NCBI GenBank assembly: GCA_029974835.1
Contig: JARKQN010000065.1
Location: 29,123 to 93,122, forward strand
Origin: Bacteroidales bacterium
GTDB lineage: Bacteria > Bacteroidota > Bacteroidia > Bacteroidales > VadinHA17
Length of the DNA: 64,000 nt
Direction of reading: 5' to 3'
The stretch's first letter is position 1. Each line of letters starts with the position of its first letter. Position numbers and translations under genes: made by a program. Of the stretch, positions 1-64,000 are shown one piece after another. The notes below the pieces were generated by a model that did no database searches, had not been told where the DNA came from, and worked only from the letters and a program-made list of their open reading frames with translations.

Positions 1-51
1 AATCATAATTTATGTCATACCCGGACAACATTTTAGGTTAAAAATACGTCT

Positions 52-59
52 TATATTTG
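52..59 (+). promoter_or_regulatory. Candidate -7 promoter element for the small lipoprotein
   Basis: TATATTTG matches the Bacteroidota primary sigma factor -7 consensus TAnnTTTG. No clear TTG lies at the expected distance upstream, so only half of the promoter is supported. Transcription would begin a few bases downstream, just before a GGAGG at 66-70. Confidence 0.4.
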
Positions 60-102
60 TTTGTTGGAGGATGTATCATAACTTTGAATGAAATTTTATT
101 TT

Positions 103-333
103 ATGAAAAAGAAAATAGCTTACGGCGTTTTTCTCGTGGCAGTGGCCATATCGTTTACCTCGTGCGAGGCGCTTTTCAAGAAATGTAAAGTGTGCAGGAC
201 GGTTACATACGAGAATGGTGTTGAGATAAATTCAACTGATGGTGTGGAATATTGTGGTGCAGACCTTGTTAAACAGGAAGCTATCCCCGACGTTAAGGTG
301 GGAGATCTTGTTACAAAAGTTGAATGCCAGTAA
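103..333 (+). CDS. Small lipoprotein, hypothetical
   Basis: The protein is 76 residues if it starts at 103; another ATG in the same frame lies at 88. The 103 start gives a textbook lipoprotein signal: a lysine-rich N-terminus, a hydrophobic stretch, then a lipobox ending at Cys21 (SFTSC). The mature part is about 55 residues, with a CKVC pair soon after the lipid anchor and a YCGADL motif. These cysteines could form a disulfide or bind a metal. I recognise the general style of small Bacteroidota lipoproteins but no function. It stands alone and converges on the phosphatase gene, their stop codons abutting at 333/334. Confidence 0.7.
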   Translation: MKKKIAYGVFLVAVAISFTSCEALFKKCKVCRTVTYENGVEINSTDGVEYCGADLVKQEAIPDVKVGDLVTKVECQ

Positions 334-2214
334 TCAGTACCTGATTCCGATCAGGGTAACGTCATCCACCTGGGGGTTATCGCCCCTCCACTCCTCAAAT
401 ATCCTGTCGAGGATCTCACCCTGCTCGAGCATTGGTTTTGAGTGTATCTCAATCAAAGTCTCCTTAAGTTTTCCCGACATATATTTTTTCTGCTCCGGCC
501 CACCGAACTGGTCGGCATAACCATCCGAGAAAATATAAAATGCATCGCCTTTCTGCAGGTCAATCCTGTTTAATGTGAAAGGCTGCATTTTGTAATGGAT
601 TGCAACCGGCATTTTATCGGCCCTGTAATGAAGCAACTCATTGCCCCTTATCAGATAGAGAGGGTTGTTGGCTCCCGCATACCACAGAGTGTTGTTGCTG
701 AAATCGATTGTGCATACCGCTGCATCCATGCCGTCCTTGACTGATTCTTCATCGGCGACCTGTTTAAGAGATTTTATGACCTCATCTCTCATCCTGTTTA
801 GGATCTGGTCGGGCATCAGTATGTTCTTTTCATTTACAATCTCATTAAGAAGGGTTACACCCAGCATACTCATGAATGCGCCCGGCACGCCGTGCCCGGT
901 ACAGTCGGCAGCGATAATAACGTGCATATTGTCTTTCGAGCTTACCCAGTAGAAGTCGCCGCTCACAATGGCCAGGGGCTTGTAGAGGACAAAATGTTCA
1001 AGCCTGTCGCTGAAGAGTTCGAGCGACGGAATGAGTGCCGCCTGAATTCTCTTGGCATACATGATACTGTCGGTGATATGCTTTTTCTGGTAGGCTATCT
1101 GGTCGCGCTGAGCAGCTGCAATATCCCTCTGTTTCTCAATTTCATCCTTTTGGGCAGAAATCAGCCTGTTTTTTTCCTCGAGAATGATATTAGCCTCTTT
1201 CTTGATTTTATAGGCTCTGAAAATATAATAGGCCAGGATGCCGACAAGCAGCAGGGCAACAAGGACAAAGTACAGCACCAGTTTTTGCTTTTCGAGCGTC
1301 TCGAGCTGTAGCTTAATCCTGCCCTCCTGTTCTGTTATTTTATCGAGTTGGGAATTTATAAGTGCCAGTTGTGTATCTATTTTGGCTTTCTGGGCTGCCA
1401 GGGTGTCTTTCTGTATCTGCACCTCTTTCTGTTGGCCGGCAATAGTCTGCCTCTGTACGGTTATCTCCCCCTGCTGCCGCGAAATCATGGCCATCTGTGT
1501 ATTTAGAACCTTTTGTTTTTCAGAGAGTTCTTTTTCCTTCAGAGTGATTTGCCTGTCGAGACTGTCGAGAAGATTTTTCTGCTTCATAATCTCAAGGCGC
1601 TGCTGCTCAATGGTTTCAAGCTGCTTCCTTATAGTTTCCTTCTGCAATTCAATCTCTTTGCTTGCCTGATCGTATAGGTTCTCCCAGTCTTCCTTTGTCT
1701 TGACAGCTGTGAGAAGAAGGCTTTCAGGTACCGACATCCCTTCATTTTTCACATATTCCTCGTTAATATCGAACCTTGGTTTGCCGTTTACGACGATGAA
1801 ATTGATCATTGACTCTCTGAATTCATATCCTTCGGTGATCAGCATTGTCTGTTTTCCGGCAATCTTTTCCTTAATCTTTTTAAGGTCGAAACCTGCATTT
1901 TTGTTGACATATAGAACCTGGCAATGAGTAAGGCTCTCAAGGTTTTTAAAGCCGCCGATCCTTACGGGTTTATCCTGTATGCGGTTCCTTGTCCTGGCCA
2001 GTTTCATCATTTCGTCTATAAGTTCGTAATCACCCAGCAGAACCCCTATCCTGAAGGCCGATGAATCGGCAAAGCCCGGGCCGTAATCTATATACCGGGC
2101 CAGGTCGAATATGTATAAAGCCCTGGTGGGGTTATCAAAACCGGTCTGGGCATCAAGCCTGGCTGCAAAAACCATAAAAACGGCTGCAGGCAGTATCATC
2201 CGGAATATATGCAT
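334..2214 (-). CDS. Membrane-anchored SpoIIE-type (PP2C) phosphatase with DUF4154 sensor domain
   Basis: The 626-residue protein has, in order, a signal peptide, a YfiR/DUF4154-like periplasmic domain (about residues 25-165), a long Gln/Lys/Glu-rich coiled coil, one membrane helix near residue 320, a second coiled coil, and a C-terminal SpoIIE-family PP2C serine/threonine phosphatase domain (GDFYWV, TGHGVPGAFMS, SDGYADQFGG). Such proteins are thought to relay an envelope signal to a cytoplasmic partner-switching step. The open frame extends upstream to 2277, but the 2214 ATG sits 9 nt after AAGGAG and places the signal peptide at the N-terminus, so I prefer it. No anti-sigma or anti-anti-sigma partner is adjacent. 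A lone receiver-domain gene is divergent from it at 2454 and may be a partner; this is inference. Confidence 0.85.
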   Translation of the reverse strand: MHIFRMILPAAVFMVFAARLDAQTGFDNPTRALYIFDLARYIDYGPGFADSSAFRIGVLLGDYELIDEMMKLARTRNRIQDKPVRIGGFKNLESLTHCQVLYVNKNAGFDLKKIKEKIAGKQTMLITEGYEFRESMINFIVVNGKPRFDINEEYVKNEGMSVPESLLLTAVKTKEDWENLYDQASKEIELQKETIRKQLETIEQQRLEIMKQKNLLDSLDRQITLKEKELSEKQKVLNTQMAMISRQQGEITVQRQTIAGQQKEVQIQKDTLAAQKAKIDTQLALINSQLDKITEQEGRIKLQLETLEKQKLVLYFVLVALLLVGILAYYIFRAYKIKKEANIILEEKNRLISAQKDEIEKQRDIAAAQRDQIAYQKKHITDSIMYAKRIQAALIPSLELFSDRLEHFVLYKPLAIVSGDFYWVSSKDNMHVIIAADCTGHGVPGAFMSMLGVTLLNEIVNEKNILMPDQILNRMRDEVIKSLKQVADEESVKDGMDAAVCTIDFSNNTLWYAGANNPLYLIRGNELLHYRADKMPVAIHYKMQPFTLNRIDLQKGDAFYIFSDGYADQFGGPEQKKYMSGKLKETLIEIHSKPMLEQGEILDRIFEEWRGDNPQVDDVTLIGIRY

Positions 2215-2453
2215 GAATTTAAGCTCCTTCCTCGCAAAGAGAAGGCCGCGAAGGTGGTTAATACTTAAGATGGACATGGCGGCTGGTTTTCATTTAAGAT
2301 ATAATCACGAAATTGCTAAATAATATTCACTAAAACAAATTTTTAAGGGCCGAGGTTTATAATTGTGTTGATAAAATGTTAATAACTGCATTCGGTGCCG
2401 CAGCGTTCTCAAAATACATGTCGTAATTTTAATGCAATCAGAATGATTTTCAG

Positions 2454-2876
2454 ATGAGCCTGATATTCAACAATCTGGATTTACAACATAAAACTATTGT
2501 AATCGTTGAAGACGATCTTCCCTCTTTAAAGTATTATAAAACCATACTGGAAAGTGCCGGTGCAGATCTTAGGGTTTTTGAGAACGGGAAGGATTTTATA
2601 AATTATATTAATTCAACCGATGATGTTATTGATGTTGTAATTGTTGATTATCTTATTCCTTTCATTAACGGGATTGACTGCGTAAGAATACTTAAGAGAA
2701 AATTCCGTACGGTTCCCGTGATTATGATTACTGCATTTTTTTCCGAGCAAACCCGGAATGAAGCACTGATTGCCGGGTGCAATGAATATGTTCTTAAACC
2801 TGTCTTTCCCGAGAAGCTGTTCTGTGTGCTGGAAAAATTCCTTAATCCCCAGCACAGCTTTTACAATTACCGGTAA
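2454..2876 (+). CDS. Single-domain response regulator (CheY-like receiver)
   Basis: The 140 residues form one receiver domain with no output domain. The acidic pair follows the first strand (VIVEDD), the predicted phosphoacceptor is Asp65 (VDYLIP), the switch threonine is Thr93 and the conserved lysine is Lys115 (LKP). Such regulators act by protein-protein contact. The gene is divergent from the SpoIIE phosphatase and its stop codon directly abuts that of the convergent DUF2723 gene. The cognate kinase is not evident in the window. Confidence 0.85.
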   Translation: MSLIFNNLDLQHKTIVIVEDDLPSLKYYKTILESAGADLRVFENGKDFINYINSTDDVIDVVIVDYLIPFINGIDCVRILKRKFRTVPVIMITAFFSEQTRNEALIAGCNEYVLKPVFPEKLFCVLEKFLNPQHSFYNYR

Positions 2877-5800
2877 CTATTGTTTCATTCCCGGCTGCAG
2901 CAACCTGATATAGTTATTGTAATAACCATCAAGCTTATTGTTAAGCTCCTTTGCCACTTCGGTAAAACCGTTTGCCTGGGCGGCATTGGCCGTCCTTGAA
3001 ATCAGCTGTATTGCTGTCTGAATTTCATAGTCGGCTGATTCAATTAAATCCTGCTTCTGCCTGAAAAAATAATCAAGCCTGGCCGTATAGTATTCTGAAA
3101 GGCCTGTTGTAAGTTTAAGAGCTTTTTCACTCCCGCCGCACAAATAATAAGCTTCGATAATATCGGGAATAAACATGTCGTAGGGGACCTTATCAACCGG
3201 GATTGTTTCCATGCAGTGATCGAGGACCTTCATGGCTTTTTCTTTTTCACCCGAGGATGCAAGTTCTTTGGCAAGTCTGGCGTGATTATATCTGGCTTTA
3301 ACGACAGTAAGTGTGCGCTTGTGGTTATAGTCGATGAAAACGCCTTCCTCCTTTGCGCCTCCCCATACGAACCTGTTCATAAGATTATCGTAGAGGATAT
3401 CCGTATCGATTCTGCCGTAATCGAGCCAGCTTCGGTTTTGTGATTTTACGGGTACAAGCCTGTAGGCCAGACCTTCAAGCTGAAAATATTCCTCAAGCCC
3501 CATAGCATCGTTATGGTATCCTGTAACGAAATATACCGGCCTTTTCCAGTTGTTGTTGGCAAGTATGTCGAGAACGATCAGCTGGCTCTTTATGATTGAA
3601 CTGCCTTTAAGGGTTATGTCGATGTATGGAACGATTTTATCGGCATCTTCTCTTTTAACCGTTCCGGAGGCCAATACCGCTGCCGTATCGACAGGAATCC
3701 GTATGGTACGGGTGGGAATTACGTCAAGTATTTCAGTAGGTGAGACCCTGACCTTGGTTCCTTCATTTTCGCTCATCACCCAGTCGATTACGGTTTTGAT
3801 GTTAACCGGGTCTTTGGTTTTTTCGACTATAAAAATCTGGTTGTTGACGCCGTCATAATATTTTGACGGAGGCAGTGACAGAGGGAGCGGCGCCGATTCG
3901 TAGGTTCTCCGCTTCATCTGGTCGATATACCAGTCGGTGTTAAGAAGCATCAGGTTGCATACCCTGACATCGGTCCGCATTCCTTCAACTTCCTGGGCAT
4001 ACCAGAGAGGGAAGGTATCATTATCACCGTTTGTAAACAGAATTGCATCGGGAGCGCATGAATTCAGATAATTGAAAGCAACATCCCGTGCAAGATAACG
4101 TCCCGATCTGTCGTGATCATCCCAGTTCTGGGTTCCCATAATCAGGGGAACAGCAGCCAGGCACAGCACCCCGGAAACTACAGATGACAACCGTTCGCCC
4201 GTCAGCCCTGAAAGCCATTCAAAGAGAGCGAGTACTCCAAGTCCTATCCAGACCGCATAGAAGTAGAAAGAGCCTGCGTAGGCATAATCCCTTTCCCTGG
4301 GCTGGTTGGGATACTGGTTAAGATAAACCACGATGGCCACCCCGGTCATTATGAACAACAACATTATTATGCCCCAGTCGCGGTTATCCTTCGAGAGATG
4401 GTAAAATAAACCGATAAGCCCCAGGATAAAAGGAAGCATGTAATACACGTTTCTTGAAGGTTCATTTTTCATCTCCTCAGGCATGTCTTTGATAGTTCCC
4501 ACCCTCGGGGCATCAAGAAACCCGATTCCCGTGATCCAGTTGCCGTTCACGGCTCCTCCGTAACTCTGTGTATCATTTTGCCTGCCCGAGAAATTCCACA
4601 TAAAATAACGGAAGTACATAAAGTCGAGCTGGTACCTGAAGAAGAACCGGAGGTTCTCGCCGAAAGTCGGTTTTCGCAACGTTTTACGTTCGCCGCCGCG
4701 TTCTGTTACCTGCATGGGTATCCCTTTCATACGCGACCATTCCTGGTAAATCTGCTGGTGATCGCTCTGGTCGCTCCACATCCTGGGGAAAACAGTTTCA
4801 AACCTTTCATCGTATTTCCTCACCAGATCGTGGCTGGTAATCTTGTATTTTCCGTCAACAACACTGTACCGGGGTTTGCCGTCCTGGTAATCGGTTACAG
4901 GCGCATTGAAGTAAGGCCCGTGGAAAAGAGGACGCGAACCGTATTGCTCCCTGTTAAGGAAATAGAGAAGATTAAAGGGATTTTCCGGATTGTTTTCGTC
5001 AAGCGGAGGATTTGCCGAAGAACGAATAACAATAATTGCTGTGGCTGAATATCCTATGTAAATTACAGCGATGGCTGTAAGAACCGTATTAAGAAGACGA
5101 GTGTTGCCGGCGGCGGCATAGAATACGAATGCGGCAAGAAGCCCCAGTGCAATAATATTCAGAAAGAATGAACCTGAGATAATCCACATCCCTGAAAAGA
5201 AAAGAGCCCCCATGGCATAAACCGAAATCTTGCTTTTTCCCCGCGAAAGAAGTGTTGACCTTATTGCAAGTGTAAAAAACAAAACTATCAGGATGGCCAG
5301 GAATATCATTCCGCTGTTAACCGGCAGGCCGAGAGTGTTCACAAAGAAAAGGTCAAATTTCGAAGCAAGCGTTACAACTCCCGGTATAATACCGTAAAGC
5401 AGCAATGCAAGGAGGATAAAGGAGATGCCTGTTGAGATGATGAATCCTTTCCATGAAAATGGGTATTTCTTAAAATAATAAACAAGGACAATTCCCGGCA
5501 GGGTAAGAAGGTTAAGCAGATGTACTCCGATGGAAAGGCCCATCAGGAAGGCAATGAGTATTATCCACCTGTCGGCCCAGGCTTCTTCGGAAGACTCTTC
5601 CCATTTCAGAATTGCCCAGAAAACAGCTGCAGTGAAGAGAGAAGAAAGAGCATAAACTTCTCCCTCAACGGCCGAGAACCAGAAAGAGTCGGAAAACGTG
5701 TATGCAAGCGCGCCGACAACTCCGGCCGACATTATCGCCGTAATGCGCCCCGGAGTATAATCCTCTTCACTCCTGATCAGGATCTTCCCTGCGAGATGTG

Positions 5801-6095
5801 TTATTGTCCAGAAAAGAAAAAGAATGGTGAACGCACTTGCAAGAGCCGACATTGCATTAACCATTGCGGCAACCTTCGATACATCACCTCCGGCCAGAAG
5901 GGTGAAGGCCCGCCCGATCACCATAAAAACAGGGTTTCCGGGAGGGTGCCCAACCTCAAGCTTAAAAGCCGAAGCAATAAACTCGCCACAGTCCCACAGA
6001 CTTGCGGTAGGCTCGATTGTAAGAAGGTAGGTTGCAGCTGCGGCCAGGAAAACCACCCAGCCGGTTATCAGGTTTATCTGCCTGTATTTTATCAT
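2877..6095 (-). CDS. DUF2723 polytopic membrane protein, probable glycosyltransferase-like
   Basis: A large protein (1072 residues from the chosen start). The N-terminal half has many membrane helices beginning with the DUF2723 signature (SLWDCGEF, then GHPPGNP), and the C-terminal part is soluble and helical, with possible TPR-like repeats near the end. DUF2723 proteins are related to GT-C membrane glycosyltransferases that use lipid-linked sugars, and are very common in Bacteroidota; a role in protein O-glycosylation is plausible but not shown here. The frame is open up to 6146. I chose 6095 because it places the first helix near the N-terminus, but no clear ribosome site decides between them. 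Confidence 0.85.
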   Translation of the reverse strand: MIKYRQINLITGWVVFLAAAATYLLTIEPTASLWDCGEFIASAFKLEVGHPPGNPVFMVIGRAFTLLAGGDVSKVAAMVNAMSALASAFTILFLFWTITHLAGKILIRSEEDYTPGRITAIMSAGVVGALAYTFSDSFWFSAVEGEVYALSSLFTAAVFWAILKWEESSEEAWADRWIILIAFLMGLSIGVHLLNLLTLPGIVLVYYFKKYPFSWKGFIISTGISFILLALLLYGIIPGVVTLASKFDLFFVNTLGLPVNSGMIFLAILIVLFFTLAIRSTLLSRGKSKISVYAMGALFFSGMWIISGSFFLNIIALGLLAAFVFYAAAGNTRLLNTVLTAIAVIYIGYSATAIIVIRSSANPPLDENNPENPFNLLYFLNREQYGSRPLFHGPYFNAPVTDYQDGKPRYSVVDGKYKITSHDLVRKYDERFETVFPRMWSDQSDHQQIYQEWSRMKGIPMQVTERGGERKTLRKPTFGENLRFFFRYQLDFMYFRYFMWNFSGRQNDTQSYGGAVNGNWITGIGFLDAPRVGTIKDMPEEMKNEPSRNVYYMLPFILGLIGLFYHLSKDNRDWGIIMLLFIMTGVAIVVYLNQYPNQPRERDYAYAGSFYFYAVWIGLGVLALFEWLSGLTGERLSSVVSGVLCLAAVPLIMGTQNWDDHDRSGRYLARDVAFNYLNSCAPDAILFTNGDNDTFPLWYAQEVEGMRTDVRVCNLMLLNTDWYIDQMKRRTYESAPLPLSLPPSKYYDGVNNQIFIVEKTKDPVNIKTVIDWVMSENEGTKVRVSPTEILDVIPTRTIRIPVDTAAVLASGTVKREDADKIVPYIDITLKGSSIIKSQLIVLDILANNNWKRPVYFVTGYHNDAMGLEEYFQLEGLAYRLVPVKSQNRSWLDYGRIDTDILYDNLMNRFVWGGAKEEGVFIDYNHKRTLTVVKARYNHARLAKELASSGEKEKAMKVLDHCMETIPVDKVPYDMFIPDIIEAYYLCGGSEKALKLTTGLSEYYTARLDYFFRQKQDLIESADYEIQTAIQLISRTANAAQANGFTEVAKELNNKLDGYYNNYIRLLQPGMKQ

Positions 6096-6226
6096 GATAA
6101 AGGGTTTGATCTGTATCCGTTTAAAACAGGTGTCGAAATTACTCAATTTTTCTTAAAGATTATGTCCGGGAGCAAGTGGGAAGTAAACCTGCCCGCCATG
6201 CCGGAGCAGGTATAATTTTACAAACA

Positions 6227-6258
6227 TTGCTCAGGGTAGGTTTAATTCTTTATTTTTG
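6227..6258 (+). promoter_or_regulatory. Bacteroidota-type promoter for the peptidase/propeller/barrel gene
   Basis: TTG at 6227-6229 and TATTTTTG at 6251-6258 are separated by 21 nt, matching the -33/-7 consensus TTG-N19-21-TAnnTTTG. The ATG at 6273 would follow a very short leader. Confidence 0.5.
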
Positions 6259-6272
6259 GGTAAAATATTCCC

Positions 6273-9158
6273 ATGAGAGTTGCCCCGGCCGGTTTAATTC
6301 TGATTCTTTCCCTTGGCTTCAGCTTAAAAGCCTCGGCACAGTACTATGATACAGGTGAAGATCCGGCATCAGTTAAATGGCTTCAGATAAAAACCGACAG
6401 GTTCAGGGTGATCTACCCGGAATCATACGGAAAAGAGGGGGTTAATTTTGCCAGGACTCTTGATTATGCCTATTCAGAACTTGTAAATTACTACGGTGAA
6501 AGAAAGTTCAGAATTCCGGTAATTATTCACAACTATACGGTGAAATCGAACGGATATGTGGCGTGGGCTCCCAGGCGGATGGAGTTATTTCCGACACCTG
6601 AACAAAATGCCGTTCCGATGGACAATGCCCTGCAGCTTTCACTTCATGAAATGACCCATGTTATGCAGATGAGTTCGCTCAGGCAGGGTATCTCGGGAAT
6701 TCTGTCTCTGCCGCTCGGAGAACATTACATCGGTGCAATTGCAGGGTTTCTGCCAATGTGGTTTATGGAGGGTGACGCCGTGCTGATGGAGACAATGCTT
6801 TCTGAATCGGGCAGGGGAAGGGCTCCCTCCTTCAACAAGGAGGTCAAAGCCCTTGCAGTCGAAAGAGGTAAAATGTACAGTTACGACAAAATTCTGCTGG
6901 GATCGTACAGGAACTTTACACCCGACGAATACAAATACGGCTACCGTATGGTTGAATGGGTTGCAAAGAACCAGGGATATAATGTATGGAACAAAGCCCT
7001 TGGATTTACGGCAAAATATCCTTTTACAATTGTGCCCTTTAACCTCGGCTTGTCATCTGGAGCCGGTCTTACAAAACAGAAGGTATTCACCCAGACTTTC
7101 AGATCCCTTGCCGGGGAATGGAAGAAAGAAGAAGAAAGATTTCCAACTGATTCATATTTGCCGGTTAACACCTCAAAGGGAAGGAACTACATAAACTATT
7201 ATTCGCCTGTTATTGCAGGCAGCGGACATATAGCAGCAATAAAGGTCTCAATGTACGATCCTCCGGCAATAGTAATGATAAATACCGCAACCGGGGAGGA
7301 GAAGAAACTTGTCACTCCCGGTTATCTTTACCCGTATTTTATTTCGGGGGCTGCCGGAAAAATCGTTTGGGTTGAGACGCAACCTGATCCGCGGTGGGCA
7401 AACAGGGAATACTCTGTAATAAGGTTATATGACATTAATCGTGGCTCCGTGCGTCAGTTAACTTTTCGCAGCAGATACATGGCCGCAGCAATCTCTCCCG
7501 ACGGCCGGTTCATTGCTGCAGTCGAAAACAGTGTCTCAAATGAAAACAGTGTTTCCATTGTGGATGCCTTTAACGGCGATATTTTGGAAAAATTTAATGT
7601 CCCCGGCAACCTCTATCCCCAGCGTCCCCAATGGTCTCCTTCCGGCGACAGGATAACTTTTATATCTCTCTCCGGCGAAGGAGAAGGGATCATCTGCCTG
7701 GATACGAAGAACGGAACATGGCAGACACTCCTGAAACAGGGAAGAAATGATATTCAGTCGGCATTTCTGAGAAATGATTCGCTGTTTTACATCAGTTCAG
7801 CCTCCTCTGCCGACAATCTCTGGCTTCTTACTCCTTCGGGGGAGGAGAAGAGGCTGACCGGTTCGAGGTTTGGAGTCTATGACATTACCTTAACTGGCGA
7901 CACTCTTTTCTTCACCGATTATAAAATGTCGGGATATGATATCTGCATGCTCAGTCTGAGAAAGGTCTCCATTCGCGAAGCCCATTCTCAATTCGACACA
8001 AAGCTTCTTCCTGATATTCAGCGGAACAGTGTTAATAAATTAACAGAAACCGGAGGGGCACCGGAATATACGCCAAAGCCTTACCGGAAATGGCTACACC
8101 CTCTGAGGGTGCATAGCTGGTTGCCTTTTTACGCCGATATTGAACAGGTTAAGAGTGATCCTCTGGCTCTGTCGCCGGGCCTGACATTATTTTCCCAGAA
8201 TGACCTCAGTACACTGGTAACCACGGCCGGATATGAGCGGTCGAATGGCTTTGATTATCTGCACCTTGGGTTAACATGGAAGGGATGGTTTCCGGTCATT
8301 GAAACGGGTGCAGACTACGGAGGTTATCCCGAAATACTGAAATTTTCCAATAATGTACCCGATCCTTCATTTGTACCTGTGGCTTTGAAATTCAGAAATA
8401 CAGTTTCACTGCCGTTATCGTTCAGAAGAGGAAACCTTTCGGCCTATATAAGACCTTCAGTAACGGCCGTTCACAACACAAGTTTAATCTATATAAAAGA
8501 AAGCAATGTTTATGACAGGGGTCAGACGGAGATGACAGGCAGGGCATTCCTTTCATTGTACTCCGCTTCGGGGATGAGAGACATTTACCCCAGGTGGGCG
8601 CTGGTGGCTGATTATTCATATACGTCCTTTCCGTGGGACCGTGATATTTATGGCACTATGTCGACCTTCAGTACAACTTTATACATGCCGGGCCTTGTAA
8701 AAAATCACGGGCTCAGGCTGAGATATAACACAGATCATCAGAACCCCGAAAAACTGGTATTATACAACAGGGCGGAATGGCCGAGAAGCTACAGTAATAT
8801 AATTTCAAAGGAGCTTAATTCTTTTTCGGCGGATTATGTTTTCCCGCTGCTTTATCCTGACCTGAATATACCATCGTTTTTGTATGTGAAAAGACTCAGA
8901 GGAGGTTTGTTTTATGATTATGCAACCGGCACCGACAATATTTATCTCCAGAGTTCAGGTAATATTTATGTAAACAAGACCGAGACTTTCAGGTCGTTTG
9001 GAACGGAACTTCTTGCCGACTTTTTTGTGCTGAGGATTCCGTTTATGATTTCCGGAGGAGTTGAGGCCGCATGGCGTAATGTAAATGAGGCCCCCTGGTT
9101 CAGGCTCATTTTTAATATTGACATTTACGGGATGATGGTTGGCCGTTACAGAATGTAA
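6273..9158 (+). CDS. Exported gluzincin-like metallopeptidase / PD40 propeller / outer-membrane barrel protein
   Basis: The 961-residue protein has a signal peptide (cleavage near SAQ, residue 23). Residues 35-230 look like a peptidase MA-type gluzincin domain with HEMTH at 125-129 and a downstream glutamate in WFMEGD (Glu166), the usual third zinc ligand. The middle (about 270-560) contains TolB/PD40-like beta-propeller repeats (ISPDGRF, QWSPSGDRI). The last 330 residues alternate aromatic and polar positions like an outer-membrane beta-barrel and end in an aromatic-rich strand. A surface-anchored protease with a propeller between protease and barrel is inferred; the substrate is unknown. 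The gene stands alone with its own promoter. Confidence 0.75.
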   Translation: MRVAPAGLILILSLGFSLKASAQYYDTGEDPASVKWLQIKTDRFRVIYPESYGKEGVNFARTLDYAYSELVNYYGERKFRIPVIIHNYTVKSNGYVAWAPRRMELFPTPEQNAVPMDNALQLSLHEMTHVMQMSSLRQGISGILSLPLGEHYIGAIAGFLPMWFMEGDAVLMETMLSESGRGRAPSFNKEVKALAVERGKMYSYDKILLGSYRNFTPDEYKYGYRMVEWVAKNQGYNVWNKALGFTAKYPFTIVPFNLGLSSGAGLTKQKVFTQTFRSLAGEWKKEEERFPTDSYLPVNTSKGRNYINYYSPVIAGSGHIAAIKVSMYDPPAIVMINTATGEEKKLVTPGYLYPYFISGAAGKIVWVETQPDPRWANREYSVIRLYDINRGSVRQLTFRSRYMAAAISPDGRFIAAVENSVSNENSVSIVDAFNGDILEKFNVPGNLYPQRPQWSPSGDRITFISLSGEGEGIICLDTKNGTWQTLLKQGRNDIQSAFLRNDSLFYISSASSADNLWLLTPSGEEKRLTGSRFGVYDITLTGDTLFFTDYKMSGYDICMLSLRKVSIREAHSQFDTKLLPDIQRNSVNKLTETGGAPEYTPKPYRKWLHPLRVHSWLPFYADIEQVKSDPLALSPGLTLFSQNDLSTLVTTAGYERSNGFDYLHLGLTWKGWFPVIETGADYGGYPEILKFSNNVPDPSFVPVALKFRNTVSLPLSFRRGNLSAYIRPSVTAVHNTSLIYIKESNVYDRGQTEMTGRAFLSLYSASGMRDIYPRWALVADYSYTSFPWDRDIYGTMSTFSTTLYMPGLVKNHGLRLRYNTDHQNPEKLVLYNRAEWPRSYSNIISKELNSFSADYVFPLLYPDLNIPSFLYVKRLRGGLFYDYATGTDNIYLQSSGNIYVNKTETFRSFGTELLADFFVLRIPFMISGGVEAAWRNVNEAPWFRLIFNIDIYGMMVGRYRM

Positions 9159-9179
9159 AAGAAAAATCATCGGGGGCTT

Positions 9180-10601
9180 TCAACGGGGGGCCATACTCCT
9201 GGCGGTTTCTTTTATCAGAGTCCAGGAATTTTCAACGTGTTCCATGGTAACGTTTGTCTGTGCAGTAACCATGCGGAGAGTGTATCTGCCGTTCACTTTT
9301 GTATGGGTAAGATACATTTTGCCGGAGTCGTTCAGCGCATGATTCAGTTTCTCATTTATTTTATCCGTTTCTTCAGCGTTTGCGTTACGGGGCCTGTACC
9401 TGAAACAGACGGTGTTAAGGGTAACCGGTGCCGCGATCTCAAAATCAGGTTCCCGCGAAATCATTCCGGCAAGTCTGCGGGCAATATCTATGTGATTTCT
9501 TACCATTCTTGCAAGACCTTCGCGGCCATATATCCTGATTACGCACCACAGCTTCAAAGCTCTGAATCTTCTGCCCAGCGGCACCCCCCAGTCGCGGTAA
9601 TCATTTACCTGTCCCCTGGTTCTTGTTTTCAGGTATTCGGGCAATATCTCAAATGTGCGGATCAGCGCTGCGGCATCCCTTACAAAATATGCACTGCAGT
9701 CGAAGTTTGTAAACATCCATTTGTGCGGGTTAAAGACAAAACTGTCGATATATTCACTGCCATCGATCATCCACCTGTATTCGGGGAGTATCAGTGCCGT
9801 GCCTGCAAGAGCAGCATCGACATGAAGCCAGACACCGTGGCGGTGACAGATTTCGCCGATCTCCCTCAGGGGATCTATTGCCGTAACACCTGTTGTGCCA
9901 AGGGTTGCGACCACACAAAAGGGCTTAAATCCGGCCTTCAGATCTTTTTCAATGGCTGCCGAAAGTTCCTCAGGGTCCATTGAGAAGTCGGGCCGGGTTT
10001 TTATTTTAATAAGATTTTTAATGCCGATCCCTGCTATCTTAACTGCTTTGTCGACCGATGAGTGGGCCTGAGTGGAGCAGTAAATACGCAATACGGGGTT
10101 TCCTGTAAAACCATTCTCATTGATACTGTATTGGGTGGTTTTTTCCCTGGCTGTCAGAATTGCGGCCAGTGTTGAAGTTGAGGCCGTGTCCTGGATGACG
10201 CCCTCGAAGGTTTCGGGAAGGCCTGTCATATCGCGAAGCCAGTGCATCATCCTTTCCTCGAGTTCGGCTGCGGCAGGCGAGGTCTCCCATATCATGCCCT
10301 GGACAGCCAGCGTTGAAGTGAGCATCTCGGCGAGTATGGATGGCGGGCTGGCATTTGCAGGAAAGTATGCATAAAAGTTCGGGCTCTGCCAGTGGGTAAT
10401 TCCTGGCATTATGATATTCAGAAAATCATCGAAAAAATCGTGAAAAGATTCAGGTTCGTCAGGTGGATTGTCAGGAAGCCGGCTTAAAATTTCACCCGGT
10501 TTTGATTTTGATTTTACCGGGTAGGAAGCCACATTCTCCATGTAGGAGGCCATCCATTCCACAAGGTCGTGAGCATGCTTTTTAAATTCTGACGGTTCCA
10601 T
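9180..10601 (-). CDS. Aromatic-L-amino-acid decarboxylase family (PLP-dependent, group II)
   Basis: The 473-residue length matches DOPA/tyrosine/tryptophan decarboxylases. The PLP lysine is Lys294 in NPHKW, the ring-stacking histidine is His180 (QAHSSVDKA), and Asp262 in HVDAALAG contacts the pyridine nitrogen. The family removes the carboxyl group of aromatic amino acids to give amines; the exact substrate cannot be read from sequence. The start codon lies one base after the stop of atpC, so the gene is almost certainly co-transcribed, perhaps translationally coupled, with atpD-atpC. That placement is unusual. Confidence 0.85.
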   Translation of the reverse strand: MEPSEFKKHAHDLVEWMASYMENVASYPVKSKSKPGEILSRLPDNPPDEPESFHDFFDDFLNIIMPGITHWQSPNFYAYFPANASPPSILAEMLTSTLAVQGMIWETSPAAAELEERMMHWLRDMTGLPETFEGVIQDTASTSTLAAILTAREKTTQYSINENGFTGNPVLRIYCSTQAHSSVDKAVKIAGIGIKNLIKIKTRPDFSMDPEELSAAIEKDLKAGFKPFCVVATLGTTGVTAIDPLREIGEICHRHGVWLHVDAALAGTALILPEYRWMIDGSEYIDSFVFNPHKWMFTNFDCSAYFVRDAAALIRTFEILPEYLKTRTRGQVNDYRDWGVPLGRRFRALKLWCVIRIYGREGLARMVRNHIDIARRLAGMISREPDFEIAAPVTLNTVCFRYRPRNANAEETDKINEKLNHALNDSGKMYLTHTKVNGRYTLRMVTAQTNVTMEHVENSWTLIKETARSMAPR

Positions 10602-10602
10602 T

Positions 10603-10857
10603 TCAGGAAGCCACGGCGATTGATTCGGCCAGGAGGATAATGTGATTCATTTTAACTTCAATAACTCCGCCCGTTATTTCGTAATTAAGCACGTTGCCGG
10701 CCTGGTCAACAACTATAACGGGGCCTTTATCGAGAGTGGAAACGATCGGGGCATGGTCTTTCAGTACCTGGAAAGAGCCTTTACTTCCCGGGACTCTTAC
10801 GGACTTAATGTCTCCCTCGTACACCTTCTGGTCGGGAGTTATTATTTCGATTTTCAT
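10603..10857 (-). CDS. atpC: F1Fo-ATP synthase epsilon subunit
   Basis: At 84 residues this is the short form of epsilon: it holds the N-terminal beta-sandwich (ITPDQKVYEG, GSFQVLKDHAP) and lacks the C-terminal helical hairpin of longer homologues. Epsilon is part of the central stalk and links gamma to the c-ring. It follows atpD by 6 nt, and its stop is one base from the decarboxylase start. Confidence 0.95.
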   Translation of the reverse strand: MKIEIITPDQKVYEGDIKSVRVPGSKGSFQVLKDHAPIVSTLDKGPVIVVDQAGNVLNYEITGGVIEVKMNHIILLAESIAVAS

Positions 10858-10863
10858 CTCGTT

Positions 10864-12480
<1,617 letters not shown>

Positions 12481-12549
12481 TTATCCGGATTGTAATTTTT
12501 AACTTGTTTTTAATACTTATCTTTAAGGCAACAATTAAAAATAAATGTT

Positions 12550-13146
12550 ATGAAGAAAGTTTATACACTTTTATTTATCGGTTTATTTGCTCTCCAGGCT
12601 GCTGAAGGTCAGTTTACAAAAGCCGGAGGGGGTCTGGGTTTTACGACGGGTTTCCCTTTTCACCAGCAGACCTGGGAGTCCAATCAGAGTACGAACTTTG
12701 ATCTGTTTGCAAAAGGCATTTATGAGATCAGTGTTCCTCTGCACGTATCTCCATCCTTTACCTGGTTCATCCCGAATATTACAAAGTCAACCATGCAGGC
12801 AGGTGAGGAAAAATATGTTGTATCGGCAATTATGTTTGATCTGAACGGGCACTACGTTTTCAACTCACTCGACAGGTTCGAATTTTACGGGCTTGCAGGG
12901 CTTGATATATTGCTGGCAAAAAGGAAATTTGTTTCCAATATTGACAATTATGAGCTCAAGGAAGTGGAGAAAGACAATGCTATAGGGCTCAATGTCGGCG
13001 CAGGTACCTACATCAAGGTCACAAACCAGTTCGACCTCTTTGTTGAGGCCAAATACCTGGTAAGCAAATACGACCAGTTTATGCTTAATGCCGGCATACT
13101 GCTTAATCTGCAATGGATGAGCAGGAACGAGAATCCCGGATTGTAA
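12550..13146 (+). CDS. Outer-membrane beta-barrel protein, hypothetical
   Basis: The 198-residue protein has a signal peptide (ending near AAEGQ, residue 21) followed by alternating hydrophobic and polar strands (FEFYGLAGLDILLAK, GLNVGAGTYIKV, FDLFVEAKY) typical of a small eight-stranded barrel of the OmpW/OmpA-like kind. No enzymatic motif is visible. It is the only plus-strand gene between the two ATPase blocks and its stop codon abuts that of the convergent prenyl synthase. Confidence 0.75.
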   Translation: MKKVYTLLFIGLFALQAAEGQFTKAGGGLGFTTGFPFHQQTWESNQSTNFDLFAKGIYEISVPLHVSPSFTWFIPNITKSTMQAGEEKYVVSAIMFDLNGHYVFNSLDRFEFYGLAGLDILLAKRKFVSNIDNYELKEVEKDNAIGLNVGAGTYIKVTNQFDLFVEAKYLVSKYDQFMLNAGILLNLQWMSRNENPGL

Positions 13147-14124
13147 TCATGTGCTTCTCCGGGCAAGTGATTCGGCAAATGCCCTGAGCTCGCTCTTTCT
13201 CTCGGCAGGTACAGATAAATTTTCAAGATTATCCATGGCTGAAGAAATATACTCTTCAGCTTTTTTTTCGGAAATGGATTTTATGTCCAGGGAATCGTAT
13301 ATCTCTGTCACAGTGCTTATCTTCCCTCCGGGGTCGTAGCTTCTGTCATTTATCAGCGACTGGAGAATTTTTAATTTGTTGCCTGTAGCCAGTTCCATAG
13401 CCTTGACAAGCAGGAAAGTTTTTTTCCCTGAAATAATATCACCCCCCTTTGCCTTCCCGAATTTACCAGGCTCACTGTAAACATCCAGGAGGTCATCCTG
13501 TATCTGGAAGGCCAGGCCCAGATTTTTGCCCATTTCGCCGAGAAGATTAATCTCCTTCTGTCCGGCCCCTCCGATCAAAGCCCCTGTTCTAAGGCATCCG
13601 GAGAGAAGCACGGCGGTTTTGAGTTCTATCATTCTCAGGTATTCTGATTCGGAAACGGTTACCAGCTTCTCAAAATCCATGTCGAGCTGCTGTCCGATGC
13701 AGACTTCCACGGCTGTCTGGTTATAAATCTTAAAAGCCGGCAGGAACTGTTCCGGCGGGAGATGGAGAAAACATGAATTCGCGATGAAAGCCATCACATC
13801 ACCCGATAAAATCGCCTGGTTAAGGTTCCATTTCACATGAACCGCGGGAAGATTTCTTCTTACCGCGGCATTATCCATTATATCGTCATGTACAAGTGTG
13901 AAGTTGTGGAATATTTCGAATCCGGCCGCAGGAAGAACGGCATGGTCGATTTTGTCGGTAAAAATATTACAGGCCATAAGAGTCAGTACGGGCCTGATTC
14001 TTTTGCCTCCTGCAGAAAGGGTGTATCTGACCGGTTCGAATAATGCACCGGCTTCATCGGGCAGGTTCAGATTTCCGAGAGCCTTTTCCGAGAGATCTTT
14101 CAGATGATCATAAGTGTACAACAT
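13147..14124 (-). CDS. Polyprenyl (geranyl/farnesyl-type) diphosphate synthase
   Basis: The 325-residue protein has both aspartate-rich motifs of trans-prenyltransferases: the first in LVHDDIMDNA and the second in QIQDDLLDVY. It condenses isopentenyl diphosphate with allylic diphosphates to make precursors for quinones, undecaprenyl lipids or carotenoids; chain length cannot be told with confidence. The start lies 39 nt after atpG, so it is probably the last gene of that ATPase transcript. Confidence 0.92.
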   Translation of the reverse strand: MLYTYDHLKDLSEKALGNLNLPDEAGALFEPVRYTLSAGGKRIRPVLTLMACNIFTDKIDHAVLPAAGFEIFHNFTLVHDDIMDNAAVRRNLPAVHVKWNLNQAILSGDVMAFIANSCFLHLPPEQFLPAFKIYNQTAVEVCIGQQLDMDFEKLVTVSESEYLRMIELKTAVLLSGCLRTGALIGGAGQKEINLLGEMGKNLGLAFQIQDDLLDVYSEPGKFGKAKGGDIISGKKTFLLVKAMELATGNKLKILQSLINDRSYDPGGKISTVTEIYDSLDIKSISEKKAEEYISSAMDNLENLSVPAERKSELRAFAESLARRST

Positions 14125-14163
14125 ATGATGGAGAGATAAGCGGTACCTCAGGGCTTCCGGAGG

Positions 14164-15051
14164 TTAACCTTTCAGAGCTTCTGCTCCCGTTACAACTTCG
14201 AGTATCTGGTTGGTGATTGCTGCCTGTCTTGCCTTGTTATACTGCAGGGTAAGTTCCCTGATAAGGTCAGTTGCATTGTCGGTTGCCTTATGCATGGCGG
14301 TCATCCTGGCTCCGTGTTCAGCCACAAAGGAATCAAGGATGGCCTTGTAAAACTGTATTCTTAATGATCTGGGAATAAGGTCTTTTATTATATCCTCTTT
14401 TGTGGGTTCGTAGATATAGTCAGTGTGTCCTTCGGCTTTTTTTCCCTCCTGCTGTTTGGGTTCAACAGGCAGAAAAGCCTCGTTGGTAAGGTTCTGAACG
14501 GCAGCATTTTTAAACTGGTTGTAGATTAGCCGCACCCTGTCGAACCGGCCGCTTGTAAAACTTTCCATTATTCTTGCGGCGAGGGGCATGCATTTATCGA
14601 AAGAAAGCTGGTTGACCAGATCATTGGCTTCCTCCAGTATGTTAAGTTTTTGTTTCCTGAGGAAATCGTGGCCTTTTTTCCCGATGGCAACAAACCAGAG
14701 ATTACCTTTCCGGTATTGTTCGTTGTAGTCTTCGGCAATGATTCTGCGGGTTTCTCTCAGTACATTTGTATTGAAGCTTCCGCAGAGCCCCCTGTTTGAT
14801 GTAATTATAACTATCAGAATCTTTTCCGGATCGGATTTTCTGCCGTAGATATTATCATCTTCGGAATCGGCCAGACTCTTTGTAAGGTCGACAAGAATCT
14901 GGTTTAGCTTACCTGCGTATGGCCTGAGCCTCAGGATTTTATCCTGGGCTTTTCGCAGCTTTGCAGCCGCAACCATCTTCATGGCCGAGGTGATCTGCCT
15001 GGTCGATCTTACCGAATTTATCCTTACCCTGATTGCCTTAAGGTTTGCCAT
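14164..15051 (-). CDS. atpG: F1Fo-ATP synthase gamma subunit
   Basis: The 295-residue protein has the classic N-terminus of the rotor shaft (IRVRINSVRSTRQITSAMK) and the conserved C-terminal helix (MTAMHKATDNA). A charged insertion around residues 195-215 (KQQEGKKAEG) is probably a surface loop. It lies 21 nt after atpA. Confidence 0.97.
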   Translation of the reverse strand: MANLKAIRVRINSVRSTRQITSAMKMVAAAKLRKAQDKILRLRPYAGKLNQILVDLTKSLADSEDDNIYGRKSDPEKILIVIITSNRGLCGSFNTNVLRETRRIIAEDYNEQYRKGNLWFVAIGKKGHDFLRKQKLNILEEANDLVNQLSFDKCMPLAARIMESFTSGRFDRVRLIYNQFKNAAVQNLTNEAFLPVEPKQQEGKKAEGHTDYIYEPTKEDIIKDLIPRSLRIQFYKAILDSFVAEHGARMTAMHKATDNATDLIRELTLQYNKARQAAITNQILEVVTGAEALKG

Positions 15052-15072
15052 GCGGATTAACTCTGACTTGTT

Positions 15073-16653
15073 TTAGTAACTGTATCTCAATGCAATTTCT
15101 GCAGCTGCCTTATCGAGAGTATCTGTTATCTGATCGTTCAGATTTCCGGCTGCCAGAGCATCCAGTACATCCCTGTGTTTTGTTTCGAGGTACTCGATGT
15201 ACGATCTTTCAAACTCCCTGACTTTTTCGAGGGGGACATCTTTCAGCAGTCCTCGCGTTCCGCAATAAATAATTGCAATCTGTTTTTCAACGGGAATGGG
15301 GCTGTACTGACCCTGTTTCAGTATCTCGACGTTTTTGGCGCCCTTGTCGAGAATGGCAAGGGTGGCTGCATCGAGGTCGGAGCCGAATTTTGCAAAAGCC
15401 TCCAGCTCGCGGTACTGAGCCTGGTCGACCTTAAGGGTACCTGCAATTTTCTTCATCGATTTTATCTGGGCGTTTCCGCCGACCCTTGATACGGAGATTC
15501 CGACGTTGATAGCCGGCCTCACACCTGAATTGAAGAGGCCCGATTCAAGAAAGATCTGACCGTCGGTTATGGAGATAACGTTTGTCGGGATATAGGCTGA
15601 AACATCGCCTGCCTGGGTTTCGATGATGGGAAGAGCGGTGAGCGAGCCTCCTCCTTTGACCATGTGTTTTATTGATTCGGGGAGGTCGTTCATCTGCCTG
15701 GCCACCTCGTCCGATTCGATGATCTTTGCTGCTCTTTCAAGAAGCCTCGAGTGGAGGTAAAACACATCACCCGGGTATGCCTCACGCCCCGGAGGACGGC
15801 GCAGAAGCAGTGACACTTCACGGTACGAAACAGCCTGTTTTGAAAGATCGTCGTAAATGATCAGGGCATCACGGCCTGTATCGCGGAAATATTCTCCGAT
15901 GGCTGCCCCTGCAAACGGAGCATAAAACTGGGAGGCAGCAGGGTCGGATGCCGTAGCGACCACAATAACCGTATACTCCATGGCACCGTGTGCTTCAAGG
16001 GCTGCCGCTATATTGGCAACAGTCGATCCTTTCTGCCCCACAGCCACGTAAATGCAGTAAACAGGTTTCCCTTTCTCAAAGTTGCTCCTCTGGTTTATTA
16101 TTGTATCAATGGCGATAGCCGTTTTGCCCGTCTGGCGGTCGCCGATAATAAGCTCTCTCTGTCCCCGTCCGATGGGAATCATCGCGTCAATGGCCTTGAT
16201 ACCTGTCTGCAGGGGCTGTTTCACGGGCTGCCGGAATATAACCCCGGGGGCTTTTCTTTCGAAAGGCATTTCATAAAGTTCCCCTGTAATGGGGCCTTTT
16301 CCGTCGACAGGTTGTCCGGTTGGGGTGATAACCCTGCCGAGCAGACCCTCGCCGGCCATGATTGAAGCAATACGCCCTGTGCGTTTAACAATGTCGCCCT
16401 CTTTTATCTCCTCCGAAGGCCCCAGCAGTACAACACCGATGTTATCCTCTTCAAGGTTGAGCACGATGGCTTCAATACCGTTTTCAAATTCGACCAGCTC
16501 ATTCGATTGTGCATTCAACAGGCCGTAAACACGGGCAATACCGTCGCCAACCTGAAGCACCACACCCACTTCCTCGAGTTCAACTCCGGTCTGAATGCCT
16601 TCGAGCTGCTGTTTAAGAATCTTTGATACTTCCGCAGGTTTAATACTTGCCAT
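15073..16653 (-). CDS. atpA: F1Fo-ATP synthase alpha subunit
   Basis: The 526-residue alpha subunit carries the Walker A motif [11 protein letters not shown] and the conserved C-terminal domain. It forms the non-catalytic nucleotide sites that alternate with beta in F1. It follows atpH by 37 nt. Its length is normal and no key residue appears to be missing. Confidence 0.97.
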
Positions 16654-16690
16654 ATCTGTTAATTTGATGGAATTTCCGTTATTAAAATTT

Positions 16691-17236
16691 TTACCAATTT
16701 GTTTTGCCCGATAATTCTTTCCTGATCTTTCTTAGCCTTGATCTCAGGCTTGCGTCAATGAAGTAATCGTTGACTTTCAGAACAAAACCTCCGATTATTT
16801 CGGGGTCAACACTTTCTTTCAGGAGAGCTTTTGTTTTGAATTTTTGCGAAATAAGATTTTCAACTGCTTTTTTTGTTTTATCTCCAACCGGCACCGCCGT
16901 AACCAGGCTTGATTCCGTTATCCCTTTGTGTTTCATGGTCCGGTCTCTGAAGTTTCTTGCGACGGCCGGAAGAAAGGATTCCCGTCCGTTTTTAACCATA
17001 AGTCCGATAAGTGACATTGTCAGACCGGAAATATCTTTACCGAAGATTTCAGTGAGGACTTTTGTTTTAAGGGATGGAGTTATTACCGGGCTTTTAAGCA
17101 ATTCATCAATCTGAGGTATTCTGCACACCTCGCCGACGTAATTCATATCATCAAAAACCCTGTCGAGAGTATTACGGCTTAAAGCCGTTTCGAAGAGGGC
17201 TTTTGCATATCGTACCGGTATTTTTCCTTCGTTCAT
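16691..17236 (-). CDS. atpH: F1Fo-ATP synthase delta subunit
   Basis: The 181-residue protein opens with the family pattern [11 protein letters not shown] and ends with the conserved [11 protein letters not shown] / IDASLRSRL region. It attaches the peripheral stalk to the top of F1. It follows atpF by 13 nt. Confidence 0.95.
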
Positions 17237-17249
17237 TCAGTTCCGGATG

Positions 17250-17762
17250 CTAGTTATTGTTGGTTCCCAGTTCCTTAAGGTATTTACTGATCAGTTTTTC
17301 CTGTTCGTCATCCTTCTTAAGATGTTCGCCCAGCAGTTTGGAAGCAATCTCCACCGAAAGGGAAGCAACCTGATCCTGAATCTCCGATAGGGCTTTCAGT
17401 TTTTCCCTTTCTATCTCAGTACGGGCCTTTTCGATCATTTTTCCTGCTTCTTCCGAGGCTTTGTCACGGGCTTCCGTAATCATCTTCTCACGTGCATCGC
17501 GTGCATCCTTCAGAATATTCTCCCTTTCCTCCCTTGCTTTGCGGAGAATAGCCTCGTTATCGGCCTGCAGCCTTTTCATGTCTTCGCGTGCTTTTTCAGC
17601 CGATTCAAGGGAGCTTTTAATGATTTCCTCACGGGCTTTTACGGCGTTGAGAATAGGCTTCCATGCGAATTTGGCCAGTACCAGGAAGAACAAAATGAAT
17701 ACAAGTGTTGTCCAGAATACGGTCCCTATCTGCGGTGTTGCCAGGCTGGTTGCTAGAATCAT
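17250..17762 (-). CDS. atpF: F1Fo-ATP synthase b subunit
   Basis: The 170-residue protein has one N-terminal membrane helix (about residues 12-32) followed by a long charged helix rich in Ala, Lys and Glu that forms the peripheral stalk. A hairpin with a T-tract lies between this gene and atpE upstream. Confidence 0.95.
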   Translation of the reverse strand: MILATSLATPQIGTVFWTTLVFILFFLVLAKFAWKPILNAVKAREEIIKSSLESAEKAREDMKRLQADNEAILRKAREERENILKDARDAREKMITEARDKASEEAGKMIEKARTEIEREKLKALSEIQDQVASLSVEIASKLLGEHLKKDDEQEKLISKYLKELGTNNN

Positions 17763-17787
17763 ATCGTGAAAGTTTAATGTTTAATTT

Positions 17788-17823
17788 AAAAAGAAGCACT
17801 GCAACCAACCGTTGCAGGCTTCT
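17788..17823 (-). terminator. Terminator-like hairpin between atpE and atpF
   Basis: On the minus strand a 13-bp stem (AGAAGC and CTGCAAC arms with one bulged base, 5-nt loop) is followed by TTTTT and an AT-rich run. It sits just after the atpE stop and before atpF. A partial terminator or an RNA-end stabiliser here would raise the yield of the c subunit, which is needed in many copies per complex. That role is inference. Confidence 0.6.
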
Positions 17824-17832
17824 TAAACTTTT

Positions 17833-18048
<216 letters not shown>

Positions 18049-18066
18049 TTAGTTATACATAGTTTA

Positions 18067-19158
18067 TTAATGGTGTTCTTCCTTAACGGCAAGACCTATG
18101 AAGAGTGCCGACAGAAGAGTGAATACGTACGCCTGAAGGAATGCCACCAGTGTTTCGAGGCAGTCCATGAAAATTACAAATAACGCCGATACGGGAGCTA
18201 ACCACAGCGATTCGAAAATAAAAATAAGAGCGATAAGGCTCAGAACAATTATATGCCCTGCCGTGATATTGGCAAAGAGTCGGATCATCAGTGCAAAGGG
18301 CTTTGAAAACATACCGATGATCTCAACGGGTATCATTATGGGCAGAAGCCAGAAGGGAACTCCCGGAGTTGCAAAGATATGTTTCCAGTAAGTCCGGCTG
18401 CCGTTGATGGTTGTGATTGTGAAAGTAAAGACGGCCAGAACCATGGTTACGGCAATATTTCCCGTAACATTTGCCCCGAACGGCGGAGGAAACGGTACAA
18501 GGCCGAAAATGTTATTAATTAAAATAAAGAAGAAAGCTGTAAGAAGATAGGGCATAAATTTTTCATAGTGTTCATGCCCGAGGTTGGGAATGGCAATGTC
18601 ATCGCGCACCAACAGTATTACAGGTTCCAGGAAGCTTTGCAACCCTCGCGGATGGCTGATGCCCGATTTGCGGTATGACCTTGCAAGCAAAAGGAAAAGA
18701 ATCAGTCCTGTCAGGGCCGCAAAAAGCATTCCCGCTACGGCTTTTGTTATGGAAAAATCGAGTGGCAGGTTCTTCTCATCGACGCTACCATCGCTGCCGG
18801 CATTTACGATTCTGCCTTTTAATTCTCCCTCTTCGACAAGCATATAACCATTATGAATATGCCCGTGCGCCAGTTTCCCTGATGAAAAAATACTCAGTCC
18901 CTTTTCCTTACTCCACAGGATGACAGGCAGATAAATAACCACATTCTTTCCGTTACCCAGGGTCATAATATGCCACTCATGCGAATCGGAAATATGATCC
19001 ATAATAAATTCACTGGGATTGAATCCCTTTTCGGCTTCTGAACCGGCCCGGGTTTTTTCAGGATGTGCTGAATGTTCACCTTCCTGCGCCGCCAGTGTGA
19101 AAAAGGGAAGAAGGAAAACAATAAATGATATAACCGATATCCAGATTTTCTTTTTCAA
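18067..19158 (-). CDS. atpB: F1Fo-ATP synthase a subunit with extended N-terminus
   Basis: The 363-residue protein is longer than the roughly 270 residues of enterobacterial AtpB. The extra part is an N-terminal signal-like helix plus an acidic, His-rich periplasmic segment before the first core helix, as usual in Bacteroidota. The conserved helix RLFANITAGHI carries the essential arginine that interacts with the c-ring glutamate. It lies 30 nt upstream of atpE. Confidence 0.95.
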   Translation of the reverse strand: MKKKIWISVISFIVFLLPFFTLAAQEGEHSAHPEKTRAGSEAEKGFNPSEFIMDHISDSHEWHIMTLGNGKNVVIYLPVILWSKEKGLSIFSSGKLAHGHIHNGYMLVEEGELKGRIVNAGSDGSVDEKNLPLDFSITKAVAGMLFAALTGLILFLLLARSYRKSGISHPRGLQSFLEPVILLVRDDIAIPNLGHEHYEKFMPYLLTAFFFILINNIFGLVPFPPPFGANVTGNIAVTMVLAVFTFTITTINGSRTYWKHIFATPGVPFWLLPIMIPVEIIGMFSKPFALMIRLFANITAGHIIVLSLIALIFIFESLWLAPVSALFVIFMDCLETLVAFLQAYVFTLLSALFIGLAVKEEHH

Positions 19159-19167
19159 AACCTTTTC

Positions 19168-19554
19168 TTATAAATCTTTAATTTTCAAAGTTTTAAGTAT
19201 CGATATTAAAGTGGCAATTGTGAATGCTAAATATAGCAGAAAAAATAATAAAATATCAGCAAAACCGGTTTTTTTCAAAACGGCAAACCAAACAAGGGTA
19301 ATCACAAGTTCGGCAAGGAACTTTGAAGATACGGCTATAAAAGTGTGAAATGTCTGATCTTTCGGGTTTTTGCTGAAACCCCGGAAGAAAATTAAAAGTG
19401 CAGCCGATGAGGAGAGGAGAAAAAAGAGTGATAAAACAGGAAGGCTCCAGAGGGTCAGGCCGGAATTGAATTGAGGAAAGATTATAAGCCAGATTACGTT
19501 AATTCCCAGAAAGAGTGCGGAAACAGGTGCATATTGTCTGACAAGGGTTTTCAA
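19168..19554 (-). CDS. Four-helix membrane protein of the ATPase operon, AtpI-like
   Basis: The 128-residue protein is almost entirely four predicted membrane helices with short loops. Its size, topology and position immediately upstream of atpB match AtpI-type proteins, which assist c-ring assembly. Sequence identity to AtpI is not obvious, so the call rests on context. It starts 9 nt after the atpZ stop. Confidence 0.65.
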   Translation of the reverse strand: MKTLVRQYAPVSALFLGINVIWLIIFPQFNSGLTLWSLPVLSLFFLLSSSAALLIFFRGFSKNPKDQTFHTFIAVSSKFLAELVITLVWFAVLKKTGFADILLFFLLYLAFTIATLISILKTLKIKDL

Positions 19555-19563
19555 AGGGTTTGA

Positions 19564-19836
19564 TTATTTCGTGATGAAATCCCTGACTGCAACGTAAATG
19601 GCGGCTGCCACCCCGAAAAGTGAAAGAATAATGGTAAACACAGGAGTTTCGAGAAGGAACAATTTATCGAGCTTGCTGCCGCCCCAGACGGTGACAAGGA
19701 TAATTGCGATCATCTGAAATGCAAGCCCCGAGTACTTTACGTAATTTTGCAGGCCTGAGTTCTTATCCTCATCTTTTTTCCGGGGGTCTTTCGTTTCCAT
19801 TTGAGTTGTTTGATCCTGCATTGTCGTCAGATTCAC
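19564..19836 (-). CDS. AtpZ/AtpI family small membrane protein (F1Fo gene 1)
   Basis: At most 90 residues: a charged N-terminus, then two helices with the family pattern YSGLAFQM and WGGSKLDKLF. These proteins accompany many F1Fo operons and are linked to assembly or magnesium handling. Candidate starts are 19836, 19821 and 19800; all lie inside the 3' end of the bactofilin gene in another frame, so the genes overlap by 32-68 nt and are probably translationally coupled. Confidence 0.85.
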   Translation of the reverse strand: MNLTTMQDQTTQMETKDPRKKDEDKNSGLQNYVKYSGLAFQMIAIILVTVWGGSKLDKLFLLETPVFTIILSLFGVAAAIYVAVRDFITK

Positions 19837-20173
19837 TCATCTTACAGGTGCCGGTAAACCTTGCTCCCGGTTCAATAGCAAGTTTATAGGTCACAATATC
19901 TCCCTGTATTTTTGATGATGCTTTAAGATTTAAAAGCTGCCCGACCGAAATCTTTCCTTCAATGGAGCCCGATACCTCTGAGTTTCTGCAGGTAACCTCT
20001 CCCTTTACTTTTCCTGTCGGGCCGATTACTACTTTCCCTTTTGTTGAAAGATTACCTGTCAGTGATCCGTCAATTCTTATATCACCGTTCGATTTAATGT
20101 CTCCGGTAATTTCCGTCCCCTGGCTGATCAGGTTAATTGTCGTGTTTTCTGTTTCTCCGTTTGTCTTTGCCAT
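19769..20173 (-). CDS. Bactofilin (polymer-forming cytoskeletal protein)
   Basis: The 134-residue protein has the DUF583 core of short, regularly spaced beta-strands rich in Gly, Ile and Val (about residues 14-110: GDIKSNGDIRIDGS, GNLSTKGKVVIG), flanked by disordered tails. Bactofilins polymerise without nucleotide and place cell-wall or stalk enzymes. It is the first gene of the larger ATPase block and overlaps atpZ. Confidence 0.9.
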   Translation of the reverse strand: MAKTNGETENTTINLISQGTEITGDIKSNGDIRIDGSLTGNLSTKGKVVIGPTGKVKGEVTCRNSEVSGSIEGKISVGQLLNLKASSKIQGDIVTYKLAIEPGARFTGTCKMSESDDNAGSNNSNGNERPPEKR

Positions 20174-20218
20174 AATCTTCCGCTTTAAGCTCGGTGTTTA
20201 CTTTGGTAAATATAGCAA

Positions 20219-21217
20219 CTATTTCGGGTCATATGCCCATTTAAGCCATAACGATCCCCATGTAAAACCTCCTCCGAAGGCTGCCAGAATAAGGTTATCA
20301 CCTTTCCTGAGCCTATTCTCATATTCCCATAAAGCAAGGGGAATTGTAGCAGCCGTGGTATTGCCGTATTTTTCAATGTTTATCATCACCTTTTCGGGTG
20401 GGAGGCCCATTCTTCTGCCGGTGGCATCAATAATGCGGAGGTTTGCCTGGTGGGGAACCAGATAAGCAATATCGTCGGGCTTAAGATTATTTTTTTCCAT
20501 TATTTCCGCAGCAACATCAGCCATGCTGGTGACTGCGAATTTAAATACTGTCTGTCCTTCCTGATAGATAAAGTGTTCTTTGGCATCCACTGTTTCGTGC
20601 GAAGGAGGCCTGACGGAACCTCCGGCCTTCATGTGCAGGTATTTCCGCCCCGACCCGTCAACCCTGAGTATCTGATCCATAACTCCCAGCTCTTCGGTAG
20701 TGGGTTCGAGCAGCACTGCAGCAGCGGCATCCCCGAAAAGAGGGCATGTGGTGCGGTCGGTGTAATCAGTTATAGACGACATCTTATCGGCGCCAACTAT
20801 AATAATCTTCTTGTATCTGCCCGTTTCAATAAAGGAGGCTCCGGTATGAAGAGCAAAGATAAACCCGGAACAGGCGGCACTAAGGTCAAAACTGAAAGCG
20901 TTTTTTATCCCTGCCTTATCGCTGATAATGTTGGCCGTTGCGGGGAAAAGCATATCGGGGGTAATTGTGGCGCAGATAAGAACTTCGATTTCATCGGGAG
21001 AAGTTCCTGTTTTCTCAAGCAGTCCCATTACGGCCTTGTCGGCCATATCGGAAGTGCCAAGGCCTTCGCCCCTGAGTATCCTGCGTTCCCTGATTCCGAC
21101 TCTCTGCATTATCCACTCATCGGATGTGTCGACCATCCTTGAGAGTTCAAAATTATCGAGCCTGTATTCGGGGACCCAGGCATGAATACCGGTAATGGCC
21201 GCCCTTATTTTTCCCAT
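20219..21217 (-). CDS. fabH: 3-oxoacyl-ACP synthase III
   Basis: The 332-residue KAS III carries the full catalytic triad: Cys116 (SAACSGF), His256 (VPHQAN) and Asn286 (GNTTAA). It starts fatty acid elongation by condensing an acyl-CoA with malonyl-ACP; in Bacteroidota branched starters are common. It begins 1 nt after the plsX stop in the conserved order yceD-rpmF-plsX-fabH. Confidence 0.96.
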
Positions 21218-21218
21218 T

Positions 21219-22157
21219 TTAAATTTCTTCTTTTATTCTTTGTGCAAGATTGGCCGAGACTACCGACCTTGTCTGAAGTATCATATTCATTATGGCCTTC
21301 CTGTTTGAGTTCCCGTGGCCTATTACAACATTAGCGTTAACCCCTATCACAGGCGTTCCGCCGATATTTTCGAAATCGAGAAGGTCAAAAAATGAGTCCT
21401 TGAGTTTCCGCATCCGGTAGATGGTATAAAACGCCTCAGCCTGTTTAAGAACAATATTTCCGACAAACCCGTCGCATACTATTACATCGGGCATATCTTC
21501 ATGAAACAACTGGTTGCTTTCAATATTTCCCCGGAAATTAATTGAGGAATCCTCCTTCATCATTTCGTATGCCGACCTTACTGCTGATGCCCCTTTTGAA
21601 TCTTCAGCTCCTATATTCAACAGAGCTACTGTCGGGTTCTTTTTGCCAAGTACGTACCTGGCATAAATTGAGCCAAGCTTTCCATACTGCAGAAGAACTT
21701 CAGGTTTGCAGTCGGGGTTAAGTCCGACGTCGAGCAAAACAGAATACCTGCCCGAAACGGAGGGTACATTTGTTACAAGGGCCGGTCTCTGCACTCCCGG
21801 GACAACATTTACCGTATAACTTGCGCCAACAAGCATTGCACCGGTGTTCCCTGCACTGCAGAACCCGTCAATAAGGCCGCTTTTAAGGAGGCCGTATCCT
21901 ACTGCAATGCTTGAATTCTTTTTCTGAGAAAATGATTTCGCCGGATGATCTCCCATGTCTATCACCTGGGATGCATGGACAATGTCAAAATCGGATGGTT
22001 CTGCCGAGAGTTCACTCAGCTTTGCAAGGATTGATCTCTCATCGCCCACAAGAACCAGCCTCTCATTTCCTGAGAGATGCTTCAGAGTGTCAACAGCTCC
22101 CTCGACAACAACTTCAGGAGCATAATCACCTCCCATTACATCTATACCCAGTTTCAT
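21219..22157 (-). CDS. plsX: Phosphate acyltransferase PlsX
   Basis: The 312-residue protein begins with the PlsX signature [14 protein letters not shown] and contains SAGNTGAML. PlsX converts acyl-ACP to acyl-phosphate, the donor for PlsY in phospholipid synthesis. It lies between rpmF and fabH. Confidence 0.96.
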
Positions 22158-22191
22158 ACCTTAAAGGTGTTAATCAGGGAAGCAGGACTCT

Positions 22192-22377
22192 CTACGATGC
22201 AGCTTTCTTTTCAATAGCCGGTTTGCCCCTGTAATAACCGCATTCGGGACAAACACGATGATATTCGACTGTTGAACCGCAGTTTGAGCAGGCCATCGTG
22301 GTGGGCTTGGTTGCCTTATAATGAGTCCTTCTCTTGTCTCTCCTGGTACTCGAATGTTTATGTTTCGGATGTGCCAT
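22192..22377 (-). CDS. rpmF: 50S ribosomal protein L32
   Basis: The 61-residue protein has the L32 N-terminus (MAHPKHKHSSTRRDKRR) and a zinc ribbon of two CxxC pairs (CSNC and CPEC). It follows yceD by 11 nt in the usual cluster with fatty acid genes. Confidence 0.97.
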   Translation of the reverse strand: MAHPKHKHSSTRRDKRRTHYKATKPTTMACSNCGSTVEYHRVCPECGYYRGKPAIEKKAAS

Positions 22378-22388
22378 TTTTCTGCCTT

Positions 22389-22901
22389 TTAATTGTTATT
22401 TAATAATTTTTTAAGCTCGTTCATTTGTTTATTTTCATTTTCGGCCCTGTGACTTTCGAGGCGGGCTATCATGTCGGGGTTACACCCGCACCGCCCGTCT
22501 TTTCCATCGGGATGGATTCTCCTGAGAGGAAGAGCCAGGTGTATGTATTCGTAAAAAAGCTGACTCAGATCAAACTCATGACTTGAAAAAGGTACAAAAA
22601 TTATTTCGGGATCGCCTTCATCAGTATCATGCCCGGTCTTTAATATGATATTGTTTTCACATTCAACCTTTTGCATAAAAAACTCAAGACACCGGTCACA
22701 ACTGATTTTAACTGCCCCGGAAATGACTATTCTGAGATTAATGCATGCAGATCCTTTTTCAAGCAGAACATGCGCCCGGAGGTCTCCCTCTTTTATTTCC
22801 GAATCTTCAAAGCCATCAAAGAACTTATTGCCGATTCCAAACTCAAAAGTGTGTTTCCCCTCTTTAAGACCGATTAATGGTATTGTATATAACCCGGTCA
22901 T
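22389..22901 (-). CDS. yceD: DUF177/YceD family protein
   Basis: The 170-residue protein shows the DUF177 core with a CDRCLEFF pair of cysteines and a C-terminal CGCNPD motif. In many bacteria the gene precedes rpmF, and in plants the homologue acts in 23S rRNA accumulation. Position and motifs agree; the exact role is not settled. Confidence 0.85.
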   Translation of the reverse strand: MTGLYTIPLIGLKEGKHTFEFGIGNKFFDGFEDSEIKEGDLRAHVLLEKGSACINLRIVISGAVKISCDRCLEFFMQKVECENNIILKTGHDTDEGDPEIIFVPFSSHEFDLSQLFYEYIHLALPLRRIHPDGKDGRCGCNPDMIARLESHRAENENKQMNELKKLLNNN

Positions 22902-22920
22902 TCTTTTGATTTTTGGTTTG

Positions 22921-22928
22921 CAAAAATA
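22921..22928 (-). promoter_or_regulatory. Candidate -7 element for yceD-rpmF-plsX-fabH
   Basis: TATTTTTG on the minus strand, about 20 nt before the yceD start, matches TAnnTTTG. No clear TTG is present at the -33 position, so the call is partial. Confidence 0.4.
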
Positions 22929-23026
22929 TAAATGATTGGCTAATTAAAAAAATAATACCTGAAAAAGTGACATTTATATCATTAAAGTCTCCGGCTGCCG
23001 GTGTTTTTCCGCCGTTTACCGGAAAA

Positions 23027-23060
23027 TTGTTTCCCGGCCTCCGTTCAAGGTTTATTTTTG
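23027..23060 (+). promoter_or_regulatory. Promoter for the LiaF-like/LytS/LytTR cluster
   Basis: TTG (23027-23029) and TATTTTTG (23053-23060) are separated by 23 nt, slightly longer than the usual spacing, and lie about 24 nt before the first gene of the cluster. Confidence 0.4.
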
Positions 23061-23083
23061 CTGTCAACCAATAGGGAAAAGTC

Positions 23084-23437
23084 ATGAAGTATAAAGAACA
23101 TCATCCGCTCGTCAGCCTTGGACTCTTTTTTATTGTCCTGGGGGTGGTGCTGCTGACAGCAACAAACGATTTGCTGGGACTTGGCAGCGTTAGGGATTAC
23201 TTCACCTGGGAGACAGCCCTGGTCTTCATCGGCCTGCTTTTGCTGGTCAATCTCAGGTTTACCGGAGGAATACTGCTGATTGCAGCCGGAACCTGGTTTA
23301 TGCTCGAAAAACTTTTATTTGAGATACCCCCCCTGGTTAAAACCCTTTACTGGCCCGGCGTAATAATCTTACTGGGCATTTCATTTATTCTTTCCTATTT
23401 GTTTTCAGGAAAAAGAAAATCGGTAATTAAACAATAA
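23084..23437 (+). CDS. Small LiaF-type membrane protein
   Basis: The 117-residue protein has about four hydrophobic segments and resembles the transmembrane part of LiaI/LiaF-like (DUF5668) proteins, with no soluble domain. It is 18 nt upstream of a full-length relative and in an apparent operon with a LytS kinase and LytTR regulator, suggesting a role in sensing envelope state. Confidence 0.7.
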   Translation: MKYKEHHPLVSLGLFFIVLGVVLLTATNDLLGLGSVRDYFTWETALVFIGLLLLVNLRFTGGILLIAAGTWFMLEKLLFEIPPLVKTLYWPGVIILLGISFILSYLFSGKRKSVIKQ

Positions 23438-23455
23438 TAAAATAAATTTACAGCT

Positions 23456-24208
23456 ATGGAAACGAATGATAATTTTTACGGTAAAAATAACCCTGAGAAT
23501 AATCACCGGCATCATCACTCTTCCTACAACAGGGTTGTTATTGGTGTAATACTTGTTCTGGCAGGCCTGCTTATGATAATGAAAAATGCAGGGTTCTTCA
23601 GCCATTTTATCGAAGAGGTGATCTTCAGCTGGCAGATGCTGCTGGTTACAATAGGGCTTATAATTACAATCGGATCTTCAGGAAGTAAAACAGCCGGAAT
23701 TATTCTGATGGCTGTCGGATCCTTCTTCCTCATCCCGGAAATTTTCAGCGAGGCCTTTAATATTTACAACATGTTCTGGCCATCCATCTTCATTATTATC
23801 GGTGTTATTTTTATCTTTTCGAGGAGAAGATGGAGACCTTCAGGCCATATATCTGAAACCGGGGAGGAGTTTATCGATTATGTATATGTTTTCAGCGGCG
23901 GTGAACGCCAGATACAGACCGGCAATTTCAGAGGAGGCAAAGTGACAGCGGTTTTTGGCGGGGCTGAACTTGATCTCACCAGGTCATCGCTTGCACCGGG
24001 CGTTAACACTCTTGAAGTGGCTTGCGTTTTCGGAGGTGTGACAATCAAGGTTCCCGATGAATGGGATATTAAAATTGAGGTTACCCCTGTACTGGGAGGC
24101 TTCAGTGATGAAAGAAAACTGAGGGAGGGGAGAACCGTAATTCAGGGTAAGCAACTGATTATAAAAGGAGCTGTGGTATTTGGCGGCGGAGAAGTAAAAA
24201 GCGCTTAG
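23456..24208 (+). CDS. LiaF-like cell-wall stress sensor (DUF5668 + C-terminal beta domain)
   Basis: The 250-residue protein starts with a His/Asn-rich segment, then about four membrane helices (residues 25-120), then a soluble beta-rich domain with repeated turns (VFSGGERQI, VFGGAELDLT, VFGGVTIKVP, VFGGGEVKS) like the C-terminus of LiaF. LiaF proteins restrain a partner kinase of the cell-envelope stress response. The kinase gene begins 6 nt downstream, so such a role here is likely. Confidence 0.75.
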   Translation: METNDNFYGKNNPENNHRHHHSSYNRVVIGVILVLAGLLMIMKNAGFFSHFIEEVIFSWQMLLVTIGLIITIGSSGSKTAGIILMAVGSFFLIPEIFSEAFNIYNMFWPSIFIIIGVIFIFSRRRWRPSGHISETGEEFIDYVYVFSGGERQIQTGNFRGGKVTAVFGGAELDLTRSSLAPGVNTLEVACVFGGVTIKVPDEWDIKIEVTPVLGGFSDERKLREGRTVIQGKQLIIKGAVVFGGGEVKSA

Positions 24209-24214
24209 TTAATA

Positions 24215-25264
24215 ATGAAACATCCTCTCTTCCAGAATAAACTCAGGATGGTCGTGTGGTGGCTGACCTGGCTGGTACTCAGCCTTGGTCAGCTGCTCCT
24301 TTACTATATTGTGTATGACAGGAATATAAATTACAATATTGCCGATGTTGCAGTATCTTTTATAATCTACTCGGGAATAGGTATCGCAATATGGTATCCT
24401 TTCAGGTTTTTCAACTCCCGCACAATAAAATCAGTGATGCTTGTCACCAATATACTTCTGCTGGGTGCGGCAGTTATAGTAACATGGATAGTCCTTTCAA
24501 GATATCTGCTGGTTATTATTATTCCCGATTCGGCGGAAATGGAGCTCTACTGGGAAGCCACCCTTCCTTACCGGGCGGGAAGCGGCACCCTTATTTTCGG
24601 ACTTATCATCCTAACGTATTACCTGATAATGAGCATGTCGGCTCTCGCCGAGAAAAAAGCCAGGGAAGCAAAGCTTGAGGCTGTCATCAGGGATACAGAA
24701 CTCAGAATGCTGAGGTCTCAGATTAACCCCCATTTCCTCTTTAACACTCTTAATTCCATAAGTTCCCTCACTGTCACCAACCCCGAGAAAGCCCGGCTGA
24801 TGGTTATTAAACTATCCGATTTTATGAGGTATTCGCTTTCAAGTAAAGATGAGCAACCGGTCACTCTTGAAAGTGAGATGGAAAATATACGGCTTTATCT
24901 GGATATCGAAAAAGTGAGGTTCGGCGACAGACTGGCTTATGAAGAAATGATTGAAAAAGAGTGCCTGAAAATAAAAATTCCGGTGCTCCTCCTTCAACCT
25001 CTTTATGAAAACGCTGTCAAGCATGGCGTGCATGAAAGCACTGGAACCATTAAAATCACGACCAGAATAACATGCGGAGGGAAATATGTGAGGATTGATA
25101 TCGGTAACAACTACGAAGCCGGTGCTGTCAGCGCAATGGGGACGGGTACCGGACTGGCAAACGTGTCAAAAAGGCTCGACCTCTATTATGGCGGAAACGC
25201 CTCAATAAATGTCAGCCGTGAAAATAATCTTTTCAGGGTGGTATTAAACCTTCCGATGGAATAA
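24215..25264 (+). CDS. LytS/YehU-family sensor histidine kinase
   Basis: The 349-residue protein has four membrane helices (about residues 12-145), a short linker, then a His_kinase domain: the H-box has His173 in INPHFLFNTLN, followed by the N-box ENAVKHGV and the G-box GTGTGLANV. It should phosphorylate the LytTR regulator encoded 49 nt downstream. It has no separate ligand domain, so the membrane part or the LiaF-like partner probably senses the signal. Confidence 0.92.
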   Translation: MKHPLFQNKLRMVVWWLTWLVLSLGQLLLYYIVYDRNINYNIADVAVSFIIYSGIGIAIWYPFRFFNSRTIKSVMLVTNILLLGAAVIVTWIVLSRYLLVIIIPDSAEMELYWEATLPYRAGSGTLIFGLIILTYYLIMSMSALAEKKAREAKLEAVIRDTELRMLRSQINPHFLFNTLNSISSLTVTNPEKARLMVIKLSDFMRYSLSSKDEQPVTLESEMENIRLYLDIEKVRFGDRLAYEEMIEKECLKIKIPVLLLQPLYENAVKHGVHESTGTIKITTRITCGGKYVRIDIGNNYEAGAVSAMGTGTGLANVSKRLDLYYGGNASINVSRENNLFRVVLNLPME

Positions 25265-25313
25265 AATTCTGTCTTTAAAAGGCAACCGGACCTGAAATTA
25301 TGTACCGTATTTT

Positions 25314-26057
25314 ATGAAAAGAATCAGAACAATTATTATTGACGATGAGGCCCCCGCAAGGGAAATACTCAGGCACTATCTCAGCACAATAAATGAAATT
25401 GAGATTGTTGCAGAATGCTCAGACGGGTTTTCCGGACTGAAAGCAATATCGGAAATCAAGCCCGATCTGATTTTTCTTGATATCCAGATGCCACGCCTGA
25501 ACGGGTTTGAACTCCTGGAGGTTCTTACTGAAAAACCGGAGGTAATATTTACCACCGCTTACGATCAGTATGCAATAAAGGCTTTCGAGATGAATGCGGT
25601 TAATTACCTGATGAAACCCTTTCCGGAGGAGAGGCTTAAGGATGCCGTCGGTAAGGCAATGGACAGATTGCCAGGCAAAGAATCACGTTCCGGTGCAACA
25701 GGCAACCCTATCGAAAAACTGCCGTCACCTCTTGCAAGAATCGTAGTCAGGAAGGGAAACGGAATAAACATTATTCCGGTTGATGATATAAGATACCTTG
25801 AAGCCCAGGATGACTTCGTGATGATATATTATTCATCAGGGAAGGCCCTTAAGCAGCAAACCATGAAATTCTACGAAGATAACCTGCCATCCGACAGGTT
25901 TGCAAGAATTCACCGGTCGTATATTGTAAAGATCTCGGAAATCAAGAAGCTGGAACCCTACAGCAAAGACAATTATGTAGCTGTGCTGGCAGGAGGCGAG
26001 AAAATTCCCGTCAGCCGCTCGGGTTACCGGAATCTGAGGGAAGAGCTTAATTTCTGA
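25314..26057 (+). CDS. LytTR-family response regulator
   Basis: The 247-residue protein has an N-terminal receiver domain (acidic pair at 10-12, phosphoacceptor Asp56 in FLDIQMP, Lys in MKPF) and a C-terminal LytTR DNA-binding domain (about 140-245; FARIHRSYIVKI, YVAVLAGGEKIPVSR). It is the partner of the kinase just upstream. Confidence 0.93.
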   Translation: MKRIRTIIIDDEAPAREILRHYLSTINEIEIVAECSDGFSGLKAISEIKPDLIFLDIQMPRLNGFELLEVLTEKPEVIFTTAYDQYAIKAFEMNAVNYLMKPFPEERLKDAVGKAMDRLPGKESRSGATGNPIEKLPSPLARIVVRKGNGINIIPVDDIRYLEAQDDFVMIYYSSGKALKQQTMKFYEDNLPSDRFARIHRSYIVKISEIKKLEPYSKDNYVAVLAGGEKIPVSRSGYRNLREELNF

Positions 26058-26061
26058 ACCG

Positions 26062-26358
26062 TCAGTGTTTCAGCCTGTTCGACCGGGGAAACTTTCTTAA
26101 AAAAGTGCCGGCCGGCCGGTATCTTTTAATACGTATAAGCGGAACAGGATCATAGCCATGAGTCCCGCCTGGCCTGCACCTTAATATCCTGTCCAGTCCC
26201 ATTATCGATCCCCGTACGGGACCGTGAAGCTTCAATGCATCCAGCATATACATGGAACATGACGGCACATGACGGCAGGAAGGCCTCAGCATAGGCGAAA
26301 TGGCATACCTGTAAAACCAGACCGGTACCGACAACAGAAAGACAAGGAGCCTTCTCAT
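26062..26358 (-). CDS. yidD: Membrane protein insertion efficiency factor YidD
   Basis: From the ATG at 26358 the protein is 98 residues and shows the YidD pattern: an N-terminal amphipathic/hydrophobic helix, then SPMLRPSCRHVPSCSMYM and GGTHGYDPVP. It aids YidC-dependent membrane insertion. The frame is open upstream to 26460, but that extension does not resemble the family. The gene is not next to rnpA or yidC here. Confidence 0.88.
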   Translation of the reverse strand: MRRLLVFLLSVPVWFYRYAISPMLRPSCRHVPSCSMYMLDALKLHGPVRGSIMGLDRILRCRPGGTHGYDPVPLIRIKRYRPAGTFLRKFPRSNRLKH

Positions 26359-26478
26359 GCAACAAAAATAACCATTATGAAACACAAATCCTGCCAAATT
26401 GTCAATATATCTGTACTGTGAACAGAGTGGCAGATATTTTGTTGAATTAAAATAAACCAAATTCAGGAGGGTACTTTT

Positions 26479-27159
26479 ATGACGATATGGGTAATTTTTA
26501 TTGGAATAATGATCCTGAGCTGGATCGTAAGCGCAAATCTTAAATCAAAGTTTAAAAAATACTCGAAGATACCTGTTGAGAACGGTATGTCGGGAAGGGA
26601 AATTGCCGAAAAGATGCTGCGCGACAACGGGATATACGATGTTAAAATCGAAAGCGTCCCCGGTCAGCTTACCGACCATTATAATCCTCTTAATAAAACA
26701 ATCAACCTGAGCCCCGAGGTTTACAGTGGCAGGAGCATTGCCGCAGCTGCGGTTGCCGCACACGAAACCGGCCATGCTGTTCAGCATGCAACTTCTTATG
26801 CATGGCTCGGGATGAGGTCGAGCCTGGTCCCTGCAGTAAGTTTTGCCTCAAAATGGGTACAGTGGATTCTGCTTATCGGGATTCTGGTCATAGAAAGATT
26901 TCCGGCTCTGCTTCTTTTCGGAATAGGACTTTTCGCCCTGACGACAATTTTCAGCTTCGTCACACTCCCGGTTGAAATAAACGCAAGTAAAAGAGCCCTT
27001 GCCTGGCTTTCGGTGTCGGGTATCACAACCTACGAAAATCATGACAGGGCGGAGGATGCTCTCAGGTCAGCCGCATACACCTATGTGGTTGCCGCACTCG
27101 GATCCTTGGCAACTCTGATTTACTACGTGATGATTTTCCTTGGGGCCACCCGCGACTGA
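26479..27159 (+). CDS. Membrane zinc metallopeptidase, YugP family
   Basis: The 226-residue protein has an N-terminal helix, a soluble segment with HETGH (95-99) in AAHETGHAVQHA, and further helices around residues 118-160 and 200-222. The fold belongs to the neutral zinc metallopeptidase 2 family (YugP). A strong ribosome site AGGAGG at 26465-26470, 8 nt before the ATG, fixes the start. The substrate is unknown. Confidence 0.9.
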   Translation: MTIWVIFIGIMILSWIVSANLKSKFKKYSKIPVENGMSGREIAEKMLRDNGIYDVKIESVPGQLTDHYNPLNKTINLSPEVYSGRSIAAAAVAAHETGHAVQHATSYAWLGMRSSLVPAVSFASKWVQWILLIGILVIERFPALLLFGIGLFALTTIFSFVTLPVEINASKRALAWLSVSGITTYENHDRAEDALRSAAYTYVVAALGSLATLIYYVMIFLGATRD

Positions 27160-27165
27160 AGTCTG

Positions 27166-27903
27166 TTACCTGCCGGGCACCGTAAGAAGCGAGCTTGTTT
27201 TGTGAATTGTGCGGATTATTAACCATATTATTGCTGCACCGGCAAAAAGGTAAAGCCAGAAAGGTGTAATCGCAGGCTTTCCGTCAACGGAATAGTTTCT
27301 GACAAAATCGAGTGCGGTAAAGATTACAAAGATGTTTATGAAGCTGTTGTACTCTCTTCTCAGGACGGTCTTTAATGAGAAGGTCAGCGATGGAGCCCTG
27401 TACTGCCTGAAAGACGGCAGAACTGCATTGGTTTTTTCCGCCCACCTGTCGTAAAGGTCCCCGAACTTTTTTCTGAGATACTGCTCCTCGGCAAACATTA
27501 TCCTTTCGTAATAAATCCAGTAAACAAGAAAAAATATGACGGCAAACTAGGCAGATCTCAGGAAAAGGACGGGCCCGAGCCACATGAAAAAGTTGCCAAT
27601 ATATAGTGGATGCCTGACAAGCGAATAGATACCTGTTGTGTTAAGTTCATCGGCAATCTGTCCTCCTGCAGTGTTCCTTCCTGAAGTGTTACCCGGAGCA
27701 AACCCCACCGTAAGTACCCGCACAAGCTGGCCGGCAAGGCTGACCGCGAGAAAAATTATCTCCTCCCTTAAATCGAATTTAATGATTAACGGATTTGTAA
27801 ACCAAAGAATTATAAAGCCCGGTATAGCAAACAGGACAGGAAACCAGCTTCTCCTTCTGAAAAGCCAGTTACCGCTGTTCTCAAATTCATGGACAAGGGA
27901 CAT
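27166..27903 (-). pseudogene. Isoprenylcysteine/phospholipid methyltransferase-family gene with one in-frame amber stop
   Basis: Two open pieces lie in the same frame: 27547-27903 (118 residues, ending LFLRSA) and the rest, down to 27166. They are separated only by one TAG at 27547-27549; the 16 codons after it are open and read into YWIYYERIMFAEEQYL. Joined, they give a methyltransferase-like membrane protein of about 244 residues with RHPLYIG before the stop and the EEQYLRKKFGDLY segment after it, both hallmarks of the ICMT/PEMT fold. The stop splits these two halves of the SAM/substrate site, so the protein is probably inactive unless the codon is read through or is a sequencing error. Confidence 0.8.
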
Positions 27904-27936
27904 AACGATGTTGAAAGCGGCAAAATTAGGAAAATT

Positions 27937-29085
27937 CTAGAAACTGTACTTTATTCTGACGAAGACAAGGTTTATCCTGCTTTTTTCACCTGCAAATCTG
28001 CCTTTGAAATGCTGCCAGATAAGTGTAAAATCTACATTTTCTGCCATTGAATAGTCAAGAGAGGGGCCGGCAAAATAACCTTCAAGATCAGGGAACCACA
28101 TCGCGGAAGTCCCCAGGCTCAGCAGTGGGTTGGCCGCCCACGTAAAACTGCCGAAGGCCGAAAACTCTGAAAAGGCAAGGTTCTTTGCCGACAGGGTTCC
28201 GGAGTAAAGTGAACTGAAACTGCTCAGGTCGGGAGGTTCGTTACAGTACATCACCTGAAACTGAAAAACCGAATTGTCACTGAACACCCTGTCAATACCT
28301 GCGGTGACAAGGAAGACTCCGGAAGTATCACTGAAATTTTTTACCGGCCTGAACCAGGTCGCCTCTCCCCTGAATGAAGTTTTAAACAGATTGCCCGACC
28401 ATCCTGCCCCTGCCACCAGGTCCGATCCATCCATGAAGCCTCCGAGAAGCTGCATATCGTATCCCCACTTGTTCCAGCGATAGAGTCCTGCAGCAGTAAT
28501 CTTGTCATCATATCCCGCTTTGACTACTGCCTCAATAGCCGACGACCAGGAAGGAAAATACTGCAACCTTACTGCATCGCTGCCCGGACGTTCGGTGTAA
28601 TCAAAGTCAAAAAACGAATAAGCGTTGAAAATGTCATTGGGATTCCAGACGAATGCCTGCCCCCAGTTTATTCTCTGCCTGCCTATCCGGGCCTGGAACT
28701 TTTCGTAGTTCAGGTCAATATAGAATCTGTCGGCCGTTGTGTTCAGTAAAAAGGAATTCCTGCTGATAATATTCCAGGAGAGGTCCAACCATCCGCGGTC
28801 AGCGGCGATCATTTCAGGGTAAGAAGGATTTAATCTGAGCATGTCTCCCGTAAAGAGCCTGTTCCTGAGTTCGAGGACCACAGCGACTTGGCTGCCTGCA
28901 CTGTAACTAAAGTTCAGCCTGTTATGGATAAGAAAATCATTGATAAACGGCCCGCTCAGGGAGTCGAACATGGCACTCTGCATGGTGGTGAAATAACCCG
29001 ATACTCTGAAATCCGGATCTTCCTGTCCCGGAGATAACAATGGTATCAGCAGGGCTGATGTCAGAGCCAGAAAATATTTTTTCAT
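27937..29085 (-). CDS. Outer-membrane beta-barrel protein of an ABC-exporter operon
   Basis: The 382-residue protein has a signal peptide (SPGQ at about residue 21) and alternating strands throughout, ending in an aromatic strand (FVRIKYSF) typical of outer-membrane barrels. The segment ARIGRQRINWGQAFVWNP resembles DUF1302/porin-like proteins. It overlaps the ATPase gene by one base and is the last gene of a six-gene operon, which suggests it is the outer-membrane part of that system. Confidence 0.75.
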   Translation of the reverse strand: MKKYFLALTSALLIPLLSPGQEDPDFRVSGYFTTMQSAMFDSLSGPFINDFLIHNRLNFSYSAGSQVAVVLELRNRLFTGDMLRLNPSYPEMIAADRGWLDLSWNIISRNSFLLNTTADRFYIDLNYEKFQARIGRQRINWGQAFVWNPNDIFNAYSFFDFDYTERPGSDAVRLQYFPSWSSAIEAVVKAGYDDKITAAGLYRWNKWGYDMQLLGGFMDGSDLVAGAGWSGNLFKTSFRGEATWFRPVKNFSDTSGVFLVTAGIDRVFSDNSVFQFQVMYCNEPPDLSSFSSLYSGTLSAKNLAFSEFSAFGSFTWAANPLLSLGTSAMWFPDLEGYFAGPSLDYSMAENVDFTLIWQHFKGRFAGEKSRINLVFVRIKYSF

Positions 29086-29798
29086 CAGGCAGGTTTGTTT
29101 TCTTTCTTCCTTATTTCATCCGACACCACTTTCCCGTCCAGCAGCGTTATAACCCTTCTGGCCATATTAACGACTCTCGGATCGTGAGTGGAAAAAATAA
29201 AAGTTATCTTCTCCTCCAGGTTGAGTTTTTCCATTATCTCCAGCAGTGTGGCAGCAGCTTTGGAATCGAGGTTGGCTGTAGGTTCGTCGGCCAGAATAAA
29301 CTTTGGTTTTGATGCAAGTGCCCTTGCCACGGCTACTCTCTGCTGCTGCCCGCCCGACAGCTTTGCAGGGCGGCTGTTAACACGTTCGGCAAGGCCTACA
29401 GCTGTTAAAAGCTCCATGGTGCGGGCATCGCGCTTTTCTGCCGGCCATTTCTGCAGCGACATAATGAAATCAACGTTTTCCTTTGCGGTCAGAACGGGGA
29501 TGAGATTATAGGACTGAAATACAAATCCGATATTCCGTAGTCTGAAATCAATAAGTTGGGAGGGTTTCAGCAGGGACAGATCGGTCCCGTCAATAATAAT
29601 CGTGCCCGAAGTCGGAATATCAAGACCGCCGATCAGGTTAAGCAGAGTGGTTTTTCCCGAGCCGGAAGGACCTACAACAGCGGCAAATTCTCCTTCCTCA
29701 AAGTCAAGGGAAATATTGTTTACGGCATGAACGTGTACCTCCGACCCGTCATATATCTTATTCACATTTCTTAATTCAAGTATTTTCATAACTGGCAT
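29085..29798 (-). CDS. ABC transporter ATP-binding protein, LolD/MacB type
   Basis: The 237-residue ATPase has Walker A GPSGSGKTT, the Q-loop, signature LSGGQQQRVAVARAL, Walker B FILADEPTANLD and the H-loop STHD. The LolD/MacB class works with FtsX-type permeases and moves substrates between the outer inner-membrane leaflet and the periplasm rather than importing. It lies between two permease genes and the barrel gene. Confidence 0.93.
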   Translation of the reverse strand: MPVMKILELRNVNKIYDGSEVHVHAVNNISLDFEEGEFAAVVGPSGSGKTTLLNLIGGLDIPTSGTIIIDGTDLSLLKPSQLIDFRLRNIGFVFQSYNLIPVLTAKENVDFIMSLQKWPAEKRDARTMELLTAVGLAERVNSRPAKLSGGQQQRVAVARALASKPKFILADEPTANLDSKAAATLLEIMEKLNLEEKITFIFSTHDPRVVNMARRVITLLDGKVVSDEIRKKENKPA

Positions 29799-29806
29799 TT
29801 TTAATA

Positions 29807-31231
29807 TTATTCTGTTCTTAGAGTTTCAACCGGATTTAACTTCAGGGCCTTCCGGGCCGGCCAGACAGAAGAAAGTACAGCTGTTGCTATAACCATCAGG
29901 ATAACAAAAATGAAAAACTCCGTTGTAATGTAAGGATAAACAACTGCGGCGAATCCGATTGCCTCAAAACCTTCGCCCCAGCCCGCGAAGTGTATGCCCG
30001 TTTTTCCCAGCATTGAAACGATTAGCCATCCTGAAATCATTCCTGCAATGGCTCCAACCCCTGTAAGAAAAGTTGTCTCCAGCATAATCATGCTGAAAAT
30101 TTTCCTGCGGTTCATGCCGATGGCCATCAGCATTCCGAGTTCTTTTGTACGTTCGAGAATGGCCATCATCATGGTGTTTATAATCCCGAATGCAAGGGCA
30201 AACATTATAATGCCGATAATGATGAAATAATACAATATCATGAAATCATTCATATATGCCGCATCGGGAGCAAGATCTTTCCATGTGCTTACAACGTTGC
30301 CGGGCGGCAGTGATGAAAGCTTCCGCCTCACGCTTTCAGCATCTTCTATGTTATGGAGCAAAACGGCTATTTCATGAATCATTGGCTTTCCGGTGCCGCA
30401 CAGGGAGGCCAGTTCACCGGCATTAACAAAGGCCGACATCTGGTCATAACCTGTATTGGTTGTCTTGTAAATTCCGCACACCCTGAATGTGCCCTGAACA
30501 GGATTGCCGGCAGAGTCGGTTAAGGTGATCTGAATGCGGCTTCTTATCCTGTAATCAAGCGCACTGTCGATCAGGATTTTCCCGTATTTATCGAGTTCTT
30601 TCTTCGAAAGCCTGCTTCTGAGAGCCTCCCTGAAATCTTTGGGCGATCTGAACCTGACTTCCTTTAATGAATCAAGTTTTTCCATTACGGAATACGGGAT
30701 ATGTCTCCCGCCAAGGCGATCAAAAAGACCGGAAGTGATGATGTAATGTTTAAGTTTTAATATTTCCGCTGTTTTATCACTTATTAAAATCGTTCCATCT
30801 TTGTTTTTGTCGATATATTCACCAGCTCCCGGGACAATTTTTTTGTAAATCTCCGACAATGATTTTTCCTTTTCAGGGTCGATGCCATAAATAAATAATC
30901 CGGTTGCAGCCCAGGGCGTCGCGGCCATGGCGGTCAGTTTTGTCCTTTGTACAAATGCCCTGACCCCGGGAAGTGCCTCAACTGATGAAATTACCTCTTC
31001 GGGCCTGATGACGGTGAAAAGCGGCTCTTCATTTCCAAGATATTCTTTATTATGAATCTGAATATGCGAGACTTCATTGTAAATGGCATCATGCATTCTC
31101 TGCTCAATCCAGCCCTGCATAACACCCATTATCATTACACCTGATATAATTCCCACTGTGACTGCTGAAATTACCACAAGGCTGCGGGTTTTGTTCCGCC
31201 ATACATTCTTCCAGGATAGAGACCAGATCAT
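29807..31231 (-). CDS. FtsX-type ABC permease (LolC/E-MacB-like), second of pair
   Basis: The 474-residue protein has an N-terminal membrane helix, a large periplasmic MacB-core-like domain (about residues 45-320) and three C-terminal helices (FtsX domain, from about residue 330). It begins 14 nt after the other permease, and the two are similar in size and order, so they probably form a heterodimer with the ATPase encoded downstream. Confidence 0.9.
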   Translation of the reverse strand: MIWSLSWKNVWRNKTRSLVVISAVTVGIISGVMIMGVMQGWIEQRMHDAIYNEVSHIQIHNKEYLGNEEPLFTVIRPEEVISSVEALPGVRAFVQRTKLTAMAATPWAATGLFIYGIDPEKEKSLSEIYKKIVPGAGEYIDKNKDGTILISDKTAEILKLKHYIITSGLFDRLGGRHIPYSVMEKLDSLKEVRFRSPKDFREALRSRLSKKELDKYGKILIDSALDYRIRSRIQITLTDSAGNPVQGTFRVCGIYKTTNTGYDQMSAFVNAGELASLCGTGKPMIHEIAVLLHNIEDAESVRRKLSSLPPGNVVSTWKDLAPDAAYMNDFMILYYFIIIGIIMFALAFGIINTMMMAILERTKELGMLMAIGMNRRKIFSMIMLETTFLTGVGAIAGMISGWLIVSMLGKTGIHFAGWGEGFEAIGFAAVVYPYITTEFFIFVILMVIATAVLSSVWPARKALKLNPVETLRTE

Positions 31232-31245
31232 AACTTTTAATTTTC

Positions 31246-32664
31246 TCAGCCGCGAAGGGCTTCTATTTCCTTTAGTTTTTTAATCTTTCGCATCGGATAA
31301 AGAGAGGCAATTATAACCATAAGGGCTACAATCACAGCCTGCCAGTAAAAATAGGGACCGAACCATGCAGCGGGCATTACCGCATCCCAACCGTAATCCT
31401 CCATCATTTTGCCGAGATTACCCTTAAGGACAATCGGGTTGTAATAGAAATACATTATCAAAGGAGAAGCGGCTGCCATTCCTCCGGCAAGGCCAAATAC
31501 CCCAAGCAGGCTCATTTCTGTAAGAATAATCCGTTTCAGCCTGCTTTTCTGCATCCCGATTGAAACAAGCACGCCGAACTCCTTTCTTCTTTCCGCCACC
31601 ATCATCAGTACGGTTCCGAATATGCCGAAGAAGATTATAAAATAGAGCAGGCCGAGCATTAACATACCGCTCTGGCTGTCGCCCTGTATCTGCTGATAAA
31701 GGATAGGATTCAGTTCTATCCATGTTTTAACTGTCGTTCCGTCAGGAATAATGGCAGCGATCTCTTTTTTGGCCTGGTTCATCACTCTGTCGGACCGGCC
31801 GGTAAGGCTGATGGCGAGTGTGGTTATTTTCCCCGGACAATCCAGAAATTCCTGGGCTTTTTCGATTGTCATCATTATAAGCCTGCTGTCAATCTCGGGA
31901 GAAGGCATTTTTATAATTCCCCTTACCGGGAAAAGACCGGCTGCCGAAGCCCCCTGGTATCCCTGCCCCAGAAGAACCAGTGTGTCACCTATCCCGGCCT
32001 TCAGATAGCCTGCCAGCCTGTCGGATATAACCACACCGTCATCGTGCTCGCCAAGGAAGCCGTTTTCGGTTTTACAATACCTTAATATTTCCGGCAAATA
32101 TTTAAGCGCCTCACTGCCTGTCAGGCCGGTCTCAAGTTCAAGCCTGGCATCAGATGAGTAAGCCCTGCCGGCATTTTCGCGCACCTTTTTCATGACTTCT
32201 GAAGGAAAGAGCCCGCTCTTTTCCATTGCTGCAACTGCACTCTCGCTAATCCTGTACTTTACAAGCTTGTTTTCGGGATTGGAAAACATCCTCTCCTTAA
32301 GCGGGTCAATTGCAACAATTGCCACCGGTTTGGTCTGAGGTCCGTTTGAGGCCAGTGCAAATGACTCGAGATGCGGGGTTGCTGATACAACATTTTTTAT
32401 ACGACTCACTGCTGAAATTAAGGTGTCGTCATAGCCGAATGAATAATCTATCATCGGATTATCCTGGTATTCCTTATGCTGTATCTGGAGATGACCCGTA
32501 TATGATTCGATAAGGTTCGTAATCATCTGGTCGTATGTGCCAAGTTGGTACGACCTCATAATTGTTGCGAAGAATACCGCGAAGAAAACAGAAGCGGAGG
32601 TGATCATTGTTCTCCGGCGGTTCCTCCAGAGATTGCGCCAGGCTATTTTGAATATGTCATTCAT
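31246..32664 (-). CDS. FtsX-type ABC permease (LolC/E-MacB-like), first of pair
   Basis: The 472-residue protein has the same layout as its downstream partner: an N-terminal helix after WRNLWRNRRRT, a periplasmic domain, then three C-terminal helices. The WRN motif near the N-terminus is typical of LolC/E-like permeases. It follows the LolA-like gene by 37 nt. Confidence 0.9.
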   Translation of the reverse strand: MNDIFKIAWRNLWRNRRRTMITSASVFFAVFFATIMRSYQLGTYDQMITNLIESYTGHLQIQHKEYQDNPMIDYSFGYDDTLISAVSRIKNVVSATPHLESFALASNGPQTKPVAIVAIDPLKERMFSNPENKLVKYRISESAVAAMEKSGLFPSEVMKKVRENAGRAYSSDARLELETGLTGSEALKYLPEILRYCKTENGFLGEHDDGVVISDRLAGYLKAGIGDTLVLLGQGYQGASAAGLFPVRGIIKMPSPEIDSRLIMMTIEKAQEFLDCPGKITTLAISLTGRSDRVMNQAKKEIAAIIPDGTTVKTWIELNPILYQQIQGDSQSGMLMLGLLYFIIFFGIFGTVLMMVAERRKEFGVLVSIGMQKSRLKRIILTEMSLLGVFGLAGGMAAASPLIMYFYYNPIVLKGNLGKMMEDYGWDAVMPAAWFGPYFYWQAVIVALMVIIASLYPMRKIKKLKEIEALRG

Positions 32665-32701
32665 GTCAAATTAATTGAGGATTACCCGGTAAGCCGTAAT
32701 A

Positions 32702-33469
32702 TTATCTCACTGTTTTCATGTTCTGCTGTGAAAAGAAGTTTTCATTGACGGCGATGTTAAACTTAATTTCCTTTATAACTATTATTGTCTTTTTCCCGGG
32801 TTCTTCAGCCGGTATAAGTTCAATTCTTGTAGGGATGTTTCTGCCATCCATAATCTTTATTTCAGACCCTGTTTCAGTTCTGACCAGGGAGCCGTCCTCA
32901 TCATAGAGCTCCGATTTCAAAAACAGAAACTCTTTCTTGTCGATCCACCTTATCTGGTGTCCCCATATTACAGACGCTTCCTTTCGGGCGGTCATCATTA
33001 TTTTGTAACATTCCCGTCCGTCAATAATCTCTTCGCCGGCAAACTCGTGTATATAATCTGAAACTACGGAAGATTCCCGCATGATGTCATCATTTGTATA
33101 ATCTGAACCCATCCAGCCCTGCGACATCATTGAGGGCGGCAGTTTAATAAGACGGTTTATCGAGGGATTCCAGTTCCACATTTCGTTTCCTCTTTTCAGG
33201 AAAGACTGGCCGGCATCCCTTGCGGGAGCTGTTATCAGAGTGAGGGCATAGTCGCGTCCCATTGTCCAGTTTTTGAACTCAACGGTTCTTTGCCAGGATG
33301 GCCTGACAATGGTCATCGACATTACGGAATAACCCGATTTTTCACCGTTGAATTTTTCATCGGCCTTTTTGATCACTTCAACTGCCGTAAGTGACTGGGC
33401 TGCCATGTAAGCGGGTGCAGTCAACAGCAATGGAACAAATAAAAGTTTAAGTTTTCTGAAAGATTTCAT
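32702..33469 (-). CDS. Outer membrane lipoprotein-sorting-like periplasmic protein (LolA-like)
   Basis: The 255-residue protein has a signal peptide (MAAQ near residue 24) and a beta-rich domain of the PF17131-type LolA-like family (DAGQSFLKRGNEMWNWNP, MMSQGWMGSDYTNDD). Such proteins have the open-barrel fold of LolA and probably carry a hydrophobic substrate across the periplasm. Together with the LolD/LolC/E-like genes and a barrel protein it makes a complete envelope pathway. Confidence 0.88.
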   Translation of the reverse strand: MKSFRKLKLLFVPLLLTAPAYMAAQSLTAVEVIKKADEKFNGEKSGYSVMSMTIVRPSWQRTVEFKNWTMGRDYALTLITAPARDAGQSFLKRGNEMWNWNPSINRLIKLPPSMMSQGWMGSDYTNDDIMRESSVVSDYIHEFAGEEIIDGRECYKIMMTARKEASVIWGHQIRWIDKKEFLFLKSELYDEDGSLVRTETGSEIKIMDGRNIPTRIELIPAEEPGKKTIIVIKEIKFNIAVNENFFSQQNMKTVR

Positions 33470-33474
33470 TATTT

Positions 33475-34077
33475 CTATTTGTATTGCTCAATAATTTTTT
33501 TCACAACATCATCAAACCGGAAGTCATATTGATCGTCTGAAAAGACGAAGGTCAGGGCAAACCCTTTGAGGGTAATAATGAACATATTCATATCGAGAAA
33601 AGGATCGTACCCCGGCGGTTTTATTTCCTTTTTACGGTTGAAATATTCGGAAAGCATGGCGGTTATTCCGGGCAGGTCCCTGAACTGATTTTCGTTTTCG
33701 GTAAAGAATTTCTGCACATCCTCCTGCATCAGAAGCCTGAAAAACAGGCGCCAGACAGCCTTTTTCCTTTTCAGTAATTCTGCAATGCGTAAGACAAAAT
33801 CTTCAAATTCGTCACCGCTGAGATATCCGTCATGATCAGGATCGAAATACTGGTACATCTCATCAACCGATTTTCTGATAATCTCTTTAAGCAGTTCCTC
33901 CTTGCTCGGAAAATAATTGTACATCAGTCCTTTTGAAATGCCGGCATGTTTTGCGATATGACTTATTGTAGTTGCGTGGTAACCGTTAAGGGAAAAATGT
34001 TCCAGGGCACTCTGCATAATCAGCGCCCTTTTTTCCTCCCTGATATCCGCATATTGTTTTTTTGTCCGTGGCGACAT
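33475..34077 (-). CDS. TetR-family transcriptional regulator
   Basis: The 200-residue protein has an N-terminal TetR helix-turn-helix (ALEHFSLNGYHATTISHIAKHAGISKG is the region; key part YNYFPSKEELL) and a helical ligand domain. A palindrome over its own promoter suggests self-repression and control of the operon behind it (LolA-like, two permeases, ATPase, barrel), whose first gene starts 5 nt downstream. Confidence 0.93.
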   Translation of the reverse strand: MSPRTKKQYADIREEKRALIMQSALEHFSLNGYHATTISHIAKHAGISKGLMYNYFPSKEELLKEIIRKSVDEMYQYFDPDHDGYLSGDEFEDFVLRIAELLKRKKAVWRLFFRLLMQEDVQKFFTENENQFRDLPGITAMLSEYFNRKKEIKPPGYDPFLDMNMFIITLKGFALTFVFSDDQYDFRFDDVVKKIIEQYK

Positions 34078-34099
34078 CGTTCTGCGGTTTATAGATTAA

Positions 34100-34117
34100 T
34101 GACTGAACGGTCAGTCA
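34100..34117. promoter_or_regulatory. Probable TetR operator
   Basis: TGACTGA-ACGG-TCAGTCA is an inverted repeat with perfect 7-bp arms. It overlaps the last two bases of the -7 element of the tetR promoter, so a bound dimer would block RNA polymerase. Confidence 0.7.
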
Positions 34118-34145
34118 AAAATAAATACTTTTTCCGAGACTTCAA
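34116..34145 (-). promoter_or_regulatory. Promoter of the tetR/LolA-like/ABC operon
   Basis: On the minus strand TTG (34143-34145) and TATTTTTG (34116-34123) are 19 nt apart, an exact match to the Bacteroidota consensus. The tetR start is about 40 nt downstream. Confidence 0.7.
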
Positions 34146-34165
34146 AATTTCTGATAAGGCATTTT

Positions 34166-35179
34166 TTATTTTGCCCCTTTATTCAGGAAAACAGGTTTAC
34201 GGTGTTCCTCGGAGGGAATGCTGTTTTTGACATAAGGCCAGTCGTCATTCCACAGAATTTCATCGAGCATAAGTTTTCTGCCCTCCGGCCTGGTTCTGTC
34301 GTAGGCATGGTAAAGAAGCCAGGTGTTTCCCTGGTCATCTGTTATAATTTCCGAATTATGGCCTGTTCCGGTGAACCTTTCACTTCCGCGGATAATAATT
34401 TCATGCCTGTTATCGTTCATGCTTTCGCCTTTCCGGTTGAAATATGGTCCGAAAAGATTTTCCGACCGTCCGGTCACTGTGGTGTAGGTGCTCTTTAGTC
34501 CTTCACAGCAGGTGCCCGTTGAGCAGAAGAGGTAATAATATTTTCCTTTCCTGAAAATACAGGTGCCTTCATAGGCGGTTCCTGCTATCTGTCTTTTTTC
34601 TGCTCCGGGGTTAACTGAAAGCCCGTCATCGGACAGTTCGATGCAGAATATTCCGTGAAAGCTGCCCCAGAAAAGGTATTTTTTGCCATTATCCTCGATA
34701 TAAAAAGGGTCGATAGAGTTTTGCACTCCTATTTCTGAGCTGATAAACAATTTGCCCTTGTCTCTGAAAGGTCCTTCAGGCTTATCGCTTACAGCCACTC
34801 CTATGCCGCAGGTCCATTCACCTCCCCAAACCGACATAGAATAATAAAGGACATATTGTCCGTTGATATAGTTTATATCCGGTGCCCAGATGCTTCCCTT
34901 CGGAACAAATTTCGGCCTGGTGGTATCGGTAAAAGCCCGGCCGGCAAGTTCCCAGTTTACAAGGTCGGCCGATTTCATTATGGGTGTATTTCTTATGTTT
35001 TCGGTTGCGTAAAGATAAAAGTAACCGTTCTCTGCTCTTAATAATGTCGGGTCGGGGAGACTGAAAGTCGATAAAGGATTGGAGTACCGGTTATCATACA
35101 AAGCCGGAGGATTAATATGGTGATCAATGTTAAGGATAAAATTCAGAGCCAGCGTGATGAATAATAATAAGAGCTGCAT
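34166..35179 (-). CDS. Glycoside hydrolase family 43 (arabinanase/arabinofuranosidase-like)
   Basis: The 337-residue protein has an N-terminal signal-like helix and a five-bladed propeller typical of GH43. The three expected acidic residues are visible: Asp in LPDPTLLR (base), Asp in NSIDPFYIED (pKa modulator) and Glu in AYEGTCIF (acid). A His of the GTGHNSEI blade fits the family calcium or substrate site. It probably cleaves alpha-L-arabinofuranose or beta-xylose linkages. It stands apart from the other hydrolases at 48.9-54.8 kb. Confidence 0.88.
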   Translation of the reverse strand: MQLLLLFITLALNFILNIDHHINPPALYDNRYSNPLSTFSLPDPTLLRAENGYFYLYATENIRNTPIMKSADLVNWELAGRAFTDTTRPKFVPKGSIWAPDINYINGQYVLYYSMSVWGGEWTCGIGVAVSDKPEGPFRDKGKLFISSEIGVQNSIDPFYIEDNGKKYLFWGSFHGIFCIELSDDGLSVNPGAEKRQIAGTAYEGTCIFRKGKYYYLFCSTGTCCEGLKSTYTTVTGRSENLFGPYFNRKGESMNDNRHEIIIRGSERFTGTGHNSEIITDDQGNTWLLYHAYDRTRPEGRKLMLDEILWNDDWPYVKNSIPSEEHRKPVFLNKGAK

Positions 35180-35226
35180 GGATTTGTAGTGTGGTATAAA
35201 AACAATAGTAACATTGCGTAATCCGG

Positions 35227-36042
35227 CTATCCCAGACCGACATCAAGCAGCATCATTGCAGCAAAACCTGCCATTGCACCAACAGTTGAGAGGTCTGTTT
35301 CATCGCCGGCCTGTGATTCGGGGATCAGTTCTTCCACAACGACAAAAATCATTGCCCCGGCGGCGAATGAGAGTGCAAAAGGGAGCAGGGGTTTAAGCGC
35401 TGAAACAAGGAAAGCTCCGAGCACCCCTGCTACAGGTTCCACAACGCCCGAAAGCTGTCCGTACCAGAAGGCTTTGCGCCTGGTAAAGCCTTCGCGCCTC
35501 AGCGGTATGGAAACTGCAGCACCCTCCGGAAAATTCTGGATTCCTATGCCTAGGGCCAGAGCGATGCCTCCCGCCAGAAGGCCGGGATCGGGATTGTTGG
35601 CGAGGGCGCCGAAAAGAACGCCCACTGCCAGGCCTTCCGGAATATTGTGGAGGGTTATGGCAAGTACCAGCAGGACACTCCGCTGCCAGCCTGTTTTTAT
35701 TCCTTCGGCTTTCTCTTTCGAAAGGCCCATGTGAAGATGAGGAAGCAGCCTGTCAATCAGATAAAGGAAAGCTCCGCCTGCAAGAAACCCTGTTACGGCA
35801 GGTATCCATGCCGTCATGCCGTTCTCTTCGGCCATTTCTATAGATGGTTTTAGAAGTGACCAGAAGCTGGCTGCAATCATTACCCCGGCCGCAAAACCGA
35901 GCATTGAGTTAAGTATTTTACGGTTTATCGATTTAAAGAAAAAAACCATAGCGGCACCCAGGGCAGTCACTCCATAAGTAAACATGGTGGCAAACAGTGC
36001 CAGTAAAACAGGATTATATTCCAGCAGAAACTCCGGGTTCAT
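35227..36042 (-). CDS. ZIP-family divalent metal transporter
   Basis: The 271-residue protein has about eight membrane helices and the ZIP metal-site motifs HNIPEG and QNFPEG in helices four and five, plus EELIPE further on. It most resembles the GufA/ZupT branch that takes up zinc and other divalent metals. No metal regulator is adjacent. Confidence 0.9.
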   Translation of the reverse strand: MNPEFLLEYNPVLLALFATMFTYGVTALGAAMVFFFKSINRKILNSMLGFAAGVMIAASFWSLLKPSIEMAEENGMTAWIPAVTGFLAGGAFLYLIDRLLPHLHMGLSKEKAEGIKTGWQRSVLLVLAITLHNIPEGLAVGVLFGALANNPDPGLLAGGIALALGIGIQNFPEGAAVSIPLRREGFTRRKAFWYGQLSGVVEPVAGVLGAFLVSALKPLLPFALSFAAGAMIFVVVEELIPESQAGDETDLSTVGAMAGFAAMMLLDVGLG

Positions 36043-36061
36043 AAAATTGATTTACCCAAAA

Positions 36062-37018
36062 TTAACTTTTTTTTGTCCAGGATGCTTTCCTGAGGCGGTC
36101 CATGATTGCAATGCCGATTCCAGTTTCGGGTACCGGCTCGGCTACAATGAATTCAACTTCCGACTCCTCCAGGGTGTGCATTGCCTCAAAAAGATTTACC
36201 GCATACTCCCTCAGGTCCATACTTTGCGTTAGAAGCATAACCCTCCCGTAATTTTCGGTATCCTGTCCGGAGAATGATAGGAGTCCTGCCTTAGGCCTTT
36301 CTGACTCGCTGATTTTGCCCGGCGGGGATACTATCATGTGTTTTGCCGGACTGTAGTGAGATTTAAGCATACCGGGAGCGATTACCAGAACATCTGACTT
36401 CGAAGTGTTATCGTAAGGCACAATTGTTTCGATCTCTTCCCTTGTAACGACGCCGTGCCTCAGCAAACGGAAACCGTATTCTGTTATTCCGATAACAGTG
36501 GATTCAATCCCCACCCTGGTTTTTCCGCCATCAATGATGAAATCGATATCGGGGAAGTATTTTCTTACATGGGCGGCGGTGGTGGGGCTTGTCCTACCGA
36601 ATTTATTTGCGCTTGGTGCTGCAACAGGGCAGCCGGCAGTCATGATCAGGGAAAGGGCTATTTCATTGTCGGGCATCCTGATGCCTACTGTCGGGAGCCC
36701 CGAGGTGACAATATCGGGGATAATTCTGCTTTTGTTCAGAACCATTGTAAGAGGCCCGGGCCAGAATCTTTCTGCAAGCGCCAGGACTCTTTCGTCGGGC
36801 TCAACAGTAAGTTTCTCCAGTTCTGACAATTCTGCAATGTGTACAATTAGCGGATCGAAGGAGGGGCGTTCTTTCAGCTCGAATATCTTTGCCACCGCCA
36901 TCGGATTCAGGGCATCTGCGCCCAGCCCGTAAACGGTTTCAGTAGGAAAGGCAACAAGCCTGCCCTCCCTTAAGTAAGCTGCCCCCTTCTCAATGTCTGC
37001 TGATGTATTAATATCCAT
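36062..37018 (-). CDS. Threonylcarbamoyl-AMP synthase (Sua5/YrdC/YwlC)
   Basis: The 318-residue protein has the YrdC domain (FPTETVYGLG, LKERPSFDPLIVH, SANKFGRTSPT) and the extra C-terminal Sua5 domain joined by a linker, so it is the long form. It makes threonylcarbamoyl-AMP for the t6A37 modification of tRNAs. It follows a -7 promoter element at 37038-37045. Confidence 0.94.
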   Translation of the reverse strand: MDINTSADIEKGAAYLREGRLVAFPTETVYGLGADALNPMAVAKIFELKERPSFDPLIVHIAELSELEKLTVEPDERVLALAERFWPGPLTMVLNKSRIIPDIVTSGLPTVGIRMPDNEIALSLIMTAGCPVAAPSANKFGRTSPTTAAHVRKYFPDIDFIIDGGKTRVGIESTVIGITEYGFRLLRHGVVTREEIETIVPYDNTSKSDVLVIAPGMLKSHYSPAKHMIVSPPGKISESERPKAGLLSFSGQDTENYGRVMLLTQSMDLREYAVNLFEAMHTLEESEVEFIVAEPVPETGIGIAIMDRLRKASWTKKS

Positions 37019-37037
37019 TATTTATGATTCCGGGTGC

Positions 37038-37045
37038 CAAAATTA
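37038..37045 (-). promoter_or_regulatory. Candidate -7 element for the sua5 gene
   Basis: TAATTTTG on the minus strand matches TAnnTTTG and lies about 20 nt before the start codon. A clear -33 TTG is not seen. Confidence 0.35.
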
Positions 37046-37078
37046 ATATAAAAAGGATGAGACATTCTCAGAAGGAGT

Positions 37079-39091
37079 TTAAATCATTGGCCAGCTGGTA
37101 TAATAATAAGTAAATGCGTTTCTTGGAACCGTAAGTCTTTCGTTAAAAGTATTTTCATTAAGAATATTAAATGATTTCACCTTTTCTGCCCTGAATGTCT
37201 GGGAAGACGTTGTTCCGTTGAGCCTTATTACTTCTTTTCCGTTAAGGCATATGCAGAATGGCATGGTAAATTTGGGCCCGGTTTTTGTCCATTGATAAGT
37301 GAATTTCAGGTTTCCCTTATTATCAAGTTCATAGGTGCAAAATAGCACCGGAGGCTCAGCATCGTAGAGAAACTTTCTGAAAAAGTCGTCCAGGTCAAGG
37401 CCCGAGTATTCATGTACCAGTTTCAGGAAATCTTCCGTTGTGGTAATCCTGAATTTATATTTGTTGTAATAATCTTTTATTATCCTGAAGAAAAGGGAAT
37501 CGTTATCGAGAATACAGCGAAGGTTATTTAGCATGGCAGCTCCTTTATTGTAAATATCACCCGACAGGAAGGTATTTTCATTAATATTTCTCTCCCCGAC
37601 TACAGGATAAAGGTTATTAATGCTTCTTTGTTTGGAGGCTATCATTTTCAGATAGTCGGTGTACCCCGACGCCTTCTCGGCGAGGAGACATTCCGCAAAA
37701 GTCGTGAATCCTTCATTTATCCAGGCATCTGCCATGTCTCCAATGGCAACCGCATTTCCCCACCATTCATGGCCTGTTTCGTGCACCAGAAGGTAATCAT
37801 ATTTCTCAGGCCACATTTCCATTTTCTTGTTTTCCTTTCCGTAATCGCCTCCTATGGCAATGGCCCCCTGGTGCTCCATTCCTGCAAATGGTGCTTCAAC
37901 CATAGCGGCGCCGTCTCTCATAAAAGGATACTCACCGAAAAGGTCCTCATATATCTTAATGATTTCTTTTGTCTGGGCGTAATATTTCTTTGCTTTTTCC
38001 AGATTTTTGGGAAGAACATAATAGTCAATGTTATATTTTCCCAGGCTGTTTGAATATTCTTCAGTAAAATTCACGAAATCACCTATATATAAAGTGACAT
38101 TGTAAGTGTTAATAGGATAGCTTACAAACCATTCGAAGTTTGTGTACATATTTCCAAGGTCTTTTACCGACCGCAGATTGCCGTTTGATATACCCTGGTA
38201 GCCTGCAGGAACCTGCAGGTTGATCCTCATTGAATCGGGTTTGTCGGATAAATGATCCTTGCAGGGCCACCATGAACTTGCTCCAAGATGTTCGCATGCC
38301 ACACCAATGTGGTATCTGCCTTTCTCCTTGTCCCAAACAAAACCTCCGTTCCAGGGAGCTTTTGGGGCAACCCTGGGCTTGCCTCTGTAAGTGACGGTGA
38401 GGGAATGTTTTTCCCCAGGCTCAAGTCTCTTTTCCGTATCCACAAACACGGCACCGAACAATCTGTCGTATTTGAGAGTACTTTCATCAAGTTTGACGGA
38501 AGTTATTTCATAATTTGGGAAAAGGTCGAACTGCAGCCGTCGGGTGCCGGATATAGTCGTAAACCAGATGGTATTACTTCCTTCGATGCTCTGGTTCTCG
38601 GGGATTACCTTTACTGACAGATCATAGAAGAATACATCATAGCATGTTCTTTCGGGCCGAATACCACCCTGAAGGGTATCGGAAGGTTGAATTCTTATTT
38701 TAAATCCCCTTGCTGAATCAAGTTCAGCATCAAGTTTTAAATTCTTCAGGAACATCTCCGCCATTGCTCTTTTTGAGGTAAAATAATCTATAATGGTTTC
38801 TCCTTCCCTGTAACCGGTTTGTCTTGCCAGTAACAAATCTTTTTCAGCCGCAGACCTGTTGTTTAGATTCAGATTTGCAATACCCCTCACATAATACAGA
38901 TAACCGTTAGTGGGGTTCCGGGGAATAAAATAATTCAGTTCCCTGAGAGCGCTTAAATAATCCCCCGACTTTAAATAACCATCTATTCTGGCAACAGATG
39001 CCTGGTCGACAGAATTAGGTGCAGATACATTCTGCGAAAAGCAAACGCCGACGTAGACCGACAGCAATATTAATACAGCATGGGCTCTCAT
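37079..39091 (-). CDS. Exported M1-family aminopeptidase with N-terminal TPR-like region
   Basis: The 670-residue protein has a signal peptide (CFSQ, residue 20), a TPR-like helical segment (about 30-120), the M1 N-terminal beta domain and the thermolysin-like catalytic domain with HETGH (437-441) and Glu460 in NEGF as zinc ligands. The substrate-binding GxMEN motif reads GMEHQ (404-408), with His in place of Asn; this replacement occurs in some M1 peptidases and may alter exopeptidase specificity. Confidence 0.9.
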   Translation of the reverse strand: MRAHAVLILLSVYVGVCFSQNVSAPNSVDQASVARIDGYLKSGDYLSALRELNYFIPRNPTNGYLYYVRGIANLNLNNRSAAEKDLLLARQTGYREGETIIDYFTSKRAMAEMFLKNLKLDAELDSARGFKIRIQPSDTLQGGIRPERTCYDVFFYDLSVKVIPENQSIEGSNTIWFTTISGTRRLQFDLFPNYEITSVKLDESTLKYDRLFGAVFVDTEKRLEPGEKHSLTVTYRGKPRVAPKAPWNGGFVWDKEKGRYHIGVACEHLGASSWWPCKDHLSDKPDSMRINLQVPAGYQGISNGNLRSVKDLGNMYTNFEWFVSYPINTYNVTLYIGDFVNFTEEYSNSLGKYNIDYYVLPKNLEKAKKYYAQTKEIIKIYEDLFGEYPFMRDGAAMVEAPFAGMEHQGAIAIGGDYGKENKKMEMWPEKYDYLLVHETGHEWWGNAVAIGDMADAWINEGFTTFAECLLAEKASGYTDYLKMIASKQRSINNLYPVVGERNINENTFLSGDIYNKGAAMLNNLRCILDNDSLFFRIIKDYYNKYKFRITTTEDFLKLVHEYSGLDLDDFFRKFLYDAEPPVLFCTYELDNKGNLKFTYQWTKTGPKFTMPFCICLNGKEVIRLNGTTSSQTFRAEKVKSFNILNENTFNERLTVPRNAFTYYYTSWPMI

Positions 39092-39135
39092 AAATTCAGG
39101 TAATTATTTATTAAACAGACATTAATTAATAAAAT

Positions 39136-39143
39136 CAAAAATA
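39136..39143 (-). promoter_or_regulatory. Candidate -7 element for the M1 peptidase gene
   Basis: TATTTTTG on the minus strand, about 45 nt upstream of the start, matches TAnnTTTG. The -33 TTG is not obvious. Confidence 0.4.
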
Positions 39144-39248
39144 GTAAATTTTGAAATCTTTTTTTTGCCTGCCTGAAAAGTTGAGCGCTAATAAATTAAA
39201 AATCACGAACACCCTGATTTCAGTTGGAAAATGAATCACTATTGGCGC

Positions 39249-39279
39249 AAAAAAAGGTGTGGAAATCTGGTTCCACACC
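39249..39279 (-). terminator. Rho-independent terminator of the enolase-superfamily gene
   Basis: On the minus strand a 9-bp perfect stem (GGTGTGGAA / TTCCACACC, 6-nt loop) is followed by seven T residues, 28 nt after the stop codon at 39307. Confidence 0.85.
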
Positions 39280-39306
39280 CCGCGGATATCTTTCGCAGAA
39301 AACCTG

Positions 39307-40590
39307 TTATTCGAAGAAAGGAACGCCCTGTACGGCGTATTTCTTCATTGCCTCAATGTTGAGGTCAACACCTATGCCAGGTTTGTCGGAGACTTTAAGG
39401 AAACTTTTTTCAACCCAGTTGCCTTCATCAAAAATAACGATCTCCTTATACATCGGGGTTGTATGGAAATATGACTGCCACTCCATTATAAGGAAATTCG
39501 GTACAGAGACACATACGTGTGCGCAGGCCATTGCACCAAGCAGGGAAGCGACCATGTGAGGTGCGAAAGGTATGTAATAAAGGTTTGCCAGGTTGGCAAT
39601 TCGCTGCCCTTCACCAAGTCCGCCGCATTTCTGAAGATCAGGCATGATGGCATCAACCCCCCCGATCTCAAGAAGTTTCCTGAAACCGTAGGCAAGATAG
39701 ATATTTTCACCGGCAGCGATAGGGGTGCCGGTCTCCTGTGAAATCAGCCTGTAAGCTTCAATGTTGTCTGCGGGGATGGGTTCCTCGAGCCACAGCAGGT
39801 TGAGGTTTTCAACCCTTCTGGAGATTGCCAGGGCGGTATTCAGATCATATCTGCCGTGCATGTCCACTGCAATATCGATTTTAGGACCGACAGCCTGTCG
39901 TACTGCTGCAAGCTGATCGTACATCCTCTGCAGTTCCCCCTGACTGGCAGTCCAGTTGTACCTGTCGAATTTATCAGGATCAGCCGTATAATCAAGGTCA
40001 AACTTAAGGGCATTGAATCCAAGCTTTACTGCCTCAACAGCGGAATCGGCAAATTCCTTTGGAGACGGGAATCGTGACCGGTAAAGAGCTGTATCGCAGT
40101 AAACCCTGACACTGTCCCTGAACTTGCCTCCGAGCAGCTGGTAAACAGGCAATCCCAGGGCTTTGCCGCAAAGATCCCACAGGGCTGTCTCGATTGCGGA
40201 AAGCACAGCCACATACACACCTGACTGGGCTCCTCCGAAGAATCCTGCTCTGCGTATATCTTCAAATATCCTGTGGATGTTGAACGGGCTTTGGCCTCTC
40301 AGCCTTCTGCCCATACTCATAACGAGGTGGTAGGTCCCGGATATTGCATCCACACCTTCGCCGCAACCATAGATATCCTGATTGGTAAGGATCTTTACAA
40401 ACAGGCTGCCCCTTACGTATCCGCATTTGACATCTGTTATCCTCAGATCGGACGGAATAGAATTCCTGCTGGTTTGTTCCATGGCTTTTTCCAGGCCATT
40501 TCCGAATCCGGATAACGGAGCAACGGCGGCGGCGGCGGTTACAGCAGCAGCTTTTCCAAGAAAAGCCCTTCTTGAATTTGTGTTTTTCAT
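39307..40590 (-). CDS. Exported enolase-superfamily dehydratase/racemase (mandelate racemase-like)
   Basis: From the ATG at 40590 the protein is 427 residues and begins with a Tat-like signal (NSRRAFLGKAAA). The (beta/alpha)8 barrel carries the three metal ligands Asp (AVDMHG), Glu (LWLEEPI) and Glu (AAGENI), then the Asp-His dyad region (MPDLQKCGG and FAPHMVAS). This places it in the mandelate racemase/galactonate dehydratase subgroup; the substrate is probably an acid sugar. The frame is open to 40614, but only the later start puts the twin arginines at the N-terminus. Most relatives are cytoplasmic, so export is notable. Confidence 0.85.
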   Translation of the reverse strand: MKNTNSRRAFLGKAAAVTAAAAVAPLSGFGNGLEKAMEQTSRNSIPSDLRITDVKCGYVRGSLFVKILTNQDIYGCGEGVDAISGTYHLVMSMGRRLRGQSPFNIHRIFEDIRRAGFFGGAQSGVYVAVLSAIETALWDLCGKALGLPVYQLLGGKFRDSVRVYCDTALYRSRFPSPKEFADSAVEAVKLGFNALKFDLDYTADPDKFDRYNWTASQGELQRMYDQLAAVRQAVGPKIDIAVDMHGRYDLNTALAISRRVENLNLLWLEEPIPADNIEAYRLISQETGTPIAAGENIYLAYGFRKLLEIGGVDAIMPDLQKCGGLGEGQRIANLANLYYIPFAPHMVASLLGAMACAHVCVSVPNFLIMEWQSYFHTTPMYKEIVIFDEGNWVEKSFLKVSDKPGIGVDLNIEAMKKYAVQGVPFFE

Positions 40591-40707
40591 GGTATTGTAA
40601 GTTTTATTTATCAAAATAATGTTGCTACAACCGGCAAAATAATCAAAATCCTGTTTTCCGGTATTCCCGGGATGCCGGTTTATAGTTTTTTAACATAAAA
40701 CCGAACC

Positions 40708-42036
40708 TCAGTCACGGCTATAAAAAATCCTGACTTTATCATAGTTCAATCTTTGTTTCAGCCACTCATTTATTTTCTGCCTGTCACCGGCTTTTAAATC
40801 ATTCCTGACCGAAAGAGTAACTATAATTGTTTTCAGCGGAACTGATGTTGAATCGCTGTAATAAAGAAAGGTCTCGGAATAGCTGCACCCGTAGATCTGC
40901 GGATAGATTGCCTTTATTTCTTTAAGGAGATTCTCCCCAAACTTCTGCCTGTTTAAAATACTGTCGGTGGCAGCACTCTTTTTATTAAGTGCTGTATTAA
41001 GGTTGATAATCTGCTCTTTAAGCTTATAAAGCTCCAGATTCTTTTCATCTTCGGTAGTGAATGCCAGTCCCTGTTCAATTTCAATCTTTGCATCGCCTAT
41101 ATTGAAATTTCCGGCTTTCTGGATTATCGCGGATTTCTGGGAATCTGTCAGTGTTGTACCGCCGTATACAAGCAATATTTTCCGGGCTTTGGCGTCAATG
41201 CCGGATTTAAGGAGATAGTTCCCTTCGAAGAACGAGATATTTGAAATATAGTGGTTTGCATTCTGAAGGAACTCTTCCTGCCTCACAAGTTTGTATCCGA
41301 AGTAAATACTTGGCAGCAGCACTATTGTAATGATAAAAGTTATGGTTCTGTTAATTCTCCTTTTTCTGCTTTCGTTTATTATACCCCTTATAGGAAAATT
41401 GAGCAATTGGGAAATCCATACAGATGCAAGGGCAATGAAAATGGTATTTATTGTAAACAGATAAAGAGCTCCGAAAAAGAATTGGAACTGTGCGGTTGCA
41501 AGTCCGTAACCGGCAGTGCATAAAGGAGGCATAAGGGCTGTGGCGATAGCAACACCCGGAATGACATTTCCTTTTTGTTTGCTGCAGATAGCCACAATGC
41601 CTGCGAGTCCGCCGAACAGGGCTATAAGGACATCATAAATTGTAGGACTTGTACGGGCCAGAAGTTCTGAATGGGCGGTTGATACAGGACTAAGAGCGAA
41701 ATAGGTTGTGGAAGCAATAAGACTGGCAATTATTGCAAAAGAAAAATTCTTTACAGATTGCCTGAACAGTTCTGAGTCATAGGTAGCTATACTGTAACCT
41801 ATGCCGTTGATGGGCCCCATAAGAGGTGAAATCAGCATGGCGCCGATTATGACTGCCGTGGAATTCATGTTCAGCCCTACCGAGGCAACTATTATGGCAA
41901 AGATTAGAATCCATAGGTTGGTACCTTTGAAAATTATACCTTTTTTGATCTCCTCATAAACAGTATCCTGAGCTTCAAGCTCTGATTCAAGGTTGAAAAA
42001 TTGCAGCAGTTTCCTGATAATTCCGGTTATCTTCAT
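40708..42036 (-). CDS. DUF389 membrane protein
   Basis: A protein of 442 residues with a short helical N-terminus, six or so membrane helices (about residues 40-245) with the DUF389 signature (GAMLISPLMGPINGIGY, ATALMPPLCTAGYGLA) and a C-terminal soluble domain of about 190 residues. The function of DUF389 is not established. The frame is open to 42069; the chosen start is the second ATG and is uncertain. Confidence 0.85.
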   Translation of the reverse strand: MKITGIIRKLLQFFNLESELEAQDTVYEEIKKGIIFKGTNLWILIFAIIVASVGLNMNSTAVIIGAMLISPLMGPINGIGYSIATYDSELFRQSVKNFSFAIIASLIASTTYFALSPVSTAHSELLARTSPTIYDVLIALFGGLAGIVAICSKQKGNVIPGVAIATALMPPLCTAGYGLATAQFQFFFGALYLFTINTIFIALASVWISQLLNFPIRGIINESRKRRINRTITFIITIVLLPSIYFGYKLVRQEEFLQNANHYISNISFFEGNYLLKSGIDAKARKILLVYGGTTLTDSQKSAIIQKAGNFNIGDAKIEIEQGLAFTTEDEKNLELYKLKEQIINLNTALNKKSAATDSILNRQKFGENLLKEIKAIYPQIYGCSYSETFLYYSDSTSVPLKTIIVTLSVRNDLKAGDRQKINEWLKQRLNYDKVRIFYSRD

Positions 42037-42086
42037 TATTCGGAGATTGAAAGAGGTTGTGCTTTGCAATAATAAGGCAAAGTTAT

Positions 42087-42118
42087 AAAAAAGATAAAGC
42101 CGGCAGTTTGCTGCCGGC
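42087..42118 (-). terminator. Terminator of the DUF5684 gene
   Basis: On the minus strand an 8-bp GC-rich stem (GCCGGCAG / CTGCCGGC, 4-nt loop) is followed by a T-rich run (TTTATCTTTTTT), 24 nt after the stop codon. Confidence 0.75.
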
Positions 42119-42141
42119 AGAGATGCAAATAATGCAGGTTT

Positions 42142-42486
42142 TTAGCTCGCTTTTCCTCCCGGACCGACATATTTTGCGTCACCGAAGGCAAGGATAGGCA
42201 GAAAGATAATCGAAAGAAGTATCAGTCCGACAGTAAACCCGGCTCCTTTCCCGAATGAAAGCGAAAGATTGTGATATACAATTATTGCAATCACAATATT
42301 CACAATTGGAATGAGCATAAGCAGCAGCCACCACCATGGCTTACCGACAATGTCGAGCAGCACAATGATATTGTAAATCGGGATAATTGCTGCCCACCCG
42401 GGCTTTCCGGCTTTGGTGTAAATAACCCACATTGAGGCAATTATTAACACAAAGATTGCCAGATAAAGTACAATTACAGCTCCCAT
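42142..42486 (-). CDS. DUF5684 small membrane protein
   Basis: The 114-residue protein has three or four membrane helices and the DUF5684 signature (AGKPGWAAIIPIYN, KPWWWLLLML). The domain also occurs fused to signal peptidases in Bacteroidota. The function is unknown. Confidence 0.8.
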   Translation of the reverse strand: MGAVIVLYLAIFVLIIASMWVIYTKAGKPGWAAIIPIYNIIVLLDIVGKPWWWLLLMLIPIVNIVIAIIVYHNLSLSFGKGAGFTVGLILLSIIFLPILAFGDAKYVGPGGKAS

Positions 42487-42667
42487 ACGATCAGGTTTTA
42501 GTATGACCTACTCTTAAGGCTTTTCGGATTACGCCCCGTTTTTTAAGTGGTTTCTGGTCTCCACTTTATTAATTCAATATTAGTGGTTTTTAAGTAAAAA
42601 ACAAATATTAAACCTGCAATATTCAGGTAAGGTATCTTTAATCCTGAAAACTTCTGACTGCACAGAA
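42487..42667. other. Intergenic, no gene seen
   Basis: An AT-rich stretch upstream of the DUF5684 gene (minus strand) and of a possible small plus-strand gene. A weak -7-like TATCTTTA lies shortly before the ATG at 42668. Nothing else was recognised. Confidence 0.4.
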
Positions 42668-42841
42668 ATGTCGGTTACTAAACGGCTTCGATGGTTGAAG
42701 CGGCTCCGGGATTTTATAGCCGAATGCCTTCTGCGGGTCTATCCCAAGCTGCCCAAATACATTGTGCTGCCGCTTAAGGAAGAAACAAAGCAGACATGCG
42801 AATTTTCCGTTAACACTCTTTTTGGGGCGTCAAAACAATAA
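42668..42841 (+). CDS. Possible small basic protein, 57 residues
   Basis: An ATG-initiated frame begins MSVTKRLRWLKRLRDF and ends FGASKQ. The N-terminal part is basic and amphipathic. It overlaps the 3' end of the convergent J-domain gene by 12 nt. The region would otherwise be an empty 343-nt gap. There is no ribosome site and no known family, so it may be chance. Confidence 0.3.
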   Translation: MSVTKRLRWLKRLRDFIAECLLRVYPKLPKYIVLPLKEETKQTCEFSVNTLFGASKQ

Positions 42842-43636
42842 TCTTAACAGATATGCAATCAATCCTGCCGGTGTGGTGGAGATCATGGGATGAAATCCCC
42901 TCCTGTAACCTTTCTGCCTGTACTTTCTTACCAGTGGAAAAGTACCTGCATGAAAAAATTTCGATCTGACCCCCTTCAGGTTGTAAAACCCCATTGTTAT
43001 AAGCCCTCCGGTAATGACGAGGGAAAACGCCGAAATGATTCTTACTGCCGGGCTGTAATCTGACAACAGCTTGCACCTTAATGCTGCGATGCAAAGGGCG
43101 AAAAACAGTACTTTGATGAATAATCCGGTTTGATGGTATAAATATGCTTTCCTGCTCCTGGGTACGGGGATGTTTATGATTTTGGATCTTATACTTCCCA
43201 TCGGCCCTGTGCCACCTGAAATACCAACATTTTTATGCATGTTGTAGATATAGGGTTTACCGTCAGCCTTCAGCCCGGGCATGAAATGGCAATCCATATC
43301 TTTAATGAAATCCCTGTATCTGATCTTTGCTTTCTCCTGAGCCTTTTCACGTGCTGCATAAGATACATTCTGAATATCGGTTCTTATATGTTCCTCGTCG
43401 GGAATACGGACTTCGGAGTTAATGATATACTTATCGTAAAGCAGGTCGTAACGGGCTTTTTTATCGGGCTGGCTTAAGATTTGATATGCCTCGTATATCT
43501 CTATGAAGATTTCATTTGCATTTTCCTTGTCACTTACATCGGGATGATTCTCAAAAGCCATCTCTCTGAACCTCTGCCGTATCAGATCCGGAGAGGCATC
43601 TCCGGGTATTCCCAGAATTTTATAGTAGTCTTTCAT
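42830..43636 (-). CDS. J-domain membrane protein
   Basis: The 268-residue protein has an N-terminal J domain (residues 2-68) with an intact HPD motif at 31-33, which stimulates DnaK ATPase activity. A charged linker follows, and two membrane helices lie near residues 175-225. It lacks the Gly/Phe and zinc-finger regions of DnaJ, so it is a type C J-protein that probably brings Hsp70 to the membrane. The substrate is unknown. Confidence 0.88.
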   Translation of the reverse strand: MKDYYKILGIPGDASPDLIRQRFREMAFENHPDVSDKENANEIFIEIYEAYQILSQPDKKARYDLLYDKYIINSEVRIPDEEHIRTDIQNVSYAAREKAQEKAKIRYRDFIKDMDCHFMPGLKADGKPYIYNMHKNVGISGGTGPMGSIRSKIINIPVPRSRKAYLYHQTGLFIKVLFFALCIAALRCKLLSDYSPAVRIISAFSLVITGGLITMGFYNLKGVRSKFFHAGTFPLVRKYRQKGYRRGFHPMISTTPAGLIAYLLRLLF

Positions 43637-43731
43637 TATGCGGATATCTTAAAACCCTATATTGCGGTTGAATCTAATCGTGTATCAATGTACGAAAAAA
43701 ACGCCGGCGATTACCGGCAGTATGTATTTTG

Positions 43732-43762
43732 TTGTAAAATTGATTTCTCTTATTTACCTTTT
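43732..43762 (+). promoter_or_regulatory. Promoter for the beta-helix protein gene
   Basis: TTG (43732-43734) and TACCTTTT (43755-43762) are 20 nt apart, close to the Bacteroidota consensus. The ATG at 43791 follows about 28 nt later. Confidence 0.45.
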
Positions 43763-43790
43763 GGGCTGAATATAAAATAATTTTTTAGCA

Positions 43791-45482
43791 ATGAGACATT
43801 TTTTCCCGATTCTGCTGTTGATTTCAGGCTGTTTGATCGTTGCATCGGGTCAGACAGGAGGCTTGGCCGACAATGTGATAATTACATATAGTAAAAATAA
43901 AACCTCTTTCAGCACAGGCGGGAAAGGGGAGTTAATTATTAATGTGGCACCGGCTGATGCCCGTAAGTTTAAGTCAAATGGTGTAGTCCGTTACAGCGAC
44001 TTTGGCGCAAAGGGTGATGGCAAAACCGACGATATAGACGCCATTGCTGCAACCCATGCCTTTGCCAACAGGGAGGGCCTTCGCGTGAAAGCCGACAACG
44101 GGGCAACATACTATATAGGAGGAAAAAACCGCACCGCAGTTATACGTACCGATACCGACTTCGGAACAGCCTCCTTTATTATTGATGATACTGAGGTTGA
44201 GAACCGTAATGCAAATATCTTCCTCGTAAGCTCCGGCCAGCGGTCCTTTAAGCCTGAAGGAATCGCCTCTCTGAGAAAAAACCAGGAAAAGATAAATGTC
44301 TCCTTGCCCGCTACCTGTATTATTACCGTTACAAATTCAAAAATAAAACGTTATATAAGATTCGGGCCCAACCAGAACGACGGCTCCGCCCAGACCGATA
44401 TTTTTATTGCTGACCGGGCAGGAAATGTGGACATGAATGCCCCCATAATATGGGATTTCGATCAGATAACCGATATAAATGCTCTTCCCATAGATGAAAC
44501 CACACTTACAATAACGGGAGGACACTTCACCACAATTGCAAACAGGGCTGAATCGAAGTACAATTACTATGGGAGGGGAATTGCAATCAGACGTTCAAAT
44601 GTTATTGTAACCGGCCTTGAGCACCGTATTACAGGCGAAGGAGACCATGGCGCTCCTTACGGTGGATTTCTCAATATAGGAGATTGTGCCTATGTGACTG
44701 TCAGAAACTGTGTTCTCACCGGGCATAAAACTTATGAAACGATTGGTTCTGCAGGAGTGACGGTTTCAATGGGAACGTATGATATCTCCTTAAACCGGGC
44801 CACTAATGTATCATTTGTTAAATGCAGTCAGACCAACGACATTAATGACAGCAGATACTGGGGGATAATGGGGTCGAATTACTGCAAGAATCTTGCTCTT
44901 GACAGCTGTACTTTCTCCAGGTTTGATGCCCACATGGGAGTGGCAAATGCCACCATACGTAACTCGGCACTGGGCCACCAGGGTATAAATGCCATTGGAA
45001 CCGGAACTTTTCTGGTGGAAAATTCCACAATAAACGGGAGGAGCCTGATAAATCTGCGTTCCGATTACGGCAGTACGTGGCAGGGTGAATTCATAATACG
45101 CAACTGTACGTTTGTGCCCGCAGGCGGCAGATCTGTCACTGCAAATATTATCGGAGGCTCCTATTCCGGTCAGCACAATTTCGGCTATACTTGCTATATG
45201 CCCGAAAAAATTATAATTGAAAACCTGAGGATAGACGACTCAAATCATCCGGCCGATTACAAAGGTCCGGCCATATTTGCAAATATAAACCCGAAAATGG
45301 TTGATGATTTCTACCGTGAGGAGTTCCCTTATGTTATCACCCGCGAAGTCATACTGAGGAATGTTACAACCGCAAGCGGCAAGCCGCTCAGGCTGAGCGA
45401 TAATCCTTATATGTTCAGAAATGTTAAGGTTGTTGCCGATCAGAAGACTTTGTATGAAGATAAGAGTGTGCAGGAGAAATAA
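43791..45482 (+). CDS. Secreted right-handed beta-helix protein, pectate lyase superfamily
   Basis: The 563-residue protein has a signal peptide (ending at SGQ, about residue 22) and, after a short linker, the pectate-lyase-3 entry motif YSDFGAKGDGKTDD followed by many short repeats (VTVRNCVLTGH, LALDSCTFSRF, FLVENSTING, FIIRNCTFVP) that form a parallel beta-helix. Such proteins bind or cleave polysaccharides. I see no decisive catalytic residues, so lyase, hydrolase or structural roles are all possible. Confidence 0.85.
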   Translation: MRHFFPILLLISGCLIVASGQTGGLADNVIITYSKNKTSFSTGGKGELIINVAPADARKFKSNGVVRYSDFGAKGDGKTDDIDAIAATHAFANREGLRVKADNGATYYIGGKNRTAVIRTDTDFGTASFIIDDTEVENRNANIFLVSSGQRSFKPEGIASLRKNQEKINVSLPATCIITVTNSKIKRYIRFGPNQNDGSAQTDIFIADRAGNVDMNAPIIWDFDQITDINALPIDETTLTITGGHFTTIANRAESKYNYYGRGIAIRRSNVIVTGLEHRITGEGDHGAPYGGFLNIGDCAYVTVRNCVLTGHKTYETIGSAGVTVSMGTYDISLNRATNVSFVKCSQTNDINDSRYWGIMGSNYCKNLALDSCTFSRFDAHMGVANATIRNSALGHQGINAIGTGTFLVENSTINGRSLINLRSDYGSTWQGEFIIRNCTFVPAGGRSVTANIIGGSYSGQHNFGYTCYMPEKIIIENLRIDDSNHPADYKGPAIFANINPKMVDDFYREEFPYVITREVILRNVTTASGKPLRLSDNPYMFRNVKVVADQKTLYEDKSVQEK

Positions 45483-45488
45483 ACACTG

Positions 45489-45508
45489 CCCGGCGGATAA
45501 CCGGGTTT
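45489..45508 (+). terminator. Weak terminator after the beta-helix gene
   Basis: CCCGG / CCGGG form a 5-bp stem around a 7-nt loop, followed by TTTATCTTTT. It lies just past the stop codon and runs into the end of the convergent gene. Confidence 0.45.
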
Positions 45509-47102
45509 ATCTTTTCAAAATCCTGTCGGCAGCCAGTTTGCCCGTAAGGATTGACATGGGGACACCGGCAGGGCTGTAAACCCACTGGCCGGCCTGATAA
45601 ACCGAAGGTATGGGTGTCAGCACCGCGCGGTCAGCTATCTGGATTTTATTTATTACGGGCATGGAGTCAGTGAAGGCCCATCCGGTTATTCCTCCTTCTG
45701 AACTCCCCACCCTGTTTTCGATACTCAGAGGAGAAAAAGAAAACCGGGAAATAACCTTGTCACTGAGAAAAGGATATACTGTTTCAGATATGACCTTCAA
45801 TATGCGGCTTTCCAGTTCATTTGTAAATTCCTCAAGCCAACCGGCTTCCTGCACTTTTCTGAAGAGGTCATATTCGGCCAGCAGACTTATAATGACCCCT
45901 GTCTTTCCTTCGGGTGCCATAGCCGGGTCTTTCAGTGCCGGGATGGAAATCTCATAAGTGTTCAGGCCTGTGAACCTGCCGAGCCAGGAAAGAATCTCTT
46001 CTTTTTTAAGGTCAACGGAACGGGCTAACAGATCCGAAAGTTCCTTTCTGTGAGTTTCTCCAAGTCCCTGCCCTGAAGGCGTATAGAAAAAGTGGCCGTG
46101 AGCAATCTCCGCGAATGCTTCGGGCGGTGCGTCCACTTCAAGGAACAGGGTAAAAACGGAATCGCCTCCCCTGCAGGAAAGCATCTTCTCTTTTGTTTCT
46201 TCAATGCTCTTAACTGTTTCGGAAGGGAGATTTCCTTTTTCAATTATCCTGTAGAGTGTTTTTAAATCAGCTGCCCATACAAGGTTATTGTACCTGTAGA
46301 TGATATTGTTACTGTCTTTCACAAGCTTCTCCGATGGAGTCACCTCCGTGATCAGGGTATTTGTCCTTATTTCTCCTCCAAGCGACAGGAGCTTATCATG
46401 GATTACTTCAGCCAGCCTGCCGACGCCTCCTTTGGGATAGAAATAGTCGAGGTAAAGGGAAAAGTAACTCAGGGCAAAAAATGACGGCGTGTTTTTAAAA
46501 AAATGCTGGGAAATAATATCCCGGAGAGATGGATTCTTTATGAAATTTTTCAGGTACTCTTCAACAGGTGTTTTCATTCGGTTTATTTTCCCGACGGTGA
46601 AAAGAAACCTTGGGAACCATGGAAGTATCTTTTTTAGTATGAAGCCAGGTTCATGCACAAGATCTTTGAAAACAGGATTTTCTATTCCGTAGAGGACATC
46701 CATATGTTTCATGATCTTACGTATGATCCTTACCAGTTCATCAATATCTTTTTCATCATCGGGATAAAATTTCACGAGCAGATTACGGTAATCCGAAAGA
46801 CTGCCGGTGTCTTTAATGTTTATTATTTTATTCCCGATACCGACTGACACCGGGCTTTTGACTACATCAAGTCTGATACCGAGATCGTTGAGCATCGTAA
46901 AAATTATACCCGCGTCAAGCAGGGCTCTTACGCCTGCATCATAACAAAACCCGTTACGGCAGAAGGTATTTACCAGACCTCCGCAAACGTTGTTTTTCTC
47001 GATAAGCAGTACTTTCCCGCCTGCCCTCGACAGGTATGTTGCAGCGGTCAGTCCCGCAATGCCTCCTCCGACAACGACAGTGTCGTATTTATTCTCGGTC
47101 AT
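45507..47102 (-). CDS. FAD-dependent oxidoreductase, phytoene desaturase/retinol saturase-like
   Basis: From the ATG at 47102 the protein is 531 residues. It begins with the dinucleotide-binding motif VVVGGGIAGLTAA and the FAD region IEKNNVCGGLVNT, and ends with GQWVYSPAGVPMSILTGKLAA, the C-terminal FAD contact of CrtI/CrtISO-like enzymes. The family acts on polyene chains such as carotenoids and retinol. It is the last gene of a three-gene operon with an SDR enzyme and an NTF2-like protein. No other carotenoid genes are near. Confidence 0.85.
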   Translation of the reverse strand: MTENKYDTVVVGGGIAGLTAATYLSRAGGKVLLIEKNNVCGGLVNTFCRNGFCYDAGVRALLDAGIIFTMLNDLGIRLDVVKSPVSVGIGNKIINIKDTGSLSDYRNLLVKFYPDDEKDIDELVRIIRKIMKHMDVLYGIENPVFKDLVHEPGFILKKILPWFPRFLFTVGKINRMKTPVEEYLKNFIKNPSLRDIISQHFFKNTPSFFALSYFSLYLDYFYPKGGVGRLAEVIHDKLLSLGGEIRTNTLITEVTPSEKLVKDSNNIIYRYNNLVWAADLKTLYRIIEKGNLPSETVKSIEETKEKMLSCRGGDSVFTLFLEVDAPPEAFAEIAHGHFFYTPSGQGLGETHRKELSDLLARSVDLKKEEILSWLGRFTGLNTYEISIPALKDPAMAPEGKTGVIISLLAEYDLFRKVQEAGWLEEFTNELESRILKVISETVYPFLSDKVISRFSFSPLSIENRVGSSEGGITGWAFTDSMPVINKIQIADRAVLTPIPSVYQAGQWVYSPAGVPMSILTGKLAADRILKR

Positions 47103-47136
47103 ATTTTCACGCACCGTAATGAAAACCGGCACTTCT

Positions 47137-48117
47137 TCACCGGGTGGTTGTATTTCTTTTGTTTAAACCTGTCAATTGGAGTGTAACATCCCAAAGAGCC
47201 CTGGCCGCATCCTGGTCGAGAGCCGGGGGGGCAGGTTCCTCCGGGGTTGTTAAATTAAAAAACTTTCCGCTAATATTGTCAAGATTTTTTGATACCCCGA
47301 GATAATATAATGCTTCGGCAGATATTTCAGGAGATTTCAATGTTTTGTCAAGGAAATTTCTCTTAAACCATTTGTATACGGGACCGTTTTCCTGACCAGT
47401 TTCCGTTTTGACGGCCCCCGGGTGCATCGCATTGATCGTGACACCCGAGTTTCTGAAATAATCGTTGAAGACAATCATCGACAGAAGCTGTGCCGTTTTG
47501 GCTGAACCGTAACTTTTCAGTCCGGAATATCTTCTTTTTTCCCAGTTCAGATCATCAAGCCTCAGTCCCCAGGCTGCAAACCTGTGTGCTTCTGAACTGA
47601 CCATGATTATCCGTGCCTTCTCCTGCGATTTCAGCTTATCTTTAAGGATGTAGTTAATTATAAATGAAGAAAGGTAGTGTACGGCAAATACTTTTTCGAA
47701 TCCGCCCGGAGTCAGTATTCTTTTTGTCAGGTAAACACCGGCATTATGGATAAGCACGTCGATTGGTGTGGCTGAATTTAAAAGCTTTTCAGAAACCCTG
47801 AAAACATCGTTTAAATTGCTAAGGTCGGCAGTTTCATAACTGCACCTGACACCATACTCTTTTTCAATCTTCCGGCAGAGGAGTTCTGATTTCTCGGGAT
47901 TACGGTTTATGCAAAGCAGGTTTGCACCGTGAGAAGCGTATTTCAGGGCTGTGTAGTATCCAATGCCCGATGTAGCCCCGGTAATAACTACAAGTCTGTT
48001 ATGAAATTCTTCAATACATTTTTCAGGATCAGCGCTGCTGTTCCTGATCATGGCGAAAATATTGGACCATTTATACTCCCTGAAATATTTTCTGAATTTG
48101 TTTTTACTGTTCATCAA
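47137..48117 (-). CDS. Short-chain dehydrogenase/reductase
   Basis: The 326-residue protein has the NADP(H)-binding motif TGATSGIG, the structural HNAGVY motif, and the catalytic residues Ser (MVSSEAH) and Tyr/Lys (YGSAKTAQ). It resembles retinol dehydrogenase-like SDRs, which fits its place directly before a retinol-saturase-like gene. The natural substrate is not known. Confidence 0.9.
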   Translation of the reverse strand: MMNSKNKFRKYFREYKWSNIFAMIRNSSADPEKCIEEFHNRLVVITGATSGIGYYTALKYASHGANLLCINRNPEKSELLCRKIEKEYGVRCSYETADLSNLNDVFRVSEKLLNSATPIDVLIHNAGVYLTKRILTPGGFEKVFAVHYLSSFIINYILKDKLKSQEKARIIMVSSEAHRFAAWGLRLDDLNWEKRRYSGLKSYGSAKTAQLLSMIVFNDYFRNSGVTINAMHPGAVKTETGQENGPVYKWFKRNFLDKTLKSPEISAEALYYLGVSKNLDNISGKFFNLTTPEEPAPPALDQDAARALWDVTLQLTGLNKRNTTTR

Positions 48118-48130
48118 TCCATTTATTCTG

Positions 48131-48604
48131 TTATCCGAACCTCTTTTTCATAAACCTCCTGTAAGCTCTGCCGAAACGCGGTATGTTGTCGAATATATCA
48201 CCCCAAAGGTCGTAATAGTCCCTTTGTTCCGCTATTTTGCCGTCATCATTTAAGGTGAGGCGACTTGTGCCGTACATTACCGAACTGGGGTTTTTCCTGA
48301 ACCTGATGGTCATCTCCCACTCCAGGAATATTACATTTCCATCCTGAACTGCATTAACAATTTTCATCTTCAGATCCTTTGATCTTTTTGCCAGCCGTTC
48401 GGTCATGGCAGTGAATTCCTCTATCCCCCGTAATTCCTGTATGGAATCCCTGAAGTAAATATTACTGTCGTAATATGGGAGAATATGTGACCAGTCAGGT
48501 TCCCCCTCCGTATTGTATGTTTTTGACCATAATTCCTTTACGGTTTCCAGGTTAATAGAAGGATAATGCCGGTCGCTTTTCATTTCATTATTGTTGTTTT
48601 CCAT
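48131..48604 (-). CDS. NTF2-like/SnoaL-like domain protein
   Basis: The 157-residue protein has the cone-shaped NTF2 fold pattern: N-terminal helices, WSHILPYYDSNIYFRDS, then curved strands (VIFLEWEMTIRF, RLTLNDDGKIAEQRDYYD). Members are small enzymes or ligand binders. It starts the operon with the SDR (13 nt away) and the FAD oxidoreductase, so it may act on the same lipid or polyene substrate. Confidence 0.8.
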   Translation of the reverse strand: MENNNNEMKSDRHYPSINLETVKELWSKTYNTEGEPDWSHILPYYDSNIYFRDSIQELRGIEEFTAMTERLAKRSKDLKMKIVNAVQDGNVIFLEWEMTIRFRKNPSSVMYGTSRLTLNDDGKIAEQRDYYDLWGDIFDNIPRFGRAYRRFMKKRFG

Positions 48605-48915
48605 CAGCTTAGGATAGTGGTAAATCAGTTAAAGGATAATTCTTAAAAGTAATGTTTCGTTTTAAAACAAAAAAGTATTTAAAAAAGTTCCGGAGAGATA
48701 TAACTGATTAATATCTTAAATCTCTGCATTATTTCTGATTTCACATGAATCAGGCCGGACTGAAAAGAACATATTGATGGTTTGTTCAAAAAGAGATGTC
48801 CAAAACTATTTTTTTCTATGTTTGTGCTAACGGTAAAATTTGAAAATCCACGGATATCACCATCGGAGAGTCAACAGTTATTAAAATCAGAAAAATCATC
48901 CTCAGGAAATTAAAA
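48605..48915. other. Divergent intergenic region
   Basis: A 311-nt AT-rich region between the NTF2-like gene (minus) and the hydrolase (plus). A TATGTTTG at 48817-48824 fits the -7 consensus for the plus-strand gene and implies a leader of about 85 nt. No gene, RNA or operator was recognised. Confidence 0.4.
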
Positions 48916-51033
48916 ATGACAGATATGAAAAAAGCTTTATCAGTATTGACCAGACCACAGGTTTATTTGCTGGCCTGTATTTTGTTTCTGTTTTCTGCGG
49001 CAGATCCCGGGTCAAAAAATGAGAAGTCGGATAACGGCACATCTGCGGGTGGCTACGTCCATCGCGGGTCGGGTAATCCTTATCTGCCCCTCTGGGAACA
49101 TCTGCCCGACGGGGAGCCTCGTGTTTTTGAAGATCCCGATAATCCGGGTAAATATCGTATTTACATCATCGGATCGCATGATGTCAGATTTAACAGCTAC
49201 TGCGGACCCGACATAAGGGTATGGTCGGCGCCTGTTGAGGATCTCTCTTCATGGCGCGACGAAGGGCCGGTTTTTACTTATAAGATTGACGGCCAGTGGG
49301 ATGTTATGTATGCTCCCGACCTCGTTGAGGTGAAAAGAAAGGACGGCAAAAAAGAATACTATCTGTATCCACACAGCCGCGGCCGGAACAGGGAGGCGAT
49401 GGTGACGAAGGGAGATCGCCCCGACGGCCCCTTTACACCCATAAACATGACTGAAGACGGTCTCAGAACAGTACCCGGCAGTACTATGGGATTCGATCCG
49501 TCGGTGTACATTGAATATGTCACTGATCCGAAGGATCCTGATTACGAAACGGGATTCAGAGCATACGGTTTCTGGGGCTTCCAGAGATCCGTGGCCGGTC
49601 AGCTGGATCAGAATACAATGTACTCACTCAGGCCCGGCACCCAGGCAATTGACCGTTTTATACCCGCCAGCTCGAGATACGGTGTTATCAGGGACCCTGA
49701 AGGAACGGTTTATCCGCATGTCTTTCCAGGCGAGGATCTTGGCAGATTCAACTTCTTTGAGGCCGCCTCCATCCGTAAGGTCGGCAATAAATATGTATGG
49801 GTTTACAGCGGATATTCAGGCCCCGATTACGGACTCAGCAGTACCAATTCAGCACTGCGCTATGCCTATGGAGACACCCCTCTGGGCCCATGGAAAAGCG
49901 GCGGAGTGCTTGTCGATTCCCGTGCCGTGGTGCTGAACAAGGATGGTTCCAGTCTCCAGACAACTTATTCAGGACATAATACTCATGGCAGCATAGAGAA
50001 AATAAACGACCAGTGGTATGTATTCTATCACCGGGCTCCAAGGGGTTTCGGGAATGCCCGCCAGCCAATGGTGGCTCCAGTAAAAATTCAGTGGGATGAA
50101 AAGCCGGTGGCCGAAGGTGGAAAGGTTATTATCAGAGGATATGACCCTTACTCTGAAGATAATACATGGACAGCCAGAGACAGCCAGGGAAGAGAATACA
50201 CGGGTGCCGAAGTAACCTCTGAAGGTTTCCACATTTACGGCCTTGACCCATATAAATACTACTCAGCCGGATATGCATGCTATCTTTCCAATCCCGCCGG
50301 CCAGCAGGATTCGTGGGATATCTGGGATAATAACATGCCCATCACAAACGTGGAGAATGGTCACATAATCGGATACAAGTATTTCGGTTTCGGAGGGCTC
50401 AGAAAAGACATTAAAGGTCTTAAGGCATTCGAGGGAACAAAACCGGGGAACCGGACAGCTTTTAACCTGTTTCTGGCTCCGAAGACAAAAAGTGCTTTTA
50501 AGATAAATGTCTGGCTCGACGGCCCCTGGGACAATGATATATGGAAAGGCAAAAAAATCGGTGAAATAAATGTTCCAGCCAATTCTAGGCAGGAAATAAC
50601 AAAATTCACAATAGATGTATCCGCTTTTGTCGACAAACTGGATAAAAAGCATGCTGTTTTCCTCGTTGCCGAATGCCCGGAGCCGGGAGCACTTTTTGAC
50701 CTTATTGGTCTTGGGTTCAGCTCGAAAAAGAAGAAGATTGTACGACCCGTTGCTCCTGCAGTAACTATCAGTGCCGACGGAAAGGCAATAGAACTTCCGG
50801 CTGCACCTCTAAGATCGACAAATGCCAACGGTATTGTCGGTTATGATATTTATGAAGCCGTATGCAAACTTTCCCCCGGTGTAACCAGGGTTCCGGTGAT
50901 AAATGCATCTTCAGGCGATCCTGAAGTAAAAGTGTCTGTAATCCAGGCCGAATCAATAACCGGGACGGCTGTAGTGCGTTTCGATTACCGTGGGGTTGTC
51001 AAAACATACAGGGTGATATTCCGCCGGGAATAG
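48916..51033 (+). CDS. Secreted GH43-like five-bladed propeller glycosidase with C-terminal beta domains
   Basis: The 705-residue protein has a signal peptide (about residues 1-28) and a long five-bladed propeller region (about 45-400) with GEPRVFEDPDNPGKYRIY, YAPDLVEV and FFEAASIRKVGNKYVWVYSG at the three acidic-residue positions expected of GH43-type enzymes. A carbohydrate-binding-like beta-sandwich follows (about 430-610) and a final short beta domain. Arabinoxylan or arabinan side chains are likely targets given the neighbouring xylanase. It could belong to a GH43-related family rather than GH43 itself. An ATG three codons in (48925) is an alternative start. Confidence 0.78.
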   Translation: MTDMKKALSVLTRPQVYLLACILFLFSAADPGSKNEKSDNGTSAGGYVHRGSGNPYLPLWEHLPDGEPRVFEDPDNPGKYRIYIIGSHDVRFNSYCGPDIRVWSAPVEDLSSWRDEGPVFTYKIDGQWDVMYAPDLVEVKRKDGKKEYYLYPHSRGRNREAMVTKGDRPDGPFTPINMTEDGLRTVPGSTMGFDPSVYIEYVTDPKDPDYETGFRAYGFWGFQRSVAGQLDQNTMYSLRPGTQAIDRFIPASSRYGVIRDPEGTVYPHVFPGEDLGRFNFFEAASIRKVGNKYVWVYSGYSGPDYGLSSTNSALRYAYGDTPLGPWKSGGVLVDSRAVVLNKDGSSLQTTYSGHNTHGSIEKINDQWYVFYHRAPRGFGNARQPMVAPVKIQWDEKPVAEGGKVIIRGYDPYSEDNTWTARDSQGREYTGAEVTSEGFHIYGLDPYKYYSAGYACYLSNPAGQQDSWDIWDNNMPITNVENGHIIGYKYFGFGGLRKDIKGLKAFEGTKPGNRTAFNLFLAPKTKSAFKINVWLDGPWDNDIWKGKKIGEINVPANSRQEITKFTIDVSAFVDKLDKKHAVFLVAECPEPGALFDLIGLGFSSKKKKIVRPVAPAVTISADGKAIELPAAPLRSTNANGIVGYDIYEAVCKLSPGVTRVPVINASSGDPEVKVSVIQAESITGTAVVRFDYRGVVKTYRVIFRRE

Positions 51034-51060
51034 TACCCTGGAATCTGGCCTTTTGAAATA

Positions 51061-51091
51061 AAAAACAGCCCGTTTCTTACGGGCTGTTTTT
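51061..51091. terminator. Bidirectional rho-independent terminator
   Basis: A 12-bp stem (AAAAACAGCCCG / CGGGCTGTTTTT, 7-nt loop) lies between two convergent hydrolase genes and has a T-run on both strands, so it can end transcription from either side. Confidence 0.9.
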
Positions 51092-51176
51092 ATTACCGGC
51101 TTTGTAAGCGCGGTTTTAATTTCCTGCAGGAGTCAAATCCAGGCAGTAAGCTGATGTAAATTCCCAGAAAGGCTGT

Positions 51177-52622
51177 TTAGTGAACTTTGAAATTCCATTT
51201 TGAGTTGTCGCTGTTGAAGTCAAACTTTGCAAGTGTCGGTGTGCTGTCGCCGATGGATACAAGAGCCAGTTTTTCATTGGAATTCGGAACCACTTTGGGC
51301 ATTATCCTGTAGGTTCCGTCAATAAGCTGATCAATTCGCCATAACTGTTCGGGCGCGCCAGTGAATTCGGGAACCGTTATCACTTCGGCATCGGCTGTTG
51401 CAGCCAGAGCCCTGTTGGTGCCTGCTATTACAATTTTATAATATGGCCCCCCCGGGTATCCGCCGGCTTCGGGCACTGCCGTGATGGTCCATTTCTGATG
51501 AGGGCGCATCATGTAATCGCCGATTCTCACGCCGATGTTTCCTGTTGGCCATGTGTTTATAACATCGGCAAGCTCCTGGTTGGGAACGGGTTTTAAGGGT
51601 TCGTCGGTATTACGCCCGAAACCCCTCATTCCGCCAGCCATTCTTACGAAGTCAACAACAAGTTCAAGGGCATATCCTCTTCTTTCAGATTCAATTTCGT
51701 AAGTTCCTTCCTTGAAATTATCTCCGGCGACAGGCCATCCGTTCTTCCATAGCAACGGTCTGATACCCAGTACGCTGCGTCCTCCCTGGTCCAGGTCGGC
51801 CTCATAGTGGCACGACATTTTCTGAACTCCGTCGCCAAGGTCCCAAAGTCCGAAATGACCTGGTCCGACGACCCTTCCTCCTGCTGCAAGCACCATTTTA
51901 CCGCCGCCTTTCAGCATGTCTCTTCCCATGTTATCGAGGTAAGGACCTGTTACTTTCCTGGAACGGCCTACAACTATATTATAGGTAGAGTTTGCTCCGT
52001 CGCAGCATGTACCGTGAGTGCCAAGAAGATAATACCAACCGTCGCGATACATTAATGTTGTTGCTTCGCAGTCAATGGCAATATCCAGTGCTTTATTGCC
52101 TTCAACGCGTTTACCTGTTTTGGGATCAAGTTCAACAAGGCGGATGAAGCCCCAGTATGTTCCGTATGTCATCCACAGGCGTCCATCTGTCGGATCAAGA
52201 AGAAGTCCGGGATCGATAGCATCATTATCTTCAATGCCGTCGGATGAAGCAACCACGACAGCTTCCGTGAATTTGAAATCGGGAGATTTCGGATCAAGGG
52301 TTTTGTTCCACATTGTAAGTATTCTTCCGTTATGGCCGCCGCCGAGTCCTCCTCCGGTAGCGCCATAGGCAAACAGGTAGCGGTCGCCGATTTTAATTAC
52401 GTCGGGAGCGGCTCCGCCGCCGGGCCGTGTTGCACCGCTGTTCCATACCCAGCCGTCTTCGGAAATTAATCCGCCTCCGCCCGTGCCATACGTGTAATAC
52501 TTCCCTTCACATTCCATTATTGTTGAGGGGTCGTGAATAAAAGGTCTCCCTGTCTGCGCGGTCAAAGTTCCAGCCAGCCAGAATGTTACAAGGACTGATA
52601 TAATAAATGTTCTTGTTTTCAT
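51177..52622 (-). CDS. Secreted GH43 arabinanase-like enzyme with C-terminal ricin-type lectin-like domain
   Basis: The 481-residue protein has a signal peptide (LTAQ, residue 23) and a five-bladed propeller: Asp in IHDPSTIM (base), Asp in NDAIDPGLL, Glu in IDCEATTLM (acid), and a His-containing VGPGHFG blade. About 130 C-terminal residues contain QKWTI and EQLWRI, the QxW pattern of ricin-type beta-trefoil carbohydrate-binding modules. It most resembles endo-arabinanases. It follows the jelly-roll protein by 51 nt, downstream of the xylanase. Confidence 0.88.
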   Translation of the reverse strand: MKTRTFIISVLVTFWLAGTLTAQTGRPFIHDPSTIMECEGKYYTYGTGGGGLISEDGWVWNSGATRPGGGAAPDVIKIGDRYLFAYGATGGGLGGGHNGRILTMWNKTLDPKSPDFKFTEAVVVASSDGIEDNDAIDPGLLLDPTDGRLWMTYGTYWGFIRLVELDPKTGKRVEGNKALDIAIDCEATTLMYRDGWYYLLGTHGTCCDGANSTYNIVVGRSRKVTGPYLDNMGRDMLKGGGKMVLAAGGRVVGPGHFGLWDLGDGVQKMSCHYEADLDQGGRSVLGIRPLLWKNGWPVAGDNFKEGTYEIESERRGYALELVVDFVRMAGGMRGFGRNTDEPLKPVPNQELADVINTWPTGNIGVRIGDYMMRPHQKWTITAVPEAGGYPGGPYYKIVIAGTNRALAATADAEVITVPEFTGAPEQLWRIDQLIDGTYRIMPKVVPNSNEKLALVSIGDSTPTLAKFDFNSDNSKWNFKVH

Positions 52623-52673
52623 AATAATTGTGATTCTTAAATAATTGAGAACTTAATAGGTTGATTCATAGAA

Positions 52674-53408
52674 TTATTCCAGGGTAATTGTGATATCTTT
52701 TACCGGTGCTCCTTTTTCATCAATGAAGCGAACACAGAAATCACTCATGCCAGGGCCGTTAATAACTGCCCCCCTGATAATATTCTTTCCCTTGTTGAGA
52801 GTAAGGCGTTGTGAAACACAATCATCCATTACCATTCGTCTGTCGCCGGAGAGTATCACGGCTTCCTTTCCGTTCAGCCACCACATTGAAGCTGAATTTG
52901 ACCCCACAGCCATTCTGACATTTTTCATTTCCTGCGGGCAGTTGACAACGGTAACCGCCCAATAAAGAACCCCGTATAACTGTTTGTTCAGTCCGTAGGA
53001 GAAACGAAACAGTTTTACGTTGAAATTTGTACTCTCCAGGGCGTGCCATTTCAACTCCTGTTCGCCTACTTTTACCTTGTCTCCGGCTTTGGGAAGAACG
53101 GTAAACTGGTTTGGGAAATACTCGGTTGTGAATGCAGTTCTTATATAGCTGTCAGTGAATACCGTATTGGAACGGTTCGGCTTGATTATGGGTTCAAGCA
53201 ACAGCCAGCGCTGGATGAAACCATCGGCGTCAGGTGTCTTTTTTGATTTAGTGGCAGGTACGAAGTAAGGAGCAAGACTTCTTGTAGTGTCGCTCTGGAC
53301 GGCACTAAAAGTAGTGTCTCCCGGTTTGGCAGAATACAAATTCAATCCCTCTCCTGCAAGGATCATGAATCCCGCCGTCAGCAATAATGTTTTTAAAATA
53401 ATTTTCAT
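52674..53408 (-). CDS. Secreted jelly-roll domain protein of the xylan locus
   Basis: The 244-residue protein has a signal peptide and a conserved segment DGFIQRWLLLEPI, then a beta-sandwich with WWLNGKEAV and LTLNKGKNIIRGAVI, like the jelly-roll domains of beta-galactosidases and esterases. The same module is often attached to acetylxylan esterases in Bacteroidota, but no hydrolase domain is present here. It may be a free carbohydrate-binding protein. It sits between the GH43 enzyme and the xylanase. Confidence 0.65.
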   Translation of the reverse strand: MKIILKTLLLTAGFMILAGEGLNLYSAKPGDTTFSAVQSDTTRSLAPYFVPATKSKKTPDADGFIQRWLLLEPIIKPNRSNTVFTDSYIRTAFTTEYFPNQFTVLPKAGDKVKVGEQELKWHALESTNFNVKLFRFSYGLNKQLYGVLYWAVTVVNCPQEMKNVRMAVGSNSASMWWLNGKEAVILSGDRRMVMDDCVSQRLTLNKGKNIIRGAVINGPGMSDFCVRFIDEKGAPVKDITITLE

Positions 53409-53592
53409 GACAGATTTGTAAAATGTTATTTATCTTTTTCTTTAAAATTCTTATTTTGATTGCAACAAAGCCAGAAATATTTTCAGAATTACTGAAGAAC
53501 CGTTAACAAATAATAAATCCGGCTTGGTCAGACGAAAGTATACCATACAGACTATTTTCGTTGTTTACGTTGAGACCAGGCAGGCTGCATGT

Positions 53593-54831
53593 CTACTTTT
53601 TTAAGCTGGCCTCAATTACCGCGTTAAATGCCGGTTTCGGATTAAGCTGTCCGTCAAACAGGAGAGCATCCTGTCCTCTGCGCCACGACCTGGTATCGCT
53701 GAGCCCCCAGAAGGTTACCCGGTCAATTACATCCGCATGACGCATGAATATTTCGAACAGTTTTTTGTACACCTCTGCCTGTTTCTGGTAATTTTCGGGT
53801 GGTATGGTTCTGTTACCCTGATTTACTCCAAAAGCTCCGCTGTTGCTTCCTGTTGCGGTAACATCAAGTTCCGTAATGGAAACCCTCAGACCCAGGGCTG
53901 CATAATTCTCGATGGCTTTTTCCACATCTTCCAGATTGGTGTCAAGATGCCAGTGTCCCTGTATACCTACACCCGTGATAGGGGCACCTTCGGCAATGAG
54001 ACGTTTAAGAAGCAGCAGAGAGCTGGCGTGTTTTCCCTTGTTTTCAACCGCCCCCTGTTCGATGTTATAGTCGTTATAGTACAATTGGGCGTTGGGATCA
54101 GCTTCATGCGCCCACTTGAAGGCAAGTGTTATAACTTCGGGTCCCACATACTGATACCAGCTGAATGTACGGAGGTTTTCTGTGGTACCATCACCGCCGT
54201 CAGCAATCGATTCGTTGAATACATCCCATCCCATTATACGGCCTTTATATCGACCGACCACAGTCATGATATGACTTTTAAGACGTTCAAGTATGACTTC
54301 CTTGCTTGCCGGAGGGCCTGTAATGCCACGACCTCCGAAACCTTGAGCTCCCTGGCGCGGCTGACCGGCAGGATTTGCGCCTGCTGCAGGAGGAGCTGCC
54401 TGAGCAGCCTGAGGATTTGCCGGCTGGGCTGCAGGTCGGGCAGCTGCCGTGGCATTGGGATCTTCCTGGAAGAACCATTGAGGCGACTGGGAATGCCAGG
54501 CAAGGGTATGCCCCCAAACCTTCAAACCATTCTTCTGACACCAGTCAACCATAGCATCGGCGGTAACAAAGTTGTAAGTGTCCACCGTGGGATGAATTGG
54601 CTGCGGTTTCATGCAGTTCTCCGGCGTAATGATGTCGTAATGCATTTTAATATTGGCAGCCTCTGCATCCGATATGGATGTCAGATCATTTGCGGCACCA
54701 ATAAGGAATTTCCCGGCAAATGCTTCTTTTAAGGCTTTCGGCGGTGCCGGTTTTGCACTTACCTGACCGTTTGCTGCAACAGCTGTTGCAGCAATCAGAA
54801 CAATGCTGGTAATCAAGTTTCTGATAATCAT
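53593..54831 (-). CDS. Endo-1,4-beta-xylanase, GH10, with a low-complexity insertion
   Basis: The 412-residue protein has a signal peptide (NGQ, about residue 23) and a GH10 barrel: VWGHTLAWHSQSPQWFF, acid/base Glu207 in GWDVFNE and nucleophile Glu321 in SITELDV. It hydrolyses internal beta-1,4 bonds of xylan. Between WFF and SKEVILERLKSHI, where relatives have only a few residues, about 50 residues (124-175) are rich in Ala, Pro, Gln and Gly. The barrel motifs on both sides are intact, so the insert is probably a disordered surface loop. It is first in line with the jelly-roll and GH43 genes. Confidence 0.92.
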   Translation of the reverse strand: MIIRNLITSIVLIAATAVAANGQVSAKPAPPKALKEAFAGKFLIGAANDLTSISDAEAANIKMHYDIITPENCMKPQPIHPTVDTYNFVTADAMVDWCQKNGLKVWGHTLAWHSQSPQWFFQEDPNATAAARPAAQPANPQAAQAAPPAAGANPAGQPRQGAQGFGGRGITGPPASKEVILERLKSHIMTVVGRYKGRIMGWDVFNESIADGGDGTTENLRTFSWYQYVGPEVITLAFKWAHEADPNAQLYYNDYNIEQGAVENKGKHASSLLLLKRLIAEGAPITGVGIQGHWHLDTNLEDVEKAIENYAALGLRVSITELDVTATGSNSGAFGVNQGNRTIPPENYQKQAEVYKKLFEIFMRHADVIDRVTFWGLSDTRSWRRGQDALLFDGQLNPKPAFNAVIEASLKK

Positions 54832-55204
54832 AGTTTTATTTTTTTCTGGTTAGTGATTATTTTAAGATTGAAATGTAAGAATTTCAGCAGAAAAAAAATT
54901 GTATTATAAAACATATAATAAAAAGCGTTTCCCGATTTGGTTTAGAACTTGTTCCTTCAGTTTTATTAATAATTTTTAACATCTTTCTGTAAGCTTTGTT
55001 TTTTTAGTGCTTTTTCTGACTGTGGCGGGCTGAAGTCCCGTTAGCCTTTCCACGTATCTCCCGATTCACTGATACCCCGACTACCGGTTATAATATTGCA
55101 TTTAAAGTCAAATAAATTGGAGCCGGGAAAGGTATATTCTGATCACTCTTGCCCGGTTTTTCATGGTCCTGCCATACACAGGAAGTCTCCGGGGCAGATA
55201 TATT
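54832..55204. other. Intergenic region upstream of the xylanase
   Basis: A 373-nt stretch. The half next to the xylanase is very AT-rich and probably holds its promoter. The other half contains a small GC-rich hairpin ending in GTTAGCC (55040-55046), the same heptamer that ends one of the cassette-flanking elements further right; it could be a remnant or coincidence. No gene was recognised. Confidence 0.4.
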
Positions 55205-55849
55205 TTAAACCAGGGGAAACAATCGTTCGGATCTTGGCGCCCCGCAATTTATGCATCCGGCATCGTACCAGCTAATGGGATTTCCGCATCGGGGGCAGCG
55301 CCAACGCTCTTCCTCGTATTTAACCCATTCCTGAGCACCCATTTCACGTATCTTTTTAAGATTTGGCAGGTATTCCTGACGATGCAGATAGCCACCCATA
55401 TTGATTAAGCCCGTAATGCGATAGCACGGCAAATCTGCACAATTCGTACAGCGGGCATCTTTCTGCGTTTCCATAGCATGAAGCCTTATGCTGCATCCCT
55501 GGCAATGCCCTGCAAGCTGCCCTCCGCTGAGACAGCCGTCACACAGCAGGCCTTTCATCCAGTCGGAGGGAGGAATACCCTTTTGTGCCTTTACAGGCTC
55601 AGGTGAGATTCTTTTTTGCCTAATCTGCCCGTCTGCAGTGTGTCTGGCAAGATAGGCCGGGCAGGCTCCGCAGTAGGTTCCGCATGCTGCAGCAAGGGGA
55701 GCTTTGCCGGAGACATCCTGTTTAAAGTCAAATCCCGGGCATTTTAAAGAAAAACATAAACCACAAACAGTCGCACCTGCTACCCCGGCTTCCTTTAGAA
55801 AACTTCTTCTGGTTATTTTTACTTTAGTCAGCCCCATTTCCTTTCTCAT
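55205..55849 (-). CDS. DUF3795 cysteine-rich protein with Tat-like signal
   Basis: The 214-residue protein has a twin-arginine signal (KITRRSFLKEAG), then the DUF3795 pattern of cysteines (CGTYCGACPAYL, CDGC, CQGC, CTNC, CYR) and a C-terminal zinc ribbon (CPRCG, CINCG). Cofactor binding and export in a folded state by Tat fit together. The function is unknown. A second ATG lies four codons inside the first. Confidence 0.8.
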   Translation of the reverse strand: MRKEMGLTKVKITRRSFLKEAGVAGATVCGLCFSLKCPGFDFKQDVSGKAPLAAACGTYCGACPAYLARHTADGQIRQKRISPEPVKAQKGIPPSDWMKGLLCDGCLSGGQLAGHCQGCSIRLHAMETQKDARCTNCADLPCYRITGLINMGGYLHRQEYLPNLKKIREMGAQEWVKYEEERWRCPRCGNPISWYDAGCINCGAPRSERLFPLV

Positions 55850-55969
55850 TTGAAAGAATTTTGTATTTTATTCTCAATACAAAGTATATAATGCATTTTT
55901 GATTTACAGCGTGTAAAATTTTTTTTAACGGAGGACTATATTTTTGTAAATCAAAATTACTGTAAAATT

Positions 55970-56203
55970 TTATTGCAGGCGACCAGGCTGACCTCCATTA
56001 ACGGTAGAAATAGAAACGGTCATTGCCGCTGTGCCGTTCATGGTAAAGATCTCATTGTCCCCATCCCTGTCACTATAAAATAAGAGAGGGATACTTTCGG
56101 CCATACCAGGCTCATTGTCCCTTGTACACCCCAAAAACATTGTTATTGGGATCAAAGTTGCGGAGAAGATAAGCAACTGCTTAATATTTAACGGTTTGTT
56201 CAT
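55970..56203 (-). pseudogene. Truncated PD40/TolB-like lipoprotein
   Basis: From the ATG at 56203 there is a lipoprotein signal (TMFLGC) and then one PD40 strand (LLFYSDRDGDNEIFTMN), the typical start of a TolB-like propeller. The frame then loses similarity and stops 77 residues in, so no propeller follows. I read it as the 5' stump of a larger gene, close to the left end of the cassette array. It could also be a short genuine lipoprotein. Confidence 0.5.
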
Positions 56204-56294
56204 GGTTTTCGGTTTTAAATAATTAATCTGGTTATTAAGCAAAACTTAAACCCGGATGGAGGAAACAAATTTCCTGCAGGGTGTTCACATTTTT

Positions 56295-56615
56295 CTATTT
56301 GATTGATAGTAACGGTATTAGATATCCTAAAAGTGCTCCCAGAATCAGAGTCATAATAAAAACCGGAATCAAGGATTTTGGTTCTTTCCATCCAATAAGC
56401 ACTGCACAGGGGGTTAATACAAGGAAAGAAATAAGGATACCTTCTAAAACAGGATTCATGTTCAGGTCGACGGTGGCGATAAAAAAGCCAACGATTACCC
56501 ACATCAAAAATGCTGAGATATTTGCGTCCCAGGTCAGCTTTTTAATAATCATTGGTATTACGTCTATAACTCCGGCAGCAATACCCAGAATAATTCCGAT
56601 AATGATTGTTTTCAT
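56295..56615 (-). CDS. Small polytopic membrane protein, hypothetical
   Basis: The 106-residue protein has three or four membrane helices with short loops (GIILGIAAGVIDVIPMI, MTLILGALLGYLIPLL). I do not recognise the family. The first cassette-flanking element starts 54 nt beyond its start codon; a matching partner on its other side was not found, so it is unclear whether it is a cassette. Confidence 0.65.
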   Translation of the reverse strand: MKTIIIGIILGIAAGVIDVIPMIIKKLTWDANISAFLMWVIVGFFIATVDLNMNPVLEGILISFLVLTPCAVLIGWKEPKSLIPVFIMTLILGALLGYLIPLLSIK

Positions 56616-56668
56616 GTTTTTGGGTTTTTATGTTGCTATTATCATTGTGCAGAGAGGTTTTACATGAC

Positions 56669-56782
56669 GCATAACGGTTCGGTAATATGGAGAGGTTCCC
56701 GATAAATCGGGACGGGAGCAAAAGGTGTAACTATATATCCCGCAAAGTGGAAAGCAAAGGACCTTGAAAGTCCATGTTAGTT
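56669..56782. repeat. attC-like element 1
   Basis: Starts GCATAAC, ends GTTAGTT (114 bp, a normal attC length). It contains the shared CGGTAATATGG segment and a small hairpin TCCCGATAAATCGGGA (56697-56712). Neither end finds a complementary partner across its neighbouring gene, so both adjacent cassettes appear altered. Confidence 0.55.
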
Positions 56783-56817
56783 GGTCTAATTTTAATCCTG
56801 TATAAATATGCCAATCT

Positions 56818-57312
56818 CTATTTCTTATTGTATACCAGAATTGTTTTTCTTTCTCCGGCTGGATTTTTGGAAAACGATTCTATTACCAGTGTTTTTCCGT
56901 TATCAATTAGTTTATAAGTATCATCAATTCTGTATTCAGCAGTACTTACGCCGGGGTCGAATGTCATAATTTTTGTTATCGTAAGAGTGTTCTTGTCATC
57001 AGACCATTTTGCGATTTTCTTGGTTATACCCATATCACTCTTTTCGACTGTCTCTTTTCCATTAAGGTAAAACGTATCATTATTTTTAATATCGTCGCTA
57101 CCTTGTCGTATCAAGATATGCTCGATTGATATTGATGCAGCTGTTTGGGTAATAGAAAGAATTTCATCTCCCTCTAAAAAGGAACCACCTTCACCAGGGT
57201 AGCTTTTTGATTTATCAAATACCCATTTACCTGAAAAATCTATTGGAGTTTGAGCAATGATTGAAATTGAAGAAAATAGAAGAACTGTGAGAATAAGGCA
57301 AGATTTGGAAAT
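56818..57312 (-). CDS. Secreted hypothetical protein without a clear ATG start
   Basis: An open frame gives about 164 residues. The N-terminal part is a good signal peptide (ILTVLLFSSISIIAQTP) followed by DFSGKWVFDKSKSYPGEGGS, a lipocalin-like opening common in small exported Bacteroidota proteins, and a beta-rich body. No ATG lies in frame between the upstream stop and the body; the only common alternative is a TTG well inside (57114), which would remove the signal peptide. I placed the start at an ATT codon (57310-57312) as the most natural edge of the signal. Either a rare start codon or a mutated ATG is possible. It sits between elements 1 and 2. Confidence 0.55.
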   Translation of the reverse strand: MSKSCLILTVLLFSSISIIAQTPIDFSGKWVFDKSKSYPGEGGSFLEGDEILSITQTAASISIEHILIRQGSDDIKNNDTFYLNGKETVEKSDMGITKKIAKWSDDKNTLTITKIMTFDPGVSTAEYRIDDTYKLIDNGKTLVIESFSKNPAGERKTILVYNKK

Positions 57313-57442
57313 TAAGTTATTCTCTTTGATGAAAAGTATGTTGAATGTAATGATAAATAAATTTAAAGTTAGGTTTAAAATTGAATATAATTCTAAAGAT
57401 AGTAATTTCTTATATGTCTTAATTATGGAGGAAACAATCTGA

Positions 57443-57571
57443 ATGCAACCTGCCTGAAAGCGGAAACAGGCCGTAAAAGCAAAAACCGTGTCTGACAGGC
57501 ATCAGCCCGGCAGGCGTGACAACTTGTCCCGAGACCACGGGAAACAACTTACCCTATTGTCCGTGTTAGCT
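57443..57571. repeat. attC-like element 2
   Basis: Begins near GCAAC (57445-57449) and ends CCGTGTTAGCT (GTTAGCT at 57565-57571), about 129 bp. The right end matches the cassette on that side; the left end does not match the preceding gene. It contains the common tail of elements 2-4, ...CTTACCC.ATTGTC.G.GTT. Confidence 0.55.
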
Positions 57572-58102
57572 TTAGGTTTTTAATTTAAGGTCATGGTAAT
57601 ACTTTTCCAAAGATTTTAAAGTAGTCCAGCTCTTTTGGTTTGGAATATGGATTTCAAATTTTCTAATTTTCTTCGATGTTTTGATATAAACAAAGTTATT
57701 TATGCCGCTATGGTAGGAGAATAGACTTAAAATTGGAACAATAAAAAAATCAGAAAAGGTAGAAGTATTTAATCCCTCATATCCCGCAAGCTTAAACTTA
57801 ATTATGTGGATTGATTCTATGTTAATTATCTCTTTGTCACCAAATATTTCAATTTCGATTTGTTCAGTTGAAAATGAAATGTGTCCAATGGATTTTTTGA
57901 ATTTATATGAATAGTTCATGATGAAAAGACAAATTAAAAAAGTCAAAGCAGAAATAGCCATTAGCAACTTCGCAATAGCAGAGGGAATCCTATGACCGAA
58001 AATACCAACCGTAATTATTAGCAGAACACCAAATAACAAACCATAGATGGCATAAAGCTTAACAGGCCGCCTCTTTTTACTTACAATTTCTAAAGTTAAC
58101 AT
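57572..58102 (-). CDS. Cassette gene: two-helix membrane protein, hypothetical
   Basis: The 176-residue protein has two membrane helices (about residues 16-36 and 42-66) and a soluble C-terminal domain of alternating strands (GHISFSTEQIEIEIFG, HIIKFKLAGYEG) reminiscent of bacterial PH-like domains. No function is known to me. Its flanks GTTAGCTTTA and TAAAGCTAAC are perfect 10-bp complements, marking it as one cassette. Confidence 0.75.
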   Translation of the reverse strand: MLTLEIVSKKRRPVKLYAIYGLLFGVLLIITVGIFGHRIPSAIAKLLMAISALTFLICLFIMNYSYKFKKSIGHISFSTEQIEIEIFGDKEIINIESIHIIKFKLAGYEGLNTSTFSDFFIVPILSLFSYHSGINNFVYIKTSKKIRKFEIHIPNQKSWTTLKSLEKYYHDLKLKT

Positions 58103-58141
58103 TTATAGATGATTATATTAGTTGCATACGGTTGGATTTAA

Positions 58142-58425
58142 AGCTAACGGCCAGGCGGTTGAGGGAGTAAGCGTCCCCGAGTCCTCTGGGTGGCGCACTT
58201 TTTGCCGTCTTTGCCCTCCGAAGCCTTCTTTGAGAGCCGTAGCCTCGGTGAAGGCTCTGGCGAAGGAAGGCCGGGTACAAGGTAAGTTCGGTGCCGGTAT
58301 CCAGTCACGATATTAACTTGTTTAATTGCGAGCAGGAGCATCCCGATAGCTATCGGGAGCAAAAACCGTGACAACTTGTCCCGCCAAAGGCGGGAAGCTA
58401 ATTACACCTCCCGTCCGTGTTAGCC
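58142..58425. repeat. attC-like element 3 (long)
   Basis: Starts AGCTAAC, ends CCGTGTTAGCC (284 bp). It contains a 91-bp module shared with element 4 (58189-58279), an 18-bp perfect palindrome TCCCGATAGCTATCGGGA (58341-58358) and a second hairpin TCCCGCCAAAGGCGGGA (58379-58395). Confidence 0.65.
58189..58279. repeat. 91-bp module, copy in element 3
   Basis: Matches 59211-59301 with about five differences in 91 bp. It is internal to the element and outside both gene-proximal ends. Confidence 0.85.
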
Positions 58426-58444
58426 TTAGCTTTTTATTTTTTCT

Positions 58445-58768
58445 TTAGTCAACGAAGGTCTCCTTCAGAACAGCTTTAACCTCTTTAATCTCGGGTTTCG
58501 ATAATTTTCCAAGGTCCTTGAGGATGCGTTGTTTATCTATAGTCCTGATTTGATCCAGAACAATCCAGCCAATCTTGTTTTCATGTTTTATTTCAACTCG
58601 GGTAGGATAGTTTTTGGAACTTGTTGTCATAGGGGCAATTACAACAGTTCTTAAGTGGTTGTTCATTTCGTCTGGTGAAATTACAATGCAAGGTCTTGTT
58701 TTCTTAATCTCGCTGCCAATAGTTGGATCAAGGTTTACAAGAATGATCTGATACTGTCTTATTTCCAT
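58445..58768 (-). CDS. Cassette gene: MazF/PemK-type endoribonuclease toxin
   Basis: The 107-residue protein has the MazF fold pattern: QIILVNLDPTIGSEIKKTRP, VVIAPMTTSSKNYPTRV, GWIVLDQIRTIDKQRI. MazF toxins cut mRNA at short sequences. The start overlaps the antitoxin stop by 10 nt, so the pair is translationally coupled. Toxin-antitoxin pairs are common stabilising cargo in large cassette arrays. Confidence 0.92.
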   Translation of the reverse strand: MEIRQYQIILVNLDPTIGSEIKKTRPCIVISPDEMNNHLRTVVIAPMTTSSKNYPTRVEIKHENKIGWIVLDQIRTIDKQRILKDLGKLSKPEIKEVKAVLKETFVD

Positions 58769-59004
58769 TCCTCAAGGTTTTCTTCTTCAAAGATGTCTGG
58801 CATGATGAGTTTGTCATCACCGTTTGCATGCATTTCTTTAAATGCTTTATCCCAGCCTTTTCGAGGTCTGGAAAGGGGTTTGATGATTATATGTCCTTTA
58901 TCCAGAATCATTTCTACAGTATCACGGATATTATATCTCTCAATAATGGTTTTGCTGAACCTTATCCCCTTCGAATTTCCAATTTTTACAACTGATACTT
59001 CCAT
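58759..59004 (-). CDS. Cassette gene: MazE/AbrB-type antitoxin
   Basis: The 81-residue protein has an N-terminal swapped-hairpin DNA-binding domain (VVKIGNSKGIRFSKTI, VEMILDKGHIIIKP) and an acidic C-terminal tail (PDIFEEENLEEW) that would occupy the toxin site. It precedes and overlaps the toxin gene and probably represses the pair. The cassette flanks are GTTAGCCTTA and TAAGGCTAAC. Confidence 0.9.
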   Translation of the reverse strand: MEVSVVKIGNSKGIRFSKTIIERYNIRDTVEMILDKGHIIIKPLSRPRKGWDKAFKEMHANGDDKLIMPDIFEEENLEEWK

Positions 59005-59210
59005 GATTTAATCATTTTTGATGTAATTACAAAGTTATTACAGATTATTGAAATTTCCAAATACTTATTATCTTTTTGTTGGTAATCTGTCTCGGTGTTG
59101 CCAATGTCTCATTATGAGCAGAAACTAAAGAAAGCTTAATCTTTCACAAAGCCCCGTGTTAAGGCTAACTGCCCGGAAATATGGGGAGGTTGTGTCCCCG
59201 CCAACGACGG

Positions 59211-59301
59211 GGTGGCGCACTTTTTGCCGTCTTTGCCTTCCGTAGCCTTTTTTGAGAGCCGTAGCCTCGGCGAAGGCTCTGGCGAAGGAAGGCCAGGTAC
59301 A
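59211..59301. repeat. 91-bp module, copy in element 4
   Basis: Second copy of the module at 58189-58279. Confidence 0.85.
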
Positions 59302-59333
59302 CATTTTATTTAGCATTACGCGTGTCGCGCCGT

Positions 59334-59382
59334 GCCCCGCAGAAGCGAAGCGAAAGCGGGGGTACAATTTTGATCGGAACCA
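59334..59382. repeat. 49-bp module, copy in element 4
   Basis: Matches 60993-61041 with two differences. Its core GCAGAAGCGAAGCGAAAGC lies between C-rich and G-rich flanks that pair. Confidence 0.85.
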
Positions 59383-59483
59383 CGAATTTATCACTGGTTA
59401 CAAAACTTGTTGGGAGCACTGGCGCAGTGTCGCGCCGAAGGCCCTGACCGACCGGAGGGAGCGTCATGTGTGCAGGGGCAAAT

Positions 59484-59536
59484 GTTGAGGTGCGCAGCGA
59501 CGAAACCCCGCCCTGGCGGGGCAAAAAGTGTGACAA
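59484..59536. repeat. 53-bp module, copy in element 4
   Basis: Matches 61136-61188 closely. It includes the hairpin CCCCGCCCTGGCGGGG. Confidence 0.85.
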
Positions 59537-59596
59537 ACAACTTACCCATATTGTCTGCGTTAGTGGCTGTTATATTTTCATAGGATCAATTTTTAT

Positions 59597-60196
59597 TCAT
59601 AGAGATGGGTAGAATCTGGGAGGAATTACATTATGAAATAATAATCCTGCAAATCCTACACTTAATGAAAAGATGTTACCAGAGATAGAATTGTCATTGT
59701 AATTGTCTTTTAAATTTAGCGTATGATAACCTCCCTCAAAGACTAATCCGATGTGTGATTTGACAGGGATAATCATACCAAAGCCAAAAAATATATCATG
59801 TCCTGAAGCATTAGCATTATCAAGACTCATTTCATAACGACGTATTCCTAAGTCAAGAAAAGGGTAAGCTATACTTTGAGCGTTTCCAAACACATAACCC
59901 ATTTGGGGACCAAAGCCAGTGGAATTAGATTTATAATTTTTTGTTGACCCATTTGAAAATTCAATTCCACCTCCAATAAAGAAATTCTTAAAGATAAAAT
60001 AATTGATATTTGCTGCAAAGTTTATGATTTTTGCATTATTACCACCGGGATCCACGAAAAGATCACCTCCCTGACTCGCATAACTGCCTAATCCAAAAAT
60101 GATTTTTGCATTCTTATCGATAGCATACGTTTGTGCTGAAACGGAAATGCAAAGTCCAAAAAAATAGAAGATTAAAAGTAAAGCTTTGTTTCTCAT
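59597..60196 (-). CDS. Cassette gene: outer-membrane beta-barrel protein
   Basis: The 199-residue protein has a signal peptide (ISVSAQ, residue 22) and alternating strands (NYFIFKNFFIGGGIEFS, HIGLVFEGGYHTL, IFSLSVGFAGLLF), like a small OmpA/OmpW-type barrel. Its flanks GTTAGTGGC and GCCACTAAC are perfect 9-bp complements. Function unknown. Confidence 0.75.
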   Translation of the reverse strand: MRNKALLLIFYFFGLCISVSAQTYAIDKNAKIIFGLGSYASQGGDLFVDPGGNNAKIINFAANINYFIFKNFFIGGGIEFSNGSTKNYKSNSTGFGPQMGYVFGNAQSIAYPFLDLGIRRYEMSLDNANASGHDIFFGFGMIIPVKSHIGLVFEGGYHTLNLKDNYNDNSISGNIFSLSVGFAGLLFHNVIPPRFYPSL

Positions 60197-60260
60197 GATA
60201 TTATAATTTATATAGAATGTTTTTATATTTAAGTTTATGTTTGGTGTAGGTACAAATGGC

Positions 60261-60391
60261 CACTAACGTTCGGTGGTATGCGCAGTGCGTGAGTCAAAGC
60301 GCTAACTTGTCGAGTTACTGCAATGGTTATTAAATGAACTGATAATAAAACAGGCACAGCACCCCGGATTGCTTATGACTGCATGTTGTGT
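60261..60391. repeat. attC-like element 5
   Basis: Starts CACTAAC and ends GTTGTGT (131 bp, normal attC length). It has no copy of the modules seen in elements 3, 4 and 6, so it may show the basic form of the site. Confidence 0.65.
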
Positions 60392-60398
60392 TCAGTTT

Positions 60399-60782
60399 TT
60401 ATTTTTTTCTTTTTTCAAATTCAATCAATTCAATAGGAGCCCCGTTATGCTCAATCATAGCAACTCTTGTTCCCTCGCCTGGAGAATTCGGAGAAGTGAT
60501 AATATTAAATTCTCGTCTTGTAAGTTCAAAGTCCAAGTCATCAACTTCAAAGGCTATGTGTGGTACTTTCTTAATCAAGTCGTTAATCGGACAATCCTTA
60601 TCGAACCTCATCCATTCTATACCATAGGGACTTGTTTCAAATCCGGAAACGTATAATTTAAACTGTGGCAAGTATCTTTCACCATCAATCGGCTTATCCG
60701 TGGGTATTCCTATGTGATGATAACGCCAACCCCATTCTGATGTTGCCAATGGGAGTTCATTATCTTGTCTTTTTACATTCAT
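60399..60782 (-). CDS. Cassette gene: VOC-family (glyoxalase/bleomycin-resistance fold) protein
   Basis: From the ATG at 60782 the protein is 127 residues. It shows the VOC pattern: a first strand with HHIGIP, then VPHIAFEVDDLDFEL and a last strand with APIELIEF, which supplies the typical C-terminal metal-ligand Glu. The frame is open to 60860, but that would run through the recombination-site-like element at 60813, so the later start is right. VOC proteins include metal enzymes and antibiotic-binding proteins and are frequent in integron cassettes. Flanks GTTGTGTTCAGTT and AATTGAACACAAC match at 12 of 13 positions. Confidence 0.85.
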   Translation of the reverse strand: MNVKRQDNELPLATSEWGWRYHHIGIPTDKPIDGERYLPQFKLYVSGFETSPYGIEWMRFDKDCPINDLIKKVPHIAFEVDDLDFELTRREFNIITSPNSPGEGTRVAMIEHNGAPIELIEFEKRKK

Positions 60783-60992
60783 AATTGGGGTGTGTCTTTT
60801 TTTTACAATTGAACACAACCGGCCCGGCAATATGGGGAGGTTCCCGATAAATCGGGACAAGTCGTGTTACCCGACGCAGCATCCGGGCAGAAACCCGGTA
60901 CCCCGCCCCGCCTCAGGCGGGGGGGCCACAAAACTGTCACGCTGCGCCCCGCAGTAGCGAAGCGGAGGCGGGGGTGCAAGGAGGGGAAGCCT

Positions 60993-61041
60993 GCCCCGCA
61001 GAAGCGAAGCGAAAGCGGGGGTACAAGTTTGATCGGAGCCA
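60993..61041. repeat. 49-bp module, copy in element 6
   Basis: Second copy of the module at 59334-59382. A more diverged relative lies just before it at 60946-60980. Confidence 0.85.
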
Positions 61042-61135
61042 GAAAGCTGTCACGGTGCAGGATTTAAATTGCGGACCGATGCGCGTATCCGGGTGCAAGA
61101 ACCATTACAAATTTGTCTTAGGAGCAGGAGCAAAA

Positions 61136-61188
61136 GTTGAGGGGCGCAGCGACGAAACCCCGCCCTGGCGGGGCAAAAACCGTGACAA
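61136..61188. repeat. 53-bp module, copy in element 6
   Basis: Second copy of the module at 59484-59536. Confidence 0.85.
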
Positions 61189-61226
61189 GCTTATTACCCC
61201 AACCGTCCGTGTTATGCGTAGTTTTT

Positions 61227-63110
61227 TTATTCTATTATTAAAGTCCTGAATTTTGGATATTTGACAGAGTATTTCAGATCAATATCTTTTTTCTCAGTAG
61301 GCTTTAATTGAAAATCCCACTTTATTATTCCTGTTTCAGAATCTAGTTTGCCATTTGAGATATTGACTGGGCTAACCTCAATCTCCTCAAGCGTAGATAC
61401 GGGAATTTGATCTGAGAGAGAAATATTAATGCTTTGTTGTTTATTGTTTTTAACACTTATTAGCCATGTTTTAGTTTCTTCCTTCTTGCTCCCAAGAAAT
61501 TGCTTGGTTGTAAATTGTTTTTGAATTTCTCGTTTGATGCTAACTCCTTTGTCCTTTCCAAGCGATATTGTAAGGGTATCAGACATATATCTTACATCAA
61601 GAAGTGTTTTTCCTGTATAAGTGTCTTCGAAGAAAACATTTGCCTCACCTTCTAGAAGATTATATTTTTCCCAGTCAACAATTCGAGCTATCAAATATGC
61701 ATCCTTATCTATTTTTGGAGTACAGAAATACTGATAATCAGCAGGTAAAGAGTAATTATCAATGTCAATAGTCAAGTTTTTACCATCCGATGGAATTGTA
61801 TAGGGAGTTTTAATCTCAAATTCTACACTTGTTTGATTTGAGACTTGTTCTGTCTCAATAATTGTACTGCTGGGCTGTGTTGGTTCTAATGATTTTGTTT
61901 GCTTACTTCTTGTAGTACTTATCCCTGATACGCGCCCTTGCAAAGCATCAGATACTCCATAACCTGTAACAACTACCTCTTGTAGGGCAAGAACTTCTTC
62001 TTCCATTCTGAAATCCATTTGGGGGCTAGTAATGGGTGCTTCAATTTGTTTGTAGCCAATAAAAGAAATTTGAAGTACTCCGCCATTTTGTGGTACAGAA
62101 ATGGAATAAGCGCCATTAGCCTCAGTTACAGTTCCAATCGAAGTACCTTTAATCATAACAATTGCACCCGGTATTGGATCCTTTGCATTGCTATCATATA
62201 TGCGCCCAGAGACCTGTGAGATATTATTTCTATATGAGGGAGCAACTGTGTTGTAGTTTAAAAAATAGGGTTGTAGTTCTCTATAGGCATTTGAAGTATT
62301 TGGATCAGCCGATGATAATTTAAGTTTGATATTTTTCCAATCCTCATTTGTGAACTGGTGAACATTTGCTTTGTAGGTTAAGTCAGCAGGGAGTTCAATA
62401 TTTTTAACCTTAATGTCGTATGATGGAGTCCAACCGGCATTTGATACTATATATTTAATTTCAAAGGCAGCCTTTGTAGGACTTTTTGATTCAAGATTTA
62501 AAATGATTTCTCCAGTTGGAAGTTCCTTTTTATTGGTCAATGAGGACAGTTGACTTTCAACCTTTTGCAAGTCTTTTGCTAATTGGTCTAAAGTGGTCTG
62601 ACGATCTATCTGTTTTAATTTTATCGCAGTGATTTTTTCAATGAAATAAGCATTTGCCTCTTTCAGGGAAGTCAAGTTTGTCCCAGTATTTGCACCCCCT
62701 ATGGTACTATTTGTTTTAAGGAAAAGTAACTCCTCATTTAGGATGTCGAGATATGCACTTTCTGTTTTTATCTTTTTTTCTATATCAAGCTTACTTTTTG
62801 TCAATTCTTCGCTTTCTTTTGATTTAGATTGTTGAGTCAAAAAATTCTGCTGAAGATTGACAGATAGTACTTTAAAATCACCTTTTGCATTGACACTTAT
62901 GCTTTTTGAATCAATAAACGGAGAGAGGTTTACAAACTTAAGAGTTGTCCTGCCAGTCGGGATATCAATTGTCTTTGATCTTGTAATCTGTGCTCCGTTC
63001 GTATAAACAGTTACTTCACTTATTTCAGATTTTATTTCAATCTCTTGGGGAGTCTGGCTAAATGATGTAAGAGTCAATGTGCAGAGCAGAATTAGAATTG
63101 ATTTTTTCAT
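61227..63110 (-). CDS. Cassette gene: DUF4139/MuiA-like protein with an inserted SusC-type N-terminal region
   Basis: The 627-residue protein has a signal peptide (SFSQ, residue 19), the MuiA N-terminal domain (SEVTVYTNGAQITRSK), a coiled coil (about 95-205) and DUF4139 (YIVSNAGWTPSYDIKV, then the C-terminal half to the end). Within DUF4139, about residues 300-420 form a carboxypeptidase-regulatory-like beta domain (VSGRIYDSNAKDPIPGAIV, GTVTEANGAYSISVP) plus the start of a TonB plug as found in SusC (EVVVTGYGV, ALQGRVSGI), but no barrel follows. Flanks GTTATGCGTAGTT and AATTACGCATAAC match at 12 of 13 positions. At 1.9 kb it is a long cassette. Function unknown. Confidence 0.8.
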   Translation of the reverse strand: MKKSILILLCTLTLTSFSQTPQEIEIKSEISEVTVYTNGAQITRSKTIDIPTGRTTLKFVNLSPFIDSKSISVNAKGDFKVLSVNLQQNFLTQQSKSKESEELTKSKLDIEKKIKTESAYLDILNEELLFLKTNSTIGGANTGTNLTSLKEANAYFIEKITAIKLKQIDRQTTLDQLAKDLQKVESQLSSLTNKKELPTGEIILNLESKSPTKAAFEIKYIVSNAGWTPSYDIKVKNIELPADLTYKANVHQFTNEDWKNIKLKLSSADPNTSNAYRELQPYFLNYNTVAPSYRNNISQVSGRIYDSNAKDPIPGAIVMIKGTSIGTVTEANGAYSISVPQNGGVLQISFIGYKQIEAPITSPQMDFRMEEEVLALQEVVVTGYGVSDALQGRVSGISTTRSKQTKSLEPTQPSSTIIETEQVSNQTSVEFEIKTPYTIPSDGKNLTIDIDNYSLPADYQYFCTPKIDKDAYLIARIVDWEKYNLLEGEANVFFEDTYTGKTLLDVRYMSDTLTISLGKDKGVSIKREIQKQFTTKQFLGSKKEETKTWLISVKNNKQQSINISLSDQIPVSTLEEIEVSPVNISNGKLDSETGIIKWDFQLKPTEKKDIDLKYSVKYPKFRTLIIE

Positions 63111-63157
63111 TGCTTATAGTATTTAGTTATATTTCATGTAGTTACGTTACGAATTAC

Positions 63158-63285
63158 GCATAACGTCCGCGTGTATGAACCGTTGCGTGATTCAAAGAGA
63201 TTTGTTGTCTAAATAGAACAAGGCAACCAAGTGAACTAACTTACGTAAACCTGCTACCAGCAATGGCTTATACACGCTGTTGTAT
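63158..63285. repeat. attC-like element 7
   Basis: Starts GCATAAC and ends GTTGTAT (128 bp). It folds well: GCGTGTATGAACCGTTGC at the left pairs with the complement of GCAATGGCTTATACACGC at the right, with bulged bases between the AAC/GTT boxes and the arms, as in an attC. The outer bases do not pair within the element, only across the adjoining genes. Confidence 0.75.
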
Positions 63286-63294
63286 GCTGGTTTA

Positions 63295-63930
63295 TTATCT
63301 TCTTTCATCTAGTCTTTTCTCAATTCTGAAAATCAGTCCAAAAACAAATTCAAAATAGGGTTTTGATGCTTCTTTCGCGAATGTTTCCATATTTAGTGCC
63401 TGTAAAAATGGGATAACCTTTTGATTTAAACCAACCTCATTTATATCGCCAGGTTTATTAAAATTACCTTGAAATGCTATTAGTTCATCAGGTAAACCAG
63501 CTAAAGTTTTACTTGAGTCTGCATGAGAAAACCCATTTCTCATTAGTTCTCGAATTGTATCAAAAAGAATTCTGTGTTCCTTATCAGTAATTATTTCTAA
63601 GTCTTTACATTTATCAATAGAGTTACCTAAGTTAATTGAACCGTACTTTTTATTTGGACCTTCAAATACTGAATTCCACTGGTCGACTGGTATTGGTCCA
63701 ATTCCAACTTCATAGTTTATTAACGCTAATTTTAAAAGTCGTTCTAATAAGTGATTTGTCAATGTAATTGCTGCTCTATGAAATTCAAGTATTAAGCATT
63801 TGTTTATTTCGAAAATTAAAGTATCTAATTCGTTAAATATCTTTAATTTAAAATCAAAGTATTTCGATAATTCTGGATAGTTCTTATTTAAACTATCAAT
63901 AAAGCTTTTTTCGAATAATTCTTTGTCCAT
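63295..63930 (-). CDS. Cassette gene: all-helical protein with HEPN-like motif
   Basis: The 211-residue protein is predicted mostly alpha-helical (LEFHRAAITLTNHLLERLLKLA is the helical core region; key part HLLERLLKL). Near the middle IRELMRNGFSHADS holds an R-N-x3-H arrangement (RNGFSH, Arg and His four residues apart, polar residue after Arg), the signature of HEPN-domain RNases of toxin and defence systems. The remainder is not recognised. Flanks GTTGTATGCTGG and CTAGCATACAAC match at 11 of 12 positions, marking a cassette. Confidence 0.7.
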   Translation of the reverse strand: MDKELFEKSFIDSLNKNYPELSKYFDFKLKIFNELDTLIFEINKCLILEFHRAAITLTNHLLERLLKLALINYEVGIGPIPVDQWNSVFEGPNKKYGSINLGNSIDKCKDLEIITDKEHRILFDTIRELMRNGFSHADSSKTLAGLPDELIAFQGNFNKPGDINEVGLNQKVIPFLQALNMETFAKEASKPYFEFVFGLIFRIEKRLDERR

Positions 63931-63949
63931 GATTTTGTTTTAAACTAGC

Positions 63950-64000
63950 ATACAACGGCCCGGCAATATGGGTAGGTTGTGTCCCCGCCAACGGCGGGGT
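63950..64000. repeat. attC-like element 8, cut by the window edge
   Basis: Starts ATACAAC and continues CGGCCCGGCAATATGGGTAGG, nearly the same as element 6, followed by a hairpin around CCCCGCCAACGGCGGGG at the very end. The array therefore goes on to the right. Confidence 0.65.

Follow-up and report, generated by a model that had tools for sequence, protein, structure and literature searches.

A low-complexity insert in a GH10 xylanase barrel, probably the disordered successor of an older cap

The 64,000 nucleotides of Bacteroidales DNA analyzed here (the window) encode a GH10 xylanase whose catalytic barrel is interrupted by a low-complexity insert. We consider it probable that this insert marks an old, permissive loop of one GH10 lineage, the beta3-alpha3 loop, which once held a small cap and has decayed into a tolerated, disordered spacer. 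The insertion would thus be long-standing: the loop would first have carried the cap, and several branches would have swapped it for disordered filler. Once a branch had lost the cap, in-frame replication slippage or unequal exchange may have let the sequence and length of the surface loop drift, while the enzyme tolerated an unstructured spacer beside its active-site cleft and kept catalysis. The gene and its parts are as follows.

53593..54831, minus strand: GH10 endo-1,4-beta-xylanase gene, 412 aa (Pfam PF00331, E = 7.8e-90; PDB and Foldseek matches)
54766..54831, minus strand: likely N-terminal signal peptide, residues 1-22, MIIRNLITSIVLIAATAVAANG (read by eye)
54496..54522, minus strand: barrel strand beta3, residues 104-112 (DSSP on the AlphaFold model)
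54310..54465, minus strand: insert in the beta3-alpha3 loop, residues 123-174 (alignment with short-loop relatives; low pLDDT)
54361..54456, minus strand: hypervariable Ala/Pro/Gln-rich tract, residues 126-157 (composition; divergence from the orthologue L039)
54310..54360, minus strand: putative cap relic, residues 158-174, PRQGAQGFGGRGITGPP (match to PRPSMSEFWRRSITGPM)
54250..54303, minus strand: helix alpha3, residues 177-194 (DSSP on the model, pLDDT 97-98)
54211..54213, minus strand: Glu207, presumed acid/base, in WDVFNE (nearly invariant)
53869..53871, minus strand: Glu321, presumed nucleophile, in ITELDV (invariant in 86 sequences)

The 412-aa open reading frame matches 142 PDB chains, the best of which are GH10 xylanases, and the barrel fold is supported by Foldseek, whose top 50 matches are GH10 structures throughout and reach a TM to target of 0.91. 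Known GH10 enzymes (PF00331; PDB 7nl2 and 1n82) share its barrel and its catalytic and subsite residues at 35-36% identity over the fold; the matched structures have few residues at the insertion site, whereas the window protein has about 50. The roles of Glu207 and Glu321 are those that we take from established knowledge of GH10. Among 86 relatives, the catalytic and subsite residues E321, N206, H108, Q291, H293, N72, and K75 are invariant, as are G107, H108, L110, W112, H113, and Q115 around beta3. Because Glu207 is nearly invariant (90% or more of the 86 sequences) and Glu321 and many subsite residues are fully so, the window protein is very probably active as an enzyme. It is likely a secreted xylanase with an N-terminal signal peptide: the model places a helix at residues 2-21, and the putative signal peptide, read by eye, lacks a lipobox cysteine. 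A plus-strand frame antisense to the gene (53737..54732, 331 aa) has no evidence of being a gene and was taken as a shadow frame.

The initial annotation described a low-complexity insert of about 50 residues in this GH10 protein, and the description holds: its residues 124-175 correspond exactly to 54307..54462. The insert does interrupt both the domain and the barrel. Pfam splits GH10 into two parts, one earlier and the other covering residues 176-407, and the top PDB matches stop at about residue 124 and restart at 170-177. The reported richness in alanine, proline, glutamine, and glycine is borne out by 39 of 48 residues, compared with 23 of 48 in the next richest window frame of at least 150 codons, and GC content is 0.66 in the insert versus 0.48 in the remainder of the gene. 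On the AlphaFold model, which was run on an alignment of 86 sequences (mean pLDDT 88.3, read as block means), DSSP places the insert in the loop between beta3 and alpha3. The beta-alpha loops of the barrel form the side that bears the active site; this loop follows a beta-strand, which puts the insert on the catalytic face, as had been proposed, and it may there affect substrate binding. Structure prediction, suggested earlier as a check, returns a disordered middle, with block means of 66, 54, 44, and 51 over residues 131-170 in a barrel mostly above 90; the residues of the insert are thus predicted to be largely disordered. Searching the genome with the insert found no match besides itself. 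A Pfam candidate over residues 127-178, the tyrosinase cofactor MelC1 (PF06236), scored 22.6 bits against a curated cut-off of 27 and was rejected as a composition effect.

What the loop once held is suggested by its relatives. A scan of genome contigs yielded 80 loci, aligned from GHTLAWH to WDVFNE. The earlier expectation that relatives have a short loop is right for GH10 in general, with 0-7 aa in aligned relatives, but fails for close relatives, all of which have an insert of 33-59 aa. Within the clade, 33/33 tree rows carry the insert (24 as a cap, 9 as low complexity), and the 18 outlying rows have 0-7 aa. This short form occurs in Planctomycetota, Verrucomicrobiota, one Melioribacter, and all more distant GH10 proteins aligned. 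The cap form is about 40 residues long, ends in DPNAPR(P/L)(S/T)MxE(M/F)WRxSIxG, and is hosted by Bacteroidota, Calditrichota, KSB1, Ignavibacteriota, and one bin labelled Deltaproteobacteria. Across 25 distinct cap inserts, the motif P-R-x-x-x-x-E-x-W-x-x-S-I-x-G keeps its P, W, and G in every case and its R and E in 24 each. The low-complexity form occurs in the window, in two orthologues of its genus (L010 and L011, identical to L039 and L068 of the contig scan), in several further Bacteroidota, and in one bin from Phycisphaerae; these inserts, that of the window included, are hypervariable and devoid of the cap tryptophan.

In predictions, the second half of the cap form folds into a small helical cap immediately ahead of alpha3. 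In a model of the cap-form protein L057, built on the same 86 sequences, residues 141-160 reach a pLDDT of 84-93 and include a helix at 151-158. No solved structure matched the cap by sequence. Close homologues all carry an insert, in most of them conserved and confidently folded, but the window branch and several others lack that fold; the refuting observation named in the initial annotation, a similar folded insert in all close homologues, is thus half borne out. The GH10 orthologue is present as a single copy in all 10 genomes searched, which makes the cap and the low-complexity tract alternative forms of one gene. A close orthologue was found in 3/62 genomes of the genus and in 5/393 sampled from the order; such patchiness suggests lateral transfer or frequent loss. 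Covariation between the cap and position 180 was not supported: Ala occurs in 22/24 cap forms and Val or Ile in 8/9 low-complexity forms, but this comes down to 3 independent pairs (p 0.5).

Most of the cap is missing from the window protein, but a trace of it persists. The last 17 residues of its insert, PRQGAQGFGGRGITGPP, are identical to the cap PRPSMSEFWRRSITGPM at 8 of 17 positions. None of 20000 shuffled versions of the insert matched the caps as well, on average, as the insert itself; with the last 6 residues excluded, 60 of 20000 did so. By this match, residues 158-174, which adjoin alpha3, are what is left of the cap, in worn form. The remainder of the insert has changed quickly. Window and L039 cores are 90% identical, compared with 18/35 identical positions plus 17 gap positions in the insert; in L050 and L055, a cap-form pair with the same core identity, 38/41 insert positions are kept. 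Judged from these comparisons, the tract evolves fast, and the insert much faster than the core.

The change from cap to low complexity seems to have happened repeatedly. On a tree of 52 proteins, with the insert columns excluded, the low-complexity state takes 4 changes, one of them the separate insert of a Lentisphaerae protein, and still 4 with the alpha3-beta4 segment omitted. Assuming that the cap is ancestral and never came back, one counts four losses on the best tree: in L065, in the window group, in the L040/L041/L045/L056 group, and in L078. We suspect segmental exchange within the gene, involving the insert and alpha3-beta4, in the group of L042, L047, L049, L054, L077, and L093 (the last from Flavobacterium flevense), which shares 91% identity with another cap group in alpha3-beta4 and only 64% in the N-terminal core. 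With such exchange three losses would be enough, and the low-complexity forms may thus be said to have arisen at least about three times. We infer the direction, from cap to low complexity, from conservation of the motif; counts of changes on the tree cannot tell gain from loss.

Pure neutral drift meets a counterpoint, in that no orthologue of the clade is without the insert, and the shortest insert is 33 aa; this speaks for some constraint on length. The same observation, retention of at least 33 residues in every clade orthologue while the sequence varies freely, favors a different reading: selection would act on the length of the disordered tract, not on its sequence, and the tract would work as a flexible spacer or lid at the cleft, where it might hold xylan, keep neighboring proteins off, or set solubility. 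Further support comes from a second GH10 of the genome, which, together with two orthologues (75-77% identical), keeps a P/Q/G-rich tract in its beta2-alpha2 loop. We hold selection for the tract to be unlikely. Residues 126-157 include no aromatic side chain that could stack against a sugar, no conserved motif is seen, and lengths range from 33 to 59. These residues also lack serine and have one threonine (T128), leaving little to glycosylate. The O-glycosylation motif of Bacteroidetes is D, followed by S or T, followed by A, I, L, M, T, or V, and it is absent from the window insert.

The second GH10 (G000:C94:95998-97266; L127:15998-17266) has a tract of about 55-60 residues, assigned to the beta2-alpha2 loop by alignment. 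In its orthologues in the genus, L145 and L146, the flanks are conserved and the middle varies; the distance between landmarks is 92, 86, and 73 in the three proteins. That a second xylanase has a comparable tract, in a different loop, suggests that such tracts on catalytic-face loops extend beyond one gene. Among 216 open reading frames of at least 200 aa in 349 kb sampled from the genome (antisense and overlapping copies included), a composition of at least 33/40 A/P/Q/G was reached only by the two GH10 proteins and one membrane protein of 1180 aa. A broader proposition, that disordered low-complexity tracts on catalytic-face loops are recurrent and selected in the xylanases of this lineage, replacing the ordered tryptophan cap as length-dependent flexible lids over the xylan cleft, strikes us as unlikely. 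The membrane protein (L129:13327-16866) has a Golvesin C-terminal domain region with the Gly/Pro/Ala repeat GGAPGGAPGGAPG. The second GH10 is flanked by an esterase (PF00756; L127:17293-18504) and a GH43/F5-F8C protein (L127:13750-15951), both with Gly- or Pro-rich stretches (GGFGGMGGRGAAAGAQAP; FGRGFGMGPGMRPGTAPATGP).

The initial annotation also raised a recent repeat expansion, that is, a loop in the window genome caught mid-growth by tandem duplication. The high GC content of the insert, its single 9-bp repeat, its 17 extra residues over that of L039, and the evident array of repeats in a Lentisphaerae relative could be read in this way. We nevertheless regard such an expansion as very improbable, because this site is also occupied by an insert in orthologues from Bacteroidota and from several further phyla, which makes the insert old at the level of the clade. 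Its synonymous codons are also mixed (for alanine, GCC 4, GCA 7, and GCT 5), and no exact DNA repeat within it exceeds 9 bp. No near-identical head-to-tail DNA copies were found in the insert: TRF reported 2.3 imperfect copies of 9 bp at a score of 35, and no tandem array above that score. The lack of a clean repeat in the window insert also counts against our preferred account, the decayed cap. As for an annotation or assembly error, in which a frameshift or misassembly in a fragmented draft (127 contigs) had created a false in-frame stretch, it can practically be dismissed, given the open frame, the conserved flanks on both sides, and the A/P-rich tracts at the same site in the separately assembled genomes L039 and L068.

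The Lentisphaerae GH10 (L071:2139-2326) carries its separate 120-aa insert in the same loop, with a perfect 45-bp tandem repeat in 2.4 copies; the 45-bp unit illustrates one way in which such a loop can grow. No insert, ordered cap, decay to disorder, and tandem-repeat growth make up a natural series at one loop, through which the role of a catalytic-face loop and the tolerance of the barrel for disorder can be tested. A further repeat array lies at L071:273-759 (63-bp unit, 7.6 copies).

Precedent exists for insertion at this place. In Xyn10C-like xylanases, among them Pm25, BACINT_04215, and BACOVA_04390, the beta3-alpha3 loop accommodates one to three CBMs, with CBM4 modules lying within the GH10 domain, and the inserted CBMs of Pm25 can be removed with catalysis retained (PMC7848910). 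The site is the same as in the window protein, where it was assigned by DSSP. The inserts differ: those of the Xyn10C-like enzymes are folded CBMs of about 160 residues each in Pm25, whereas that of the window is 52 aa of low complexity with no Pfam match to CBM4, CBM22, or a similar module. A place downstream of susC-susD-unk genes would be a further trait of the Xyn10C-like group; the neighboring window frames put through Pfam, a part of those in the window, gave GH43, DUF3795, and others, and no susC-susD-like gene. In composition and predicted disorder, the tract resembles the Pro/Ala/Gln linkers found between domains and the low-complexity regions of prokaryotes; linkers join two domains, whereas the tract joins two halves of one. 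It is also unlike the low-complexity regions of polysaccharide enzymes surveyed in PMC6821194, which are enriched in Ser and Thr. A literature search for GH barrels with inserts of disordered or low-complexity sequence found no relevant report.

Two further genes lie downstream of the xylanase.

52674..53408, minus strand: 244-aa protein (no Pfam match)
51177..52622, minus strand: GH43 protein with a ricin-B-type lectin domain (PF04616, PF14200)

The gene for the 244-aa protein perhaps shares a transcript with GH10. Homologues of both neighbors occur near GH10 orthologues at L044 (76% for the 244-aa protein and 83% for GH43-lectin), L079 (67% and 68%), and L074 (43% and 55%). The GH10 orthologues at L074 and L079 are of the short-loop form, and the cluster, which seems to be a small one for xylan or arabinoxylan degradation, would by this reasoning be older than the insert. 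The 244-aa protein has homologues in several phyla, encoded close to GH10 and GH43 genes.
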